From Methanohalophilus portucalensis (GTDB lineage: Archaea > Halobacteriota > Methanosarcinia > Methanosarcinales > Methanosarcinaceae): DNA of 64,000 nt. Position numbers and translations under genes: made by a program. How positions within the stretch are numbered: the stretch's first letter is position 1; each line of letters begins with the position of its first letter. The notes beneath the pieces were generated by a model. It was not told where the DNA came from. It saw only the letters and a list, made by a program, of their open reading frames with translations, and did not search any database. Shown in pieces: positions 1 to 64,000 of this stretch. Location: the NCBI RefSeq assembly GCF_002761295.1, contig NZ_CP017881.1, forward strand, positions 800,780 through 864,779, read 5' to 3'.

Positions 1-125
1 TACTCATTTGACAAAATACATTCATCCCCTTTGTGTTTTGTCTATCCAGAATCACATTGGGGACTTCTTCTTATAAAAATAATGATGTATTAGTGAAAGT
101 TAGAGGAAAGGGTTTCTACAGAGCC
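1..125. mobile_element. End of an insertion sequence running off the left edge
   Basis: Read on the minus strand from position 125, the sequence begins GGCTCTGTAGAAACCC (125 to 110). A near-identical terminus, GGCTCTGTAGAAATCC, occurs at 21504-21489, where it directly follows what looks like the tail of a transposase gene. The DUF262 reading frame loses family resemblance exactly at this point and stops 26 bases inside the element. A possible transposase start lies near position 29 on the minus strand (ATG behind AAAGGGG), but only a few codons are visible. This fits an IS that inserted in the DUF262 gene. The IS family (IS5-like) is a guess from the terminus only. Confidence 0.55.
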
Positions 126-930
126 CGATTTCATTTTCTTTAAATTCATTAATCGATTGAACTTGTTTTTCCCACTGTCCATTATAGTCCTTGCTGTCAA
201 GTTCAATCTTATCTATCTGTCCTAATAGTTTCCCTTTTAGTATCTCATATGGTTTTAACCGAACCCCTCTGTCATTAATTACCTCAAAAATCATAGGAAC
301 ATTAGTTTGTTCTACAGATAAATTGATTAGAACCAAACTATAGAGGAAATAAAAACTAAAAGTTTCAAATTTATGTTTCGTTGATAGTTGTTCATCTAAA
401 AATTTACTTATTATTTGATAGTTAGCAACCATATTCGCAGCAGTAATCCCACTAGAAACATCTATTTCTTTAGGATCCTTTTTTCCATCAAAAAGGTCTT
501 TTAATACTTGTTTATGTTTCTCATGATTCATCCAAAAATTCTTTTCCATCCCAGAGTAGCCTGCGATTTTACTTTCGAGCCACTTTTCTGCGTTCGAATC
601 ATACTTTTTAGATAAGTGGTATAATTTTAGTAAGATTAGCGTAAGAGTAGTAAGTCTTTGTTGCCCATCTACAATGTAGACTTTTCCATCTATTGTGTTG
701 GTAACATATGTGTTCAGATAATACCAGCGATATCTAGAAGAAATATTTTCTTTAGTTGGGTCAAGTGATTTATTATTTTGATATTCCTGTGTAAACCTAT
801 AAAAAATGTCATCTAACAACCGTTCAACTGGTTCTTTTGTCCATTTGTAATCACGTTGATAGAAGTCAATGTAGTATGTAGTACCTGAAAATAATCTATC
901 AATATTTTGTTTGTCTGGAGAAATGTCCAT
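100..930 (-). pseudogene. DUF262 (GmrSD-type) protein, truncated by an IS
   Basis: This encodes the N-terminal part of a DUF262 protein, the ParB-like NTPase half found in GmrSD-type modification-dependent restriction enzymes. The signature DGQQR is at residues 88-92, followed by LTTLTLILLKL, and an aromatic-rich YYIDFYQRDYKW segment lies near the start. Family members usually run to 550-700 residues with a C-terminal DUF1524 HNH nuclease. Here only about 268 residues are native before the frame enters the IS end at 125 and stops at 100. The gene starts 22 bases after hsdS and is the last readable gene of the leftward restriction operon. It probably makes no active nuclease unless the C-terminal half is expressed separately beyond the window. 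Confidence 0.75.
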
Positions 931-952
931 TTTACTACTTCCTTTTATTTAT

Positions 953-2488
953 TCATAATGTTTTATCAAATTTAATTCTTTCAAGTAATGCATCTGCCGG
1001 CTCCCAGTCCGGTGCATTATGCACTTCTTCCAGTTCCTGCTGGTTGAGCAGTTTCCCCTCAAAGGCCTTTTTCAGGATGCTCTGGCGCAGTGCTTCTGCT
1101 TTTTCCAGATTCTCTTCGATGTCCTGCTCGACTTTATCGCAAACTGAAAGACGGGTTTCGATTTCCGTGACGATGGCTTGTTGTTCTAAAAAAGGACAAA
1201 GTGGATATTCAAAATTGCTTAATTGACTTTGATTTATTGATGCCATACCAACTGTTTGTTGAGCATTTCTATTGAAGTAATGATTTGCTGAAAGGAAAAA
1301 CCAATAATTTACGAGTTTTGAATTGATTTTTGAATTTAATCTCAATCTAATATTTTTACTTTCATAGACTGAAAATTCCATATTTTCTGGAATTACTGCA
1401 GTCTTCCCAACTAACTCTCTACTATTTACTCGATTTACCAATAAATCGCCAGCATTTAAACCATACTCATTTTTTTCATTTTCTGTAAGTATAATTCTTT
1501 TAATATCAAACCATTCAATCATTCCATTTTCGATATTGTACATCCTAAGACATGCAGTTCCTTCTTCAGAATAAAACGACTTTGGTTTATAAATTCCATT
1601 TTTCATCGATTCAGTAATTTCACCCATTTTTATCCATTTCCATTCTTTAGGAATGATTGGCAATTTCTCTAATTCACCAACTGAAAGAAAGTTACCCCTT
1701 TTGACTTTTTTTGGTTTAGCAGGCTTCTTTCCCTTCTTTCCAGCATCTTCCCACTCTTTAACAGCCGCTTTCCATTCATCCAGTTTCCTGTTGTAGCTTT
1801 CTTCCCTTTCCTTCCGAATCTGCTCCAGCAATTCTTCCGCATCAGGCAGGTCGGTCTGCTGCTGTCGCCACTGGCTCGTAAGTTCTCCCTCAAATGCTTT
1901 CTTCAGCACCGCCTGCCGGTACACTTTGAGCTGCTCCTGTGCCTTTTTGAGGTCTGCGATGCCGTTATCCAGTTCACTGAAGAGTTGCTCTATTTTGGAA
2001 ACGATGGCGCGCTGTTCGGGGGGGGAACAAATTGGGATTTCTAAGTTTTTAAGAATTGTTTGACTAATATTAGACTGTGCTCCACCAATACCTTTTTTAA
2101 CTAATTCTTGTCTCTTGTGGAAAAGTAAATAGTACAAATATTTTGATTCAATAAATCTATTTTTTATTATTGCACATACAGCTTGATTGGTTGCAGCATC
2201 AATTCCTAAAAATGCAAGCTTTCCAATAGTAGCACCGTATAAAGCAATTAATAGCGTACCTTCAGGGAAGATTTTTGCGCTTGATTTTTCAATTGCTTCT
2301 TCTGAAATATATTCTTCAGTCTCCCAAATAGTATTATAGTTAAGTTCACCTGACTTTACCCATGGGATATTTCCCTTATAATAAGAAGAATTTTTTCTGC
2401 TTGGGGTGCCGCCGCTGGTAGTGAAACATATTTCCCCTAACTTTCTATTAATTCGGTATGTGTACACTTCTTCTTTACTTTGAGTCAT
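953..2488 (-). CDS. hsdS: Type I restriction-modification specificity subunit HsdS
   Basis: This 511-residue protein is the DNA-recognition subunit of a type I restriction-modification enzyme. It has the standard two-fold layout: target recognition domain 1 (about 10-170), a central conserved helix with PPEQRAIVSKIEQLFSELD near 160-185, a lysine-rich linker (about 225-265), recognition domain 2 (about 270-430) and a second conserved helix with EQQAIVTEIETRL. Each repeat ends with an RQ(A/S)(V/I)LKKAFEG motif. The start ATG overlaps the stop of the upstream PHP-ATPase gene by one base (TAATG), so translation is probably coupled. The recognition domains are AT-rich while the conserved helices are GC-richer, the usual mark of domain swapping between HsdS genes. 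Confidence 0.93.
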   Translation of the reverse strand: MTQSKEEVYTYRINRKLGEICFTTSGGTPSRKNSSYYKGNIPWVKSGELNYNTIWETEEYISEEAIEKSSAKIFPEGTLLIALYGATIGKLAFLGIDAATNQAVCAIIKNRFIESKYLYYLLFHKRQELVKKGIGGAQSNISQTILKNLEIPICSPPEQRAIVSKIEQLFSELDNGIADLKKAQEQLKVYRQAVLKKAFEGELTSQWRQQQTDLPDAEELLEQIRKEREESYNRKLDEWKAAVKEWEDAGKKGKKPAKPKKVKRGNFLSVGELEKLPIIPKEWKWIKMGEITESMKNGIYKPKSFYSEEGTACLRMYNIENGMIEWFDIKRIILTENEKNEYGLNAGDLLVNRVNSRELVGKTAVIPENMEFSVYESKNIRLRLNSKINSKLVNYWFFLSANHYFNRNAQQTVGMASINQSQLSNFEYPLCPFLEQQAIVTEIETRLSVCDKVEQDIEENLEKAEALRQSILKKAFEGKLLNQQELEEVHNAPDWEPADALLERIKFDKTL

Positions 2489-5286
2489 TATATTTCCACG
2501 AATCCATATTTTTTCTCACGCATGCTAAAAGCAGGTTCGCCACCTTCAAGGATATTGCAAATCTGTTCTCTTATGGCTGGATTTTCAATTGCTCCAGATT
2601 CGTAACTTAAAACTTCGTCGTTATTTTTAGCTACGATTACCTGTTCTGCATCAGCATTTACAACTAAATTGGCGTTGTGTGTCACAATAATTACTTGCCT
2701 ATATTTTTTAATTTTCTCAAAAATTGGTACCAATGACTCCACAATAAATTCATTATCCAAGTCATCTTCAGGTTGATCAAAAACAAAAGGTTTTATGAAG
2801 GGGCTTGTAGCAAGTTTAATACATACATAAAAAGTCCCTCTCATACCAACTGAAAGTTGTCTTATTTCTTTCCCCTTATAGGTGGATTTTGATTGGACTT
2901 TCCAATACTTTTTTCTAGTTCTTTCCAATAAAAGTATCGAAAGGAACTCTATTGCACCACCTTTATTGAATAAATCAGAATCTAATGTTTCTGCTAAGTT
3001 TAAATAATTACCATCCAAGTAGACGATTTTCTCTCCTCTTAATAACTTTAAATAGTCGTCTTTACTTTTTATTTGAAAAATCTCCTCTATTTTTTCATTT
3101 TTTGATTGTAATTGTGTTTCTCGAAACTTACGAAGATTCAGACAGCCCAATATTTGATTGTAAAATTCATTTGAGTTAAAGACTTCATGAGCTTTTATTT
3201 CGATATCATCTAATAGATCTGCAATTAATTTTTTTTGTTCCTCATTCCAATAATTTTTTCCACTTTTTAATTGAATCCATTTGCTATTGATATTTTCTAT
3301 ACATTTTTCGTGAGCTTGTTCGATTAAGTCGGCTAATTCCTTTAACCGTGTATACTTATATTCAATATCTTCATTTTTTAAATCTATTTCTTTAATTCTT
3401 CTATTATATGTATCAATTTCATCTTGGTAGATAGATATTTGTTCTAACAGTCCACTTATATCTGTTTTTATTCCAGCATCCTTAAATTTTGTATCGATTT
3501 CAAAATTATCATCCTGTAATGTTGCAATTTGTGTTTTTGCATTAGCTAAAAAATTATTAATAGACAGTCTTTGAGTTTGGATATTCAATTGTGGAATTTT
3601 ATCCTCTACAATATCACTATATTCATTTAAAATTTGTATGTCGTTATTTATCTGATCTTGAAAATGTAGCAAATTATTAAGTACTTGTTGCGCTTTTGTG
3701 CTTTGTTCACTTATTTTGTTTATTTTATTAAGATTTCCTATATATTTGTCTATTAATTGACGATTTTCTTCAGTAGTGATTGTTTTTATTAAATCTTCTT
3801 TTTCCTTTTTCTTTTTTCGATTATAATCATAAGAATTCAAATAATTACCATTACTATCCTTATAGTTAAACCAATTTTTAATTTCAAAAATTTCATTGAT
3901 TAAGCGTTCAATTTCAGATTCTGGAACATCTAATGAATCCGCTTCATTGGTTAAATTGAGAAGTTTTTTGATCTCGTCATCTAACTTATAAGAATTTTGT
4001 GGATCAACTATTTCTTTTACTTCTCCTTGATGAATGTGTAAATAATCTAAGTTGTTTTCATTCTGAATATGATATTCATTTGTAGTTCCATCTGTTTTTT
4101 GATAAGTAACTGTGAATTTGTCATTTGGAATTGAAATCTCACGTTCACGTCCATTTTCTTGAAATTTATTAAATGTTTTAGCAATTGAATCGAGAAGTAA
4201 ACTTTTACCTTTGCCTCTTCCTCCAATTATAGTCACAAGGTTTTGACTCAATTCCAGTTTAGTTTCATCAAATTTCACCTCACTATGATTGAATATATTT
4301 GTATTCGTTATGTTGATTTCTGAAAAGAAAGACTTTTTGAAATCTTCTTGTGGATTACCTTCTTGAACTCTTACACGCTCTGAACCTTCAAATATAATTT
4401 GCCTTAACCCTTCAAATGTAGGGTTAGCTTTTATCCAATTAAAACAGTTTCCTATTCTATCTTTTGTTGTATCTTTATATGAATATGTATGAGCATCACT
4501 ACAATCGAGAAGGAGATCATTTACTTCCTCCTTACTTAATTTTTCTCTAGCATTGACATATTTTTCTACGGATTTTGCAGATGTAAATACCAAGTGAGCG
4601 TTATTAATGATTGTTTTTTTATCAGTTACTGAACTATTTGACCATTGAAGCTCATCCCACTCAGTTTTGCCGACTGCTATTAAGTATTTGTCTTTAAAGT
4701 AGTGTCTATTTTTTAGTATTTCAAATATCTTTTTTTCGTCAAGGTTGAGATTGTTAAATCCCTCTATCAAATCAGATTGGTATTTAGGTAGTTCTTTATC
4801 GGGAACATTAGATTTGATTTTTTTTCCAAGATCTTTTAAGCTTTCTTTAGTAATACTTCCATTCCAATAATCTCGGTTTATATCGGAACTTAATTTGTAT
4901 GATTGTTCCAAAGCATTTAAAAATTGACTTTCTATCGTATTAATATCAAGTTCATTTGAAAAAATCACATGTAAATTAATTCTTTTAGTGTTTCTAAACT
5001 CAACACCAGCAAATTTTTGTATTCTAAATTCAACAACTGGCAATATTAGTTTTATATTAGATAATCTTCCATTAATTTCTTTTTCGTATTTTATTTTCTT
5101 ATATCCATCAAGAAATAGATAATCATTTATTCCAATGACTTTAAATTCTTCTGGCAGTGCTTCGAGATCTTTTAAGAATTTTTCCCATACATCCGCAGAA
5201 TTACCATAATCGTTAATGATTGATTCAGGTGTATGAATATGTAAATCCCATTTCGTCCATTCAGATCCTTTTGGAAATTCTGACAT
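2488..5286 (-). CDS. PHP-domain/SMC-like ATPase (TrlF-type) within the restriction operon
   Basis: This 932-residue protein joins an N-terminal PHP-like phosphoesterase domain to an ABC/SMC-type ATPase. The metal-binding motif DLHIHT is at residues 14-19. The Walker A motif GGRGKGKS is at about 355-362, and a long charged coiled-coil-like region spans about 470-720. A signature-like LSVGMRG lies near 808-815, Walker B FVFDQPEDDLD near 832-843, and an IVTHNANLVV switch near 865. The order matches the TrlF family of AAA-like ATPases often carried inside type I restriction loci. Its function is not settled, and a nucleic-acid sensing or nuclease role in defence is inferred from context. It lies 21 bases after hsdR and overlaps hsdS by one base. 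The gene is clearly more AT-rich than hsdR, suggesting separate acquisition. Confidence 0.8.
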   Translation of the reverse strand: MSEFPKGSEWTKWDLHIHTPESIINDYGNSADVWEKFLKDLEALPEEFKVIGINDYLFLDGYKKIKYEKEINGRLSNIKLILPVVEFRIQKFAGVEFRNTKRINLHVIFSNELDINTIESQFLNALEQSYKLSSDINRDYWNGSITKESLKDLGKKIKSNVPDKELPKYQSDLIEGFNNLNLDEKKIFEILKNRHYFKDKYLIAVGKTEWDELQWSNSSVTDKKTIINNAHLVFTSAKSVEKYVNAREKLSKEEVNDLLLDCSDAHTYSYKDTTKDRIGNCFNWIKANPTFEGLRQIIFEGSERVRVQEGNPQEDFKKSFFSEINITNTNIFNHSEVKFDETKLELSQNLVTIIGGRGKGKSLLLDSIAKTFNKFQENGREREISIPNDKFTVTYQKTDGTTNEYHIQNENNLDYLHIHQGEVKEIVDPQNSYKLDDEIKKLLNLTNEADSLDVPESEIERLINEIFEIKNWFNYKDSNGNYLNSYDYNRKKKKEKEDLIKTITTEENRQLIDKYIGNLNKINKISEQSTKAQQVLNNLLHFQDQINNDIQILNEYSDIVEDKIPQLNIQTQRLSINNFLANAKTQIATLQDDNFEIDTKFKDAGIKTDISGLLEQISIYQDEIDTYNRRIKEIDLKNEDIEYKYTRLKELADLIEQAHEKCIENINSKWIQLKSGKNYWNEEQKKLIADLLDDIEIKAHEVFNSNEFYNQILGCLNLRKFRETQLQSKNEKIEEIFQIKSKDDYLKLLRGEKIVYLDGNYLNLAETLDSDLFNKGGAIEFLSILLLERTRKKYWKVQSKSTYKGKEIRQLSVGMRGTFYVCIKLATSPFIKPFVFDQPEDDLDNEFIVESLVPIFEKIKKYRQVIIVTHNANLVVNADAEQVIVAKNNDEVLSYESGAIENPAIREQICNILEGGEPAFSMREKKYGFVEI

Positions 5287-5307
5287 AATAATACGTCTCC
5301 ATATATT

Positions 5308-8064
5308 TTATTCTACGAGTGCCTCATTCAATTCATCAATCATAGTGTTCATCTCATTCCCGAAGAGCTGGTACATCCGGCCACGTCCTCCCAGTGCATC
5401 GAACGGGGCATAATCCAGGTCATCGATTTCCAGATGGAAACTGGTAGCCACGTAATCCCTGATCATTCGCAGCCAGCCCATCTGGTCCTCATTGAATTTC
5501 AGGGTACCGGCCTGCTTATCAAATACCCAGTTCTGGAAATTCCTGCTTACGGTTAGGTCATAGGAAGTCAGTACCGGGTCGATCTCGGTGACCCTGCGGA
5601 TCAGGGAGATCAGGGCTGTGAGTTCATTCTTCGGGGAATTGCCGTTGACCTCTTCCAGCTGTTCGTAGGCCTGCCAGACTCTTAAAGGAGACAGGTAGGG
5701 CTTCTCAGCCTTTAGTTTTTCCAGCACTTCCTTGATCATCCTGAAAGTGACATCCCTGCGCTGATAGGGCTGGTTATAAAAAATCTTCAGGGCAGTGATC
5801 TCCTCCCGGTTTGCCTCCAGATAGGCCTTGAAATCACTGACCACCTCATCAGCCCTGATCACAGCATCCTCATCCCATTCCGCTCTCAGGACCGTATCCG
5901 TATTTACAGTATCGATGATCTGTTCATGTACCTTGCGCACATTTTCCAGATACTCATTCAATTGGCCGGTAAAGGTAGCCCTAGCAGTGCTGAATAAATT
6001 CTCCCGTGCCTTCCTTTTTGCCTCATCTTCAGAAATTTCCGGCTCTTCTCTCTGAATAGTTTGTATCTTTGCCTCGATTACATCCGGGTTGTGGGCATTG
6101 AGCAAATCCTTAATGGTCTCATTGATTTCTTTCCCGCCGGTCTTCTCGGCAAAGGTTTCCCGCTCCTGTGGTGTGATCTGTTTTTCCAATCTGGCCAGCC
6201 GGTTGGCCAGGGAAACATAAACGTCCTCGTCCTCTGCTCCGAAGGTGACTGCTCCAAGCAGATCCTTCATAGGAATGCCCTTCTTGCGCTCCAGAGGCCT
6301 GCTGTCGGTCTTCATGGATTTGGTAACACCCACATCATCCACGATCACAAAATGTGTCTTGGCCGAGATTGACGAGGGAGTCACCTTCTGCAAATCATCA
6401 AAATCCAGGGTGCGTGTACCGCGTCCCTTCATCTGCTCAAAATAATTACGGCTCTTCACATCCCTCATGAACATAAGGCATTCCAGCGGCTTGACATCCG
6501 TACCGGTAGCAATCATATCCACCGTAACCGCTATTCTGGGATTGTAATCATTCCTGAACTGGGACAGGACGGATTTCGGGTCTTCATCCACCTTGTACGT
6601 CACCTTCTTGCAGAAAGCATTCCCCTCCCCGAATTCTTCCCGGACAATCTGGATAATATCGTCCGCATGACTGTCCGTCTTGGCAAAAACCAGGGTTTTG
6701 GGTACCTCTTTTCTGCCCGGGAAAATCTCGGGAAGTTTATTCTTGAAAGTGCGAATTACATTTCGTATCTGGCTGGGATTAACCACATCCCGGTCCAGTT
6801 TATTTGAAGTATATGTGAAATCCTCATCAAGCTGCTCCCAGCGTTTTTTGCGGGACAGTTTCTCCCGTTTATCGACAAATTCCTCGGCCTTGATCTCTGC
6901 TCCGTTTTTGGTGATCTCGGTCTCAATCGTATAAACCTCATAACCCACATTCACCCCATCTGCCACGGCCTCCTCATGACTGTACTCGCTCACCACATTC
7001 TCATTGAAAAAAGCAAAGGTACGTTTATCCGGTGTAGCCGTCAGGCCGATCAGGAATGCATCAAAGTAATCAAGCACCTGCTGCCACAGATTGTAGATGG
7101 AGCGATGGCATTCATCGATAACCACGAAATCAAATTCTTCTATCGGGACATTCTCATTATAAACAACCGGCAGGGGCTCCTTTGGTTTCCACTCTTTTTC
7201 AGCCGGATTTTCCTCTTCTGATTCCTCGTCCAGTTCTTCATCCTTCAATATAGAATAAAGTCGCTGTATAGTGGAGATGCACACCTGGCTATCCGAGGAA
7301 ATATAATTGGAAGTCAAACGCTGCACATTATAAAGTTCGGTAAATTTGCGGTTATCATCATTGGGTACATAGGCCATGAATTCCTGTTCAGCCTGCTCTC
7401 CCAGGTTACGTGTATCCACAAGGAAAAGTATTTTCTTAGCATCGGCAAACTTCAGCAATCTGTAAATGAACGTGATGGCAGTATAGGTTTTTCCCGATCC
7501 TGTAGCCATCTGCACCAGAGCACGGGGACGGTTTTCTTTAAAAGATTCTTCAAGATTGTAAATGGCCCTAATCTGGCAATCACGTAATCCATCTGTTTTA
7601 AAATCGGGCATTTCAAGAAGTCTTTCCCTTAAACTCTTCTCCTGTTTGAGATAATGTAGAAATGTTTCCGGGCGATGGAATGAGAAAGCAGGCCTGGACC
7701 TTGGCTTGGGGTCCCGGTAATCAGTATATCTTGTAACTTTCCCCGTACTTTCATACACAAAAGGGAGTGGTTCATTATTGAGGTACTTCAACTTGCTAGT
7801 AGCATATTCAGCTGACTGCTCTTCAACAACCGTGAGGTGGTGACCTTCCTCTTCCCTTTTGGCCTCGATAACCCCGACAGGCTTCTGATCCACAAAAAGT
7901 ACATAGTCAGCAGGTCCTACCTCGGTCTGGTATTCCTTTATCGCAATACCTGTTGAAGCGTTCCAATCAAGCCTATTCTTATCCTGCACAGCCCAGCCAG
8001 AATCCTCTAGATTTTCATCGATAATATCTCTGGCTACTTGTTCGGGGTTTTGATTTTGGCTCAT
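5308..8064 (-). CDS. hsdR: Type I restriction enzyme endonuclease/translocase subunit HsdR
   Basis: This 918-residue protein is the motor and nuclease subunit of a type I restriction enzyme. A PD-(D/E)XK nuclease core lies near the start (Asp53 in GPADYVLF, then Glu67-Ala-Lys69 in GVIEAKR). The SF2 helicase motor follows with MATGSGKT at 186-193, DECH at 317-320, LTATP near 340 and an arginine-rich motif VI (QMKGRGTRTLD) near 550. The C-terminal helical domain (about 640-918) is the part that normally docks on the methylase core. It is the first gene of the leftward hsdR-trlF-hsdS-DUF262 run and diverges from the nuclease-like gene at 8276 across about 210 bases. HsdM, needed for activity, is not in the window. 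Confidence 0.95.
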   Translation of the reverse strand: MSQNQNPEQVARDIIDENLEDSGWAVQDKNRLDWNASTGIAIKEYQTEVGPADYVLFVDQKPVGVIEAKREEEGHHLTVVEEQSAEYATSKLKYLNNEPLPFVYESTGKVTRYTDYRDPKPRSRPAFSFHRPETFLHYLKQEKSLRERLLEMPDFKTDGLRDCQIRAIYNLEESFKENRPRALVQMATGSGKTYTAITFIYRLLKFADAKKILFLVDTRNLGEQAEQEFMAYVPNDDNRKFTELYNVQRLTSNYISSDSQVCISTIQRLYSILKDEELDEESEEENPAEKEWKPKEPLPVVYNENVPIEEFDFVVIDECHRSIYNLWQQVLDYFDAFLIGLTATPDKRTFAFFNENVVSEYSHEEAVADGVNVGYEVYTIETEITKNGAEIKAEEFVDKREKLSRKKRWEQLDEDFTYTSNKLDRDVVNPSQIRNVIRTFKNKLPEIFPGRKEVPKTLVFAKTDSHADDIIQIVREEFGEGNAFCKKVTYKVDEDPKSVLSQFRNDYNPRIAVTVDMIATGTDVKPLECLMFMRDVKSRNYFEQMKGRGTRTLDFDDLQKVTPSSISAKTHFVIVDDVGVTKSMKTDSRPLERKKGIPMKDLLGAVTFGAEDEDVYVSLANRLARLEKQITPQERETFAEKTGGKEINETIKDLLNAHNPDVIEAKIQTIQREEPEISEDEAKRKARENLFSTARATFTGQLNEYLENVRKVHEQIIDTVNTDTVLRAEWDEDAVIRADEVVSDFKAYLEANREEITALKIFYNQPYQRRDVTFRMIKEVLEKLKAEKPYLSPLRVWQAYEQLEEVNGNSPKNELTALISLIRRVTEIDPVLTSYDLTVSRNFQNWVFDKQAGTLKFNEDQMGWLRMIRDYVATSFHLEIDDLDYAPFDALGGRGRMYQLFGNEMNTMIDELNEALVE

Positions 8065-8275
8065 GCGTTTGATCTCGCTGAAGTGAACTTATTTCTTTAG
8101 GATATGGAAATTAATTGTGAATTGGTCTGGATCATTGTATTTATCTATAATATGTTTGTTAATTAAAAGTTTAATGATTTTATGCTGTTTTTGTTGGACT
8201 TGTTCAGAATTTTGACTAAAATTAATTTTTATATCTTGACTTCCACATATCTATACTATAGTAATTTGTTGGGGT

Positions 8276-9157
8276 GTGGTCGGTGTGCGGTTAATAAACC
8301 TTAAAAAAGTATCTTTGAAACGAAATCCTCGGATAAATGAAAAATGGATACAGGAGCAAATATCTTCCAATCCTTCAATACTGGGCCTTGGAGATTTGAT
8401 TCTAAAAGATATAGAACGCAATCATCGGGGTGCTGGCAGGCTTGATCTATTGCTTCAGGACCCTGATTCTTTAAAAAGATATGAAGTTGAAATTCAATTA
8501 GGTAAAACAGATGAATCTCACATAATCAGGACTATCGAATACTGGGATAATGAAAGAAAGAAATATCCACAATATGACCATTGTGCTGTGATTATAGCCG
8601 AGGATATTACAAGTCGCTTCTTTAATGTAATCCAGCTCTTTAACGGCAACATACCTATTATTGCCATTCAGATGAATGCTTATGAAGTGGAAAATAATGA
8701 CGGCCTTGCTCTGACTTTCACAAAGATACTGGATGAATTTGAGCTTGGTTTCATAGATGAAGATGAAGAAGTAACTGAAGTTGTAGATAGATATTATTGG
8801 GAAAAGAAAGGATCGAAAGAAACAGTGGAACTGACAGATAATTTACTTCAATTAATCAAAGAGATAGATCCCACCTTTGAACTCAAATATAACAAATATT
8901 ATATTGGTTTGGCAAAAGACGGTTCAGCAGATAATTTTGTAAGTTTTAAAGCAAGAAAAAGTTACCTTATAATGCGATTAAAACTTGAAGACTCAGAAGA
9001 TATCCAAAACGAGCTTCTTGAATCGGGCCTGGATCTTATGGATTACAACCGTAGAAGCGGGCTTCAGAGAATCCGGTTGGTAAAAAAGGATCTTGTAGAT
9101 AATGAAGAAACAATCAGGAAATTAATGCAGATGTCCTACGACTATGTTCATTTATGA
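8276..9157 (+). CDS. PD-(D/E)XK nuclease-like protein with DUF5655-like C-terminus
   Basis: This 293-residue protein of uncertain role has an N-terminal half resembling restriction-like nucleases of the NucS/DUF91-related kind. A GRLDLLL strand (Asp57) is followed by YEVEIQ with Glu72 and Gln74, a plausible D...ExQ catalytic core, and an acidic helix. The C-terminal part (about 185-293) resembles the DUF5655 domain often fused to such nucleases. The start is GTG at 8276, or GTG at 8285, behind a GGGGTG site. It is divergent to hsdR and may belong to the same defence island. The exact substrate cannot be told from sequence. A short palindrome follows the stop. Confidence 0.7.
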   Translation: MVGVRLINLKKVSLKRNPRINEKWIQEQISSNPSILGLGDLILKDIERNHRGAGRLDLLLQDPDSLKRYEVEIQLGKTDESHIIRTIEYWDNERKKYPQYDHCAVIIAEDITSRFFNVIQLFNGNIPIIAIQMNAYEVENNDGLALTFTKILDEFELGFIDEDEEVTEVVDRYYWEKKGSKETVELTDNLLQLIKEIDPTFELKYNKYYIGLAKDGSADNFVSFKARKSYLIMRLKLEDSEDIQNELLESGLDLMDYNRRSGLQRIRLVKKDLVDNEETIRKLMQMSYDYVHL

Positions 9158-9191
9158 TACAAAATTTCCCTTGCTGGCAAAATTGCACTTG

Positions 9192-9207
9192 GAGGTGTTG
9201 ACACCTC
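9192..9207. terminator. Short palindrome between convergent genes
   Basis: GAGGTGT and ACACCTC (9192-9198 and 9201-9207) form a perfect 7-bp stem around a 2-base centre. It lies between the convergent stops at 9157 and 9221. It could be a two-way transcription terminator or a protein-binding palindrome; the very small loop makes the hairpin reading uncertain. Confidence 0.35.
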
Positions 9208-9220
9208 TTCTGTGGAGGTA

Positions 9221-9727
9221 TCATTGTTCTTTGTATTCTTTCATAAGTTCGATGTAAGATGCAGCATTTTCTTCAATCATCTTTATGTCTTTATCGTTTG
9301 CTTCCCTTCTAATTCTTCCCGGGATTCCTGTAATTACATTTGCAGGCCCATACCTTTTGCCGGGTGCTATCAGTGCATTGGCGCCAACAATCGAATTATC
9401 TCCTATTTCCGCACCTTCTAGTATAGTTGCATTCATACCTATAAGCACATTATTTCCGATTTTACAACTATGTAAAACCGCTCCGTGGCCAATACTGACA
9501 TAATCCCCAATTTCGACCATTTTAGTAGTGTCATTATGGATTACCACATTATCCTGGATACTGGTCCCCTTTCCTATATTTATTTCATTCATATCCGCAC
9601 GTATTGTGGCATTAAACCAGATACTTGAGTCCCTGTCAACCCTGGCATCTCCTATGACTTCCGCAGATTCTGCAACAAATACACTGCCATGCAGTGCAGG
9701 TTTCTTTCCCCTGAAATTTCTTAGCAT
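9221..9727 (-). CDS. Gamma-carbonic-anhydrase-like hexapeptide protein (YrdA/CaiE type)
   Basis: This 168-residue left-handed beta-helix protein is built from hexapeptide repeats. The three metal-ligand histidines of the gamma-carbonic anhydrase family are present at His64, His81 and His86 (motifs VVIHND and GHGAVLH). The acidic proton-shuttle loop of the Methanosarcina Cam enzyme is missing and there is no secretion signal, so this matches the cytoplasmic YrdA/CaiE branch, whose activity is often unproven. The start ATG overlaps the stop of the upstream histidine kinase by one base (TAATG), indicating coupled translation. Their functional link is unknown. Confidence 0.88.
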
Positions 9728-11364
9728 TATCTCACACCATGTTCCTTTATAGGTATAGCCAGATGGAAAGTACTGCCCTTTTCAACTTCACTTTCCACAT
9801 CGATTTGTCCGCCATGCATTTCTATATATCTTTTAACAAGGGCAAGCCCCAAACCGGTTCCACCATATGTTCTGGTTTCATATTGATCTAACTGATGGAA
9901 TGGAAGGAATATGGCTTTTATTTTATCTTCAGGTATACCCCTTCCATTGTCCTTTATAGATATGTGCAGCCAGCCGTTGATTTCATTGATAATAACATCA
10001 ATATTTCCACCCGGATTTGTGAACTTTATACTATTGTTAAGCAAATTATAGAGTATTTGTTTAAACTTTAGTTCATCCACAGTGAGAAGTTTAGTATCGC
10101 TTTGATTTTCGATGTGTATTGCTATTGATTTCTCATCTGCCAACGGATACAGTATTTCGAGCAGTTCATCAAAAACTGTGTTGATATCTACATTTGTATA
10201 TTTTAGTTCTACAATTCCGGATTCTATTTTTGAAAGTTCGAGTATCGAATTTATTATTTGGAGAAGATGTTTGCTACTACTAAATATATTGTCAAGATAA
10301 TGATCCTGTTTATCGTTAAGTTTTCCTGCCCTTTCAGTTTTCATAACTTGGGAAAAGCCTATGATTGAATTCAGAGGGGTTCTCAGCTCATGGCTCATTG
10401 TTGCAAGAAATTCGCTTTTAGCCCTGTTTGCCGATTCGGCTAAAAATTTTGCTTCAATGAGTTCTTCTTCTATTTTCTTCTTTTCAGTTATGTCAATAAA
10501 TGAACCCATATAAGAAACAGGCTTGCCTTTTTCATTACTAATTACCGTTCTGGATACCTGTACGGGGAATGTGGTACCGTCCTTTCTAATTGCGCTTTTT
10601 TCCTATATGGAGCCCTTATTTTTCGGCATATTTTGCAGGCAGCTTAAAGTACCTTCTTCTGCCCATAACTTTTCAATATGATTGCCAATAATTTCTTGCT
10701 TATCGTTATATCCCCACATTTGCACGCATGCATTATTAACATAGGTAATATTTCCATCCAGATCTGCTATGGCAATTCCATTTATGCTGGATTCGATTGC
10801 CTGGTTTTTCACCAGAAGGGCCTTTCTTGATTCTTCAAAACAGCAAGTCATTTTGTTAAGTTCTTCTTTTTGCCAATTTTCAGTAATCAGGTCTCCAATA
10901 TGGGTGGCAACAAAATCCATGAATTCTCTGGTTTGTTCTGTTATATGAGGAAACTTTTTTGAAACAACGATTAATGATGCGATTAGTTTATCGTCATTTA
11001 AAATTGGTAGGTTCCCAACAGCCTTCAATCCCTCGGATGTGAATTGTGGCTGCCATTTCGAATCCCTGTAGTTTAAATACGTATTCACTCCCCAATTCAA
11101 TTTTTTCCGAAGAGGGAAGTCTTTTCCAATAGTCCTGACAAAGGAAACAAATTCACTGGAAACGCTTCCTGAATAAGTCACGAGTTCCAGGTTTTCGTTT
11201 TCATTATTTAATGTATATATTCCGGCTGCATCGATGTCATCAAAAATCAGAATATTTTCAAGAATGGATAATACTGCTCTTTCAAAATTATCATTGTATT
11301 TCCCCATATCATATACAATCTTTTTTAGCAATAACAAGTTGTTGATATTTCCCGCATCTGTCAT
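9727..11364 (-). CDS. Sensor histidine kinase (GAF-PAS-HisKA-HATPase) with in-frame TAG
   Basis: A single reading frame of 545 codons is interrupted only by TAG at 10603-10605 (codon 254). Upstream are a GAF-like domain (about 20-160) and a PAS domain (about 185-310). Downstream, the PAS core resumes at once with [16 protein letters not shown] and runs into the HisKA domain (H-box [10 protein letters not shown]) and the HATPase domain (N-box NNSIKF, G1 DNGRGIP, G2 GGTGLGL). The 31 codons between the TAG and the next ATG (10509) are open in the same frame and PAS-like, so this is not a frameshift. In Methanosarcinaceae, TAG can encode pyrrolysine; it may also be a nonsense mutation. ATG 11364 has a GAAGGGGA ribosome site. 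The kinase is soluble, and no response regulator is adjacent. Confidence 0.8.
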
Positions 11365-11562
11365 TGTCCCCTTCCCTGAAAATAAGTATGATCACTATCT
11401 TCATTCTTATTTCTACTAATATATATTTTTCTACAAAGTATAAGTATTTACTGCTTGTAGATTTTATATTTCGTTTGCTTTTTTAGATCACAAGCTCCTT
11501 GTCCGTTTAATATTTAGTGTCCAGCGAAGTAAATATGATGGGAATTAGACGGGGGAATAATT

Positions 11563-11805
11563 ATGCAGGAAATAAAACCACTTGCTTTTGGGCTTGCGCT
11601 TGCAGCCCTTGCTGCACTGTTAATGCTTTAACTTGGTATATCAGGAAATTTAGGTCTATACACCGGATCTGTTGAGATGATGTCACGGTGGCACATGTTT
11701 TTTTCACTTAATGTCACGGGTATCATTGCAGGCATGCTGGAAGCTGCGACTATCTCTTTCATTTCCGGTTATTTATTTGCAACAATATACAACAGGTTAA
11801 TTTAA
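11563..11805 (+). pseudogene. Small DUF5676/holin-like membrane protein with in-frame TAA
   Basis: An 80-codon frame starts at ATG 11563 behind GGGGGAA and ends at TAA 11805, with an internal TAA at 11629-11631 (codon 23). The first 22 codons encode a hydrophobic helix rich in Ala and Leu. The remaining 57 encode a second amphipathic part and a membrane helix ending GYLFATIYNRLI, which is typical of DUF5676 two-helix membrane proteins. TAA instead of TAT or TAC (Tyr) would be a single-base change. It lies 27 bases before the cytochrome gene and may have been co-transcribed with it. Confidence 0.6.
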
Positions 11806-11832
11806 GGAATACCAGATAGAGGGGGATTAATT

Positions 11833-12396
11833 TTGTCAAGGAATATGTTGATATTGCTACTGTTTATTGGGGTTGTGTTAATTTTTGTTGGAATGATGAA
11901 TCTCTTTTATACTCCACCCTCCTACCAGCAATACGGAGGGCAACAGCCGGGAAATATGTATCCGGATGATTTTGAAACGTCTCCGTCATCGCCATCGACT
12001 TCTGACATTATCAATGAATTTGATAGTAACGGTGAAATGATATATTATACGGGTTTTAATGAAGGTGGACAAAGAATATCATTTCAGGGTGGTCCTCGCT
12101 GGTTAAGCGTACATGGTGGCAGCTGTGTAAGTTGCCACGGTGTTGATGGAAAAGGTGGTGTGCCGATAATGATGGGTACTGCAGTGCCTCCTGATATTAC
12201 CTATGAAGCATTGACTGCTGAAGCGCATGTTGAGGATGAACATGAAGCTCATCCCGTTTATACTGATGAAACCATCAAGACGGCTATTAAGCAAGGAATT
12301 GATCCGTCAGGGGATAGACTGGATTATACGATGCCGCGCTGGGACATGTCTGAAAAGGATCTCAACGACCTGATTGAATATTTAAAAACCCTGTAA
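11833..12396 (+). CDS. Membrane-anchored mono-haem c-type cytochrome
   Basis: This 187-residue protein has an N-terminal membrane anchor (about 5-27), a Pro/Ser/Gln-rich linker (28-58) and a class I cytochrome c fold. The haem-binding motif CVSCH is at 98-102, and a likely axial methionine is Met166 in DYTMPRW. The C-terminal helix EKDLNDLIEYLKTL is typical of the family. The start is TTG at 11833 behind AGAGGGGGAT. The protein should face the outside of the cell membrane and carry electrons; donor and acceptor are unknown. Methanosarcinales do use c-type cytochromes (for example MmcA), but this single-haem soluble-domain form is a different type. Confidence 0.88.
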   Translation: MSRNMLILLLFIGVVLIFVGMMNLFYTPPSYQQYGGQQPGNMYPDDFETSPSSPSTSDIINEFDSNGEMIYYTGFNEGGQRISFQGGPRWLSVHGGSCVSCHGVDGKGGVPIMMGTAVPPDITYEALTAEAHVEDEHEAHPVYTDETIKTAIKQGIDPSGDRLDYTMPRWDMSEKDLNDLIEYLKTL

Positions 12397-12434
12397 TTGA
12401 CCAAAAAGTATATTGAAGGATGTTGCCTGCGGGT

Positions 12435-12734
12435 TCAGACAATATCCTTCAATGCATTTGCAGCAGTATATACGCTTCCTATTCCTGAAATATAATTGGC
12501 TATTCTTACTGCCTGCATCAATTCTTCCTTTGTAGCTCCGGCATTGATTGCCTGGGTTGCCAGGTTTCTGACTCCGTTCTCAGCTCCTTCCGATGCATCA
12601 AGTGCCATTGCAATCAGGAATTTGTACTGTAGGGGTATGCCTTCTTCGGAAAATGTCAATTCACCGCTTTGCCCGATTAAATCAAACAGGTCTGGATCTG
12701 CTTTTTTTATAGTATTGAGTGGATTATCTGTCAT
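12435..12734 (-). CDS. Carboxymuconolactone decarboxylase/AhpD-like protein lacking the Cys pair
   Basis: This 99-residue all-helical protein matches the CMD/AhpD fold. The sequence runs from a YKFLIAMALDA helix through NLATQAINAGATKEELMQAV to IANYISGIGSVYTAANAL, as in the family. AhpD peroxidase members carry a CxxC in the helix after the first segment; here that position reads ASEGAENGV and the protein has no cysteine at all. A thiol peroxidase role is therefore unlikely, and a binding or structural role is possible. It is convergent to the cytochrome gene. Confidence 0.8.
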   Translation of the reverse strand: MTDNPLNTIKKADPDLFDLIGQSGELTFSEEGIPLQYKFLIAMALDASEGAENGVRNLATQAINAGATKEELMQAVRIANYISGIGSVYTAANALKDIV

Positions 12735-12801
12735 TTTGATTGCTCCAGCTATTTTGAATATAAGTATTGTAATACTGATTGATTAATTCAAAGAATATAC
12801 T

Positions 12802-13011
12802 TTATAGTGCACCACATCCACACCCTCTTCCGGTGAGGGTTGATATCCGGTACTTTATCTCCTTCATCTCGTCTTCAGACATCTTATCCAGTTCTTCTCC
12901 GTGTACTTGCTCGATGTGATCAAGCATTTTTTTCTCTACTTCTTCCTGTTTGGTGCCTGTAGCCATAAAATTACATTTGAAACCCAGGTCCCTGCATTTT
13001 ACTATTTTCAT
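12802..13011 (-). CDS. DUF1059 small protein
   Basis: This 69-residue protein matches DUF1059: MKIVKCRDLGFKCNF, then a helical middle with MLDHIEQVHG, and a Cys-rich end GRGCGCGAL. The chosen start at 13011 follows GAGGAGGGTACAGGA, a strong ribosome site; a longer frame to 13044 lacks one. The conserved cysteines and histidine suggest metal binding, but no function is established for the family. The downstream neighbour on the same strand is the AhpD-like gene, 67 bases away. Confidence 0.8.
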   Translation of the reverse strand: MKIVKCRDLGFKCNFMATGTKQEEVEKKMLDHIEQVHGEELDKMSEDEMKEIKYRISTLTGRGCGCGAL

Positions 13012-13258
13012 TCCTGTACCCTCCTCTATTTTAAAAAACACCAATTACCCTATAAATCATTTTCATACATTAGGCTAAAAACCTTCCCCCATATGAAACC
13101 TAAACCAAAAAATCAATTCATTCGATAATTCACAAAATTAATATTAATTTGTATAAAAGTTGTGTTTTTTACATATAATAAGAAAAAATTAAACTAATTT
13201 AGACTAATTAGATATTGTTATATTTAATAAATTCATGTGTGTTGGGGAGGTACTATTA

Positions 13259-13810
13259 ATGCAGAAAAATTTTGTCTTAGTCATTTTTCTCCTTTTGTTC
13301 ACTGTGACAAATGTCCAGGCTTCATGGGCACCAATAGCAGGTGAAATATCTTACCAGATTAATGAATCTGATCGAATAGCTGTTGGGAATGTAACTAATA
13401 TCCAGGAATATCCTGAATACTCGATAGTAACTATAGAAGTGGATGAATGGCTGATGGGACAACTTCCATCTGATGAAATAGAAGTTATTACGCAGATCGG
13501 TTCTGCATATATCAACAGCAATGAACCTCGTTTTTACACTGGTGAATCTGTAATTCTGATGCTTCAGGATGTAAATGTAAATGAAAAAAGATTCAAAGTA
13601 ACAATTGGTGAACCGGGCAAACATCCTGTTTCCGACAGAAACGAGATAATAAATGAACTTGGAGTTAACTCTGATTCCAGCAAAGATGAAATAATGAATG
13701 AAGTTGAATCAACAACAAAATCCGATAACAAAACTCCATTTATTGGAAAAAATGGATTAGTATTCATTCTTATATGTGTGGTTTTCGTGTTACGAAGATC
13801 TCGAAATTAA
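13259..13810 (+). CDS. Secreted protein with C-terminal membrane anchor
   Basis: This 183-residue protein of unknown function has a signal peptide (about 1-21, ending NVQA), then a beta-rich domain (DRIAVGNVTNI, EVDEWLMGQL, GESVILML) like small exported domains that begin with a (S/A)D.IVVGxV pattern. A polar linker rich in Ser, Asp and Lys is followed by a hydrophobic helix and a basic end (VFVLRRSRN), so the protein should sit on the outer face of the membrane with a C-terminal anchor. The start at ATG 13259 follows GGGGAGGTACTATT; the upstream GTG-initiated frame lacks such a site. A TATA-like TTATATTT lies at 13218-13225. A weak GGAAG/CTTCC hairpin follows the stop. Confidence 0.65.
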   Translation: MQKNFVLVIFLLLFTVTNVQASWAPIAGEISYQINESDRIAVGNVTNIQEYPEYSIVTIEVDEWLMGQLPSDEIEVITQIGSAYINSNEPRFYTGESVILMLQDVNVNEKRFKVTIGEPGKHPVSDRNEIINELGVNSDSSKDEIMNEVESTTKSDNKTPFIGKNGLVFILICVVFVLRRSRN

Positions 13811-14018
13811 AGTTTCGGAAGCATACTTCCATTAAGAACTAAGATTAGTTGTTTGTATTTTTGTATCATTTTGTTCGCGAATTCTTGTTACCTTCCCATG
13901 AATTCCCTATTTGTCGGACAAAGTGTCCATATGATTGTAATTGACACCACCTTTCTTATCGATAACGCATAAATACTCACAGACTCATCTTATTTTAGGG
14001 TTTAATGAGGAGTTTCTA

Positions 14019-14459
14019 ATGGAAGTATCAGATCCTGAGAAAATAATGTCTCGCCTGCTTACAGATCAATTACTTGGAGTCCTGGCCACACAGAATAATG
14101 GCCAGCCCTATACCAATCTTGTGGCCTTTGCTGCAAGTGAAAAATTCAAGTATCTCCTTTTTGTTACACCAAAGTTTACAAGGAAGTATTCAAATTTGAG
14201 TTTATCTCAAGAAGCATCCTTGATGGTCGACAATCGATCCAATACGGTATCTGATTTTAAGGAAGCCACTGTTTTGAACGCAATGGGAAAAGTGGAAGAA
14301 ATAGATAAAGACCCTGAAATGATCACTCTTTATCTGGCCAAACATCCCTATCTTAGCAGTTTCCTTAAGAATCCTTCATCTGCACTTATGAAATTTCAGG
14401 TCGAAAAATATATTGTGGCGACAAGTTTCCAGAATGTTGTGGAGATCGATATGCTATGA
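14019..14459 (+). CDS. Pyridoxamine 5'-phosphate oxidase-fold flavin/haem-binding protein
   Basis: This 146-residue protein has the split-barrel PPOX fold: LLTDQLLGVLAT at the start, GQPYTNLVAFA, a YLLFVTPKFTRKYSNL segment and a central strand with SLMVDNRSN. Such proteins bind FMN, F420 or haem; the exact cofactor cannot be told here. ATG 14019 follows GAGGAG at 9 bases, and the longer upstream frame has no ribosome site. Its stop overlaps the start of the PEP-synthase-like gene (ATGA), so the two are translated together. Confidence 0.82.
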   Translation: MEVSDPEKIMSRLLTDQLLGVLATQNNGQPYTNLVAFAASEKFKYLLFVTPKFTRKYSNLSLSQEASLMVDNRSNTVSDFKEATVLNAMGKVEEIDKDPEMITLYLAKHPYLSSFLKNPSSALMKFQVEKYIVATSFQNVVEIDML

Positions 14460-16594
14460 CAAATCTTGTAATTCCCATGGAAGGAATCCGGCAAGAGCAT
14501 ATGGATATTATCGGAGGCAAAGCTTACTCTTTACACAGGCTTTTTGAAAAGGGCTTTCGAGTTCCTGCCTATTTTTGCGTCACAACAGAAGCATATAACA
14601 AATTTTTGGATTGCAGTGGCCTGAAGGGTAGACTCATGATAGAATTTGCCAGAAAGGATTTCTCAAAAATGAGATGGGAGGAAATGTGGGATGCAGGTTT
14701 GCGTATCAGGAACATGTTTATGAATACCCCTATCCCACCGCATTTAGTCGATACAATCAAGTCACAGATACCAAGGAACTTCCTGAAAAAGGCAGTGGTT
14801 GTCCGATCCTCTGCACCAGGCGAAGATTCAAGCAAAACATCATTTGCAGGTCTACATGAATCATATGTAAATGTGACAGGTATAGAAGAAATACTGGAAA
14901 ACACCAAACTTGTATGGGCTTCCCTCTGGTCGGATGCTGCGATTCTGTACAGGCAGGAACTGGGACTTGACATAGAGCACAGTTCAATGGCTGTCATGGT
15001 TCAGGAAATGATAGAAGGTGACGTTTCTGGAATTGTATTCAGCACCGATCCTAATAATGCTGACAAATTGACAATAGAAGCCATTCACGGGCTTAATAAG
15101 GGATTGGTAGAAGGAGATGTGGAGCCTGATCGCTGGCAATTAGATAAGTTTTCAGGTTCAATTGTGCAGCATCTTGTCCCTTCAAGCAGGGATCGCATTG
15201 TTTCATTGTCAAAAAAAGGCACATCGATGGGGTCAATTCCACAGTTATTATCCCACAAAACCCCTCTTACTAATGATGAGGTCAAACGGATATATGAAAT
15301 TGCCATTTCTTCTGAAAAAATATTTGATTTACCACAGGATATGGAATGGACAATTATCAACAATGAATTGTATACTCTTCAGTCAAGACCGATAACAAAT
15401 GCACAAAACACTGAAAAACAGTGGTACATGTCCCTGAAAAGGACTTTCGAGAACCTTAAGCAATTACACAATCGTATAGAACAAGAATTAATTCCTTCAA
15501 TGATTTCCGAAGCTAATGCTCTATCTGGCTTGGATTTACATAAACTCAACAATGTTGAGCTTGCAGCTGAAATCTCTCGCAGACAGGAAATATACCAAAA
15601 ATGGGATGAAACCTACACCAGGGAGTTCATACCTTTTGCCCATGGTATGAGATTATTCGGACAGGTTTACAATGACGTTATAAAACCACAGGATCCTTAT
15701 GAATTTGTGGATTTACTCGCAGATTCTAAATTGCTGAGTGTCCAGCGAAATGAGCAACTTAGACAAATGGCAGAATTGATTAGAAATGATACAGCTCTGC
15801 GAAAAAAAGTAGAAAATGGTATTTTGGAAGGAAAATTCAAAGAGCTCTTTGATAATTTCATGGACAATTTCGCAAGGTCTGCTTATGTCACAGAAGAAAA
15901 AGATATAATACGGTTGATCCTTGAACTTGGGTTTGCACCTGTTTCAGCAGAAGAAAATTCAAAAGATGTAAAGAAAATGGAAATGGATTTTCTTTCTAAC
16001 TTTACAGATGAAGAGAGGGAATGGGCCAGCCAAATCCTGGACCTGGGGCGGGCAAGTTACAGGCTAAGAGATGATGATAACATATATCTTGGCAGAATAG
16101 AAGGCCAATACCTATCTTCTTTGAAGGAAGGTAAACTCAGGCTGGAAGAAAGAGGTATAAGGTATGAAATTGAAAATTCCGATGTTATAGCTGGCCTATA
16201 TAATGATTCTTACATTCCGCCCGTCAAGCCAATACAGGAAAATTCGCCATTAAAGCAGAAAGCCACGGATAGACAGATTCAGGGCCAACCTGCAGGTAAA
16301 GGCTCTGTTACAGGGATTGCACGAGTTATAAATGAAAATACAGACCTTTTTAATATTCATGCCGGTGAAATTTTGGTATGTGATTCCATCGATCCCAATA
16401 TGACCTTTGTCATTCCTCTTGCAGGAGGGATTGTGGAGCGTAGGGGAGGGATGCTTATACATGGGGCTATAATAGCCAGAGAATACGGGATTCCCTGTGT
16501 GACCGGCATTCCGGACGCAATCAGTATAATTAAAACAGGCGATGAAGTAACAGTTGATGGCAATTTGGGTATTGTAGTCATACACAGGCATTAA
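14456..16594 (+). CDS. PEP synthase-like/phosphotransferase enzyme without the TIM barrel
   Basis: This 712-residue enzyme has an N-terminal ATP-grasp domain of the PPDK/PEP-synthase type (VVVRSSAPGEDSS near 120, SGIVFSTDPNN near 190, DMEWTIINNELYTLQSRPIT near 300) and a C-terminal swivelling phosphohistidine domain (GGMLIHGAIIARE, with His669 as the phosphocarrier). The 330-residue middle is helical, and there is no C-terminal PEP-binding TIM barrel as in PpsA. This three-part layout is that of rifampicin phosphotransferase and related dikinases, so it probably transfers phosphate from ATP through His669 to an unknown acceptor. It overlaps the PPOX gene by 4 bases. Confidence 0.8.
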   Translation: MTNLVIPMEGIRQEHMDIIGGKAYSLHRLFEKGFRVPAYFCVTTEAYNKFLDCSGLKGRLMIEFARKDFSKMRWEEMWDAGLRIRNMFMNTPIPPHLVDTIKSQIPRNFLKKAVVVRSSAPGEDSSKTSFAGLHESYVNVTGIEEILENTKLVWASLWSDAAILYRQELGLDIEHSSMAVMVQEMIEGDVSGIVFSTDPNNADKLTIEAIHGLNKGLVEGDVEPDRWQLDKFSGSIVQHLVPSSRDRIVSLSKKGTSMGSIPQLLSHKTPLTNDEVKRIYEIAISSEKIFDLPQDMEWTIINNELYTLQSRPITNAQNTEKQWYMSLKRTFENLKQLHNRIEQELIPSMISEANALSGLDLHKLNNVELAAEISRRQEIYQKWDETYTREFIPFAHGMRLFGQVYNDVIKPQDPYEFVDLLADSKLLSVQRNEQLRQMAELIRNDTALRKKVENGILEGKFKELFDNFMDNFARSAYVTEEKDIIRLILELGFAPVSAEENSKDVKKMEMDFLSNFTDEEREWASQILDLGRASYRLRDDDNIYLGRIEGQYLSSLKEGKLRLEERGIRYEIENSDVIAGLYNDSYIPPVKPIQENSPLKQKATDRQIQGQPAGKGSVTGIARVINENTDLFNIHAGEILVCDSIDPNMTFVIPLAGGIVERRGGMLIHGAIIAREYGIPCVTGIPDAISIIKTGDEVTVDGNLGIVVIHRH

Positions 16595-16671
16595 GTAATT
16601 GAATATTCTATGTTGTCTTTTTGATTTCTGAAACCAAATTTTAGTTGTTATCTAATATTTCGCAGGGACCA

Positions 16672-17310
16672 ATGTCGACAAAAAAGACAGGAAAAAGAGC
16701 AGATTATTCAGATTATCTGGTAGGTTTATGCAAAAAGCGGATGAATAATACATCCAGTCGACATAATAATATTATTATTTTTGTTTTAATAGCTCTTTTT
16801 ATTATTACGTGGTCAATTTTTCTTCATTACTACCCTCCAAAATTGATAGTATCAACTTTGGGTATTAACAATACGTATCTGGCTATTTTCATGTTGTCTT
16901 TAATTGGCGGAGTTTCCACATTTACTTCTACTACATTTTATACTGTTCTTATAACAATAGCTTTGTCTGAAGTAAATCCGGTCTGGTTGGGGCTGATTGC
17001 AAGTCTGGGTCTCACTCTGGGTGACCTGCTATTCTATTACATGGGCAGGAAAGGGAAACAATGTGTACCGGGAAAATATGAGGCAAAAATAATTAAACTG
17101 ACTGCAAAAATGGAACAAATAAATGATAAACTGATTGTTCTTATTATATTTTTATATTCATTGACCCCTCTGCCCAGTGATATTTTAGCGATAGGCCTTG
17201 CTTTTGGTGGATTCCCGGTGAAAAAATTGATTCCACCTCTTTTTGTGGGTAATTTCGTGCTTATATTGTTACTTGTAGAATTTTCCAGATTGGGTTATGG
17301 TATACTGTAA
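16672..17310 (+). CDS. VTT/DedA-like (SNARE-associated) membrane protein
   Basis: This 212-residue protein has a charged N-terminus and about five to six membrane segments. The segments IIIFVLIALFIITWSIFL, AIFMLSLIGGVSTFTSTTFY and LGLIASLGLTLGDLLFYYMG, and the re-entrant motif SLTPLPSDILAIGLAFGG, match the VTT domain of DedA/TMEM41-type lipid transport proteins. The chosen start, ATG 16672, follows GCAGGGA; a TTG at 16645 is possible but less convincing. It probably acts in membrane lipid movement; the substrate is unknown. Confidence 0.75.
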   Translation: MSTKKTGKRADYSDYLVGLCKKRMNNTSSRHNNIIIFVLIALFIITWSIFLHYYPPKLIVSTLGINNTYLAIFMLSLIGGVSTFTSTTFYTVLITIALSEVNPVWLGLIASLGLTLGDLLFYYMGRKGKQCVPGKYEAKIIKLTAKMEQINDKLIVLIIFLYSLTPLPSDILAIGLAFGGFPVKKLIPPLFVGNFVLILLLVEFSRLGYGIL

Positions 17311-17383
17311 CTTTTGGATTATATAGGGTTGAAATTTTTAATAGCACATGTTTTTTAATCCACTCCATCGTATTTTTACCCAC

Positions 17384-17394
17384 TTATTATATAT
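17384..17394 (+). promoter_or_regulatory. TATA box ahead of a candidate structured RNA
   Basis: TTATTATATAT lies about 25 bases before a G-rich stretch that begins a structured region with no reading frame. Its position and composition fit an archaeal TATA box. Confidence 0.4.
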
Positions 17395-17414
17395 AGGAAT
17401 CTATCTATCGTTTT

Positions 17415-17560
17415 TGGTAAGGGGGAGTTTAGCAGCATGACTCTCACCTTGTATTCAGCCTGAAACGGGGGTTTGGCTGATATGGAGTGGTGGTACGATG
17501 AGAGTAATGGATTGAAATCCTTGCTCTCATTTCTCCTGTGTATTTCTATATTTTTTGTAT
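17415..17560 (+). ncRNA. Candidate structured non-coding RNA between VTT gene and rtcA
   Basis: The 470 bases between 17310 and 17781 hold no convincing gene. Behind a TATA box, a GGGGGAG stretch is followed by two stem-loops. The first pairs TCAGCC with GGCTGA across a 13-base loop. The second is a long hairpin, GATGAGAG to CTCTCATT, with an inner GGAT/ATCC stem and GAA at its tip. T-rich sequence follows (17545-17560). No tRNA, SRP, RNase P or known riboswitch core was recognised. H/ACA guide RNA, a leader for rtcA or a regulatory sRNA are all possible. From the RNA's 3' end to 17781 nothing else is evident. Confidence 0.4.
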
Positions 17561-17780
17561 TAATTCTTGAAAGTTCTGGAAGAAAAAACCTCTCAATTTC
17601 TCCCCGTCACCACCAGATACTATGAATATATCAGATGTGAGTTGAGGACAAAGCAGGCAAAGGGAATAGAAGAAGTAGATTGTTTTTAACAGACTGTAGT
17701 GGATCTTTATAGGAAAATCCTGAAGATAATTATAGGAGCGTTCAGGTAAAATATTAAATAAGGAAGTATGATTAATTTCT

Positions 17781-18836
17781 ATGTCTGATCGTATTTTAGT
17801 AGATGGTTCCACTGGAGAAGGAGGTGGACAGATAATAAGGACAACCGTAGCTCTTTCTGCGGTCACAGGGATACCTGTGAAAATTATCAATATCCGTACA
17901 CACAGGAAAGTCCCGGGTTTGCGAGCCCAGCATGTGGCCGCAATTATGGCTGTTGCACAGTTGTGTAACGCAGAAGTGAGGGGAATATCGGTAAGTTCAA
18001 AGGAAATTGAGTTTGTGCCGGGTCCAATAATATCCGATCATATAAAAATAGAAATTCCTACAGCAGGTTCAATCGGCCTTGTCCTGCAGGCCCTTCTGAT
18101 TCCGATGACTCTGGCAGACCAAGATATACAGGTCTCTATTCATGGAGGTGCTACCTATGGGAAATGGAGTCCTCCTCTTGCCTATATACAACATATTCTC
18201 TGTCCCTTTCTTTCAAGGATGGGTTTCAATGTGACTATCCGGATTCTCAGGGAGGGTTACTATCCTCGTGGAGGAGCTCAGGTCTTGGTCAAGGTAGCAC
18301 CACCAAAAGATGGTATTAAAGCTATTGATCTTTATGAAAGAGAAAAACTGCTGGAGATAAAAGGAGTTACCCATTCTTCATCGGACCTCGAAAGGGCAGA
18401 TGTATCGGCAAGGGAAGCCGATGTTATACAGGATTATCTTGCGCAGAGATATGATGTACCAATAAATATTGATACCCAATATTCTCCCTCTTATTCCACC
18501 GGGTCAGGAGTAACCCTCTGGGCTGTTTTTGAAAATTCTATTATCGGGACGGATGGTCTCGGGGAGCGTGGTGTCAGGGCTGAGGACGTAGGACTTGATG
18601 CTGCAGAAAATCTTTCAAGGTGCATTAAATCAGGTGCAACAGTTGATGAATTTATGTGCGATCAAGTGATCCCCTATATGGCACTTGCCAATGGTCAATC
18701 GCGCTTTAAGGCAACATCCGTAACCAGTCATGCTAGAACAAATATGGATATTGTGAAAAGATTCCTGAAGGTCAAATTTTCTGTTTTTAAAGAGCAAAAT
18801 TTATGGGCAGTGCTGGTGCAGCCATCAACTAGTTGA
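17781..18836 (+). CDS. rtcA: RNA 3'-terminal phosphate cyclase
   Basis: This 351-residue enzyme converts RNA 3'-phosphate to 2',3'-cyclic phosphate by way of RNA adenylylation. Family motifs are clear: GSTGEGGGQIIRT at the start, KVPGLRAQH near 47-55, GGATYGKWSPP near 125, YPRGGAQV near 160, YSTGSGVTLWA near 240, and the nucleotidyl-acceptor histidine in TSHARTNMDIV near 316. The length matches archaeal RtcA (330-350). It starts at ATG 17781 and is followed about 60 bases later by cysS on the same strand. Confidence 0.95.
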   Translation: MSDRILVDGSTGEGGGQIIRTTVALSAVTGIPVKIINIRTHRKVPGLRAQHVAAIMAVAQLCNAEVRGISVSSKEIEFVPGPIISDHIKIEIPTAGSIGLVLQALLIPMTLADQDIQVSIHGGATYGKWSPPLAYIQHILCPFLSRMGFNVTIRILREGYYPRGGAQVLVKVAPPKDGIKAIDLYEREKLLEIKGVTHSSSDLERADVSAREADVIQDYLAQRYDVPINIDTQYSPSYSTGSGVTLWAVFENSIIGTDGLGERGVRAEDVGLDAAENLSRCIKSGATVDEFMCDQVIPYMALANGQSRFKATSVTSHARTNMDIVKRFLKVKFSVFKEQNLWAVLVQPSTS

Positions 18837-18896
18837 AAGTAAAATGTATTGATTAAAATAGAAAGGCGTAAATTAGTGTAACAGGTGGTTGTTTGA

Positions 18897-20315
18897 ATGT
18901 TACGATTGTATAATACTTTAACAAGGAAAAGGCAAGTTTTGAAGCCTTTAAAAGAAGATGAAGTTACAATATATGCATGTGGTCCTACGGTATACAATAT
19001 TCCTCATATAGGCAATTACCGAACCTTTTTAATGACCGATAATCTGGTACGTATCCTGGAGTATTTGGGCCATTCTGTGAATCTTGTAATGAATATAACA
19101 GATATTGACGATAAGACTATCCGGGATTCAAAGAAAGCGGGCATGTCCCTGAAAGAATTTACAGAAAAATATACGGAAGAATTTTTCTGCGGACTTGATA
19201 TGCTAAACATAAAACGTGCCTCTGCTTATCCACGGGCCACTGAAAATGTGGATGGGATGATAGAGCTGGCACAAATACTAATGAAAAAAGGGCTTGCCTA
19301 TGAAAAAGAGGGCTCGGTGTATTACAGGATTTCGGCTTTTCCGGAGTATGGTAAGCTTTCAAAACTGGATTTCAATTCAATTAAGATGGGAGCATCGGTT
19401 GATGTCGATGAATACGACAAGGACAATCCCCGTGATTTTGTTTTGCTGAAAGCGTCCACACAGGAAGAGATTGAAAGGGGTATTTACTATGAAAGTCCCT
19501 GGGGTAAGATCAGGCCCGGATGGCATACGGAATGCTCGGTAATGTCAATGAATCATTTTGGACCTTCCCTTGATATTCATACAGGTGGAGTGGACCTGAT
19601 ATTTCCCCATCATGAAAATGAAATTGCCCAGTCCGAAGGGGCTACAGGTAAACCCTTTGTGAGGTACTGGATACACGGGGAACACCTGATAGTTGACGGC
19701 GAGAAAATGAGTAAGTCAAAGGGCAATGTTTTCACTCTCCCCGAACTGGTTGACAAATATGGGGGAGAAGTTGTGCGCTTCATGTTTATGTCCGTGCATT
19801 ACAGGAAGAAACTGGATTTTTCCGACTCCTTTGCCCGGAATGCACAAAATAGCTATTTCAAGCTCAGGGAAACACTGGAAAATCTGGAATTCGCTATAAA
19901 GAGTGCAGATGATAATGAATATCCTACTGATCAGGAAACGTTAGGCCTGCATGGCAATCTTGAAGATGACTTCAGGAACGCTCTGGAAGATGATATGAAC
20001 ATTCCGAAAGCCATTGCAGTTTATCATGAATTATCCCGTATTTCCAACCAGTACCTTGAAACCGGCAGGAACAAGAATGTACTTGAAAACCTTCTTTCTC
20101 TCTACAGGAAGTTTGCAGATACCCTTGGCCTTTTTGCACAAGAAGGAGAGGAAGTTCCAGAAGAGATCATGGAGCTTGTAAAGATACGTGAGCAGGCCCG
20201 AAACGACAGGGATTGGGAAACAGCAGATGCTTTAAGGGATAAAATTGCTCAAGCAGGATTTGTTGTGCAGGATACCTGTGAGGGGCCTAATGTAAAGAGA
20301 CAAAAGTGCTTATAA
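18897..20315 (+). CDS. cysS: Cysteinyl-tRNA synthetase
   Basis: This 472-residue class Ia synthetase charges tRNA-Cys. The HIGH-type motif PHIGN is at 36-40, the zinc site begins with Cys28 in [17 protein letters not shown] and FPHHENE are conserved, and KMSKSKGN is at about 270-277. The length is normal for CysS. Many methanogens use the SepRS/SepCysS route instead, so a CysS here fits Methanosarcinaceae, several of which have both. ATG 18897 lies just after GGTGGTTGTTTGA. Confidence 0.96.
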
Positions 20316-20332
20316 AAAGATTATTTGCACTT
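20304..20332 (+). terminator. Hairpin at the end of cysS
   Basis: AAGTGC (20304-20309) and GCACTT (20327-20332) form a stem spanning the stop codon, with T-rich sequence downstream. Probable 3'-end signal of cysS. Confidence 0.4.
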
Positions 20333-21263
20333 CTGTCTTGAGTTGGGAAGGTGGATTAGTATATTACTAAAGTTTAACTTTGTAGAATTAGTGTTAATAC
20401 AAGACCATCAAATTAGCTTTTCGCTTTAAAAGTGTAACTCTTTTTTTTATTATCACTGAACGTTGCATGAGCGTAGCTCATGCATTACGTTTATATATTA
20501 GAAAATGTGCCAGTCCATGAAATTTTTGAGTTTTGCATTCTTTGGTTTTTCTAATATTTATACATGAATAAGAAACTTACAGTACTCATATTTTGCAGTC
20601 GCTTGTGGGTGTAATTACAAAATCGATAGGCAGAGAAAGTGCGAATGTCAAAATATTACACCCTTTAAGAGAGGGTGTAAGGTGCAAAATCGATATCAAT
20701 AGACTTAATTATTACACCCCATAAACAATGAGTATTTTGCGTGTAAGGATAATGCCAGGCAAACAGGGTTCATTCTTGCATAATTAAACCGAATGTGAAA
20801 AACCTCTCCTGCACCTGTTTGCCTGACTTGTCCGACTTTTTCTCTATTAATGACCTATAAAATGAGTAATATTAGAATCCCGTATATACCAAAAGTTTCT
20901 ACCAAAAAATCAGGAAAGTTAGGCAAGCACTCTATTAATTGCGTTTTTTGCATCCATGGCTGCTAGATTTGTCCGACTATGACAATTACGACAGTTTGTA
21001 TGGGTTCATAAATATGTCATTCCCCAACCAAACAGTCCAAAAAATAAATTTTTTCGTATCTTTCTGTCGTTGAGGTACAACATCGTGTGGCTGTGCCACA
21101 CTCAAACTGGCAAAACGAAGTGAAAAGCCGCAAGCGGAAAAGGAGAGTGGGCAAAATCTCAAACCGAAAAGGTAAAACGACTACTGTGATTGATATTATA
21201 CACTTTTTAGAACCGATTTTGTGAGGTATATTTGGTTGGAATTATGAGATGAAGGGAAAGTAG
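20316..21263. other. Gene-free region with inverted repeats
   Basis: No gene is seen here. The stretch holds several perfect hairpins: TGCATGAGC/GCTCATGCA (20464-20484), CAGGCAAACAGG (20756-20767) facing CCTGTTTGCCTG (20814-20825), and GTGTGGC/GCCACAC (21085-21101). It also holds a two-unit repeat described separately, and TTGTCCGACT occurs twice (about 20828 and 20969). The hairpins resemble ends of IS200/IS605-type elements or non-coding RNAs, but no transposase remains. Confidence 0.5.
20606..20720. repeat. Two-unit repeat: GGGTGTAA ... AAAATCGATA ... TTACACCC
   Basis: Two consecutive units share the same plan. Each opens with GGGTGTAA (about 20608 and 20673), carries CAAAATCGATA or ACAAAATCGATA about 10 bases later, and closes with TTACACCC (20656-20663 and about 20712). 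Each unit can fold as a long stem, and the closing arm of the first can also pair with the opening arm of the second across nine bases. No reading frame crosses them. The role is unknown. Confidence 0.5.
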
Positions 21264-21364
21264 AATGAAGATTTTCAGTAATTTGTTCGCACGCATACGT
21301 AAAAAAAATGTATATGCTCAAAAAATCAAACTAAAAATTCTTGCCAGAATATATCAGATTACAG

Positions 21365-21504
21365 AAAATGAAATATGGTGAAGAAACCAGGTCAACATTA
21401 TACAGAAATCAGGTCAAAGAGGCCAAGTTTAAATTATTAATTCATAATATAGATATGTCCATCTCTGCTTCAGCAATTATTCAAATGGGGATTTCTACAG
21501 AGCC
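21365..21504 (+). mobile_element. Remnant of an IS: transposase tail and terminal repeat
   Basis: The frame running KYGEETRSTLYRNQVKEAK then FKLLIHNID and ending GISTEP looks like the C-terminal tail of an IS transposase, which in such elements ends inside the terminal repeat. GGATTTCTACAGAGCC closes the element at 21489-21504 and matches the IS end at 110-125 of this window (13 of 16 or better). The 5' part of the element is missing. The frame formally continues to 21550 beyond the IS end. Confidence 0.5.
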
Positions 21505-21599
21505 AAATTTCGATAGTTATTCGATAGTTTTTTGTACATCACAAATATAGACTGTTAGTAGAAAAAGAGAGTACAGCATATCAATAAAAGGTGTCACCA

Positions 21600-22877
21600 T
21601 TGAAACGATTGTATAAGTGTATATTATTACTGTTTATAACTTTGATACTGGGAATTTCCACAGCCTCTGCTTTTGAAGTGTCCCCTGCAAATCCGACAGT
21701 TGGGGATGAGATTACTATTAGTGGGACCGGGGAGGAAGGTCCCGTCGATGTAAAAGTACAATTTACCAAAACCGTGAATGTCAATAATGGAGAATACAAA
21801 TACAATATAAACGGCGTTGATATTCCTGCAAAAGCAAAGTTTGAAGCAAAAGCTGAAGGTGTAAAGGAATTATATGTGCAAACATCCATAAAAAAATTGA
21901 GCGATAAAACTTCAGATGGAAGTGCTAAGGTATCTCAAAGTAATCCTTTACCTTTACCTCTTAATAATATAGATGTAAAAATATATGGAACTGCTGAAAA
22001 TGGAAAAACGACTGTGGATTTAACTATTACTGCATCACAGACAATAAACTTGGAAAATGATTATAAATATCCTACAAACAGCATTCCTCCCGGAGATTTC
22101 AAAATAACAGTTGGAGGAAATACTGAAAAAATTACACTGAACCCAGCAGGCTCCACAACCTCCAGCGGAAGTAGCGGAAGCAGCAGTAATACAGGAGGCG
22201 GAGGAGATACAACACCCGATGAGGCAAATGGAAATGTGGATTTTTCCGAATCCATTACAAAAAGGGTATTCAGTGAGATGCCAGTGAAATATCAGTTCTC
22301 TCATTCATCTATGCCGGTCAGGTCAATAAACATCACATCCCGAATAACTGCAATGGATATACCCGCCAATGTCGAAGTTCTGGATGATACTTCCGTAATG
22401 GTCAAGAATGAACCTACAGGAAAAATCTACAAACATCTCAATATCTGGGTAGGCAGTACCGGATTTGCAGTCCCGGAGAATATCAATTCTGCAATCATTC
22501 ATTTCAGGGTAGACAATGACTGGATATATAACAATGATATTGATCCTGACACAATTGTCCTGATGCATTATGAAGAAGAGGCTGATGAATGGACAAAATT
22601 GCCTACAGAGCAAGTTTCAAAGAATGAAGAGTACACAAATTACAGGGCTTCTACACCTCATTTTTCCCCATTTGCTATTTCAGGAGATGTCTATCAAAAA
22701 CAGACAGATAATACTACTGAAACACACAATAATTCAACAGTAGAAAACTCAGATTCAATAAATAGTACATCATCCGGTCAACCGGACAATGAGTCGGATT
22801 CAAAATACCTGTGGATTTTTGCTTTGATGTTTATTGGTTTATTGGGGGCGATAATCTTGAAAATGAAGAAATCCTGA
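21600..22877 (+). CDS. Surface protein with PGF-pre-PGF domain
   Basis: This 425-residue exported protein has a signal peptide (KRLYKCILLLFITL, ending STASA) and a beta-sandwich-like domain (about 28-170, opening with SPANPTVGDEITISG). A Ser/Gly-rich linker (about 183-205) follows. Next comes a PGF-pre-PGF domain (about 212-365: FSESITKRVFSEMPVKYQF, IYKHLNIWVGSTGFA, HFSPFAISG). An N-glycosylation-rich stalk and a C-terminal helix with a basic tail complete it. Unlike its neighbours, the tail has no PGF motif. TTG 21600 is six bases after AAAGGTG and is preferred over GTG 21591. Probably anchored in the membrane and projecting through the S-layer. Confidence 0.8.
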   Translation: MKRLYKCILLLFITLILGISTASAFEVSPANPTVGDEITISGTGEEGPVDVKVQFTKTVNVNNGEYKYNINGVDIPAKAKFEAKAEGVKELYVQTSIKKLSDKTSDGSAKVSQSNPLPLPLNNIDVKIYGTAENGKTTVDLTITASQTINLENDYKYPTNSIPPGDFKITVGGNTEKITLNPAGSTTSSGSSGSSSNTGGGGDTTPDEANGNVDFSESITKRVFSEMPVKYQFSHSSMPVRSINITSRITAMDIPANVEVLDDTSVMVKNEPTGKIYKHLNIWVGSTGFAVPENINSAIIHFRVDNDWIYNNDIDPDTIVLMHYEEEADEWTKLPTEQVSKNEEYTNYRASTPHFSPFAISGDVYQKQTDNTTETHNNSTVENSDSINSTSSGQPDNESDSKYLWIFALMFIGLLGAIILKMKKS

Positions 22878-22930
22878 ATATAAGGCAGAATATGGATTAA
22901 AGGTATCCCTGCCAAATTCCAATTAAAGAA

Positions 22931-22946
22931 TATTATATTTATATAA
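22931..22946 (+). promoter_or_regulatory. TATA-like promoter of the giant surface protein gene
   Basis: TATTATATTTATATAA at 22931-22946 would place the transcript start near 22960 and give a leader of about 110 bases. Within that leader CATATCAA and TTGATATATG form an imperfect inverted repeat. Long leaders are common for abundant Methanosarcinales transcripts. Confidence 0.4.
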
Positions 22947-23071
22947 TGGAGTCATGATAGGACATATCAATTGAAAATTTGTTGATATATGGCCAATTAA
23001 TTGATAAGATTTCAATCATACGCTATATTACCCTACTACAAAGACAAACATGAATGGAGGATCAATTACTG

Positions 23072-26000
23072 ATGAATAAAGTTAAGAACGGGCTAATGAT
23101 ATTGTTTTTACTAATAGCCTCAACTGCAATGCTGGGTACAGGTATTGCAGGCGCGGAATCGAATGACGAATATATTATGAATGTAACATTGGAAAATTTT
23201 TCTTTAAACTTTGCCGCTCATTCCCCTGAAACTGACGGCAACTGGATACAGTTTCATGGGGGAGGGGAATTTAAGTTACCCAGCCCCATGTCAGTTACAT
23301 ATAACGGAATCAATAATGATGAATTATCACTGGGGGGAAATAATGTATCTGTACAATTGAATATAGCAAATTACACCAATCACACCATAAGTTACCCTTA
23401 TGAAACCCATCCCATGTACGTAAATACCAGTGAGAAGAATAATGTGTCTTTCTCCTTTGATGGTTCGCCTTATTTTGGTGATCAGGAAGTATTGGTCCTT
23501 TTAATCGATGATCTGAATGTTAAAAACCCTTATGAGCTTATTAACAATTCAAGAAATGAAAACAAATCTCTTGATAATGGCGACCTTACCTTCGATTATG
23601 AAGAACCTGTTAATGCAGGAGAATATCTGCTTCTAATGCTAACTCCAGATGAAAGTGGATTTACAGTACTCTCTGCCACTGCATTCACGGTTCTGGACTA
23701 CGATTCAACTACTTCAGTATCTACAAGCACAGATAACGTGGCCGTTGATTTTAATCTCCTGAATGCACCTGCTTCCGAGTATACCTATGATGCAATCCTG
23801 GTCAAGGAAAGTGAATACAAAGCAGACGTATTTATGCAATACAACGGAACTTCAGACGGGCTCAATGCATCTTTAAACGGCAATCCTATTGTGGATGGAT
23901 TATCCCTTGTGGATGGATTATCCCTTGTGGGGCTGGACATTTCAAACCCAACAACTTCTGACCTGAAGAATATGAGTGGTATTGAAAATATCGCAGCTGT
24001 AGAAAATACATCGGAATCCAATGCCACTACCCTGAATCTACCGACTACCGGTTTATCTGCAGGCAACTACCTTCTGTTTACAACTGCCAGATCAGGAAGC
24101 GATCTGCTTGCATTTAACCAGTCCGAGATAGAGCTTGTTAATGATTTTAAAATGGATATCAAGCAGCAATCCAAAACAGTAGAACAGAATGAGAATGCAA
24201 GTTATCTGGTTAATCTGACAAATACAGGAAATGTAGAGGATACAATAAATCTCAGCAGCTCCACCCCTAATGGAGTAAATACGGACTTTAACAGGACATC
24301 AGTAAGTCTAAATGCCGGAGAATCGGCTCAGATAATGTTTAATGTAAGCAGTGTAGCCATAAATGACGATGGATATTCAATTAATGTCATTGCAGAAGGT
24401 TCTGAATACAAGAAGAGTATCAACACCAAAACCACAGTAATCGATGCTCTGGACATCCGTGCAGATTCTACCACAAAAGCTGTTCTTAATGATACTGATG
24501 TAGAATACGTAATAACCATTGAGAACACCGGTAATAAAGAACACACATTTGACTTGAGTTCAACTTCAGATGTTGGTTCATTACCAGAAGAGAATGTAAC
24601 AGTTGATGCAGGAAATTCAACTGATGTGACCTTCACTGCAAACAGCACGGATGTAGGCACCTACACTTCAACAATCACTGCAACAGATGATGCTGAACCA
24701 TCAATCACACAAACTCTGAGTCTTGTAACCAAGGTGGATCAGAAAGACATTTACTTTGTATCAGCATCTTCCAGTCCTCTGGAGCAGGTTGTTAATACAA
24801 CAAAAAATGCCACCTATGTGATAACCATTTCCAACGATGGTAACACAATTGATACCTATAACCTCAGTGTGGTGAATCCAAGGGCAGATTCTGCTATATT
24901 GAATGAGATATCTGAGATAACCCTTGGTGCAGGGGATAATGAAACAAGGATTCTGAATGTTTCATCCGAAAAGCCTGGTACATATGATGTCAAAGTGGTG
25001 GCAGTCTCGGATAATTCTTCCAAAATTGCCAGTGTTACGACCACGACCAAAGTGAAAGGTTACGGATTGACCCTTGCTGCTGATTCCTACAGTGCAACCA
25101 CAAAACCCGATGAAACTGTCAATTTCGAATTGACCATTAAGAACACGGGTAATGTAGAGGATAATTTCACATTATCCAGCACATCTAATGCAAACGTGGA
25201 AATGCCTACTGTGATTCCCGACATTGGGCTCCTCGGGCCAGGTGAAACAGCAAGTTTTGATGTTGCGATTTCCAATTCAACCACAACAGAAGCGACAATT
25301 GAAGCTATCTCTAAAGGCAATACAGATAAAAATACATCGGTAACCCTCAATCTTGCTGTGAAAGAAGAACCGGTTTATGGGGTTTCATTGGCAACGGAGC
25401 CTGTATCAAGAACAGTTGAAACACATTCAGAGGCAGTTTACAATCTGAAGATCAAGAATACAGGTAATGTGGAAGATACTTACTCCATTAATATATCAGA
25501 TACTGATTCCATCAATACATCAGATAATGTCAATGTATCACAGGATACTATTACAGTTGATGCAGGAAAGACCACTGATGTCCAAATGACTGTAAGTGAT
25601 CTCAACCATTCGGGGACATATAGTATACCGATTAATGTGAGTTCAGAAGAAACATCTATTTCGAAAGATGTGTTTGTGAAAATTGTTGATGCTGCCTCCA
25701 TCAAGGTTACTCCTGCCACTCAGACAGTAAATGGAACTGAATCTGCCGAATATGTGATCAAAGTTACCAATACAGGGACAGGGTCACACGCCTATGAACT
25801 GGATGTAGAAAACTCTACAGATACCAATGCTGTGCTTGATAACAACAAAACTTCCGTTCTAAAAGCCGGTGGATCCGAAGAAATAGGATTTACTCTTGAA
25901 AATACCGGAAATGAGAATAGGCTTATAGAAGCCATCCTTACTGCCAGTGTAAGTGACCAGCCTGAGAAGAATGTAAGCACCGGTGTAAGCGCTCTCTATG

Positions 26001-27976
26001 TTGAGGAAAATGTATATGGTGTGTCGATTGAAGCCGACGAACATCTTCAATCTATCAATAAGACCAGGAATGCGACCTATTTCCTCACTGTAACCAATAT
26101 GGGAAATACTAATGTAACGTATGAAATGGAAGTTACAGGGGATTCGGCAGCTAATGCAAGTCTATCCACAGATAACTTTGAATTAAATTCAAGTGGAGAG
26201 GCAGGCAGTAAGAAAGTTGTGAAATTAGAGCATAATCCCTCTGAGACGGGAGATAACCCTATTGAAATTCAGGTTGAATCAGCATCAGCAAATGCAAGCG
26301 ACATAGTAAAGGTAACCACCAGGGTTGTAGAAGTTCAAGAAGATGAGAATATCATCAACAGTGAAATTGATGATAGGTCCTCTGTAGTCAATTCAAGTGT
26401 TGAAAACTCACAAATCAGCAATTCTCTGATAAAGAATTCAACAGTTGATAATTCCCAGGTTACCAAATGTACCGTAATAAACAGTACTGTTATCGATTCA
26501 GACCTGGATGATTTGAAGATTACAGATGGATATGTAGACTCAAACCTGATCTACAACGGCACCATAACTGTCGACGAGACCGAATATGAAGTTGATGAGC
26601 CAGAGGGTATTACCTTTGATGACCTTGTAGAGGGTACGGACAATCTGGACAGCAGTATCTCAGGTGTTGAAGGCAATGATACATCAGTAAATGCCAGGAA
26701 CTCCGGGGTCAATCTGACAATCAGAAACAATAAGAGTATGGTAGGAGGATCCATCACAGTCCAGAAGACCAAGATTCCTTCAAAAGGAGTGAAAGGTGAA
26801 GTCGACTTTGAGTCGTTAGGATCTTACTTCAAATTCGATGAAAGTGACAACGTCAATGATTCCATGAAATACGTCTTTATTAACTTGAGTTATGACGAAA
26901 ACGAAATTGGGGATATCGATGAGCATGAACTCCAGGCCTATTGGTATGATGGAGATGAATGGGTAGTTTTAGAAGCCGGCAATCCTGCATTCTGCCAGGA
27001 TACAGGTGTGAATACTGGTAAGAACTACGTCTGGGCCAAGGTTAAGCACTTCTCCAACTACTCAATTGGAACACCTACAGAGGACACTTCAACAAAAGAA
27101 GATGATTCCTCCAGTGGAAGCAGTTCAGGAGGAAGTGGAGCTGCTATAAGTGCAGAACCCTATGAAAATGTTGAATCCAAAGGCGTGGCCAGCAAGTACA
27201 TCGGCAAGGACAGCAGGGCAGATTACAGTTTCGCTGAAGGCAGCGGACCGGTGGAAAATATCACCTTCACTCCGCTGATCAATGCAGGTTACACCAATGT
27301 AGTAGTCGAAGTACTGAAAGACACATCCACTCTGGTGGACAGCACACCTTCTGAACCTGTATACAAGCACGTAAATATCTGGACCGGCTCCAGGATCTAC
27401 GAAGATGTGATCGAGGATGCAACGGTTTCATTCAATGTCGATAAAACATGGCTGGATGAAAATGATGTGGACGCCTCAAACATCAGGTTGTTGAGATACA
27501 CCACAGAATGGACAGAACTGCCAACCACAATGACAGGAGAAGATGGAGACAAGGTGTGCTACACTGCAAATACTGAAGGATTCTCCAGTTTTGCAATCGT
27601 TGCAGATACCGATGCTGAACCTGTTACCGAACCAGCAGACACTGAAGCCGACTTCACGGCAACTCCTGTAGAAGGACAGAGTCCTCTGGAAGTCACCTTT
27701 ACAGCAGAGACAGATAATGTCGACTCCTGGCAATGGGATTTCGGTGACGGCAGCACATCAACAGAACAGAACCCAACCCACACCTATGAAAAACCCGGCA
27801 ACTACACTGTTGTACTGACAGTTGAAGGTGAAGGTGGAGTCGATGTTGTGGAGAAGACGGACCTGATCACAGTAGCTGCACAGGAAGAAGATAAAGGAAT
27901 ACCTGGATTTGAGGCAATCTTTGCCATTGCAGGATTGCTGGCAGTAGCAGGTCTTTTGAGAAGAAGGAAACAGTAA
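23072..27976 (+). CDS. Giant repeat-rich surface protein with PKD domain and PGF-CTERM tail
   Basis: This 1634-residue secreted protein has a signal peptide ending at AGA/ES and an N-terminal beta-rich domain (to about 350). Seven tandem modules of about 100 residues follow (about 360-1080), each with a Y.V.I.NTGN.EDT core like CARDB/NEW3 folds. Next is an Asn/Ser-rich strand-repeat stretch ([18 protein letters not shown] and on). A PGF-pre-PGF-like pair then covers about 1210-1515. A PKD domain ([20 protein letters not shown]) leads to the tail [24 protein letters not shown] region, a PGF-CTERM sorting signal normally cut by archaeosortase A. ATG 23072 follows GGAGGATC; ATG 23054 overlaps that site. 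It probably functions in the cell wall or in adhesion, and many N-glycosylation sites are present. Confidence 0.85.
23891..23926 (+). repeat. 18-base in-frame tandem duplication
   Basis: GTGGATGGATTATCCCTT occurs twice in direct succession, adding six codons (VDGLSL) to the surface protein without breaking the frame. It is a recent slippage duplication. Confidence 0.85.
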
Positions 27977-27984
27977 AGGAATTG

Positions 27985-28008
27985 ATATGCAGGTTTTTAC
28001 CTGCATAT
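27985..28008 (+). terminator. Strong hairpin after the giant surface protein gene
   Basis: ATATGCAGGT (27985-27994) and ACCTGCATAT (27999-28008) form a perfect 10-bp stem with a four-T loop, nine bases after the stop. Likely transcript end of the surface protein gene. Confidence 0.6.
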
Positions 28009-28081
28009 TCTTTCCGGAAAAAATCCAAAACCTTTTAGTAGTAACGTTCCAATTAAAGTATAGAAACATAAGAGGATAATA

Positions 28082-28339
28082 ATGCTTACAAGTGTAATTT
28101 CAACAACCAGTGCAATATCTTCCGCGGCCGGTGCCATCTCAATGACAACAGGCATTGGACTGCCGGAATACGGAGTATTGGCTGTAATCGGTCTTATTCT
28201 ATTATTATCGGCAAAAGAGATACTGTCTGCGTCCAGTAAGTGGAACAGGACACTCAATACATCCCTGAATATGGGAATTATGCCACTTCTTGTAGCTTTT
28301 GTCGCAATCGTGGTCTTTAAGGTCGCAGAGATTGTGTAA
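28082..28339 (+). CDS. Small two-helix membrane protein, copy 1
   Basis: This 85-residue protein of unknown function has a Ser/Thr/Ala-rich, glycine-containing N-terminus, a membrane helix (YGVLAVIGLILLLSAKEI), a polar loop (SASSKWNRTLNTSLNMG) and a second helix (IMPLLVAFVAIVVFKVAEIV). It starts at ATG 28082 behind GAGGATAATA. It differs from copy 2 (28474) by one residue, Arg instead of Lys in the loop. Placement right after a PGF-CTERM protein suggests a role at the cell surface. Confidence 0.8.
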   Translation: MLTSVISTTSAISSAAGAISMTTGIGLPEYGVLAVIGLILLLSAKEILSASSKWNRTLNTSLNMGIMPLLVAFVAIVVFKVAEIV

Positions 28340-28420
28340 TTCTTTTTCAATCTCTTTTATTATTATTTAAATTTTTGAAGTGATTTGCTTTTTTTGGTTG
28401 ATATCGTGCGGACATAAAAC

Positions 28421-28433
28421 TTTAATATGTATA
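28421..28433 (+). promoter_or_regulatory. TATA box of copy 2
   Basis: TTTAATATGTATA lies about 45 bases before the ATG at 28474, which has an AGGTGA ribosome site. Copy 2 therefore seems to have its own promoter. Confidence 0.4.
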
Positions 28434-28473
28434 CATCCATTAACATAGAAGTAGAGATATAATAGGTGAATAT

Positions 28474-28731
28474 ATGCTTACAAGTGTAATTTCAACAACC
28501 AGTGCAATATCTTCCGCGGCCGGTGCCATCTCAATGACAACAGGCATTGGACTGCCGGAATACGGAGTATTGGCTGTAATCGGTCTTATTCTATTATTGT
28601 CAGCCAAAGAGATACTGTCTGCGTCCAGTAAGTGGAACAAGACACTCAATACATCCCTGAATATGGGAATTATGCCTCTGCTAGTGGCCTTTGTTGCAAT
28701 AGTGGTCTTTAAGGTAGCAGAGATTGTATAA
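28474..28731 (+). CDS. Small two-helix membrane protein, copy 2
   Basis: This tandem copy of the 28082 gene has 85 residues and one amino-acid difference (Lys for Arg in SKWNKTLN). The first 150 or so bases are identical to copy 1, and the remainder differs at synonymous sites, which suggests gene conversion over the 5' half. The conserved protein with silent divergence shows selection for the exact sequence. The upstream region differs from that of copy 1, so the two may be regulated differently. Confidence 0.8.
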   Translation: MLTSVISTTSAISSAAGAISMTTGIGLPEYGVLAVIGLILLLSAKEILSASSKWNKTLNTSLNMGIMPLLVAFVAIVVFKVAEIV

Positions 28732-28752
28732 TCCTTTTCAATCTTTTTTTTA

Positions 28753-28769
28753 TTCCGGCAAATCCGGAA
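28753..28769 (+). terminator. Hairpin after copy 2
   Basis: TTCCGG and CCGGAA (28753-28758, 28764-28769) form a stem with a five-base loop, just after a run of nine T. Likely 3' end of the copy 2 transcript. Confidence 0.45.
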
Positions 28770-28851
28770 ATTTACTGAAATTAACTGTTTTACTATCTAT
28801 TGATTTTTCAGAGAAATAGCATTTTGCAAATGCATTCATTTATCGATTTAA

Positions 28852-29688
28852 TCAGAACAGGCCCAACCCGGGACCCAGATGCGGGATTATGGCAAACAGG
28901 AATACGTTTACAAAACCGTGGGTTAAAGAAACAAAAGAGATACTGTGCGTCCTGAGGAACATATAACCCAGAATAAATCCTGCAAATGCGGTCATAAGCA
29001 CTTCTAAAGGGGCACCATAGCCCGAGTGCATTACACCAAACAGCAAACTGGTTATTACTAACCCCGGCCAGATACCAAAAGTTTCCACAAGTCTGGTCTG
29101 CAGGATGTATCTGAAAATCAATTCCTCAACAAATCCTACAAAAAGCACCATAATTAGGGAAATCTTGAGGATGCTGATAAATGAGAGGTCCGGTACCAGA
29201 TAATCACTTGCAATAATTGCATATTCACCCTGGGCGATTGCAACTGCAATCAGAATTGCCAGAGTAACATAGAGAAGCCACATCCTGTTTGCTTTGAGAA
29301 AACCGAAAGCTTTCAGATTAAAATCCTGTTCTCTGGCAACCAGATAGACAGGAATAATAAGAGGGGCGTAGATGAATACGAATACATATAGGGTTGTTTC
29401 GAAAAAGATAGGCATGGAAATATTTACCAATCTCAGCAGGGGCAATAATAACAAGGCCTGAAATGCCATTGTAACCTGCCTGTTATCAAAAAATATGGCT
29501 GCCAGAGGAAGTCCTAAAAGCAGGCCCACATGGATACAGATTGAGAGATAATCCATTTCAACAAAAAGTAACAGTTCTGCCAGCATTATGAGCAGTACAG
29601 GTACCAGTATTACAGCTGAATTCCGGTTAAACTGTACATCTGAAAGGTCCGGGAAAGCCAAATTTTTGAATGGATGAAGTTCAGTCAT
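28852..29688 (-). CDS. CPBP-family intramembrane metalloprotease
   Basis: This 278-residue multi-pass membrane protein is of the CAAX-protease/bacteriocin-processing (Abi) family. Catalytic motifs are EELIFR (Glu188-Glu189...Arg193), FGVMHSGYG and THGFVNVF, the glutamates and histidines expected to bind zinc. ATG 29688 overlaps the end of the DUF1616 gene by eight bases; longer frames lie inside that gene. Substrates are unknown. The genomic setting between surface proteins and a DUF1616 protein suggests processing or modification of membrane or exported proteins. Confidence 0.85.
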   Translation of the reverse strand: MTELHPFKNLAFPDLSDVQFNRNSAVILVPVLLIMLAELLLFVEMDYLSICIHVGLLLGLPLAAIFFDNRQVTMAFQALLLLPLLRLVNISMPIFFETTLYVFVFIYAPLIIPVYLVAREQDFNLKAFGFLKANRMWLLYVTLAILIAVAIAQGEYAIIASDYLVPDLSFISILKISLIMVLFVGFVEELIFRYILQTRLVETFGIWPGLVITSLLFGVMHSGYGAPLEVLMTAFAGFILGYMFLRTHSISFVSLTHGFVNVFLFAIIPHLGPGLGLF

Positions 29689-30568
29689 TTGTATTCTCCG
29701 ATACATTGATCCAGAGATGCAGGTCCCTGTAGGATTCTGTGTAATTACCATTCTTGTAGAGCAGAAACTGCAGTTTCATGTCCGTGCCGTTAAACGGCGG
29801 GGTTACCGTAACAGGTTGCTCCCAGGTCTGGTTATGCTCAAGGTTTACCTCTTGTATGGTTTGCAGGGATTGATTTTCTAATTGTATGTCAATAGTATAA
29901 TTGACATCCTCATATTCATGATTTACCACACCAAGAATTACCTTTCCACTGTCTCCGAGAGTATAATTGACCGGGTAATCATCCGCCATTCCTCCTGAGC
30001 CCAGGATATAGAATTCGGTGAACTGTTCACCCTGTTTGGGAGTCACTACCACGTAGATCAGAGTCACTACCGAGGCCAGGATCGAAATTACCAGAATTAT
30101 TGTTAGTGCCTTATCCAGCCTGGATTGGGATTCGGAGTGAAATTCGTCCTGCAGGGATTCATAGGTTTGCCTGAAGGGGACATGAAATGCTTCTTCTTCT
30201 TCAGGAAGATTGGAGCGACGCATCACGGCTATGATACACATACCGATTGTGAAGATGGATAATGAGATCAGGATAGGCAGCAGACGGATACCCCAGGGTG
30301 TATAGTTCAATCCCAGGCCAATCAGAGGCACCACTGCAATACTCAGACCAAAGCTCAAAGCCACACGTTCGATGCCATCCAGATCATCGTTTTTGGGAAA
30401 CAGGGCGGCAATCAGGGCATAACCCGGCAGGAACAATACCATGGGCAGGCCCAAAACAGTACGTATGGCTGAATCACTGAGCTGGGGAATAAGAATGAAT
30501 ACTGCCGTCAGGAGTACCAGGCCTACGACAACTTGTATGTCAACAGGGATTTTTTTTATATCCGCCAA
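29681..30568 (-). CDS. DUF1616 membrane protein
   Basis: This 295-residue protein has four N-terminal membrane segments (LGLPMVLFLPGYALIAALFP is the family hallmark), a cytoplasmic loop, a fifth segment (about 150-172) and a C-terminal beta-sandwich outside the cell (about 180-295) with several N-glycosylation sites. DUF1616 proteins often sit near surface-glycan or archaeosortase genes; function is unproven. TTG 30568 follows GAGGGTATATA. It overlaps the CPBP protease gene, so the two are one operon. Confidence 0.85.
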   Translation of the reverse strand: MADIKKIPVDIQVVVGLVLLTAVFILIPQLSDSAIRTVLGLPMVLFLPGYALIAALFPKNDDLDGIERVALSFGLSIAVVPLIGLGLNYTPWGIRLLPILISLSIFTIGMCIIAVMRRSNLPEEEEAFHVPFRQTYESLQDEFHSESQSRLDKALTIILVISILASVVTLIYVVVTPKQGEQFTEFYILGSGGMADDYPVNYTLGDSGKVILGVVNHEYEDVNYTIDIQLENQSLQTIQEVNLEHNQTWEQPVTVTPPFNGTDMKLQFLLYKNGNYTESYRDLHLWINVSENTND

Positions 30569-30712
30569 TATATACCCTCAAAATGATTGAAGAACCAATT
30601 GTTACAATGTTTAAATATTATTCGGTCAGCAAATATATAATTCACATTGTAGGTGAGAAACGAAATTTCAATACACCTATATTATTAATCAAAAAAGGAT
30701 TGGCTGTAATTA

Positions 30713-33712
30713 TTACAGCCGTCTTCGCATCACATACAGAATACAGAAAATCCCGAGAATTGGAAATACCCCGGGAGCAGGAATTGAATTGGTTTTGGTA
30801 GTATCTGTTGTGTTCTCTGAATTTGTTTCAGTAGCCGATTCTTCCGCAACATCTCCAGGTTGTGACTTGGAACTCTTTGCCAGACCTGTTTCCTGTTCCA
30901 AAGCCGAAATGGCAAATGGGGAAAAATGATCGGCCTGTGCCTCGAAGTAGAAATACTCTGCATCTTCCTCTGTCTGCACGGTTTCCAGAGCTTGCCATTT
31001 ATCACCGTAATGGAAAAGTGTAATCATAGAGGGCATTATTCTGTTTTCAGACAACCAGTTTTTGCTCACCTTAAAGCCAATCACAGGATCTTTCATGTTT
31101 TCAGCATCAAAGGCAGCATTACCTACCCAGATATTGAAATTGCTGTAAACCTGTCCCGGTGCTCTTTCATCCACCAGGGATGAAGTATCTTTCAATTTCT
31201 CAATTGTTGCTTTAACCTGTCCGGAGTTGGTAGCACCTCTAAATCCGATAAAGGAAACTTCATTGTCCTTTTCATCAAACTCATACATGACATCAGTGCC
31301 TGCTGAAACTTTTTGAATCTGTACAGTTTTTGCCAGTATATTGGCATAAGACTCACCATTGTTACCACCACCTCCGACACCACCGGATGATCCAGAACTG
31401 GGAGGAGATGAAGGTTTGTCTGGCTTATCAGTTACATGCCACAACCAGCTCCTGTTTGCACTGAAACTTTCACTTTTCACAATAACAGTAACATTCCAAC
31501 AACCCTTATCGGCAGTGGAATTGTAATATGATCGATTAACATTGGTTTTATTCTGAACCTCAGTTGAATTTACATACCACGTCATATTGCCAGGATGACT
31601 GACTTCTGCATAGAATGAAACATTTTTATTTATCTCACTGGTAATTTCAGGATCTTCAGGAGAAGATTGCATTCTGGTTGAAGCAGTATCATTTATCCAG
31701 GTATGGTTTATGTTACCACCCCTATCCACGGTTTTGAGACTCAAATTGTAGGAATATGCAGGTTTTAAATTAGTTGCAGTGTAACAAAAGTCTGACACAT
31801 TGGTTTCAAACAAACCATCAAAATATACCTCAACATGATCAAAATCATGAATTGCCTGATTGGACCATTCCCATGTAATAGAATCAGATGTTGAAGATAC
31901 GTCATGAAGGCCAGTTACACTTGCAGGAACCACATCGATTGTTTGTGAAGTATTGTTCACCCAGGTACTGTTTACATATCCATCAGTATCCACGGTTTTA
32001 AGCCCAATCGAATGATTTGTACCATCCAGCAGACCTGTGAGATTATAGTGTGTGTCAGAGGTGGTGGACATCAATGATCCATCAATATAGATTTCGGTGT
32101 GATTGAAATCCGTATCTTCCGGGTTGGACCAGGTCCAGTTTATCCATGAGGGACCAGTGGTTGCATGGAGATTGGATACTTTGGACGGCGGTGCAGAGGT
32201 AAAAGCCTTGATGCAAATATTCGTATCGTTAAGTTCACCCACATCCGTCCAGTTGGAGCCATCAGGACTTATAAAACTCTCATTGGGATTTGCAGAGGCC
32301 TTACTTGAATAATTGGCCAGGGGCTTTTCGATTGCCAGAGGATATTCATAATCGGGGTTGCAAAGTCTTGTGACTACCGAAAATATCAGTCCTTTTTCAA
32401 GATGTACAGGTGTGTCAAGAGTAACCGTATGATAGCCTGCATGTGCAAAGGTACCATTGGTTTGCGCCAGCAGATTTTCCCCTACAGGAGCCGAGGAGGA
32501 GAGGTTTGTATATATACTCACATTGTAAACCGCATTTGTATCTGTGGTATAGAAACTGACCGCTTCCAGATATTCCTCAGATACGGTCTGGAAAACATTG
32601 GCACCGTGGGCTGTTGTAGAATTAGAAAACCCGCGGGAGTCCGTATAACCCAGAGGATCATACTGATAGATGTTGTCATAATTGTCTGCATCTTCGGTGG
32701 CAATCAAAATGGCCGGATGGCCTGAATGATCATTGAATGATTTTTCATAGTAAGATATGTAGAAATATCCTTCTTCTCCGATTTCAAAATCTTCTGTGCC
32801 TGTGCCCCAGCTGTTCTTGAGAATGAAGGCTCCGTCACCAGGAGGTATAATATTGAATTTTTCTTTGGGGAAAGAGTCGTTCCAGCCTACTAGAGCCACT
32901 GCATGGCCTCCATCATATGCAGATTCGTTATAGTAGTAGGTCGTATAATTATCGGCAAAAGCACTCATTTTCACCATGAAATACGAATAAACCGCTCCAT
33001 ATTCCATTACCGCTTCTTTGAGATAATCATCATCAGAAATCTGGTACTCCTCGTCTGTAAAATTAGACCGCGTGGGCAGATAGATGATCTCCTGAATATG
33101 CCCGGCTACAGGTTTGTCGGGATTTGTGTAATCATTAAAACTGGAAGTGTCATTATATGAGTCATCGGTTTCATTGACAGGGCCGCTCCAGCGTGTAAGA
33201 TAGGCCGTGGCCATCAACATATTACCTCCCTGTTCAGAATCAAACGAATCGTTGGGATTGTCGTTTGACAGTATATTTTTCATATGGTTCTCAGAAAAAT
33301 TATAGGGGCCTTCTTCATAGGTACAGGATTCCAGGGATGCATAGGTTGCAAATGTCCAGCATGAACCCGTATTTCCCTGGTCCTTTACCGGTGTGAGACG
33401 ATTTTCCTTACGCAGGTCGTAGGATACTTTAAAGGATTGTGCTGCAAAAAGGCGATTGCTATCTGGCTCTGGGTGTTGCAGATGACCCATATCAACAGGA
33501 GATGGTACTAGACCGAGGGGATACTCGTTCCTGTCGGCAGAAGTGGCCATTATTGTATTTTTGGAATCCGAATCCTGCAAACCGGATTGATAATCAACAA
33601 ATTGCGGGTTTAAGGGTGCAGAGGTAATCTCAGGGTTGTTTTCTGAGGCCATTACTGCTGTATTGAAGAGGATAATGGTAATAACAGATAAGAAGATGAG
33701 TTTTTTAAACAT
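30713..33712 (-). CDS. Papain-like (C1A) surface protease with PGF-pre-PGF domain
   Basis: This 999-residue exported protein has a signal peptide (FKKLIFLSVITIILFNTAVMA). The C1A peptidase domain (about 95-330) has catalytic Cys in QGNTGSCWTFA, His in GGHAVALVGW and Asn in LKNSWGTG. A beta-sandwich (about 345-500), two fibronectin-like modules (WINWTWSNPEDTDFNHTEIY; ITWEWSNQAIHDFDHVEVY), a PGF-pre-PGF domain (about 800-960) and a C-terminal helix with an RRRL end (PAPGVFPILGIFC) follow. The tail is a PGF/PEF-like variant. ATG 33712 is chosen because it starts the signal peptide. It resembles the protein encoded at 34003-37716. Confidence 0.85.
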   Translation of the reverse strand: MFKKLIFLSVITIILFNTAVMASENNPEITSAPLNPQFVDYQSGLQDSDSKNTIMATSADRNEYPLGLVPSPVDMGHLQHPEPDSNRLFAAQSFKVSYDLRKENRLTPVKDQGNTGSCWTFATYASLESCTYEEGPYNFSENHMKNILSNDNPNDSFDSEQGGNMLMATAYLTRWSGPVNETDDSYNDTSSFNDYTNPDKPVAGHIQEIIYLPTRSNFTDEEYQISDDDYLKEAVMEYGAVYSYFMVKMSAFADNYTTYYYNESAYDGGHAVALVGWNDSFPKEKFNIIPPGDGAFILKNSWGTGTEDFEIGEEGYFYISYYEKSFNDHSGHPAILIATEDADNYDNIYQYDPLGYTDSRGFSNSTTAHGANVFQTVSEEYLEAVSFYTTDTNAVYNVSIYTNLSSSAPVGENLLAQTNGTFAHAGYHTVTLDTPVHLEKGLIFSVVTRLCNPDYEYPLAIEKPLANYSSKASANPNESFISPDGSNWTDVGELNDTNICIKAFTSAPPSKVSNLHATTGPSWINWTWSNPEDTDFNHTEIYIDGSLMSTTSDTHYNLTGLLDGTNHSIGLKTVDTDGYVNSTWVNNTSQTIDVVPASVTGLHDVSSTSDSITWEWSNQAIHDFDHVEVYFDGLFETNVSDFCYTATNLKPAYSYNLSLKTVDRGGNINHTWINDTASTRMQSSPEDPEITSEINKNVSFYAEVSHPGNMTWYVNSTEVQNKTNVNRSYYNSTADKGCWNVTVIVKSESFSANRSWLWHVTDKPDKPSSPPSSGSSGGVGGGGNNGESYANILAKTVQIQKVSAGTDVMYEFDEKDNEVSFIGFRGATNSGQVKATIEKLKDTSSLVDERAPGQVYSNFNIWVGNAAFDAENMKDPVIGFKVSKNWLSENRIMPSMITLFHYGDKWQALETVQTEEDAEYFYFEAQADHFSPFAISALEQETGLAKSSKSQPGDVAEESATETNSENTTDTTKTNSIPAPGVFPILGIFCILYVMRRRL

Positions 33713-34002
33713 AGTGTCTTTTAATTGCCTTACTTTAAATATAATTTCCTTTATAGACAGAGGAACATATTGATCCAAAAGAACATTGGAAATTTTTCAG
33801 GAAGGGTGATGAGATAGATATTCCTGGAATCAAGCAGGAAGAATTAAAATTCTGTAGTGGAGATTAATGACCTGAATGAATATGAATCCCGACATTCTCA
33901 GAGATATGTGTCAACGACCTACAACTAAACACAGACCCATTTAATGGACAGGGCAAACGGGACAATTGACCCGTGCCCAGTCGTTATATTATTCCTATAC
34001 TT

Positions 34003-37000
34003 TCACTCTTTCTTTCGTATTGCAAACGCTGCAACCACGGCCAGTGCCCCTGCAAAAATAGCGGTGAATCCGGGTGCCTGAGCATTATCGTCTTCAGTAT
34101 CAGGTTCATCTGCTGCCTTTTCAACTTCAGGCTCCTCCACAATAGTTTCTTCAATCACTTCTTTGTGTTCGTCTCCAACAATACTGAATACTGAAAACCC
34201 GGGAGTCTCGGCGTTAAAATAAAGATATTCATCATCTTCTGCAACCTGATTGCCTGGAAGATCCCGCCAATCTCCTTCATGGAATCGGGTCATGCGAATT
34301 GTGGACGGTTCGATATTGTTCTCCTCAACCCATTTCTTATTGACCTTGAATGCTATGGTTGCATTCTCTGCTGAAAGGACATCTTCACTGCCCATATTGA
34401 TATCCATTAGCATATAGGAACTGCCTTCAGGCTCACTAATATCTGCAGGCACTTCATCCAGCAAGTTTACCGATGCCATTACATATCCTTCATTTTTCTC
34501 TGCACTAAAAAATATCTCAGTTATTGGTGTGCTGTCTTCAGTAAATGTATATCGCACCTCGGCATCCCTTCCCACAAAACGAGTGTCGATATCCTGTTCA
34601 ACAATGTTGGAAGAATATGCTGTCCCTGCAACTTTTTGTACACGCACTCCGTCATTGTCGGAAGGTTGAACTTCTTGCTCTTTGGGTTCTGCAGGTTTTT
34701 CTGCATTTGCTGTCAGCGGCTGATAATCGGTATTATTGCCATTATCTGTGATATTATACGGTTGACAAAAGCCGTCTCCTACAGAATATTCAACCTGACT
34801 CCAGCCAGACCCATCCGGTTTTGCCCAGAAATTGCCTCCCAGATACGATCCATTTATGATATTCTTGCCAGTTATCTTTGTTATATTCCATTCATTCAAA
34901 GAATCTGCTGAAATGTGGATATTCTTGCTGTTATGAAAATAATTATTATATACCAGGTTATTGCTTGAATCGGTAAGATATATTCCAATTTTGCTACTGT
35001 CATTTACGGTGGAATTGGACAGGATGTTGTCCCGGGATCTGTCCAGATATATACCATAATGATTTTGGATAGAAGTATAATTTCTGATGTGGGTATCGGT
35101 GGTATTATACAGATAGATTCCATGTTTCTGATCCCTGCTTTCAAGATCTTCTATAGTAATATTGGTACAATCAAACAGATGTACAAGGGCCGCATCCGAG
35201 GTAGAATCTATTACAATATCGGATTTGCCAACAAGACTATAGATGGGTTTGCCATCCACAGTATTACTGGTATCAACAAAATTTGGGTTTGAATCCATTC
35301 CAAAAGTGTAGAATGAATTATCATTGATAGAATTATTTTCCAGATAATTATCAGCTGAATTTGATAACTGGAGACCTGCACGGTTCTTTGTGAAAGTACA
35401 ATTGTTTATTTGATTATTATTGGATTGTTCAAGTACCATACCAAGACCGTTATCAGTAAAAGTGCAGTTGATTATATTGCAATTGTTTGAATAATAAGCA
35501 AGAAAACCATAAAAACCACCTGTAACCTTAATGTCCTGCAACGTAATGTTATCCGCCATTATGAAGACTGCATTATTGAACACATTTTGAATTATAGAAT
35601 ATGAAACTGGAGACGTTATCCTGACATCTTCGGAATTACCTGTGGAAGATTTGAGAGTGAGATAATCTTTCCTGAAACTGACCCTTTCCGTATAATTTCC
35701 CGGTTCAACAATAATGGTATCACCTGGCGAAGCCGCATCAACGGCATCCTGAATTAGTTTGAAATCCGCTCCCCCGCTGCTGTTGACAGTAATGGTAGTG
35801 TTAAGTACGTGGATGAAAGTATTCCTTACAGTAGTATGATTGCCAAATTCGTTTGATGTATTCAGAGAAACATTGTATATCCCGGTAGTTGCATAGGAGT
35901 GAATTGGGTTTTGCCGGGTTGATGAATTACCATCCCCGAAATCCCATTGCCAGATGTCCGGAGAATAGAGACTGGCGTCATGGAACTCGACCGACTGGTT
36001 TATATGTACGTATCTTTTGTCAGCAACAAAATTAGATTCGGGTTGTCTGGCTTCTGTGGTGAAAGCCTTGATGCATACATTCATATCAGAATCGGAGATG
36101 TCCGTCCAGTTGCTTCCATTGGAACTTAAGTAACTCTGGCCGGGCTCGGCATGGGCATTGCTGCTATATCTGTCTATGGCTTTTTCTATTGCAACAGGAT
36201 AGGTGTATTCAGGCGTGGTGAAATTGATTACGATGGAAAAATTCTGACCGCCACACAGGGATACATTGTGGTCCAGATCTATGGTGTGATAACCCGGCAG
36301 GGCAATACTACCATTCTTTACGGATACAGCAGACGAAGTATTGACAGGACCGTTATCAGGATCCAGATATACTGAAATGTTGTAGTAAGAATTAGAATCC
36401 ACGGTATAAAAACTCACAGCCTCAAGTGTCTGGTTTGTTGTGGCTGTAAAGACATTTGCCCCCACGGCCGTACTGTTATTGTATCCGGCGTTTGAACACC
36501 AGCCAAGGAAATCGTACTGGTAGATCTGATCATAATTGCTGACATTTTCTGCCGTTATAACAGAATTTGTGGTGTACGGGCTGTGTTCACTTCCATTAAT
36601 TTCATCTCTAGTGCCTATCGACTTATCATAATAAGAGACGTAATAGTACCCATCATCTGCCCAGATATCGCCCCAAGAATTCTTGATGATGTAGGCACCG
36701 TCTGCCGGTGCTGCAGGGCTGAATTTTGTCCTGTTGAAATCGTCATCCCAGCCTGCCAGGGTTATCGCATGGGTCACCATTTTGTCTTCTTCATAGCAGT
36801 AATAGGCATTGTTCTCTGCATTGAAGTAGGATGATCGATCATCATGGATGGCTACTGAAATTGCACCATAATCCATTATCATCTGTTTGAACAGATTGTT
36901 TGTATGATGTATCTGCGGAAAAATAAATGCATCCTGTACATGTTTTGCCACAATTGTATCGGCAGAAGATACAGGGGACAGGGAATCGTAGGGGTCATCC

Positions 37001-37716
37001 GATTCAGTTACAGGGCCGCTCCATCCTGCAAGGTATGCCAGTGTCATCAGCATATATCCCCCATCAGCATGTCCGTTGCGATTAAAATCATGCTGTTGGG
37101 AGGATACAAGCGTGTTTTTCACATGTTGTTCGGAAAAATCCCAGTTTTCTGATTTATTATGAATTAAATAGGATTCCAGGGATCCATAAGATCCAAACAC
37201 CCAGCAACTACCCGCGAGTGCCTGATCACGTACCGGGGTAACACCGCCTTCTTCCCTGAGATCATAGCGGGATGGATATGCACCGCTTATACCTGAAAAC
37301 CGTATACCGTATTCATCATTTGTAATCAGGTCCTGCGTATTTACAGGAGAAAGATAAGAAAAATCTATGGGAGAGGGCACAAGACCGGGAGGATGAAGGG
37401 AAGAATCTATACCTTCATTTTCATCCAGTATATTGTCTATCTTTTCAGAAGAGACGTCCCCTGAGTATTTATTTGATGATACCTTGTTTGAGGTGAATAC
37501 TGTATTTGTGGAAACTTTGTTTTGTTTCAGATCTTCTTGATATTGAACAAAAGCAGGATTTAGAGGTGCTATGGAGATTTGGGTTTGGCCGGAAGACAGG
37601 TTGGAAGCAAGTCCGGTTATTGAATCATTAGCCGTTGCATTAACCCCTGTTGCCGCCAGGAGCATAGTCAGGCCGAAGGCAAAAAGCAACGTACTCAATA
37701 TCATTGATTTTTTCAT
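34003..37716 (-). CDS. Papain-like surface protease with PKD, beta-helix and PGF-CTERM
   Basis: This 1237-residue exported protein has a signal peptide (KKSMILSTLLFAFGLTMLLA). The C1A peptidase domain has Cys in AGSCWVFGSYG, His in VTHAITLAGW and Asn in IIKNSWGD. A beta-sandwich follows, then a PKD domain ([20 protein letters not shown]). A NosD-type right-handed beta-helix (about 640-970, many NNCTF/SNNQIN turns) comes next, then a PGF-pre-PGF domain (about 1015-1170), an acidic linker and the tail PGFTAIFAGALAVVAAFAI with a basic end. The beta-helix suggests carbohydrate or surface binding. ATG 37716 is preferred over 37746. Confidence 0.87.
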   Translation of the reverse strand: MKKSMILSTLLFAFGLTMLLAATGVNATANDSITGLASNLSSGQTQISIAPLNPAFVQYQEDLKQNKVSTNTVFTSNKVSSNKYSGDVSSEKIDNILDENEGIDSSLHPPGLVPSPIDFSYLSPVNTQDLITNDEYGIRFSGISGAYPSRYDLREEGGVTPVRDQALAGSCWVFGSYGSLESYLIHNKSENWDFSEQHVKNTLVSSQQHDFNRNGHADGGYMLMTLAYLAGWSGPVTESDDPYDSLSPVSSADTIVAKHVQDAFIFPQIHHTNNLFKQMIMDYGAISVAIHDDRSSYFNAENNAYYCYEEDKMVTHAITLAGWDDDFNRTKFSPAAPADGAYIIKNSWGDIWADDGYYYVSYYDKSIGTRDEINGSEHSPYTTNSVITAENVSNYDQIYQYDFLGWCSNAGYNNSTAVGANVFTATTNQTLEAVSFYTVDSNSYYNISVYLDPDNGPVNTSSAVSVKNGSIALPGYHTIDLDHNVSLCGGQNFSIVINFTTPEYTYPVAIEKAIDRYSSNAHAEPGQSYLSSNGSNWTDISDSDMNVCIKAFTTEARQPESNFVADKRYVHINQSVEFHDASLYSPDIWQWDFGDGNSSTRQNPIHSYATTGIYNVSLNTSNEFGNHTTVRNTFIHVLNTTITVNSSGGADFKLIQDAVDAASPGDTIIVEPGNYTERVSFRKDYLTLKSSTGNSEDVRITSPVSYSIIQNVFNNAVFIMADNITLQDIKVTGGFYGFLAYYSNNCNIINCTFTDNGLGMVLEQSNNNQINNCTFTKNRAGLQLSNSADNYLENNSINDNSFYTFGMDSNPNFVDTSNTVDGKPIYSLVGKSDIVIDSTSDAALVHLFDCTNITIEDLESRDQKHGIYLYNTTDTHIRNYTSIQNHYGIYLDRSRDNILSNSTVNDSSKIGIYLTDSSNNLVYNNYFHNSKNIHISADSLNEWNITKITGKNIINGSYLGGNFWAKPDGSGWSQVEYSVGDGFCQPYNITDNGNNTDYQPLTANAEKPAEPKEQEVQPSDNDGVRVQKVAGTAYSSNIVEQDIDTRFVGRDAEVRYTFTEDSTPITEIFFSAEKNEGYVMASVNLLDEVPADISEPEGSSYMLMDINMGSEDVLSAENATIAFKVNKKWVEENNIEPSTIRMTRFHEGDWRDLPGNQVAEDDEYLYFNAETPGFSVFSIVGDEHKEVIEETIVEEPEVEKAADEPDTEDDNAQAPGFTAIFAGALAVVAAFAIRKKE

Positions 37717-37903
37717 TTTATAACACCTGTTTTTATAAAAAAGCAATTCTGATTATATATAATTATGTCACCATATTTTGTTTTTTGAAAGAAAAACAGA
37801 GATTTGCAAATTGTAGCACGGTCACTGATTTCGTTCTAGGTATGAAGATGCTGCAGTCTTTGACAGCAAGCTTTAAGCACATCTATTGATCATCCCACTA
37901 CCA

Positions 37904-38428
37904 ATGTTTGTGTTTGGCCATGTGGGATTAACTATACTTGCCTTTTATTTGGCAGAGCAATGGCTGCCCAGATTGCAGGGCAAAATCAATTATGGATTTG
38001 TGGCGATCGGAGCATTGTTGCCAGACCTGATCGACAAGCCGCTGGGCCGGTTTTTACTGGCAGATTCCCTGGCAAGCGGCAGGATCTTTGCCCATACCTT
38101 AATATTCTGGATTCTGGTTGGTCTCATTATTGTTTTGATATGGCAGAAGTGGCGAGCAGATTTCTTATTGATATTGCCCGGTGCAGCAGTTTTGCATTTA
38201 CTGGAAGATTCGATGTGGCAGACTCCCGAAGTTTTGTTCTGGCCGTTTATGGGATGGGGTTTCCGGGCCGATGAGATTGGAGGTGGTTTTATGGATTACC
38301 TGCTGCATGTGTTCTCCAATTGCTATGACCCTGCCATGTCGATGGTTTTTGTATCGGAAGTTTTCGGGATAATGATATGTATGGTGGGTGCTGTGCGATG
38401 GTACAGGAGAAATCGGAATTGGCAGTGA
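37904..38428 (+). CDS. Membrane-bound YdjM/DUF457-like putative metal hydrolase
   Basis: This protein of about 174 residues has four membrane segments and scattered conserved metal-type residues: GHVG at the start, LLPDLIDKP, FAHTL and HLLEDSMW. This pattern is that of the LexA-binding inner-membrane putative hydrolase family (YdjM/DUF457). The substrate is unknown. Neither ATG 37904 nor the upstream TTG 37886 has a clear ribosome site; ATG is chosen because it places GHVG at the usual distance. Confidence 0.65.
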   Translation: MFVFGHVGLTILAFYLAEQWLPRLQGKINYGFVAIGALLPDLIDKPLGRFLLADSLASGRIFAHTLIFWILVGLIIVLIWQKWRADFLLILPGAAVLHLLEDSMWQTPEVLFWPFMGWGFRADEIGGGFMDYLLHVFSNCYDPAMSMVFVSEVFGIMICMVGAVRWYRRNRNWQ

Positions 38429-38571
38429 ATTTGTGATTATCCCATTCTATTTCATTGAATAATATGGGACCTGGTTGAGAAGCAAAAGTCATTGCTATGG
38501 CACATAGCCATTTTGATGTATATGTATGCTTGTCAATCACTACCCGGGGCAAAGAAGACTCCTTTTTTAGC

Positions 38572-38716
38572 CTCACTCCCCCGCAAACTTCGCCAGTCCG
38601 TCCTCCAGGCAGACCTGCGGGACAAATCCCAGTGTTTGCGCAGCGCTGATATCGGCCACGCTGTGGCGGATGTCGCCGGTGCGGGCATCCTGGTATTCCA
38701 CGTAGAAATCTCCCCA
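38572..38716 (-). pseudogene. Stump of the 3' end of an NAD-dependent epimerase gene
   Basis: About 145 bases are nearly identical to the last 130-145 bases of the epimerase at 40111-41019 (ending in the same AEFAGE-type tail), including the stretch CAAATCCCAGTGTTTGCG. The rest of the gene is missing. The remaining intergenic sequence from 38429 to 38878 shows no other gene. It marks an old duplication or recombination end in the glycan island. Confidence 0.75.
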
Positions 38717-38878
38717 TTCCACCCCTTGGCAACCATACAATAGATGATCTCGGAGAAATTGCCGTTGCCTAAGCTTTAATCCCGTAGACTGGAGTCCACA
38801 TCACTGCTACTTGAAAACGGTTTTCAGTATTACAAATCTGCCACAAAATCTTTAATTTGAGTACGTATATTTTCTATC

Positions 38879-39154
38879 ATGGAAGTCTCAATCTCAGATG
38901 ATGCATTACCTGTTGTGAAAGAGTCACTGGAAAAAGAGATTCTTCTGCTGCGGGCAAAAATACGCCTGGCAGAAAAAGAAATTGCTGTTTTTGAAGACAG
39001 GTATAATATGCCGTCGTCCCGATTTTATATAGAATTTGAAAACGGGGACCTCGGGGATTCACAGGATTTTTTTGAATGGTGGGGACTTTTGAGGGGTCTT
39101 GAGACTCTTAAAACACAGTTAGATCAGGCACAATCGGTGATTTCAAATTGGTGA
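38879..39154 (+). CDS. Small coiled-coil protein, possibly toxin-antitoxin linked
   Basis: This 91-residue protein has an N-terminal helix, a charged coiled coil (about 18-42), a conserved-looking segment with NMPSSRFYIEFENGD and QDFFEWWGLLRG, and a final helix. Similar small proteins occur in methanogens near toxin-like genes, but I cannot name a family with certainty. It sits two small genes away from MntA-HepT. It starts at ATG 38879; no strong ribosome site is visible. Confidence 0.55.
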   Translation: MEVSISDDALPVVKESLEKEILLLRAKIRLAEKEIAVFEDRYNMPSSRFYIEFENGDLGDSQDFFEWWGLLRGLETLKTQLDQAQSVISNW

Positions 39155-39168
39155 CTTCTGAGGTGGCT

Positions 39169-39200
39169 GTCAACTACCCCCAACTGAAAGGGGCTAAAAT
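39169..39200. mobile_element. Possible IS200/IS605-type end
   Basis: TCAACTACCCCCAACTGAAAG then GGGCTAAAA contains CCCC and GGGG arms and follows the TCAACTACCC pattern often seen at ends of IS605/IS1341-type elements in archaea. No transposase or TnpB remains nearby. About 200 bases between 39155 and 39362 otherwise hold nothing I recognise. Confidence 0.3.
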
Positions 39201-39362
39201 GTTAATTAAGCATTTGTCCGGGAGATGTAGTTAACTTTCTCGTGATGAGGTGCAGGTGGATTGACGAGGAAGGCGGAAAATAGAGGCCCTGGCTTTACAG
39301 CTGTACACAAAATAATTATACCCTGCAAACAACATTAATCTGGAGGAATTTTCTTAGAGGCT

Positions 39363-39665
39363 ATGTCATACAACCCGGACCTTGAAATATACCGAAAAAA
39401 ACTCCGAAAGATGTTGCCTCAGCTGGAAGATCGATATAACGTAAAGTATATTGGACTGTTTGGCTCCTATGTAAGAGGAGAGCAAACTGCGGAAAGTGAT
39501 CTCGATATCTTGGTGGAATTCAGCAAGACTCCCACCCTTTTCCAATTCATTAACCTGGAGAATTATCTCTCTGATACCCTGGGAATCAAGGTGGATCTGG
39601 TCATGAAGGATTCACTGAAACCCAATATTGGAAAACACATACTTAACGAAGTCAGGGCAGTGTGA
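39363..39665 (+). CDS. mntA: MntA-type nucleotidyltransferase (antitoxin)
   Basis: This 100-residue minimal nucleotidyltransferase has the GSYVRGE motif at 34-40 and the metal pair Asp46 and Asp48 in SDLDILVEF. In MntA-HepT pairs the nucleotidyltransferase transfers AMP groups to the HEPN toxin and neutralises it. It ends four bases before hepT. ATG 39363 lies behind GGAGGAATTTTCTTAGAGG. Confidence 0.88.
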   Translation: MSYNPDLEIYRKKLRKMLPQLEDRYNVKYIGLFGSYVRGEQTAESDLDILVEFSKTPTLFQFINLENYLSDTLGIKVDLVMKDSLKPNIGKHILNEVRAV

Positions 39666-39668
39666 TAT

Positions 39669-40013
39669 ATGACTCGAGACATCAGGGATTATGTCAATGA
39701 CATCTATGCTGCCATGGAGGCGGCAGAAAACTTTGTCAGTGATTGTACATATGAAGATTTTCTCGAAGACAGAAAGACCCAATATGCCGTTATCAGAGCC
39801 CTGGAGATAATTGGTGAAGCAGCAAAGAATGTCCCTGATGATGTCAGACAAAAGTATCCTTCAATCCCCTGGAAAGACCTGACAGGAATCCGGGACAAAT
39901 TGATACATGCTTATTTTGGAGTTAATCTGGAGGTTGTCTGGCTCAGTGTGAAAGAAGATATTCCACAAGCAAAGCCTGTGATCCGAAGTTTGCTGGAAGA
40001 ACTGGATGCATAA
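39669..40013 (+). CDS. hepT: HepT-type HEPN ribonuclease toxin (DUF86)
   Basis: This 114-residue HEPN-domain protein has the RX4HxY nuclease and modification motif as RDKLIHAY (Arg75, His80, Tyr82). In characterised pairs this protein cuts RNA and is silenced by AMP addition at the tyrosine by MntA. ATG 39669 is four bases after the mntA stop, behind AGTGTGATAT, so the pair is one operon. The pair sits between two copies of the epimerase end, suggesting it came with a rearrangement. Confidence 0.9.
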   Translation: MTRDIRDYVNDIYAAMEAAENFVSDCTYEDFLEDRKTQYAVIRALEIIGEAAKNVPDDVRQKYPSIPWKDLTGIRDKLIHAYFGVNLEVVWLSVKEDIPQAKPVIRSLLEELDA

Positions 40014-40104
40014 TAAGCATAAATTGGTATGGGATACGCTCGAAAACGAATTGCCCGCTCTTAAAGCCGGGCTTGACAGATTATACAAAGATATGACAAA
40101 ATGA
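40006..40104 (+). pseudogene. Stump of a second HepT-like C-terminus
   Basis: A 32-codon frame overlapping the hepT stop reads KHKLVWDTLENELPALKAG and LDRLYKDMTK. This resembles the usual C-terminal helix of DUF86 proteins (VW...LP.LK....L). It is in a different frame from hepT, so it is either the original tail displaced by a frameshift or the rest of a second copy. Confidence 0.45.
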
Positions 40105-40110
40105 ACCCTT

Positions 40111-41019
40111 TCACTCCCCCGCAAACTCCGCCAGCCCCTCCTCCAGGGATACTTGCGGGACAAATCCCAGTGTTTGCGCAGCGCTGATATCGGCCACGCT
40201 GTGGCGGATGTCGCCGGTTCGGGCCTCCCGGTATTCTACAGGCAGATCACTGTCAAAGACGTCCTGCACGATCTCGGCGAGCCGGTTGACGGTGGTCTGT
40301 GTGCCTGTGCCGGCATTGAAGACCCTGCCGATGGATTCGTCCTTTTCGATCAGCAGTTCTACCAGATCCACGATGTCGTGCACGGAGATGAAGTCGCGGG
40401 TCTGCTCGCCGTCGCCGAAGATTACCGGGGATTGGGAGGCTTTGGCACGTTCGATGAATTTGGTGATGACACCGGAGTAGGGATTTGAGGGGTCCTGACG
40501 GGGGCTGTAGATGTTGAAGGGGCGCAGCACTGCCACGGGCAGGTCGAAGGCGCGGTGGTACATCAGGGCGTACTGTTCGCCTGTGAGTTTGCTGACGCCG
40601 TAGGGGGAGAGGGGTTGTGTGGGATGGTTCTCATCGATGGGAGTGTGCAGGGTATCGCCGTAGATGGCGGCGGAGCTGAAGTAGACGAAGCGTTCCAGGT
40701 TGGTCTGGCGGGCAGCCTCGAGGAGGTTGAGGGTGCCGAGAACATTGTTTTCGCAGTCAAAGAGCGGCTGGTCCAGGGAGCGGTTGACATCGATCTGGGC
40801 GGCGGTGTGGATGACGACATCGGCCTGCCCGACCAGCCGCACCACTTCCGGGCCCTGGATGTCACCGATGGTCAACTGGACGCCTGCGGGCACGTCGTGT
40901 CGGCAGGGAGAGGAGGTGTTGTCCAGCACGATTACCTTGTTGTCAGTGCAGAAGCGGTCGGTCAGATACGAGCCGACCTGGCCGAGGCCGCCGGTGATGA
41001 GGATTGTTTGGGAGTGCAT
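40111..41019 (-). CDS. NAD-dependent nucleotide-sugar epimerase/dehydratase
   Basis: This 302-residue extended short-chain dehydrogenase has a Rossmann GGLGQVGSYL near the start and the catalytic Tyr-Lys pair in SPYGVSKLTGEQY, as in UDP-glucose 4-epimerase and related enzymes. It should act on a nucleotide sugar for the surface glycan. ATG 41019 starts just before the Rossmann strand; a longer frame to 41097 adds 26 unlikely residues. The gene is GC-rich, unlike the AT-rich sulfotransferase beside it, so it likely has a different history. Its 3' end is duplicated at 38572. Confidence 0.85.
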   Translation of the reverse strand: MHSQTILITGGLGQVGSYLTDRFCTDNKVIVLDNTSSPCRHDVPAGVQLTIGDIQGPEVVRLVGQADVVIHTAAQIDVNRSLDQPLFDCENNVLGTLNLLEAARQTNLERFVYFSSAAIYGDTLHTPIDENHPTQPLSPYGVSKLTGEQYALMYHRAFDLPVAVLRPFNIYSPRQDPSNPYSGVITKFIERAKASQSPVIFGDGEQTRDFISVHDIVDLVELLIEKDESIGRVFNAGTGTQTTVNRLAEIVQDVFDSDLPVEYREARTGDIRHSVADISAAQTLGFVPQVSLEEGLAEFAGE

Positions 41020-41035
41020 GGTTTGTTGGAGGGGT

Positions 41036-41300
41036 TTTTGAAATATAAATTTGGTGTAGACTTGTATTTCAACTCCGTTTGTTCTTTTAAAGTACAATTT
41101 CTTAATCCTTAGCGAGATGTTTATATGTGTATAATAATATTTATGTAGGATGTATCCATCCTCCTAAATAGTATTCCAAAAGGCGAAATATCCATTAAAT
41201 TAACTGGTGGTATTAGTCCGAACAAAGTGATTTTGAAAAAGTTAGGGATGCAGACATAATAATAACGATGGATACTTGTAGCAAAACAATTTAAAAAATC
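41036..41300 (+). repeat. Direct repeat copy 1 with stump of a GT2 gene
   Basis: This region parallels 42355-42830. Both contain a near-identical TATAAAT..GGTGTAGAC..GTATTTCAA block (41041-41072; 42361-42391), a later CCATTAAATT.ACTGG.GGT block, and then GT2 coding sequence. Here the gene is mostly deleted: GATTTTGAAAAAGTTAGGGA joins a piece encoding DADIIITMDT (41247-41275), matching the GT2 gene at 42775. The two copies flank the first sulfotransferase. Confidence 0.7.
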
Positions 41301-41334
41301 TTATAACATTATACAGCAAGGTGGACAGTTGAGT

Positions 41335-42336
41335 ATGAAATTTTTACATAAATACATTATTGATCCGATTAACGATTCTACATTGTTAAAATTTGTTTTT
41401 TTAGCAAACAGTATCTCATATGTGCCCCTGCAAAGTTTGTCTAACTTTTTTAATAAATTATATCCATTAAGAAATACAAACCCATGGATTATTAGTGGAA
41501 GTCCTCGTTCAGGAACAACATGGCTTGCTGAAATAATTGCAGCATCATATCAAAATAATCGTTTGATATGGGAACCTTTCAGTAATAGAAACCAAAAAGC
41601 AACAGAAGCAGGATTCAATAAAAGATATTTATTTTACTCCAAAGATGAGTACAATATAGAAAGAAATAAAGAAAAATTTATACATAAATTATTAAAAGGA
41701 GAAATGCTCAATTTTTTTACATTAGGATTATGGATGTATCCAACTAATATAGGTTCAGTACTTAAAAAAGGTAAACTAATTATAAAATGTGTAGAAGGCA
41801 ATGGAATAGTAGGATACCTACATAATAAATATAACATCCCAAAACCAGTTATTATTATTCGCCATCCATGTGCGGTTATTGCATCACAAATGAGAATGGG
41901 GACCTGGGATGATCACCCCCACATAGATCCAAAGTTATTGCAAGTATACCCAAAAATTGGAGAACTGATGAATAATGCAAATTCGCTAAAAGAAAAATTG
42001 GCTATTACATGGGCCGGTGATGTATTGGCAGCAAAATTATTTCAAAATGACGTGCAGGTTGTATACTATGAAGACTTAGTACTCAATGGAAATATTGTAT
42101 TAAAGGAAATATTTGCTGAATGGGGGGTAGAGGATGTTCCAGAACCTTGTATTAAAAAACTTGAAAGTATGAGTAAATCATCTAGGTATTGGTCTGAAAA
42201 CAACTCTGGGATGGCTAAATTAAAAAGCTGGACAAACTATTTATCAGAAAATGATATAAAAAATATATTTAAAATTATTAAATTTTTAGATATTAAAGAT
42301 TATGAAGAAAATAATTACTTACCAGTAAAAAGATAA
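41335..42336 (+). CDS. Sulfotransferase A
   Basis: This 333-residue PAPS-dependent sulfotransferase has the 5'-phosphosulfate loop SGSPRSGTTW at about 54-63 and the 3'-phosphate motif VIIIRHPCAVIASQM near 175. WDDHPHID follows. It should transfer sulfate from PAPS to a sugar or other surface molecule on the cytoplasmic side. It shares the motifs and most of its length with sulfotransferase B (49735). ATG 41335 is 10 bases after AAGGTGG; TTG 41329 is possible. The gene is very AT-rich and is flanked by direct repeats. Confidence 0.85.
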   Translation: MKFLHKYIIDPINDSTLLKFVFLANSISYVPLQSLSNFFNKLYPLRNTNPWIISGSPRSGTTWLAEIIAASYQNNRLIWEPFSNRNQKATEAGFNKRYLFYSKDEYNIERNKEKFIHKLLKGEMLNFFTLGLWMYPTNIGSVLKKGKLIIKCVEGNGIVGYLHNKYNIPKPVIIIRHPCAVIASQMRMGTWDDHPHIDPKLLQVYPKIGELMNNANSLKEKLAITWAGDVLAAKLFQNDVQVVYYEDLVLNGNIVLKEIFAEWGVEDVPEPCIKKLESMSKSSRYWSENNSGMAKLKSWTNYLSENDIKNIFKIIKFLDIKDYEENNYLPVKR

Positions 42337-42354
42337 TCAGACAAAATAATCCTC

Positions 42355-42560
42355 TTTTTTGGATATAAATTGGTGTAGACTAGTATTTCAATATGATTAA
42401 TATTTGCAATATTTAGATAACAATGTCTTTTTTATAATAAGGATTAGATGTATCTCAACATAGTTAAATAGGATGAATCCAATCCCATAATAATATTTCA
42501 CAAGGTGATATAAATTAACAAAATTCCATTAAATTCACTGGCGGTGATTTTCTGACCAGC
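42355..42560 (+). repeat. Direct repeat copy 2 upstream of the GT2 gene
   Basis: This is the counterpart of 41036-41230, with the same order of blocks. It contains GGATATAAATTGGTGTAGAC, which could act as a promoter for the gene that follows. Confidence 0.6.
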
Positions 42561-43430
42561 GTGGCTGCTATCCTGCCGGCACTTAATGAGGAGATTGCCA
42601 TTGGAAGCATGGTGCTTCTTGTGAAAAAATATGTGGACAGGGTCATTGTTGTAGATGACGGCAGCCAAGACCGGACCACCTGTGTTGCCACCTAGGCAGG
42701 AGCAGAAGTTGTACAGCACCCGCAGAACATGGGCAAGGGTGCTGCCTTTAAGAGCGGTTTTAAAGAAGCCAGAGATGCAGATATAATTATTACGATGGAT
42801 ACCGACGGCCAGCACAACCCGGCAGACATTCCCACCTTGATAAAACCCATTGTGGAAGACAAGGCAGATCTGGTCAATGGCAGCCGTTATATGGATGGTA
42901 ATGATGAAAACACGCCTGCCTATCGTCGTGTGGGCCAGTCGGTCCTGGATACCGCTACCAGCATGAATACCGGGATCAATTTGACCGATTCCCAGAGTGG
43001 TTTCCGGGCATTTAAGACCGATACTGCCGGTGTGTTCAGTTTCCATTGCAGCAATCTGGCCATCGAAAGCGAGATGCTGGCCGAGGCTGCCAGTGCGAAC
43101 CTGCGGATCAGGGAAGTGCCTATCGGGGTGAGGTATGATGTGGACTGCTCAACAGAAAATCCGGTAAAACACGGTCTTGGGGTGCTGGTTAATGTAATTA
43201 AGGATATGGAATTCCACAGGCCTCTGTATTATTTCACAGTACCCGGCGTGGTCTTTGGAGTATTCGGACTGTATCTGGGTTTGAGATCTCTGCAGACCTT
43301 CTATCACGGAGGAGCCCTGCATTTTGGCCCGACCATACTGATGGTTGTTTTGATGCTTGTGGGTACTTTCATGGCTTTTACCGGGATTATGCTGGATTCG
43401 ATGAAACGGATGATGCTGAGGATGAAATAA
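42561..43430 (+). CDS. GT2 polyprenol-phosphate sugar synthase with in-frame TAG
   Basis: A 290-codon frame is interrupted only by TAG at 42693-42695. Before it comes AAILPALNEE, then VDRVIVVDDGSQDRTT; straight after it the same frame continues AGAEVVQHPQNMGKGAA, DADIIITMDTDGQHNP and FRPLYY-like tail helices. This is the DPM1/DolP-mannose synthase-like family with two C-terminal membrane segments. The interrupted position is a variable one in the family. The start is GTG 42561 or CTG 42552; no ATG is available before the TAG. If the TAG is read as pyrrolysine, or is an error, the product is whole. Otherwise translation from 42729 would lack the nucleotide-binding Asp. Confidence 0.75.
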
Positions 43431-43449
43431 AGGATTGGAGGGGTTGAAT

Positions 43450-44556
43450 TTGAAAATACTGCGTGTTGCTGCTGATATTTATCCGGATGTTGTTGGAGGT
43501 GTAGGTTTACATGTCCATGAGATGTCAAAAGAACAGGTTCAACTGGGAAACCATGTGGATATTTATACTGCAGGCAGCAATGACAAACCCGCTCATGAAA
43601 AAAGAGGTGGGTATGAAATAAAACGTTTCAAACCTCTGATTAAACTTCTCGGCAATTCTATTATGCCGAATATGTTATTTTCACTTTATAAAAACAGATA
43701 TGATTATGATGTTATCCATGCCCATTCCCATCTTTATTTTTCCACAAACCTGTGTGCAATAATTAGAAAACTAGGTTCCTCTCCACTGGTAATTACAAAC
43801 CATGGGCTCAATTCCCAGACAGCACCACCGTGGTTCCAGGATATTTATACAGCAACCGGTGCCAAATTCACCTTTAATGCTGCAGACAAGATCATCTGTT
43901 ACACGGAATCTGAAAAGGCAGAACTGCTCAAATTAAAAGTACCGTCTGAAAAGATAGAAGTAATTCACAACGGAATCGATACCGAACATTTCATTCCTGC
44001 ACAGGAGCCTGCTTTTGATAAGAAAAGCTTGCTCTGGATTGGCAGGTATGCAAAGGGTAAAGGGGTAGATTACCTTATCGATGCGTTCAATATCCTGAAA
44101 TCAGAGCATCCTGATGCAACCCTCACAATGATCGGGAAAGGGCCAGATAAAAGCAAGATTGTGCAAAAAATTCAGGATCTCAATCTGGAGAAGGATATCA
44201 GGATGGAGGAGTTCATCCCGAATTCCGAGATTGTGCAGTTATACCAGCAGTCGAGTGTCTTTGTACTGCCAAGTCTGGAGGAAGGAGTCCCAAGAACAAT
44301 TCTGGAGGCAATGGCATGCTGTGTCCCGGTTGTATGCACACGCCTCCCCCAGCTTGTAGACATAGTGGAAGGAAGCGGATTGCTTGTGCCGGTGAAGGAT
44401 CCACGGACACTGGCAGATAGCATATCAAGATTATTAGCTAACAACAGCCTTGCAAAGGAATTGGGTGACAGTGGCAGGGAAAATGTGGTTGCAAACTATT
44501 CCTGGAAGGATACTGTGAAGAAAACGTTGCTGATATACGCTAATTTGGTGGAGTGA
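43450..44556 (+). CDS. GT4-family glycosyltransferase
   Basis: This 368-residue GT-B glycosyltransferase has an N-terminal GGVGLHVHEMSKE loop and the C-terminal nucleotide-sugar region with LLWIGRYAKGKGVDYLI, EVIQ-like VQLYQQSSVFVLPSLEEG and PRTILEAMACCVPVV, including the EX7E-type motif. It transfers an activated hexose to a lipid-linked glycan. TTG 43450 follows GGAGGGG at seven bases. It lies in a rightward run after the GT2 gene, with four bases to the methyltransferase gene. Confidence 0.9.
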   Translation: MKILRVAADIYPDVVGGVGLHVHEMSKEQVQLGNHVDIYTAGSNDKPAHEKRGGYEIKRFKPLIKLLGNSIMPNMLFSLYKNRYDYDVIHAHSHLYFSTNLCAIIRKLGSSPLVITNHGLNSQTAPPWFQDIYTATGAKFTFNAADKIICYTESEKAELLKLKVPSEKIEVIHNGIDTEHFIPAQEPAFDKKSLLWIGRYAKGKGVDYLIDAFNILKSEHPDATLTMIGKGPDKSKIVQKIQDLNLEKDIRMEEFIPNSEIVQLYQQSSVFVLPSLEEGVPRTILEAMACCVPVVCTRLPQLVDIVEGSGLLVPVKDPRTLADSISRLLANNSLAKELGDSGRENVVANYSWKDTVKKTLLIYANLVE

Positions 44557-44560
44557 TTAT

Positions 44561-45212
44561 TTGAATTATACTAATTTCAGCAGAAAAGATCTGAAATTTT
44601 TAAAAAGGGAAATGTCTACAGTATCAGGTAAGGTATTAGATATAGGCGGAAGAGATTTCATTGATAGACTGGGTTTTAAACCTGGAGATGAATATTATTC
44701 TTATGACCTAACATATTCAAAAAATGTATCTGTAATAGGTGATGCACACAAACTCCCGTTTAAAAATGATAGTTTTGATTACATTATCTGCAACGCTGTG
44801 TTAGAACATGTAAGAGAACCTAGTATAATTCTTTCTGAAATATATAGATGTGTTAAATCAAATGGATTCGTGTTTATTAGTGTGCCTTTTTTACAACACA
44901 TTCATTCAGATCCATATGATTTTAGACGTTTTACTAACTATGGATTAAAATATGAATTGGAAAAAACGGGTTTTAATACTATAAACATTTATGGTTCTTA
45001 TGGCATATATGATGTAATAGAATATCTTTTATTTTCTGGTGTGGTGTGGAACATAAAAGACAAACATTACAAATCTATATTCGACATAATACACATATTT
45101 ATAATGAGTGTGTTTTTTTTTCATGTTTAAAATAATTGGAGTTTTACTTAATCCTCTTCAACAAAAAGACACCCATCATGCAGTTTCTTTCACTGTTGTA
45201 GGTCAAAAGTGA
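44561..45212 (+). CDS. SAM-dependent methyltransferase, frameshifted in a T9 run
   Basis: This Methyltransf_11-type protein has GKVLDIGGRDF (motif I), GDAHKLPFKNDSFDYII (motifs II/III) and LEHVREPSIIL. The frame breaks off at 45130 after nine T (45113-45121). With one T fewer, the frame continues IIGVLLNPLQQKDTHH and AVSFTVVGQK to TGA 45210-45212, a normal end for this family. The full product would be about 216 residues. The poly-T tract could be a sequencing error, a true mutation or a switch for phase variation. TTG 44561 follows GGAGTGATTAT. Confidence 0.7.
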
Positions 45213-45225
45213 CAAAGGTGAGATA

Positions 45226-46179
45226 ATGTCAAAAATCGTGATTACAGGCGGGGCCGGCTTCATTGGTTCCCATATTGCAGAAAAACTTGCTAAAGAGGGC
45301 CATGAGATTGTAATTGTGGATAATCTGGATGATTATTATTCCATTGAATTGAAAAAGAAAAACATAGACATTGTCCTAAACAGCGGAGATGCGACGTTTG
45401 TCAATTCTGATGTTACTGACCTGAATAAAATGCAAGAAATAATCGATGGTACGGTTGATTATGTGTATCATGAAGCAGCCCAGGCAGGCGTGAGGATCTC
45501 TGTAGAAAACCCTTTCAAACCAAATGACATTAATGTGCTGGGAACCTTAAATGTACTTCAGGCATCAATGGATGCAGATGTCAGGAAAGTGATCAATGCA
45601 TCTTCCTCATCTGTGTACGGGAAAGTGCAATACCTGCCCTTTGATGAACAACATCCAACCCAACCGGTTTCACCCTATGGCGTGAGTAAACTTGCAGCCG
45701 AGCAGTACTGCAGGGTTTTCTATGAAGTATATGGATTGCCTACAACATCTCTGCGCTATTTCACGGTATACGGTCCACGAATGAGGCCTGACCTGGCTAT
45801 TTCGATATTTACCCGGAAAATGCTTGCAAACGAGCCGATAACTGTATTTGGTGACGGTGAGCAGACAAGGGATTTCACCTATATTGATGATGTCGTGGAG
45901 GCAAACCAGCGATTACTGGGTAACTCCAGGACAGATGGCAGGGTATTGAATATTGGCAGCGGGAACAGGATTAGTGTTAATGACTTAATCGAGAATCTGC
46001 GATCAATTACGGATTCAGATTCAGAGGTTAATTATACAGGCAAACAGAAAGGAGATGCAGAGAATACACTTGCTGATATTAGTTTAAGTAAGAAATTATT
46101 GGGATATGAGCCGAGTGTGGATATCAGATGTGGTCTGATGAACTACATGAAACAAATCAAAAAAGATTTTCGTTGTTGA
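45226..46179 (+). CDS. NAD-dependent UDP-sugar epimerase
   Basis: This 317-residue extended short-chain dehydrogenase has GGAGFIGSHIAE at the N-terminus, HEAAQAGVR (near 83) and SPYGVSKLAAEQY (catalytic Tyr/Lys). It is typical of UDP-glucuronate or UDP-glucose 4-epimerases. It supplies a nucleotide sugar for the glycan island. ATG 45226 follows AAAGGTGAGATA. The next gene starts four bases after its stop. Confidence 0.9.
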   Translation: MSKIVITGGAGFIGSHIAEKLAKEGHEIVIVDNLDDYYSIELKKKNIDIVLNSGDATFVNSDVTDLNKMQEIIDGTVDYVYHEAAQAGVRISVENPFKPNDINVLGTLNVLQASMDADVRKVINASSSSVYGKVQYLPFDEQHPTQPVSPYGVSKLAAEQYCRVFYEVYGLPTTSLRYFTVYGPRMRPDLAISIFTRKMLANEPITVFGDGEQTRDFTYIDDVVEANQRLLGNSRTDGRVLNIGSGNRISVNDLIENLRSITDSDSEVNYTGKQKGDAENTLADISLSKKLLGYEPSVDIRCGLMNYMKQIKKDFRC

Positions 46180-46183
46180 TTCT

Positions 46184-47296
46184 ATGAAATTGTTAGTTTG
46201 TGCTACCGAATATTATCCATATGGATCTGGAATTGCAAATGTGGCATACAATGTAGTTGAAAAACTAAAAGAAAAAGGAGTTAAGTGTACTGTTTGTTCT
46301 CCTACGGGCCCGGACATAAAACTTGGAAGCACAAAACTAATTGAAAAATATAGAATTTTTGGTTTAATTAATTATTGGAGAAAAGTATCCGATTATTTTA
46401 TGAAAAATTCTGATGAATTTGAAGTCGTGTGGTGCCACAACCCATTTTTCCTAAATAATAATCCCTTTGAACATTGCCTGATAACAATGAATTCTACCTA
46501 CTATGGAAATGCAATGAACAGTAATTATCCTATGAAGGTTAGAACATACAAAAAAGTTGTATCTTATATAGAAAAATATTCATTGACGCATTTGGACCCT
46601 ACTGTCAGATATACAGGCGTTGGTACAAATGTTTGCAAAGAATTAGAGTGCATGGGGATAAATCAAAGCCGAATTTCTTTCATACCAAATGGAGTAGATA
46701 CGAAGAAATTCAAAACTCAAAGTACAAAAGTAAAAATCAGAAAAAAATACAATATTCCAGAAAATCATTTGATACTATTAAGTGTAGGGAGGTTAACAGA
46801 ACAAAAAGATCCGTTTAAATTGATAGATGTGTTTTTCCAGATTAATAAAAGCATACATAACTCTACCCTTGTTATTGCAGGGCGTGGAGTGTTAGCTGAC
46901 AAAGTCAAAACATACATCGATGAAAAAGGAGTAAATAATGTAATCCTTTTGGGATATGTAGAAGAAGACAGTAAACCTGAACTATATGCTTGCGCTGATT
47001 ATTTCATCATATCTTCCAGATATGAAGGCGGAGAACCTCCTTTGACACTTTCTGAAGCCATGGCTTCCGGTTTACCCTGTATAGTATCAAACATATCTAA
47101 CTTTGATGTTGTTAATAAAGCAAATTGTGGAATTATGGTGGATTTTAAAGATTTACAGAGAGCTGGAAATGAAGTAGTTAGTTATCTGGAAAAAGACAAT
47201 TCAGAACATTCAATTAATGCGAGAAAATATGCTGAAAACAATCTGGATTGGGAGATAATAGCTGAAGAATATATGAATATATTTAATGCGATATAA
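46184..47296 (+). CDS. GT4-family glycosyltransferase
   Basis: This 370-residue GT-B glycosyltransferase has N-terminal YPYGSGIANVAYNVVEKL and a C-terminal LSVGRLTEQKDPFKLIDVF. ADYFIISSRYEGGEPPLTL then SEAMASGLPCIVS carry the acidic donor-binding residues. The AT-rich coding sequence and its place directly after the epimerase suggest one operon. Donor and acceptor sugars are unknown. Confidence 0.88.
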   Translation: MKLLVCATEYYPYGSGIANVAYNVVEKLKEKGVKCTVCSPTGPDIKLGSTKLIEKYRIFGLINYWRKVSDYFMKNSDEFEVVWCHNPFFLNNNPFEHCLITMNSTYYGNAMNSNYPMKVRTYKKVVSYIEKYSLTHLDPTVRYTGVGTNVCKELECMGINQSRISFIPNGVDTKKFKTQSTKVKIRKKYNIPENHLILLSVGRLTEQKDPFKLIDVFFQINKSIHNSTLVIAGRGVLADKVKTYIDEKGVNNVILLGYVEEDSKPELYACADYFIISSRYEGGEPPLTLSEAMASGLPCIVSNISNFDVVNKANCGIMVDFKDLQRAGNEVVSYLEKDNSEHSINARKYAENNLDWEIIAEEYMNIFNAI

Positions 47297-47330
47297 ATGC
47301 TTCATATTTGCATTTAAGGGCAATTTATGT

Positions 47331-49220
47331 TCATTTCATATCATAAATAGATACTGAAGAAGTTGTGTATATTTTAGATTGCATATCCAGGCGTTCAAAT
47401 AAATTCAGAGTGTTATTTTCATTTGGTAAATACCTATAATTACTAGATGCGACTTTTGGTGTATGATGTGACCTAAAGGGTAAACCGTATTCTAAAAACT
47501 TTCCAACCCGTATAATTGCATAGCCCCCTGTATTTCCAAAATTGTTTACATCGCGTATAATATCAGTATTTCTAATATTGTTGCTCGTCAAAAATCTATT
47601 TGTTTCATAATCGGTATAAATTGTTTTTTCTGATAAATAAATAGAAGTATGTTCATAACTTTCAATTTCTTGTGAATTGAAATAAAGCCTATTTCCATCC
47701 TGAAATGCATTTCCATCTGGCACACTATAGATAAGAGATGGACCAACAAACAAGATTAACAAAGATACTAATAATATTTTTTGTGCTGGGATACGTTTGT
47801 TATTTAATAAATATTTGGAAAATACATAGAAACCTAATCCCATTATAATTGCCATAAATGGGGCAACAATTAATTTTAGTCGATCAAATTGAAACAAGTC
47901 CAAAAATTGCCACAACAAATGAATTGGATTTTTTACATACAGTACCAATGCTAAAATCGAAAAAAGAGCTACAACATTAAGATATGTATTTGGTTTTTTT
48001 CTGATAATATAACCAATTCCTATTAAACTCATAAAAAGAAATATTATTATGTCTAAATTAGAAAATATATAAAAAGAAAGGCTCATAGTCTGTTCAGTAC
48101 CAACAGAACCGGAGGCAGACGAAATCAATAGTGGTCTTAACAAAATATCTAAGTCAAGACGTTGTCCTATAGTTCTACTTGCGAACATATAAGCTACATA
48201 GAACCAATAAGACAAAAACAATATGTTGTACAAAAGATACAAATTGCCGGCTAAATGTTTTTTGGTATTAACTATATGTTCACATATAAAAAGAAGTAAT
48301 AAAACAATCGATATTTGAGGTAATGAAACTTGATGAGAAAGGACCATAAAGATAATTATTCCTATAGATAATGATTTTAATGTGATATCATTCTTACTAT
48401 AATTAGTGTATATAAAATACAAAAAAATAATAAAACCAAAAAAAGCAAGGTTCCTTGTAACTGAATTTGGACCCGAAAATAATACAACCGAACTCGAAGA
48501 ATATAATAGACAGATGAAAGCTGACAATTGTGTATTATGGACTATTTTCTCAGATATATAGTATAAAAACAGAATTGTTATTGCAGAAAAAGTACCAGTA
48601 ACCAAAAATAAAGAAGATTGTATATTTATATTGAACAATTGGGAAGACGAAGCTATCAATATATGATACAAGGGAAAATATTCATAACCAATGTTTCCCG
48701 TAAGTGTGTGTCCTTGCAAAAAAATCATTCTAGACATATTTATATGAGGTAAAATATCAGTTGTTCCAAAAAATAAAGGGTATATGAAAGTTACACCATA
48801 GGTGAAGTTTAGAAATACTACAAATAATTCTAATAACACTAAATTCTTATTGAAATTATTTGAAAATAGTTGAATATATATTACTCCGTACAGAATAATT
48901 AATATCATAAAATAATACCAAGGTCTTGCAAAATTAACCAGCAAGCACAATATAGAAAGACAATAAAAAATTACAAATGTTTTATTTAATGTTATTTTTT
49001 TGAAATAAAACATCGATATAGTTGTGCCTAAATTGATTTCATGTTTGTATATATATGGTAAAATAATGGCTACAGCAACCATAGGAATTATCAATACAAG
49101 TCCTTTTAATAAGATGCTGACGTTGTTTAATATATAACCAAATATTAATCCAAGTAAAACTAAAACAATAAGAATTAATGAAAAATTAGTACTAAATTTA
49201 TCAAACAACTTATTTTTCAT
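47331..49220 (-). CDS. Multi-pass membrane protein, GT-C-like
   Basis: This 629-residue protein has about 14 membrane segments and a C-terminal outer domain (about 490-629). Between early segments is GTTDILPHINMSRMIFLQGH followed by EYFPLYHIL, which resembles the first outer loop of GT-C glycosyltransferases where an Asp is catalytic. No named family is certain. It is the only leftward gene in this part of the glycan island and may add a sugar from a lipid carrier on the outside. Confidence 0.6.
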   Translation of the reverse strand: MKNKLFDKFSTNFSLILIVLVLLGLIFGYILNNVSILLKGLVLIIPMVAVAIILPYIYKHEINLGTTISMFYFKKITLNKTFVIFYCLSILCLLVNFARPWYYFMILIILYGVIYIQLFSNNFNKNLVLLELFVVFLNFTYGVTFIYPLFFGTTDILPHINMSRMIFLQGHTLTGNIGYEYFPLYHILIASSSQLFNINIQSSLFLVTGTFSAITILFLYYISEKIVHNTQLSAFICLLYSSSSVVLFSGPNSVTRNLAFFGFIIFLYFIYTNYSKNDITLKSLSIGIIIFMVLSHQVSLPQISIVLLLLFICEHIVNTKKHLAGNLYLLYNILFLSYWFYVAYMFASRTIGQRLDLDILLRPLLISSASGSVGTEQTMSLSFYIFSNLDIIIFLFMSLIGIGYIIRKKPNTYLNVVALFSILALVLYVKNPIHLLWQFLDLFQFDRLKLIVAPFMAIIMGLGFYVFSKYLLNNKRIPAQKILLVSLLILFVGPSLIYSVPDGNAFQDGNRLYFNSQEIESYEHTSIYLSEKTIYTDYETNRFLTSNNIRNTDIIRDVNNFGNTGGYAIIRVGKFLEYGLPFRSHHTPKVASSNYRYLPNENNTLNLFERLDMQSKIYTTSSVSIYDMK

Positions 49221-49407
49221 AGTGGATGAAGATTGATGACATCATTAATATTTGTTTTGCATGTATATCTATTCATAAATAATGCATTTAGATGATACAG
49301 AAATATAAATTGCATGTAAGTATTTTCTATATAATGACTATATCTTGTGCATCTTCAATTTATCATAATCAGGTGAAAATATTTATAAGTTACAGCAATA
49401 CTAGTAT

Positions 49408-49611
49408 TGTGGTTGCTGATGTCATTGGAAAAGAAGCCTAATTAAAACCTAGAGAAAATTACCTATTATACGAATCAAGAAATCCGTATGATTTGGCCGA
49501 AAAAATATCTATTCTCTTAAATGACAAAGAATTGTATGCAGACATGTGTAAAAATAGCAGAGAATTGGTAAGACATTTGAGTAGAACACGATTGTACAAA
49601 ACTCAGGCATA
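49408..49611 (+). pseudogene. Stump of a GT4 glycosyltransferase C-terminus
   Basis: The frame VVADVIGKEA, TAA, LKPRENYLLYESRNPYDLAE and on to ELYADMCKNSRELV is a diverged copy of the end of the gene at 51287-52438. It has a TAA where that gene has TGG, and it ends early. The rest of 49221-49734 shows no other gene. Confidence 0.75.
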
Positions 49612-49734
49612 GTGAAAAAAATTGTTTTCCTGAAAAAGAGGAAAATTGGAATTCAAAGAGGAAATGGTCTATTCATCAAAAAATGAATACTGTCACACTT
49701 GAGATACTAATAATAAAAATGGGAGAGTAATGTT

Positions 49735-50688
49735 ATGGACTATCAATATTTAGCAAATACTTTTTCTGGAGGATTAATTAATCCTATATCAAAAATTATA
49801 AATAAAGTATATCATTCAAGAAATGAGAATCCATGGTTAATTAGTGGAAGTCCTCGATCAGGAACTACATGGCTTGCAGAAGTGATTGCATCGTCAGAGA
49901 AAAGTCGTTTAATCTGGGAACCTTTACAGGAAGGAAATCCTGTAAAACATAATTACGTTTTCTCTAAAAGGCCACTATATCTACCAGATGGCAATAATCA
50001 AGAAACCGATGATTCAAAACAATTTTTTAAACAATTATTGAAAGGTGAAAACCTCAATTTCCATACTTTGAGATTAGTCAAGTATCCAAGGAACATTCTT
50101 AAAACATTTAAGAATGAAAGGCTGATTATTAAATTTGTACGTGGTAACGGAGTTGTTGGATATCTATATGAACATTTCAACATCCCAAAACCAGTGGTTA
50201 TAATCCGTCATCCTTGTGCTGTGATTGCATCGCAACTTAGAATGGGTCGATGGGATGACCATCCACATATTGATGAAAATCTAATCAAACAATATCCACA
50301 TATTAAAAGTGTTATAGAAAATGCTAGTTCTCTGGAGGAACAGTTAGCAGTAACATGGGCTGGTGATGTATTAGCTGCTAAATTGTGGGAAAATAACATA
50401 CAAATCGTCTATTATGAAGATTTGGTATTGAAGGGAAATGTAGTGCTAGAGAAAATATTTTCAGAATGGGGTTATAATGAAGTCCCTGAAAATTGTTTGA
50501 ACAAACTTAATCAGCCCAGCAGTACATCAAAATATTGGTCTGAAGATAAATCGGGCATGGAAAAACTCAAAGGATGGAGTGAATATTTATCGGATGAACA
50601 AGTTTCAAAAATATCTAATACTATTAAAAAAATAGGCATAAATGACTATGATGATTTAACTTTTTTACCAAAATTGAATTGTAGGTGA
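49735..50688 (+). CDS. Sulfotransferase B
   Basis: This 317-residue PAPS-dependent sulfotransferase has SGSPRSGTTW at 37-46 and VVIIRHPCAVIASQL near 157, followed by WDDHPHID. It is a paralogue of sulfotransferase A (41335), sharing motif context throughout and a near-identical segment TWAGDVLAAKL. ATG 49735 lies behind GGGAGAGTAATGTT. Two such enzymes in one island suggest more than one sulfated position or acceptor. Confidence 0.87.
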   Translation: MDYQYLANTFSGGLINPISKIINKVYHSRNENPWLISGSPRSGTTWLAEVIASSEKSRLIWEPLQEGNPVKHNYVFSKRPLYLPDGNNQETDDSKQFFKQLLKGENLNFHTLRLVKYPRNILKTFKNERLIIKFVRGNGVVGYLYEHFNIPKPVVIIRHPCAVIASQLRMGRWDDHPHIDENLIKQYPHIKSVIENASSLEEQLAVTWAGDVLAAKLWENNIQIVYYEDLVLKGNVVLEKIFSEWGYNEVPENCLNKLNQPSSTSKYWSEDKSGMEKLKGWSEYLSDEQVSKISNTIKKIGINDYDDLTFLPKLNCR

Positions 50689-50693
50689 ACTTA

Positions 50694-51231
50694 ATGCATT
50701 ATAAAATAAAAGTTGCAAAAACCGCTTTTAAAAGAAGAATATATTGGAGAGTAATAAATGCTCTCAAATACCCTCAATTTCGAAAAAAAGATATAATCGT
50801 TCACCCAAAATCAAACATAGGAGAATGTCTCCATAGGAGAACATACTAATATAAATGGTCCAGCTTTCATTGACGGTCATTGTATTATAGGTAAATGGTG
50901 TGCTATTGCAAGTAATTTAAGGGTTCGAACTAATAATCATCATTATAATTATCCTAATATGCAAGTCAAATTACAGTCAAAATATGGTTTTATGGAAATC
51001 ATGACCACAAAAGGCAAATCAGAAATAGGAAATGCTTGCTGGATAGGGGATAATGTTATAATTTTACCAAATGTTAATCAAGTATAGATTTAATGCAAAT
51101 ATTATTAACCAACTCCTTGATATTAAATGGTGGGATTGACCTGAAGATAAAATATCCAATAACAAATCTTTTTTTGAAACAGATTTACATATAAATTCAA
51201 ACACCAATATTTATGATTTAATTAAAGAATG
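50694..51231 (+). pseudogene. Broken CatB-like hexapeptide acetyltransferase
   Basis: Pieces of one gene are visible. The start is HYKIKVAKTAFKRRIYWRVI; after a frameshift near 50826 it continues SIGEHTNINGPAFIDGHCII and ACWIGDNVIILPNV. The final hexapeptide coils are then deleted near 51080. The tail YRFNANIINQLLDIKWWD is followed by TGA and PEDKISNNKSFF. The WWDW tail motif identifies the xenobiotic-acyltransferase (Vat/CatB) group, and the TGA replaces the second Trp codon of that motif. Three separate lesions make this a real pseudogene. Confidence 0.8.
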
Positions 51232-51286
51232 AAACAAATATTGAGTTAGCAACTATAATTTGACTTTTTAACAATGAGGAATTCTG

Positions 51287-52438
51287 ATGCATCCAGAAAA
51301 AGGTTTAATTGTTTTGATGGGGTACAATCCGGGTTATAGTATTGTCCAATCTTCAAGAGCATTACATATATTTGAAGAGATAACAAAATATTATCCTGAA
51401 ACATATTTATTGATGCAGAAAAGTAAAAATAGTAGTATATGCTTAGATAATTTAATATGCATTAAACCTAAACTTAACTTAGAAGGTAAAGAAAGCAAAT
51501 ATAGGCTATTGAAACGTGTTTTGTTCAGGTTCCAAATAGCATTATACATATTTTATTTTATTACTATAAACAAAATAGACTATGTCTTTTTAAGGGGATA
51601 TGACACCATCCTATTATATCCTTTCCTAAAACTATTAAAAATAAAGATATATTATGACTTCCATGGCAAATTTGATGTTGAATTACAACAACTAAACCGA
51701 AACCTACGAGCATTTTTTGTTAAATGGATTGACAAATTCATCTTGAGATATGCAGATGGCATTATTGTAGTAAGTAATGGCATCAAAGCTCAGATTGAAG
51801 AATACAGTGATAAATGCATTTTACTTCCAAATGGTGTGGATGTAAAAAGAATCGAATCTACAGAAGCAGAGTGTCCTGTAGATATCCCCGAAGATAAGAA
51901 AGTAATAGGGTTTATTGGAAACTGGGAAGAATTCATGAATATAGAAGATATTTGTGAATCTGTATCTTTATTGTCAAATTGCATGATTGTGATTGTTGGT
52001 TACGGGTATAAGGCTGCCCAGAAAATTGATAAGTATAAAGATCAACCAAATATTTTATTCACAGGAAAATTACCACAAATAGAAACTTATTCTATATTGA
52101 ACCGTTTTGATATTTGTGTTCTGCCTTATGATAAAGAGGACCTCCATTCACAATATCCTGATTTTTTTTCATCAAGAAAAACTAAAGAATATATTGCTGC
52201 AGGTAAACCCATTGTGGTTGCTGATGTTATTGGAAAAGAAGCCTGGTTAAAGCCTGAAGAACACTGCCTATTATATGAATCAAGAAATCCGGAAGATCTC
52301 GCCGAGAAAATTTCCATTCTCTTAAATGATAAAGAACTGTATGCAAACATGTCTAAAAATAACAGAGAATTAGCAAAACAGTTCGAGTGGAACGTGATTG
52401 TCCAAAACTCAGGTATATTGGAAGATATTCAGAACTAA
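51287..52438 (+). CDS. GT4-family glycosyltransferase
   Basis: This 383-residue GT-B glycosyltransferase has IVQSSRALHIFEEI near the start, IYYDFHGKFDVELQ in the middle and a C-terminal domain with GFIGNWEEFMNIEDI, FDICVLPYDKEDLHS and KTKEYIAAGKPIVV. It lacks the strict EX7E pattern but keeps a Lys-Glu pair there. ATG 51287 follows AATGAGGAATTCTG. Its tail is duplicated as a stump at 49408. Confidence 0.85.
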   Translation: MHPEKGLIVLMGYNPGYSIVQSSRALHIFEEITKYYPETYLLMQKSKNSSICLDNLICIKPKLNLEGKESKYRLLKRVLFRFQIALYIFYFITINKIDYVFLRGYDTILLYPFLKLLKIKIYYDFHGKFDVELQQLNRNLRAFFVKWIDKFILRYADGIIVVSNGIKAQIEEYSDKCILLPNGVDVKRIESTEAECPVDIPEDKKVIGFIGNWEEFMNIEDICESVSLLSNCMIVIVGYGYKAAQKIDKYKDQPNILFTGKLPQIETYSILNRFDICVLPYDKEDLHSQYPDFFSSRKTKEYIAAGKPIVVADVIGKEAWLKPEEHCLLYESRNPEDLAEKISILLNDKELYANMSKNNRELAKQFEWNVIVQNSGILEDIQN

Positions 52439-52450
52439 ATCAATTATTAT

Positions 52451-53050
52451 AAGGAGATCGCCTTCGTTATCCACAATGTGGGTGATGTGATGATGGATGC
52501 TGTGCTCTACAACAGCAAAATCGCAGAGGAAAAGTCCACAATTCTTGGAGATCTGGACCTCAGTGCAGGGCAGTACCTGCTTGCCACCGTGCACAGGGCT
52601 TCAAACACCGATTCCAAGCAAAACCTCACCTCCATTATCAATGCCTTTGTGGACTGCGGAGAAACAATCGTATTTCCGGTACATCCCAGGACTGCCAAAT
52701 ACATGAAGCAGTACGGCCCGTGGGAAAAAGCCAGGGCAAATCTGGTGCTTACAGAACCCGTGGGCTATCTGGACATACTCAAACTCACAGGTAGTGCAAA
52801 GAAGGTGTTGACCGACTCTGGAGGGTTGCAGAAGGAAGCCTACATGCTGGGTGTGCCCTGCGTCACTCTGTGGGAGAATACTGAGTGGGTGGAGACCGTG
52901 GAGGCTGGCTGGAATGTGCTGGTAGGAGCGGAGTATGGGGAGATTTTGGAGAGTATTGCAAGTTTTCAAGACAACTCCACACAGGCAGATGTTTTCGGAG
53001 ATGGCAATGCCAGTGGAAGGATCTGTGAGATATTGAATCCCAAGTCCTAA
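52451..53050 (+). pseudogene. wecB: UDP-GlcNAc 2-epimerase, C-terminal half only
   Basis: About 200 residues match the C-terminal half of non-hydrolysing UDP-N-acetylglucosamine 2-epimerase: HNVGDVMMDAVLYN, LATVHRASNTD, FPVHPRTAKYM, LTDSGGLQKEAYMLGVPCVT and WVETVEAGWNVLVG. The normal enzyme has about 360 residues, and the first 180 or so are missing. The preserved frame begins KEIAFVIHNVG, with only a GTG (52478) as a possible start. The GC-rich coding sequence abuts the AT-rich glycosyltransferase 12 bases upstream, so the cut is probably a recombination joint. Confidence 0.8.
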
Positions 53051-53131
53051 TCCATCGGCATCAATATCTTTATTAAGACTCTCTTCTTTTAAAGGACAAT
53101 CTGAAGGTTGTTTGCGATAATTGGAGATATA

Positions 53132-54616
53132 ATGCCTTCCAAAAGTACCAGTGAAAAAAGATTTGCATCAGATGTCCTGACCCTTGTGGGTGGTACGGGT
53201 ATTGCCCAGATAGTGTCTATTGCAGTTGCACCTATATTAAGTCGTATTTATTCTCCTTCTGATTTCGGGATTCTTGCACTGTTTGTTTCTTTGAGCGGGA
53301 TACTGGGAGGAATTGCATGTTTCAGATATGAAATGAGTATTATGCTGCCTGATTCCAAGGAAGAGGCAGATACTCAGTTGATATTAAGTATTGTGGTGGC
53401 ATTTCTTTTTTCGGCCATAACGGCAATTCTGTTCCTTCTATTCAAAAACCCTATTATGCAAATATTCAATGCACAGGAACTGGGAAACTATGTATATCTC
53501 ATCCCATTATTCATTTTTCTGCAGGGTATGTTTCTGTCTTTGAATTTCTGGAATTCCCGCAATAAGAAATTTAAGAATATGTCCCATGCAAGGATATCTG
53601 CGTCCCTTTCACAGGCAGGCACACAGGTGGGGGCAGGAGGGCTCGGGTATGTAAGTGGTATATCCCTGATTCTCGGGTCCCTGGTAGGCAAAGTTATTTC
53701 CGTTATGACCCTTATCCATTCGGCTTTCAAAAAAGGAGTATATGTCAGGCAGGTTAATTTTAAAAGTCTTGGTGCCGGAATCCGGCGATATAAAAAATTC
53801 CCACTCATAGACACCTGGTCAACCCTGCTTAATTCCCTGTCATGGCAACTACCCGTTCTGTTGCTTTCAGCCTTTTTCAATTCTGCTATTGTAGGTTTTT
53901 ATTCACTTGGATTTCGCCTGTTGCAGATGCCCATGAGTTTTATTGGCCGTTCCATCTCCCAGGTATTTTACCAGAGAGCCACTGAATCCAAAAAGGAAGG
54001 TACTCTGAATGTACTTGTGGAAAATGTATTCAGAATATTGGTACTGATCGGACTGTTTCCAATTCTCATTCTTACTCTTTCAGGAGATGCAATATTCGGT
54101 GTAATTCTGGGGATGGAATGGGTGGAAGCAGGAGTCTATGTTCAGATTCTGAGTATCTGGGGATTCATATGGTTTATCTCATCTCCCTTAAGTACCCTTT
54201 ATGTGGTATTTGAAAAACAAGAATTCGGACTAAAATATAATATCTTCAATCTGATCACAAGAGCACTCTCCCTTCTGATAGGTGGATACTTGGGCGATGT
54301 ATATGTGGCTTTAGGATTATTTGCAATATCCGGGATTTTTGTTTACGGCTACCTTTGTCTGAAGATGCTGCATTATGCAGGTGTCAAAAACTCCACTGCC
54401 GGCAAGATAGTATTCTCCAGTTTTAAGTTGTTCGTCCCGGCTGCACTTGTACTTGTTGTACTAAGGTTATTTAGTGATAATCTCTATTTGATTACAGGAG
54501 TGGCTGTTTCTCTGTGTATTACCTATTACCTGTACATTTTGAAAACAGATTCACAACTGCAATCCTTACTGGAAATATTACCAATAGTGCCGGATTCGAT
54601 GAAAAAGAGAAAGTGA
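53132..54616 (+). CDS. Polysaccharide flippase (MATE/MOP superfamily, Wzx-like)
   Basis: This 494-residue protein has 12 to 14 membrane segments. The start FASDVLTLVGGTGIAQIVSI and the IYSPSDFGILALFVSLSGIL segment are typical of O-antigen and teichuronic-type flippases. It should move the lipid-linked glycan across the membrane. ATG 53132 follows GGAGATATA; an upstream ATG frame lacks a site. It is the last gene of the rightward glycan block and converges with the OLD nuclease gene. Confidence 0.88.
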   Translation: MPSKSTSEKRFASDVLTLVGGTGIAQIVSIAVAPILSRIYSPSDFGILALFVSLSGILGGIACFRYEMSIMLPDSKEEADTQLILSIVVAFLFSAITAILFLLFKNPIMQIFNAQELGNYVYLIPLFIFLQGMFLSLNFWNSRNKKFKNMSHARISASLSQAGTQVGAGGLGYVSGISLILGSLVGKVISVMTLIHSAFKKGVYVRQVNFKSLGAGIRRYKKFPLIDTWSTLLNSLSWQLPVLLLSAFFNSAIVGFYSLGFRLLQMPMSFIGRSISQVFYQRATESKKEGTLNVLVENVFRILVLIGLFPILILTLSGDAIFGVILGMEWVEAGVYVQILSIWGFIWFISSPLSTLYVVFEKQEFGLKYNIFNLITRALSLLIGGYLGDVYVALGLFAISGIFVYGYLCLKMLHYAGVKNSTAGKIVFSSFKLFVPAALVLVVLRLFSDNLYLITGVAVSLCITYYLYILKTDSQLQSLLEILPIVPDSMKKRK

Positions 54617-54640
54617 ATCATGAACATATAAGAAATTATG

Positions 54641-56368
54641 TTAAATCTTGCTAAATAACAGATTAATTTCACATGGAATATTTGATTCATCGCAATAATC
54701 GGCTAGTATTTTACCAAAAATTATTTTAGTAAACTTTTTGCCACTTCCTTTATTTAGAGTCTTAAGTTCTGAACTGAATTTTATCTCAGAATTCGTAGAA
54801 CATTTATCTCTTATAGAAGCTATATTATCCAAATTCCATTGTGACCTGGCAATATCTTTACCATGTGTTTCCAAATATTTTTCCCAAGATTTATATAATG
54901 TCTCGTCTGAAAATGCATCTTCAAACTCTTTTTCCCCAATTGTAAATTGATGAGCATCTGGAATCTTCAATTTGTCAATCAGTTTTGCGGTATCTTCACT
55001 TGCATCATTGTCTTTGATAATAAAAATACTGTTTTGATCAAACAACTCCAACAAGGCTTTCGCAAATCCATGAATATTCTTAATACCCCCAGTATTGATT
55101 ACTTTAATCAAATCGCGGTTCATAGTTCGATTATTTATCTTTTGATATATGAGGGGCAAAAATTCTTTTTCTGTATCTCCTTCTACAATAATGATTTTTT
55201 TAGCAAAATACAAATAAATATTTTCAATTCCTAAATCACTTAATATTTTGTCAGACTCATCGGGTTTATCTTCAAGACATTTTAATTTGGTAAAATTGGA
55301 AGTTGGTTGGGAAAGTAATTTTATTTGTTTGGGTTTAACTGCATTGATCAAAAACGGAGAATGAGTTGTGAATATCACCTGACATCCCCTGTCTGCAAGA
55401 GTTTCAAGAACGTTCAGCAATTCTATCTGTGCTTTGACATGCAAGTGCGTATCAGGTTCATCTAAAATATATAATTTTGAATCTGAACTGGCACCTTCAC
55501 TACTGGCCTTATATTCCAATAAAGCCAAAGAAATTCTACGTTTGGTACCATCTCCTTTCTTATCAACCAGAATTTCCTGATTATTTTCCATGAAGAGAAC
55601 TTTTGGAGAAAGACTCAAATTTCGAGGTTCAAAAGAAGGTTCAACTTTAATATCAGTTAGATTTTTTAAGTATTGCTGTATATTTGTTAATATTCCTTTC
55701 GATTCTAGTTCTTCAGAGATAGTAGTTGCATAACTATCCAGTTCATCCTGAATAATTTCCTCAATTGTTTTATCACCAACTTTTGTATTCCATAGTTCCT
55801 TCTTTTTATCTTTAAGAAAAACTTCACTAAAAAAAGATTCTATATCCTCAAAATGTTTTCCATCGATTTGTACTTCATTCATTTCGGGTAAATTGACACC
55901 TTCAATAACAGGATTTTCATCACTTAATTTCTCAAAAATATTGGAAACCAAGGTATCCGCTCTACTATTCGAACGGACCGTGATACCAAGCATCTTTGCT
56001 AATTCCCTTATTTTTTCATCATCAGCATTAGCAATTGATTCACTCAATGATCCAAGATAATCTTTGACATAAGAAACAAAATTTACAGTGGGAATTGCAG
56101 AAAACTCAACATGAAGATTGCTTTTATCTGTACATATCATGTTATATTCAAAACTATCTGTTTCCAGAACCATTTTCATTTCTTCTTTACCATTAGTAAA
56201 ATCATCGGTATCAGGAGAATATTTGCCTGTAAAAATATCGATGCATTTTATCAAAGATGTTTTACCACTATCATTTTCTCCTACAAGCAATGTAATTTCA
56301 TCATCAAAATTTAATTTGAAATCACATAAGCAACGAAAGCCATCAACATAAATGCTGTGAATTCTAAT
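54641..56368 (-). CDS. OLD-family ATP-dependent nuclease, possible AUU start
   Basis: This AAA ATPase plus TOPRIM protein is of the overcoming-lysogenisation-defect (OLD) family. Walker A is LLVGENDSGKTS, followed by LYILDEPDTHLH (Walker B) and IFTTHSPFLI. The TOPRIM part has KIIIVEGDTEKEFLP and IFIIKDND. The domain clearly begins upstream of the first usual start codon (TTG 56290): IRIHSIYVDGFRC and FDDEITLLVGEN are in frame, with no ATG, GTG or TTG before a stop. ATT 56368 lies seven bases after GGAGG in GGAGGGTGA, so translation probably begins at AUU. It follows a frameshifted small gene and may be a two-gene defence unit. Confidence 0.82.
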   Translation of the reverse strand: MRIHSIYVDGFRCLCDFKLNFDDEITLLVGENDSGKTSLIKCIDIFTGKYSPDTDDFTNGKEEMKMVLETDSFEYNMICTDKSNLHVEFSAIPTVNFVSYVKDYLGSLSESIANADDEKIRELAKMLGITVRSNSRADTLVSNIFEKLSDENPVIEGVNLPEMNEVQIDGKHFEDIESFFSEVFLKDKKKELWNTKVGDKTIEEIIQDELDSYATTISEELESKGILTNIQQYLKNLTDIKVEPSFEPRNLSLSPKVLFMENNQEILVDKKGDGTKRRISLALLEYKASSEGASSDSKLYILDEPDTHLHVKAQIELLNVLETLADRGCQVIFTTHSPFLINAVKPKQIKLLSQPTSNFTKLKCLEDKPDESDKILSDLGIENIYLYFAKKIIIVEGDTEKEFLPLIYQKINNRTMNRDLIKVINTGGIKNIHGFAKALLELFDQNSIFIIKDNDASEDTAKLIDKLKIPDAHQFTIGEKEFEDAFSDETLYKSWEKYLETHGKDIARSQWNLDNIASIRDKCSTNSEIKFSSELKTLNKGSGKKFTKIIFGKILADYCDESNIPCEINLLFSKI

Positions 56369-56399
56369 ATGTCACCCTCCCTTTGCAAAAAAAATAAAA

Positions 56400-56713
56400 T
56401 TAAGAATACTTACCCCAGTCTCTTTCAATAAACCAATTTGGAGTCCACTTCACATAGTTTGCTGGGTCAAAAGATTCGTCGAGTATATCAATATTGATTA
56501 TTTGCCCGGGAAGTGGGGACAAATTATGCTTTCCATCAGGACTATTTAAATCATAGAAATGATAACGATCACTCATATCACTATATCTTCTACTTGGCCC
56601 ATAGTCAAAAGGAATACAGATTCGTCTGATTTTCCTTTATCCTGAGAATCAAAGAATACTTCTACTTTTTTCTTTTCATGTATTGCTTTTAAAAATATTT
56701 CTTTGTTGTTCAT
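56400..56713 (-). pseudogene. Small conserved protein ahead of OLD, one-base frameshift
   Basis: ATG 56713 follows GAGGGCGATTTGT. The protein starts NNKEIFLKAIHEKKKVEVFF; after GATAAAGGAAAA the frame is lost. One extra A in the run at 56630-56633 restores IRRICIPFDYGPSRRYSDMS, then DRYHFYDLNSPDGKHNLSPL, and the end NWFIERDWGKYS. The repaired protein would have about 104 residues. I recognise the general pattern of a conserved small protein but cannot give a function. It lies directly upstream of the OLD gene on the same strand. Confidence 0.65.
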
Positions 56714-57012
56714 ACAAATCGCCCTCTTTTATTTTTCTCTGCTAATTTCCCACCCTCATCAATAAAAATTAGACATAAAATCTCTAATTTAGATTGATTG
56801 AATATTTTATACTATTTGGAAATCAACATATTAATTGTTGAACTTTTATGAGGTGAATCAACAAATAAAGAGAATTGTCTGAACATATTTAAATATTTTG
56901 AATTGATTCCCTCACATAATACACTACCCACTACACGTTAGCTAATAGCCAAACAAAAATCAACCTTTATCTGAAAAAATTAGAGAAGGGATATATCAAG
57001 TGGGCAATCATC
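56714..57012. other. Gene-free AT-rich gap
   Basis: No gene, RNA or clear repeat is seen here. It holds the upstream region of the OLD operon (leftward) and the downstream end of the dehydrogenase gene. Confidence 0.6.
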
Positions 57013-58440
57013 TCACTTCACTTCATGTCCGTTCTTATCCCCTCTGCCAATCCCCTTATACACAAACCCCGCATCAATGAAAGCATCCGGCTCCACCACA
57101 TTCCTGCCATCCACGATAACAGGATGTGTCTGTCCGGACAACTCCTGCAACTGCCGGGGCTCCAAGGAATAATACTGCCTGTGCCCTGCAAAGACCACCA
57201 CTGCATCCACCCCGTCCAGTACTTCCTCCATATCCTGCGAGATCTCCACATCCGGATACAGCAGGACATGCGGATCGTGTACTTTGACTTCTGCACCAGC
57301 ATCGATCAATAGATCCCTATAGGGCTCGGCCGGTGTATTCCGGGCATCATCCGAATCATTGAGAAAGGCCCAGCCCAGAATTGCCACTTTTGAATTGGCG
57401 ATATTCTTATTGATACGCGCCAGGGCCTCCACTGTCAGATTGTACATATGCTCTGGCATGAAATCATTGATATGGCGGGCCGTGACGTAGAGCGAAGGTT
57501 CCTGAGGGAAATCCAGGTCTGCCTGTTTGGCGATCTGCAGACCGCGCTCCAGATGATAGGTGTCCTTGGTCAGACAATGTCCGCCCACCCCGGCACCGGG
57601 GTACAGTATCGCACGGGTGATGCCTTCGCCTTTCAGACTTGCCACACCTTCCCGTACATCATAGACATTGATTCCCATGGCCTCACAGTACAGGGCCAAT
57701 TGGTTGACAGCGGCAATCTGCAGGTCCCTGAATGTATTCTCGGACGTCTTGGTGACCTCGGCTGCAGTGGCGGACATGGGGATTACACGACCCTTTGTGA
57801 GCACCGGCTCGTACAGGTCCACGGCTCTTTGAGTACTGACATCATCGATCCCACCCACGATACGGTCATGCTCCTGGATATTCTGCAACAGACGGCCCAC
57901 CATGACGCGTTCCGGTGCATGGGCCAGGGCGAAATCCTCGCCTGCTTTCAAACCGGATTCCTCTTCCAGGATCTCTCTGGCCATACCTGTAGTGGTTCCG
58001 GGAGTGATGGTGGATTCCAGCACCACCAGCATACCGGGCTGCAGATACTGGCCTACATGGCGAATCCCGGCCTCCAGTGCCGAAAAATCCGGCAGCAGAT
58101 CCTTCGGGTCCTTGAACGGGGTCTGTATGGCCAGTGTAACCGCATCCATCTCACCGAGCCGGGAAAAATCGGGAGTGCACTCGAACTTATCTTTTTCAAC
58201 TACCTTCTGCAATAAATCTTCCAGACCGGGCTCCTCGCCCTTCAGCGGACTTTCCCCACTATTTAGCAAATCGATCTTGTAGCCGGAAGTTGGAGAATTG
58301 CGCTGGAAACCCAGCACCTTGTCAAACTCCGCAGAATCGGCAAACAGGGCTGCTGCGGGAATGCCCACATAACCCATACCGATAACTCCTATTTTTTTGA
58401 TCGGCCCACGTTCTTCAAGTAATGATTGTAATTTATCCAT
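57013..58440 (-). CDS. UDP-N-acetyl-sugar 6-dehydrogenase (WbpA/WecC type)
   Basis: This 475-residue NAD-dependent nucleotide-sugar dehydrogenase has Rossmann GMGYVGIPAAALFA near 20, TITPGTTTGMA near 148 and the catalytic Cys in GAGVGGHCLTKDTYHL near 275-290. The C-terminal UDP-binding domain has AILGWAFLNDSDDARNTP. It should oxidise C6 of UDP-GlcNAc (WbpA) or UDP-ManNAc (WecC). With the Gfo/Idh, aminotransferase and acetyltransferase genes upstream, the WbpA role is preferred. It is split from them by a toxin-antitoxin pair. Confidence 0.88.
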   Translation of the reverse strand: MDKLQSLLEERGPIKKIGVIGMGYVGIPAAALFADSAEFDKVLGFQRNSPTSGYKIDLLNSGESPLKGEEPGLEDLLQKVVEKDKFECTPDFSRLGEMDAVTLAIQTPFKDPKDLLPDFSALEAGIRHVGQYLQPGMLVVLESTITPGTTTGMAREILEEESGLKAGEDFALAHAPERVMVGRLLQNIQEHDRIVGGIDDVSTQRAVDLYEPVLTKGRVIPMSATAAEVTKTSENTFRDLQIAAVNQLALYCEAMGINVYDVREGVASLKGEGITRAILYPGAGVGGHCLTKDTYHLERGLQIAKQADLDFPQEPSLYVTARHINDFMPEHMYNLTVEALARINKNIANSKVAILGWAFLNDSDDARNTPAEPYRDLLIDAGAEVKVHDPHVLLYPDVEISQDMEEVLDGVDAVVVFAGHRQYYSLEPRQLQELSGQTHPVIVDGRNVVEPDAFIDAGFVYKGIGRGDKNGHEVK

Positions 58441-58495
58441 ATTATAACCTGTTTTTAATCAGTAAGTAGATTTAGTAAAACGAGACCCGGGCATC

Positions 58496-58750
58496 TCAGG
58501 CGCAGACCTCATTCAGGCTGACCTCTCCGGCTGCCACGGGATGCATTAATAATTTGGATTCATGGAATTTTTTCATGACTTTATCTATCTTCCTTGAAAC
58601 CTCAGGAGTATAATAGGCCTCTCCACACTCTTCACATACATAGGCAGAAACGTCTTTGATGGTAAGTACCGTGTCTCCCACTTTCACCACAAACTCGGTC
58701 TTGCCTTTAACAAGTCTGCCATGGCAGAAACTGCATTTATCAGGTATCAT
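58496..58750 (-). CDS. MqsA/YgiT-type zinc-finger antitoxin
   Basis: This 84-residue protein has a YgiT-type zinc finger: Cys6, Cys9, Cys39 and Cys42 (CSFC and CEEC). It ends with a helical tail (SRKIDKVMKKF...). ATG 58750 overlaps the upstream toxin stop (ATGA); the longer frame to 58783 lies inside the toxin gene. It lacks the C-terminal DNA-binding helix-turn-helix of full MqsA, as many short archaeal forms do. It is the presumed antitoxin of the pair. Confidence 0.8.
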   Translation of the reverse strand: MIPDKCSFCHGRLVKGKTEFVVKVGDTVLTIKDVSAYVCEECGEAYYTPEVSRKIDKVMKKFHESKLLMHPVAAGEVSLNEVCA

Positions 58751-59070
58751 TGGTTCTCCTTCCTTACTTTGTAGTCTATCCATTTATCCTTTGCCGGCGG
58801 GTAAACAGTAATAATTCTGATATGGTCCTTACACTGTCCTGCAACCACATGAAGCGCCATTTTTGCCACAAACCCCAGTAAAAGAGCTGATGGACAGGGT
58901 TCATCATCACTATAATCTTCAATAATCTCACCATGGGATATTGCCTGGATTATATCATCAGTCGAAATATTCCTCTGGAACATTCTTATACGTGCATGAT
59001 CTGAAATTATAAAATCGCCATTCATCAAATATTCTTCAAGGAACTTTTTGTCAACCGCCATATATTCCAC
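58747..59070 (-). CDS. DUF4258 (MqsR/RelE-like) toxin
   Basis: This 107-residue protein has ISDHARIRMFQRNISTDDI and AISHGEIIEDYSDD, followed by LLGFVAKMALHVVAGQC and IITVYPP, the DUF4258 pattern of mRNA-interferase-like toxins. It is followed with a 4-base overlap by the zinc-finger antitoxin. ATG 59070 is used, although the next in-frame Met 4 codons in is also possible. The pair lies inside a sugar biosynthesis operon. Confidence 0.82.
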   Translation of the reverse strand: MEYMAVDKKFLEEYLMNGDFIISDHARIRMFQRNISTDDIIQAISHGEIIEDYSDDEPCPSALLLGFVAKMALHVVAGQCKDHIRIITVYPPAKDKWIDYKVRKENQ

Positions 59071-59088
59071 CGGTAATCCAGCCTCGTT

Positions 59089-60027
59089 TCAATATTCGAT
59101 CTGCACCAGTTTTTCCTCAGTATAGGAACGAATGGCACCCAGACACACTTCCAGCGCATGCCTGCCTTCCTCTCCGCAGGGATGGGCAGATTGTCCGTTT
59201 ATCAGGCAATGAATGAAATGACTCAATTCGTTTTTCAGGGGCTCGGCCTTTTCCACCTTGGCATAGCGAACCCAGCCTTCATCATGGATCTCCACGGTCT
59301 GGTCTATATAATCCAGATAGGCCACACCTTCCAGTCCCACCACGGTCAGTTTACGCACCTTGTGAGGAGTCAGCCAGTTGACCTCCACCAGCCCTGTCAG
59401 ATCATGGTCCAGGCGCAAATGTACACTGGCATGGTCCTCGAAGGGATGGATATCTGCCCCTGCCACTGCATGTACTTGGTTGACATTCCTATCATAAAGA
59501 TGGGATACAATATCGATATCATGTACCCCGATATCCAAGATCACGCCCACATCCCTTATCCTGGGATTATAAGGGCCAACACGGCGTGTGGATATGGATA
59601 CGATCTTACCCAGGATACCCGATTCAATAATTTCCTTCAGCCGCATTACTGCCGGATTGAAACGCTCAATATGTCCCACCATGAGATTCCTGTTTACTTC
59701 CTGGGCCTTTGCGATCATGGCATTGGCATTCTCAATGGTATCCGCAATGGGTTTTTCCACAAGTACGTCCAGCCCCGCATCCAGTGCCTCGAATACCACC
59801 TGACGGTGTAACTTGGTGGGTACCACAATGCTCACGGCATCCAGATCCTGAGCAAATAACTCCTTATAATCGGTAAAACCTGCAGTATTATACTGTTTTG
59901 CAAGGGAATTGACCCTTTGCTCATCCACATCCGCGATCCCGGCAAGTTCCACACCCTCCATCTCGTGATAGATTCGCACATGGTTCTGCCCCATGGCACC
60001 TGTACCCACAACACCTACTCGTAACAT
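59089..60027 (-). CDS. Gfo/Idh/MocA oxidoreductase (WbpB-like)
   Basis: This 312-residue NAD-dependent oxidoreductase has the N-terminal Rossmann LRVGVVGTGAMGQNHVR, then EKPIADTIENA (the Lys-Pro of the family) and GHIERFNPAV. DIGVHDIDI carries the active-site His. In the WbpB role it oxidises C3 of UDP-GlcNAcA. ATG 60027 sits just before the Rossmann strand; 65 extra residues from an upstream start overlap the aminotransferase gene and look random. It lies four bases downstream of the aminotransferase. Confidence 0.9.
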   Translation of the reverse strand: MLRVGVVGTGAMGQNHVRIYHEMEGVELAGIADVDEQRVNSLAKQYNTAGFTDYKELFAQDLDAVSIVVPTKLHRQVVFEALDAGLDVLVEKPIADTIENANAMIAKAQEVNRNLMVGHIERFNPAVMRLKEIIESGILGKIVSISTRRVGPYNPRIRDVGVILDIGVHDIDIVSHLYDRNVNQVHAVAGADIHPFEDHASVHLRLDHDLTGLVEVNWLTPHKVRKLTVVGLEGVAYLDYIDQTVEIHDEGWVRYAKVEKAEPLKNELSHFIHCLINGQSAHPCGEEGRHALEVCLGAIRSYTEEKLVQIEY

Positions 60028-60031
60028 CGAA

Positions 60032-61105
60032 TCATTCCCGGTTTCTAATAGTTGTAATAATGTGTTCAATATCCTTTTCTTCCACTGCCGGATGCACCGG
60101 CAGGGACAGTACCTCATCTGCAGCCTTTTCAGTTTCCGGCAGATTATCCGTATAACCCAGTTCCTTGTACAGGGGTTGCTGGTGGATGGGAATCGGATAA
60201 TAGATACCACAACCCACGCCATTATCTTTCAGGTAGTCTGCCAGAGTGTCCCGATTCTCCGTCCTGACAGTATACTGATGATAGACGTGCTCACATCCCT
60301 CCCTTACAACAGGGGTGGTGATATAGTCAAGATCTCTCAAACCATCTGTAAGCACAGAAGCATTCTTTTGACGGGCGGAATTGAATTCATCAATTCTATC
60401 AAGTTGAACCAGACCGATAGCTGCGGCAATATCGGTCATCCTGTAATTGCAACCGGGAATTTCATGCATGTATCGCTGTTTTGAACCATGGGCCCTGATC
60501 ATCCGGGCTTTTTCCGCCACCTGCGCATCATCCGTGGTGATCATCCCGCCTTCACTGGTGGTCATGTTCTTGGTGGGATAGAAACTGAAAGAGCCTGTAC
60601 CAAAGGAACCTACCCTTTTCCCATTAAAACTAGCCCCATGTGCCTGGCATGCGTCCTCGATAACTGCAAGGTTATGATCTTCTGCAATCTCCCCGATTGC
60701 CTGCATGTCGGCAGGTTGGCCGTACAGGTGGACCGGCATGATGGCACGTGTTTTAGGAGTGATCTTTTCCAGAATAGAATCCGGGTCTATATTGAACGTA
60801 TCGGGCCGGATATCGGCAAATACGGGTCTTGCTCCTGTGGCAAGGATGGAGTTGCCGGTTGCAATAAAAGAAAAAGAAGATGTTATCACTTCATCCCCCT
60901 GACCAATACCATTAGCCAATAAGGATACATGCAGGGCGGCAGTCCCTGAATTGACAGCAATTGCATGCTCAACTCCTGTATATTTAGCAAAAGCCTCTTC
61001 AAATTCCGCTACTTTGGGGCCTTGCGCGATCATTCCGGACCGTAATACAGAGGAGACGGCTTCAACTTCTGCCTCTCCAATCAGGGGTTTTGCTATGGGG
61101 ATCAT
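60032..61105 (-). CDS. DegT/DnrJ/EryC1 sugar aminotransferase (WbpE-like)
   Basis: This 357-residue PLP enzyme has [28 protein letters not shown] (Asp binds the PLP ring) and [16 protein letters not shown], where the Lys forms the Schiff base. In WbpE the product is a 3-amino sugar. The length fits the family exactly. It lies four bases upstream of the WbpB-like gene and 53 bases after the acetyltransferase stop. Confidence 0.92.
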
Positions 61106-61158
61106 TAGAATATCATGCCTTCATGAGTGAGTTTACAGGTATTGTTGTATTAGACAAT

Positions 61159-61824
61159 TCAAATATTATTTAAAGTTTTCAAATCCGCTGCTAAATCTGT
61201 AATTGTAGCCGGTGCACCCATGGCAAGTTTCCAGGGAGGAACGTCCTTTGTGACAACCGCACCCCCTGCGACCATTGCCCCTTCTCCAACTTCCACTGCC
61301 GGCATCAGAGTGGCATTGGCACCGATAGATGCACCTTTTCGCAGCACAGGCCCTTTATTCTCAAATTGTTTACGTATGGGATACTTATCATTGGCAAGCA
61401 CTGCACACGGACCGATGAAAACGTTATCCTCGATCACGACATCGGTTGGAATGTAAACATTGCCCTGAATACTTACATTATTACCTATCGTTACATTACC
61501 ATCGATAATGACATTGGTACCAATCAGTACATTATCCCCGATAGTGGTATTCTCCCGAATTATCACGTTATGACCCGTCTTGAATTTACTACCCGTGGAA
61601 ACATTGCTGAAAATGGTACAACCCGGCCTGACAATGGAATCCGGGCCAATACTGCAGCCGGGAAAATCAGCATCCTCAAGCTGGCGGTCATTGTCCAGGA
61701 TTTCCATCAGGATGCTGTGTTCGGGGTAGCCCAGAATTGTGTTTTCCAAGACTTTTGAATCTCTGCCCACTGTGGAAGAGCCGTATATTCTGGAAGTTGG
61801 ATGAATTATTGTGTTTATATTCAT
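61159..61824 (-). CDS. Hexapeptide N-acetyltransferase (WbpD-like)
   Basis: This 221-residue left-handed beta-helix acyltransferase has repeats GSSTVGRDSKVLENTILGY at the start and TTIGDNVLIGTNVIIDGNVT later. The acceptor loop VFIGPCAVLANDKYP and the end GAMVAGGAVVTKDVPPWKLA with VGN-like GAPA are typical. In the WbpD role it acetylates the 3-amino group. ATG 61824 is preferred; a TTG at 61905 would add 27 residues. It is probably the first gene of the operon; an AT-rich TATA-like ATTATATCATATATGG lies just upstream. Confidence 0.88.
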   Translation of the reverse strand: MNINTIIHPTSRIYGSSTVGRDSKVLENTILGYPEHSILMEILDNDRQLEDADFPGCSIGPDSIVRPGCTIFSNVSTGSKFKTGHNVIIRENTTIGDNVLIGTNVIIDGNVTIGNNVSIQGNVYIPTDVVIEDNVFIGPCAVLANDKYPIRKQFENKGPVLRKGASIGANATLMPAVEVGEGAMVAGGAVVTKDVPPWKLAMGAPATITDLAADLKTLNNI

Positions 61825-61943
61825 GGTTTGATCAGGCCTGATTGGACTAAATCCATATATGATATAATTATTTGGATTCAAATATTCAGAAAAAGAATCA
61901 GACAAGACCCACCAAAATAATACTACAACTCCCCAGAATTAAA

Positions 61944-62090
61944 TTAAGCCTGCACACCAACCTTCTCCGGCCGTTCCCCACCTGCCTGCAAACAACATTT
62001 CAGAGTACAGTACAATTTCCTGTCAGCCAATTTTTCGTCCACTTCAAATGTATTCCCGCATACCGGGCAGATTTTCTCGATCAAACGCAT
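61944..62090 (-). CDS. Small zinc-ribbon protein
   Basis: This 48-residue protein has two Cys pairs, CPVC and CTLKC-CLQ, around a short acidic helix (NTFEVDEKLADRK), the shape of a small zinc ribbon. ATG 62090 is preferred to 62138 because the extra residues look random. The function is unknown. Confidence 0.5.
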   Translation of the reverse strand: MRLIEKICPVCGNTFEVDEKLADRKLYCTLKCCLQAGGERPEKVGVQA

Positions 62091-62659
62091 TTTAGACCCT
62101 CTCCACCAATTAATTGTACGGATAGATCCGACAATCAAATAGAAAAGAAGGAATACAATTACTTAAAATTAACCGCATATTATAATATTGTGTGTATATA
62201 CAGAATAGAACTCTTGTTTGAAGAATAATCCTGAGCCAAAAGTACCGGCAAAAGTTGATGCAGCCCGTTTAACAGATTCCGTCCCGGATATGAGATGTGC
62301 GACATTGCAGGTTTTGCAGATATTTTCATGTCGGGCAGAATACAGAAAACAGTACCTGTATGCAGACGTGAAAAGTTGTTGGATTTAGCCGGATAATGGC
62401 AGCAAAAAAGAAAAGATGGGAGATACATGCAGCCCCGAACCTACCGGAAAGTGCCGACAATTTATCCTGAATTTCTTTCTGTTTTTTAGTGTTAGCCGTT
62501 CCAATTATTTTAAGGATATTGCCGGAATCCGTTCTGACATACTCCCATGGTTCAAGACCGCAGGCTTTCTCTACCTCTGCACCCTCATCACTCGCAAGAT
62601 AGCATATGTACCTTCAACGAAATGAAGCTTAATATACAAGCACAACAAAATTAACAGAT
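62091..62659. other. Gap with a possible decayed leftward frame
   Basis: No intact gene is seen. On the minus strand about 62400-62620 a start-less frame reads YICYLASDEGAEVEKACGLE and continues to KKQKEIQDKLSALSG, which looks protein-like and may be a gene relic. I cannot name a family. The right end holds the promoter of the hicBA genes. Confidence 0.35.
62628..62638 (+). promoter_or_regulatory. TATA box of hicBA
   Basis: CTTAATATACA lies about 27 bases before the hicB ATG (62660), so transcription should start at or near the start codon and give a leaderless mRNA. Confidence 0.45.
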
Positions 62660-62867
62660 ATGCAATACACAATCGTACTTACAGATGCACAAGAAGGTGG
62701 ATACACAGCCACATTGCCTGGAACTTCCTGCTGCTATCAGTGAAGGCGATACTCGCCAAGCAGCCCTCGAGAATATAAAGGAGGCAATCCAGCTTGTGCT
62801 TGAGGTCACCGAGGAGCAGGCCAGGGTACTTGGCGAAATCACAAAGGTTGATGTTGCAAGTGTCTGA
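62660..62867 (+). pseudogene. hicB: HicB antitoxin, one-base insertion
   Basis: The frame opens QYTIVLTDAQEGGYTATLP as in HicB. An extra G in CCTGGAACTTCC shifts it; without it the reading is LPELPAAISEGDTRQAAL and ENIKEAIQLVLEV, the normal HicB core, to TGA 62867. The span of 208 bases fits one inserted base. The repaired protein would have 68 residues. Confidence 0.8.
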
Positions 62868-63076
62868 ATTACCGGTTATTTCCGGCCAGAAGGTAATCAA
62901 AACTTTGGTTAAGATGGGATTTGTGGTTGTCAGGCAAAGGAGTAGTCATGTATTTTTACAACGCGGAGAGAATACTGTAACAGTACCTTTGCACAATCCA
63001 CTTAAAAAAAACTCTGAAAAGCATCCTCAAACAATCGGATGTTTCTCTCGAATTATTTGTTATGAACCTTAAGTAA
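62851..63076 (+). pseudogene. hicA: HicA toxin, one-base insertion in an A run
   Basis: The frame starts at ATG 62851 or GTG 62860 (SELPVISGQKVIKTL), overlapping the hicB stop. It has the HicA double-stranded-RNA-binding-like core with the catalytic His in SSHVFLQRGENTVTVPLHNP. Eight A near 63003-63010 shift the frame; with seven A it continues KKTLKSILKQSDVSLELFVM to TAA 63076. As it stands, the last 20 residues are replaced by unrelated sequence. The His and most of the fold precede the lesion, so some activity cannot be excluded. Confidence 0.75.
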
Positions 63077-63247
63077 CAAATCATCTCACATAGATACAAT
63101 ACTTGTTTTTTCCTAAAAACATAATAGAGGATTCAGATTAACGTAACTCCTCCGAACTTCATAAACTCAAATTTTTAGTCACCACAGGATTAGAATTCCC
63201 AATTTTCCTCCGCTAACATCATGGTTGCTTCTAAAAGGCAGTGATAT

Positions 63248-63631
63248 TTAGTAATATACTACTCCCACATCATTGCCCTCCTTTTGTATAGTGGGATACT
63301 GGGCCTTTGGTATCATAACGGTTATGCGTGACCCACTCAGATAAATTTCCTCAATACTTGATCCATCTTTGAATAGAACTTCTATATTGTTGCCGGTAAT
63401 AGTGGCATTATCAACCCGGGTACCCCATTCCACCACAACGTTGATGGAGTCACCATTTATGTACAGATCGATGTTTTCCTCGTCATACTGGACGGTTTCC
63501 TTGATATTGTCCCCTTCTATTTCTACAACACCGGATTGGACTATAGATCGATTTGTGTTATCTGTACATCCACTGGTAAGTAGTATTGCAGAAAGGAAAA
63601 AAATAGCAACAATTGATTTTATGAATTTCAT
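63248..63631 (-). CDS. Lipoprotein with repeated beta-strand pattern
   Basis: This 127-residue protein has a lipoprotein signal (KFIKSIVAIFFLSAILLTSGC, with the lipobox LTSGC at about residue 22). A strand-repeat domain follows (IDLYINGDSINVVVEWG, NATITGNNIEVLF, IEEIYLSGSRITVMIP), similar in rhythm to DUF3060-type proteins. It is probably attached to the outer face of the membrane. The function is unknown. Confidence 0.65.
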   Translation of the reverse strand: MKFIKSIVAIFFLSAILLTSGCTDNTNRSIVQSGVVEIEGDNIKETVQYDEENIDLYINGDSINVVVEWGTRVDNATITGNNIEVLFKDGSSIEEIYLSGSRITVMIPKAQYPTIQKEGNDVGVVYY

Positions 63632-63710
63632 TGTTACCTGTTAACCAATTCAATTATTTAACCATTTTCAGATACCGGTGCTAATCCACTCCCCTGTAAT
63701 CATAATAAAT

Positions 63711-64000
63711 TCATTTCACGATTTCATATCCCGCATTCTTCCATGCCGCCATGCTACCAAGGACATTATATATCTTTTTATATCCATTTCTTTTCAAAAT
63801 TGAAGCCGCTATATTGGAACGTCTTGCAGAACCACAATAGACAACTACCTGACATTTATCGGGCAGTTTGTCCAGGTTATTTTCCAGATTGCCCACGTAT
63901 ACATGTGTGGATCTTTTTATGTGTCCTGCTTCCCATTCATCCTGGCCGCGCACATCCAGGATAACCATCCTTTCATTTTCATCCAGTTTCTTTTTCAGGT
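63711..64000 (-). CDS. Rhodanese domain, runs off the right edge
   Basis: The frame is open to the end of the window (LKKKLDENERMVILDVRGQDE), so ATG 63968 is not the true start. The rhodanese fold is clear: DVRGQDEWEAGHI, then the active loop VVYCGSARRSN with the catalytic Cys, and GSMAAWKNAGYEIVK at the end. Such domains at the C-terminus often follow a metallo-beta-lactamase or another rhodanese domain; the upstream part is outside the window. Confidence 0.85.
   Translation of the reverse strand, partial: LKKKLDENERMVILDVRGQDEWEAGHIKRSTHVYVGNLENNLDKLPDKCQVVVYCGSARRSNIAASILKRNGYKKIYNVLGSMAAWKNAGYEIVK

Follow-up and report, generated by a model that had tools for sequence, protein, structure and literature searches.

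Class 1 OLD nucleases have been described as encoded by single genes, and those of classes 2 and 3 as occurring with helicase or retron partners; whether class 1 nucleases can defend alone is named as an open question (PMC10568477). For WYL domains, binding of nucleotides or of nucleic-acid fragments has been predicted, as has a role in regulating defence (PMC4012209). KTSC, called DNA-binding, stands beside an ATPase and a nuclease in HerA-KTSC-endoDNase systems (PMC9503650), and in the available part of a BREX survey OLD is found with HNH, REase or PIN nucleases and KTSC is absent (PMC12839542).

The locus described here, from the archaeon Methanohalophilus portucalensis, holds an OLD gene behind a small WYL gene. 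It resembles class 1 OLD (P2 Old, Thermus scotoductus OLD), and the best solved-structure match of its OLD protein by sequence is 6P74, but class 1 genes are described as standing alone, whereas this and related loci have a small WYL or KTSC gene in front. Like Gabija (GajA-GajB, class 2 OLD), it places an OLD nuclease in a two-gene unit; Gabija has a UvrD-like helicase as partner, whereas here there is none and the partner is a small domain encoded in front. The WYL fold and the defence neighbourhoods of the small protein recall BrxR, CapW, DriD and PafBC, from which it differs in being a stand-alone protein of ~105 aa without a helix-turn-helix, encoded before a nuclease gene. The KTSC-OLD pairs carry OLD where HerA-KTSC-endoDNase systems carry the HerA ATPase. 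PDC-S06, a PADLOC candidate named as a single-gene type, follows the same WYL family in Arcobacter and E. coli, but is an AAA_13-type ATPase and not an OLD. Our literature search, which covered openly accessible papers, turned up none devoted to a unit of the WYL-OLD or KTSC-OLD kind; the terms WYL domain, OLD family and KTSC all occur in PMC7824862.

We analysed a stretch of 64,000 nucleotides (the window) from a genome (G000) assembled as a single contig of 2,084,875 bp. The features of the locus are as follows.

53108..54616, plus strand: border gene, flippase (named by eye), convergent; 96% identical in the congeneric genome G006, where it is also a border
54641..56368, minus strand: OLD nuclease gene, ABC-type ATPase (AAA_15) and OLD-like Toprim, 575 codons from ATT, by Pfam, PADLOC and motifs
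56366..56368, minus strand: probable AUU start codon of OLD, in the same column as the GTG, TTG or ATG of three homologues
56376..56380, minus strand: Shine-Dalgarno GGAGG of OLD, 7 nt before ATT; duplex energy -11.9 kcal/mol (20-nt leader)
56400..56636, minus strand: small WYL gene, second part, in another frame, 78 aa (P0002); 68% identity to the G010 copy; family modelled as a stand-alone WYL fold
56573..56713, minus strand: small WYL gene, first part, from ATG to an out-of-frame stop; N-terminus judged by eye to resemble that of L030, an intact copy from Argoarchaeum
56722..56726, minus strand: Shine-Dalgarno-like GAGGG of the small WYL gene; anti-Shine-Dalgarno duplex -6.7 kcal/mol
57013..58440, minus strand: border gene, nucleotide-sugar dehydrogenase (named by eye); 95% identical in G006, also a border there

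The protein encoded at 54641..56368 has the two parts that define the OLD family, an ABC-type ATPase at the N-terminus, bearing Walker A and B, and a C-terminal Toprim domain with Glu and DxD. It matched Pfam AAA_15 (3.1e-35), OLD-like_TOPRIM (PF20469, 2.6e-13) and PADLOC Old (2e-42), and the alignment with homologues showed intact Walker A (GENDSGKT), LYILDEPD (DEPD) and TTHS motifs together with VEG and DxD (DND). The locus departs from class 1 in that a WYL gene lies 31 nt upstream on the same strand, and from class 2 in that its neighbours are the convergent flippase and the sugar dehydrogenase and not a UvrD/PcrA/Rep-like helicase. A search of the class (237 genomes) gave 5 with a relative at E<=1e-20, counting that of the window; the closest relatives, at 58% identity, came from two genomes of another genus in the same family (G155/G178). 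Back-translated peptides retrieved no close relatives from genome contig or viral contig collections.

The original prediction held that no ATG, GTG or TTG lies ahead of the N-terminal strand that the protein needs, and that an ATT sits seven bases past a GGAGG. The sequence agrees on both points. On the minus strand the frame runs from a TGA stop (56374-56372) through CAT, ATT (56368-56366) and AGA to the stop at 54641; its first in-frame NTG is a TTG at 56290, 26 codons on, and GGAGG (56380-56376) ends exactly 7 nt before ATT. Pairing with the anti-Shine-Dalgarno, using letters that we assume for it, gave -11.9 kcal/mol for the leader of ATT, -6.7 for that of the small gene and -1.9 for that of the TTG at 56290. 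In the homologue alignment the ATT column was GTG in G155 (where the start is not unique, a second in-frame GTG lying five codons further up), TTG in G006 and, in Lewinella, ATG; the starts of the Deinococcus and Haloferax genes, however, lay a few residues off it. Synthesis from the TTG at 56290, attractive only as the first in-frame NTG, is highly improbable, since that codon lacks a Shine-Dalgarno site and its use would remove the N-terminal strand common to the homologues.

We counted start contexts over ~1.05 Mb drawn from three congeneric genomes, which gave 800 frames running from stop to stop and spanning 150 codons or more. GGAGG occurred 6-8 nt before an in-frame codon within the first 40% of the frame in 291 of the 800, and in three of the 800, the window OLD included, that codon was ATT, ATC or ATA with no NTG upstream or in the next 15 codons. 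The other two such frames are both in G000 (G000:C1:928190-929384, minus strand, and window about 40114-41164, minus strand) and have ATT or ATC 7-8 nt past GGAGG, with no NTG for 46 and 18 codons. No paper on an AUU start codon in a methanogen was found in the literature search.

The small upstream gene had been predicted to be codirectional with its own ribosome site, and its ATG (56713-56711) indeed follows GAGGG at -6.7 kcal/mol. The two halves of the gene lie in different frames that overlap near 56625-56640. The suggestion that the unit is now broken holds for the WYL gene, which is frameshifted, and is not supported for the OLD gene, whose motifs stay intact. The overlap falls at an A-rich stretch near 56630, where ribosomal frameshifting could in principle read through an intact gene; we consider this very improbable, as intact homologues are encoded in one frame and the other broken copies are broken elsewhere. 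Those copies, frameshifted or internally deleted, are each interrupted at a different place: L034 at 4967-5273, L032/L043 (one contig) at 3371-3689 and L024 at 1414-1581. In a control of little power for the frameshift rate of the assembly, on stretches of G000 that are not collinear, none of the comparable frames (eight of G006 and two of G004) was broken in G000; the reverse comparison, on nine and two frames, flagged an in-frame stop in one frame of G006 and a change of frame in one of G004.

Searches of Pfam, PADLOC and PHROGs, and of NCBIfam with the window pieces only, gave no match of use for the small protein. The AlphaFold model of the intact L030 copy was a confident single domain (pLDDT 91) with the Sm/SH3-like WYL fold. 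In a structural comparison (VIA) the top 14 rows were all WYL proteins, including PafBC, BrxR, DriD and CapW (Z 8.1-11.9), and the first non-WYL row scored 7.2; structures of DriD and CapW with ssDNA were among the matches. Foldseek likewise gave WYL proteins as the best matches, but at a best E of 2.2e-3, with none at E<=0.001, and the Pfam WYL profile matched one of 15 family members (E 0.043). R31, C33 and R99 were invariant in the family alignment A3, and R51 nearly so; these may correspond to the conserved basic residues and cysteine of WYL domains (PMC4012209). At about 105 aa and one domain, the protein lacks the winged helix-turn-helix of the BrxR and CapW type. An Arcobacter plasmid has the order SbcD-SbcC-[small WYL family]-ATPase, and the corresponding slot of an Aliarcobacter plasmid, in SbcD-SbcC-[annotated WYL protein]-691-aa protein, holds an annotated WYL protein. 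Because both structural comparisons and this slot point to WYL, the small family is, as modelled, a stand-alone WYL domain without a helix-turn-helix.

Intact homologues of the small family were found in Candidatus Argoarchaeum, Gracilibacteria, Wolfebacteria, Staskawiczbacteria, Buchananbacteria, Lewinella and one archaeon without classification (10 loci in all, including two that are broken or cut), in 7 of 72,556 plasmid records, in 6 of 5,426 E. coli genomes and at 15 loci of viral contigs, seven with one identical protein; two queries found none in 50,697 phage records. Across the phylum (392 genomes) the profile of the small protein matched 2, G155 and the genome of the window; it matched 1 of 345 around Lewinella and 1 of 332 around a Buchananbacteria genome, in both cases the centre genome itself. 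In Argoarchaeum, viral contigs L059-L065 and small E. coli plasmids the WYL gene occurred with no OLD in the stretch read, which makes it a general accessory. Its neighbourhood elsewhere included a type I restriction operon, metabolic genes, a gene that by eye resembles a phage repressor and, three genes further on, an MmeI-like enzyme. On E. coli plasmids (L047, L048) and viral contigs (L066, L070, L071) it was followed by an uncharacterised protein of 237-241 aa, the L070 copy of which had no Pfam or PADLOC match; this is a possible second partner. The WYL gene also precedes the PDC-S06 ATPase, with a gap of 238 nt in E. coli and an overlap in Arcobacter (L049, 12001-14956; L050, 6001-8956, assigned via its shared protein accessions; L045, 5995-8426), and because of this position PDC-S06 may not act as a single gene.

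The original prediction further proposed an undescribed two-gene unit. Pairing of the two kinds of gene recurs in Lewinella, where a gene of the same small WYL family ends 3 nt before an OLD (AAA_15 and OLD Toprim) with 24% identity to that of the window, and on the Deinococcus plasmid pDrdII, where a different small annotated WYL protein has a 4-nt overlap with an OLD of 34% identity. Plasmid pDrdII was the only one of the 72,556 plasmid records with an OLD matching the window's at 1e-15. Its WYL protein fell below the Pfam WYL cut-off (E 0.0045, 17.4 of 21.8 bits) and had no meaningful BLASTP match and a weak hhalign match (E 0.011, probability 3.9) to the small family of the window. A KTSC gene lies directly before OLD in G006, G138, G265, G211 and a Haloferax plasmid.

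The exact pair is not conserved with the nearest OLDs. A search of the 237 genomes of the class for the small protein beside OLD in other archaea found the two adjacent only in the window's own genome, each being present in five of the 237 (the small protein at E<=1e-3). In G155 the small gene is a deleted copy far from OLD, and neither of the two closest OLDs (G155/G178) has an intact small gene upstream. Just downstream of these OLDs, and convergent with them, is a KTSC pseudogene with stops and frame changes (G155:C1:337736-337801, minus strand, and the same stretch in L025 of G178).

Among 42 archaeal OLD loci (41 with the window left out, plus G211), KTSC was directly upstream in four and a downstream KTSC pseudogene was present in one; among 52 Bacteroidota OLD loci the small WYL family occurred in one, Lewinella, itself the centre of the survey. 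KTSC is rare, with six genes over the cut-off in 22 OLD-carrying genomes chosen from 37, three of the six directly before OLD. The census of upstream genes covered NTG-started frames of at least 30 aa, and the KTSC gene of L189 (G211) was found by a scan with the KTSC profile. A 76-aa protein upstream of a Bacteroidota OLD (L201), KTSC-like by eye, was not confirmed by that profile.

We placed 92 OLD proteins, with census frames below 480 aa left out, in a tree built by a quick method with SH-aLRT support. The window fell into a group of eleven rows (support 83) along with its two nearest relatives, G006, G138, G211, Haloferax, Deinococcus, Lewinella and a pair of Streptomyces plasmids; the subgroups have four rows (support 100) and seven rows (support 99). 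A WYL or KTSC gene or remnant accompanied 9 of the 11 OLDs, the two Streptomyces members having no small partner, versus at most 2 of the 81 outside; one of those two is L201, counted against the pairing although its KTSC is unconfirmed, and the KTSC-OLD of G265 also lies outside the group. It was the pair itself that led to the window and to Lewinella, and OLD similarity that led to Deinococcus, Haloferax and Streptomyces. Fisher tests gave 7e-8 on 8/11 versus 2/81 (the ninth partner, KTSC of G211, was found afterwards), 3e-3 with intact genes only and 2e-4 once the window, Lewinella, G006 and a duplicate were excluded; these values are descriptive and not proof, because the 11-row group was read off the tree before testing. 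Shuffling labels on the tree revealed no clustering of KTSC or WYL alone (as low a value in 302 and in 500 of 500 shuffles) or of all labels together (82 of 200); the clustering claim is that either partner occurs inside one group.

An alternative is that the adjacency in the window is chance in a defence hot spot, with WYL as independent cargo and OLD as an ordinary single-gene OLD. The WYL family does lie beside or near such varied genes as those for PDC-S06 ATPases, the 237-241-aa protein, an MmeI-like enzyme and type I restriction, and its single Bacteroidota locus is the one on which that survey was centred. We nevertheless regard chance as doubtful, given the 3-nt gap and 4-nt overlap before OLD, the presence of KTSC in the same slot of G006 and the concentration of partners within a single OLD group. 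Gene order and phylogeny support a putative two-gene unit with an interchangeable small partner, WYL or KTSC.

In G006 the corresponding site, between the two border genes, carries a KTSC-domain gene and another OLD separated by 1 nt; the OLDs of the window and G006 share 29% identity over 315 aa. GC content was 0.30-0.32 between the borders and 0.39-0.44 and 0.52 outside. Beyond the flippase, a sugar epimerase homologue (window 52478-53050) is 190 aa long versus 360 aa in G006, with 91% identity over the common part, and adjoins a jump in GC from 0.34 to 0.52; the gene is truncated, at what is likely a recombination border.

Weak starts are not confined to the window. The archaeal OLDs of the group begin with ATT (window), GTG (G155/G178, G138, Haloferax) or TTG (G006, G211), and none with ATG; ATG is the OLD start in the bacterial Deinococcus and Lewinella and in G265 outside the group, and was the first possible start in 64 of 94 census genes. 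With columns matched by eye, the KTSC start column is ATC in G138, directly after a stop and 7 nt past GGAGG, and ATA in G211, about 8 nt past GGGGG. Counting the window OLD, there are three AUH start candidates among the 12 genes that make up six archaeal units (window, G006, G138, G211, G265 and Haloferax), a small post hoc series. The two KTSC genes lie at about 1954-2202 in L189 and about 2034-2249 in L176 (reverse-complement coordinates), and since their start columns hold ATA or ATC, gene callers limited to NTG will miss or shorten them.

The main rival to translation from AUU is that ATT arose by mutation of the start codon or by assembly error, making OLD a fresh pseudogene in a unit already broken. 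The adjoining WYL gene is frameshifted, breakage is frequent among genes for small partners (L034, L032/L043, L024 and, for KTSC, the remnants in G155/G178), and in reconstructed start changes among groups of close genomes AUG to AUU (1/61,358) and GUG to AUU (1/5,080) are very rare (PMC5622118). Against this rival, the 575-codon frame is free of internal stops and retains its ATPase and Toprim motifs, and ATC or ATA occupies the KTSC start column of two other units; the M. portucalensis draft genome, as reported, derives from Illumina data (PMC6491703). We judge start loss or assembly error unlikely, though it deserves more weight than the other alternatives. The window OLD is likely translated from AUU, judging from its leader and alignment column, and such initiation is rare.

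Bacterial infC starts at AUU, a comparable throttle. By analogy, archaeal WYL/KTSC-OLD units might use AUH starts with a strong Shine-Dalgarno as a translation throttle, with initiation-factor stringency setting the ratio of sensor to nuclease; we offer this generalization as a long shot. The archaeal factor aIF1 is reported to disfavour non-canonical starts (PMC6237735), and AUH starts should therefore lower output.

Taken together, we favour, with a probability of roughly 0.55, a horizontally moving defence unit in which WYL precedes OLD, sensor-gated, able to exchange WYL for KTSC, throttled by AUU and with its WYL gene broken here; the ligand, the gating, translation from AUU and the defence role are what we infer. 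In this unit the small WYL protein would most likely sense a nucleic-acid ligand made in infection. Because it has no DNA-binding domain of its own, it would gate the OLD nuclease by contact, and might either license or restrain it. KTSC could replace WYL in the same slot. OLD would be read from AUU (GUG or UUG in sister units) behind a strong Shine-Dalgarno, keeping the nuclease scarce. As the WYL gene is frameshifted in this strain, the unit is probably crippled or ungated here, and may be either inactive or constitutively limited by the weak start.

If one OLD group normally has a partner, WYL or KTSC, the missing trigger or brake of that group may have escaped notice, since the partner genes are tiny, divergent and sometimes without a standard start codon. 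The units offer natural AUU, AUC and AUA start candidates in archaea. If true, the proposed gating would extend the WYL domain from gene regulation to the direct gating of a separate effector protein.
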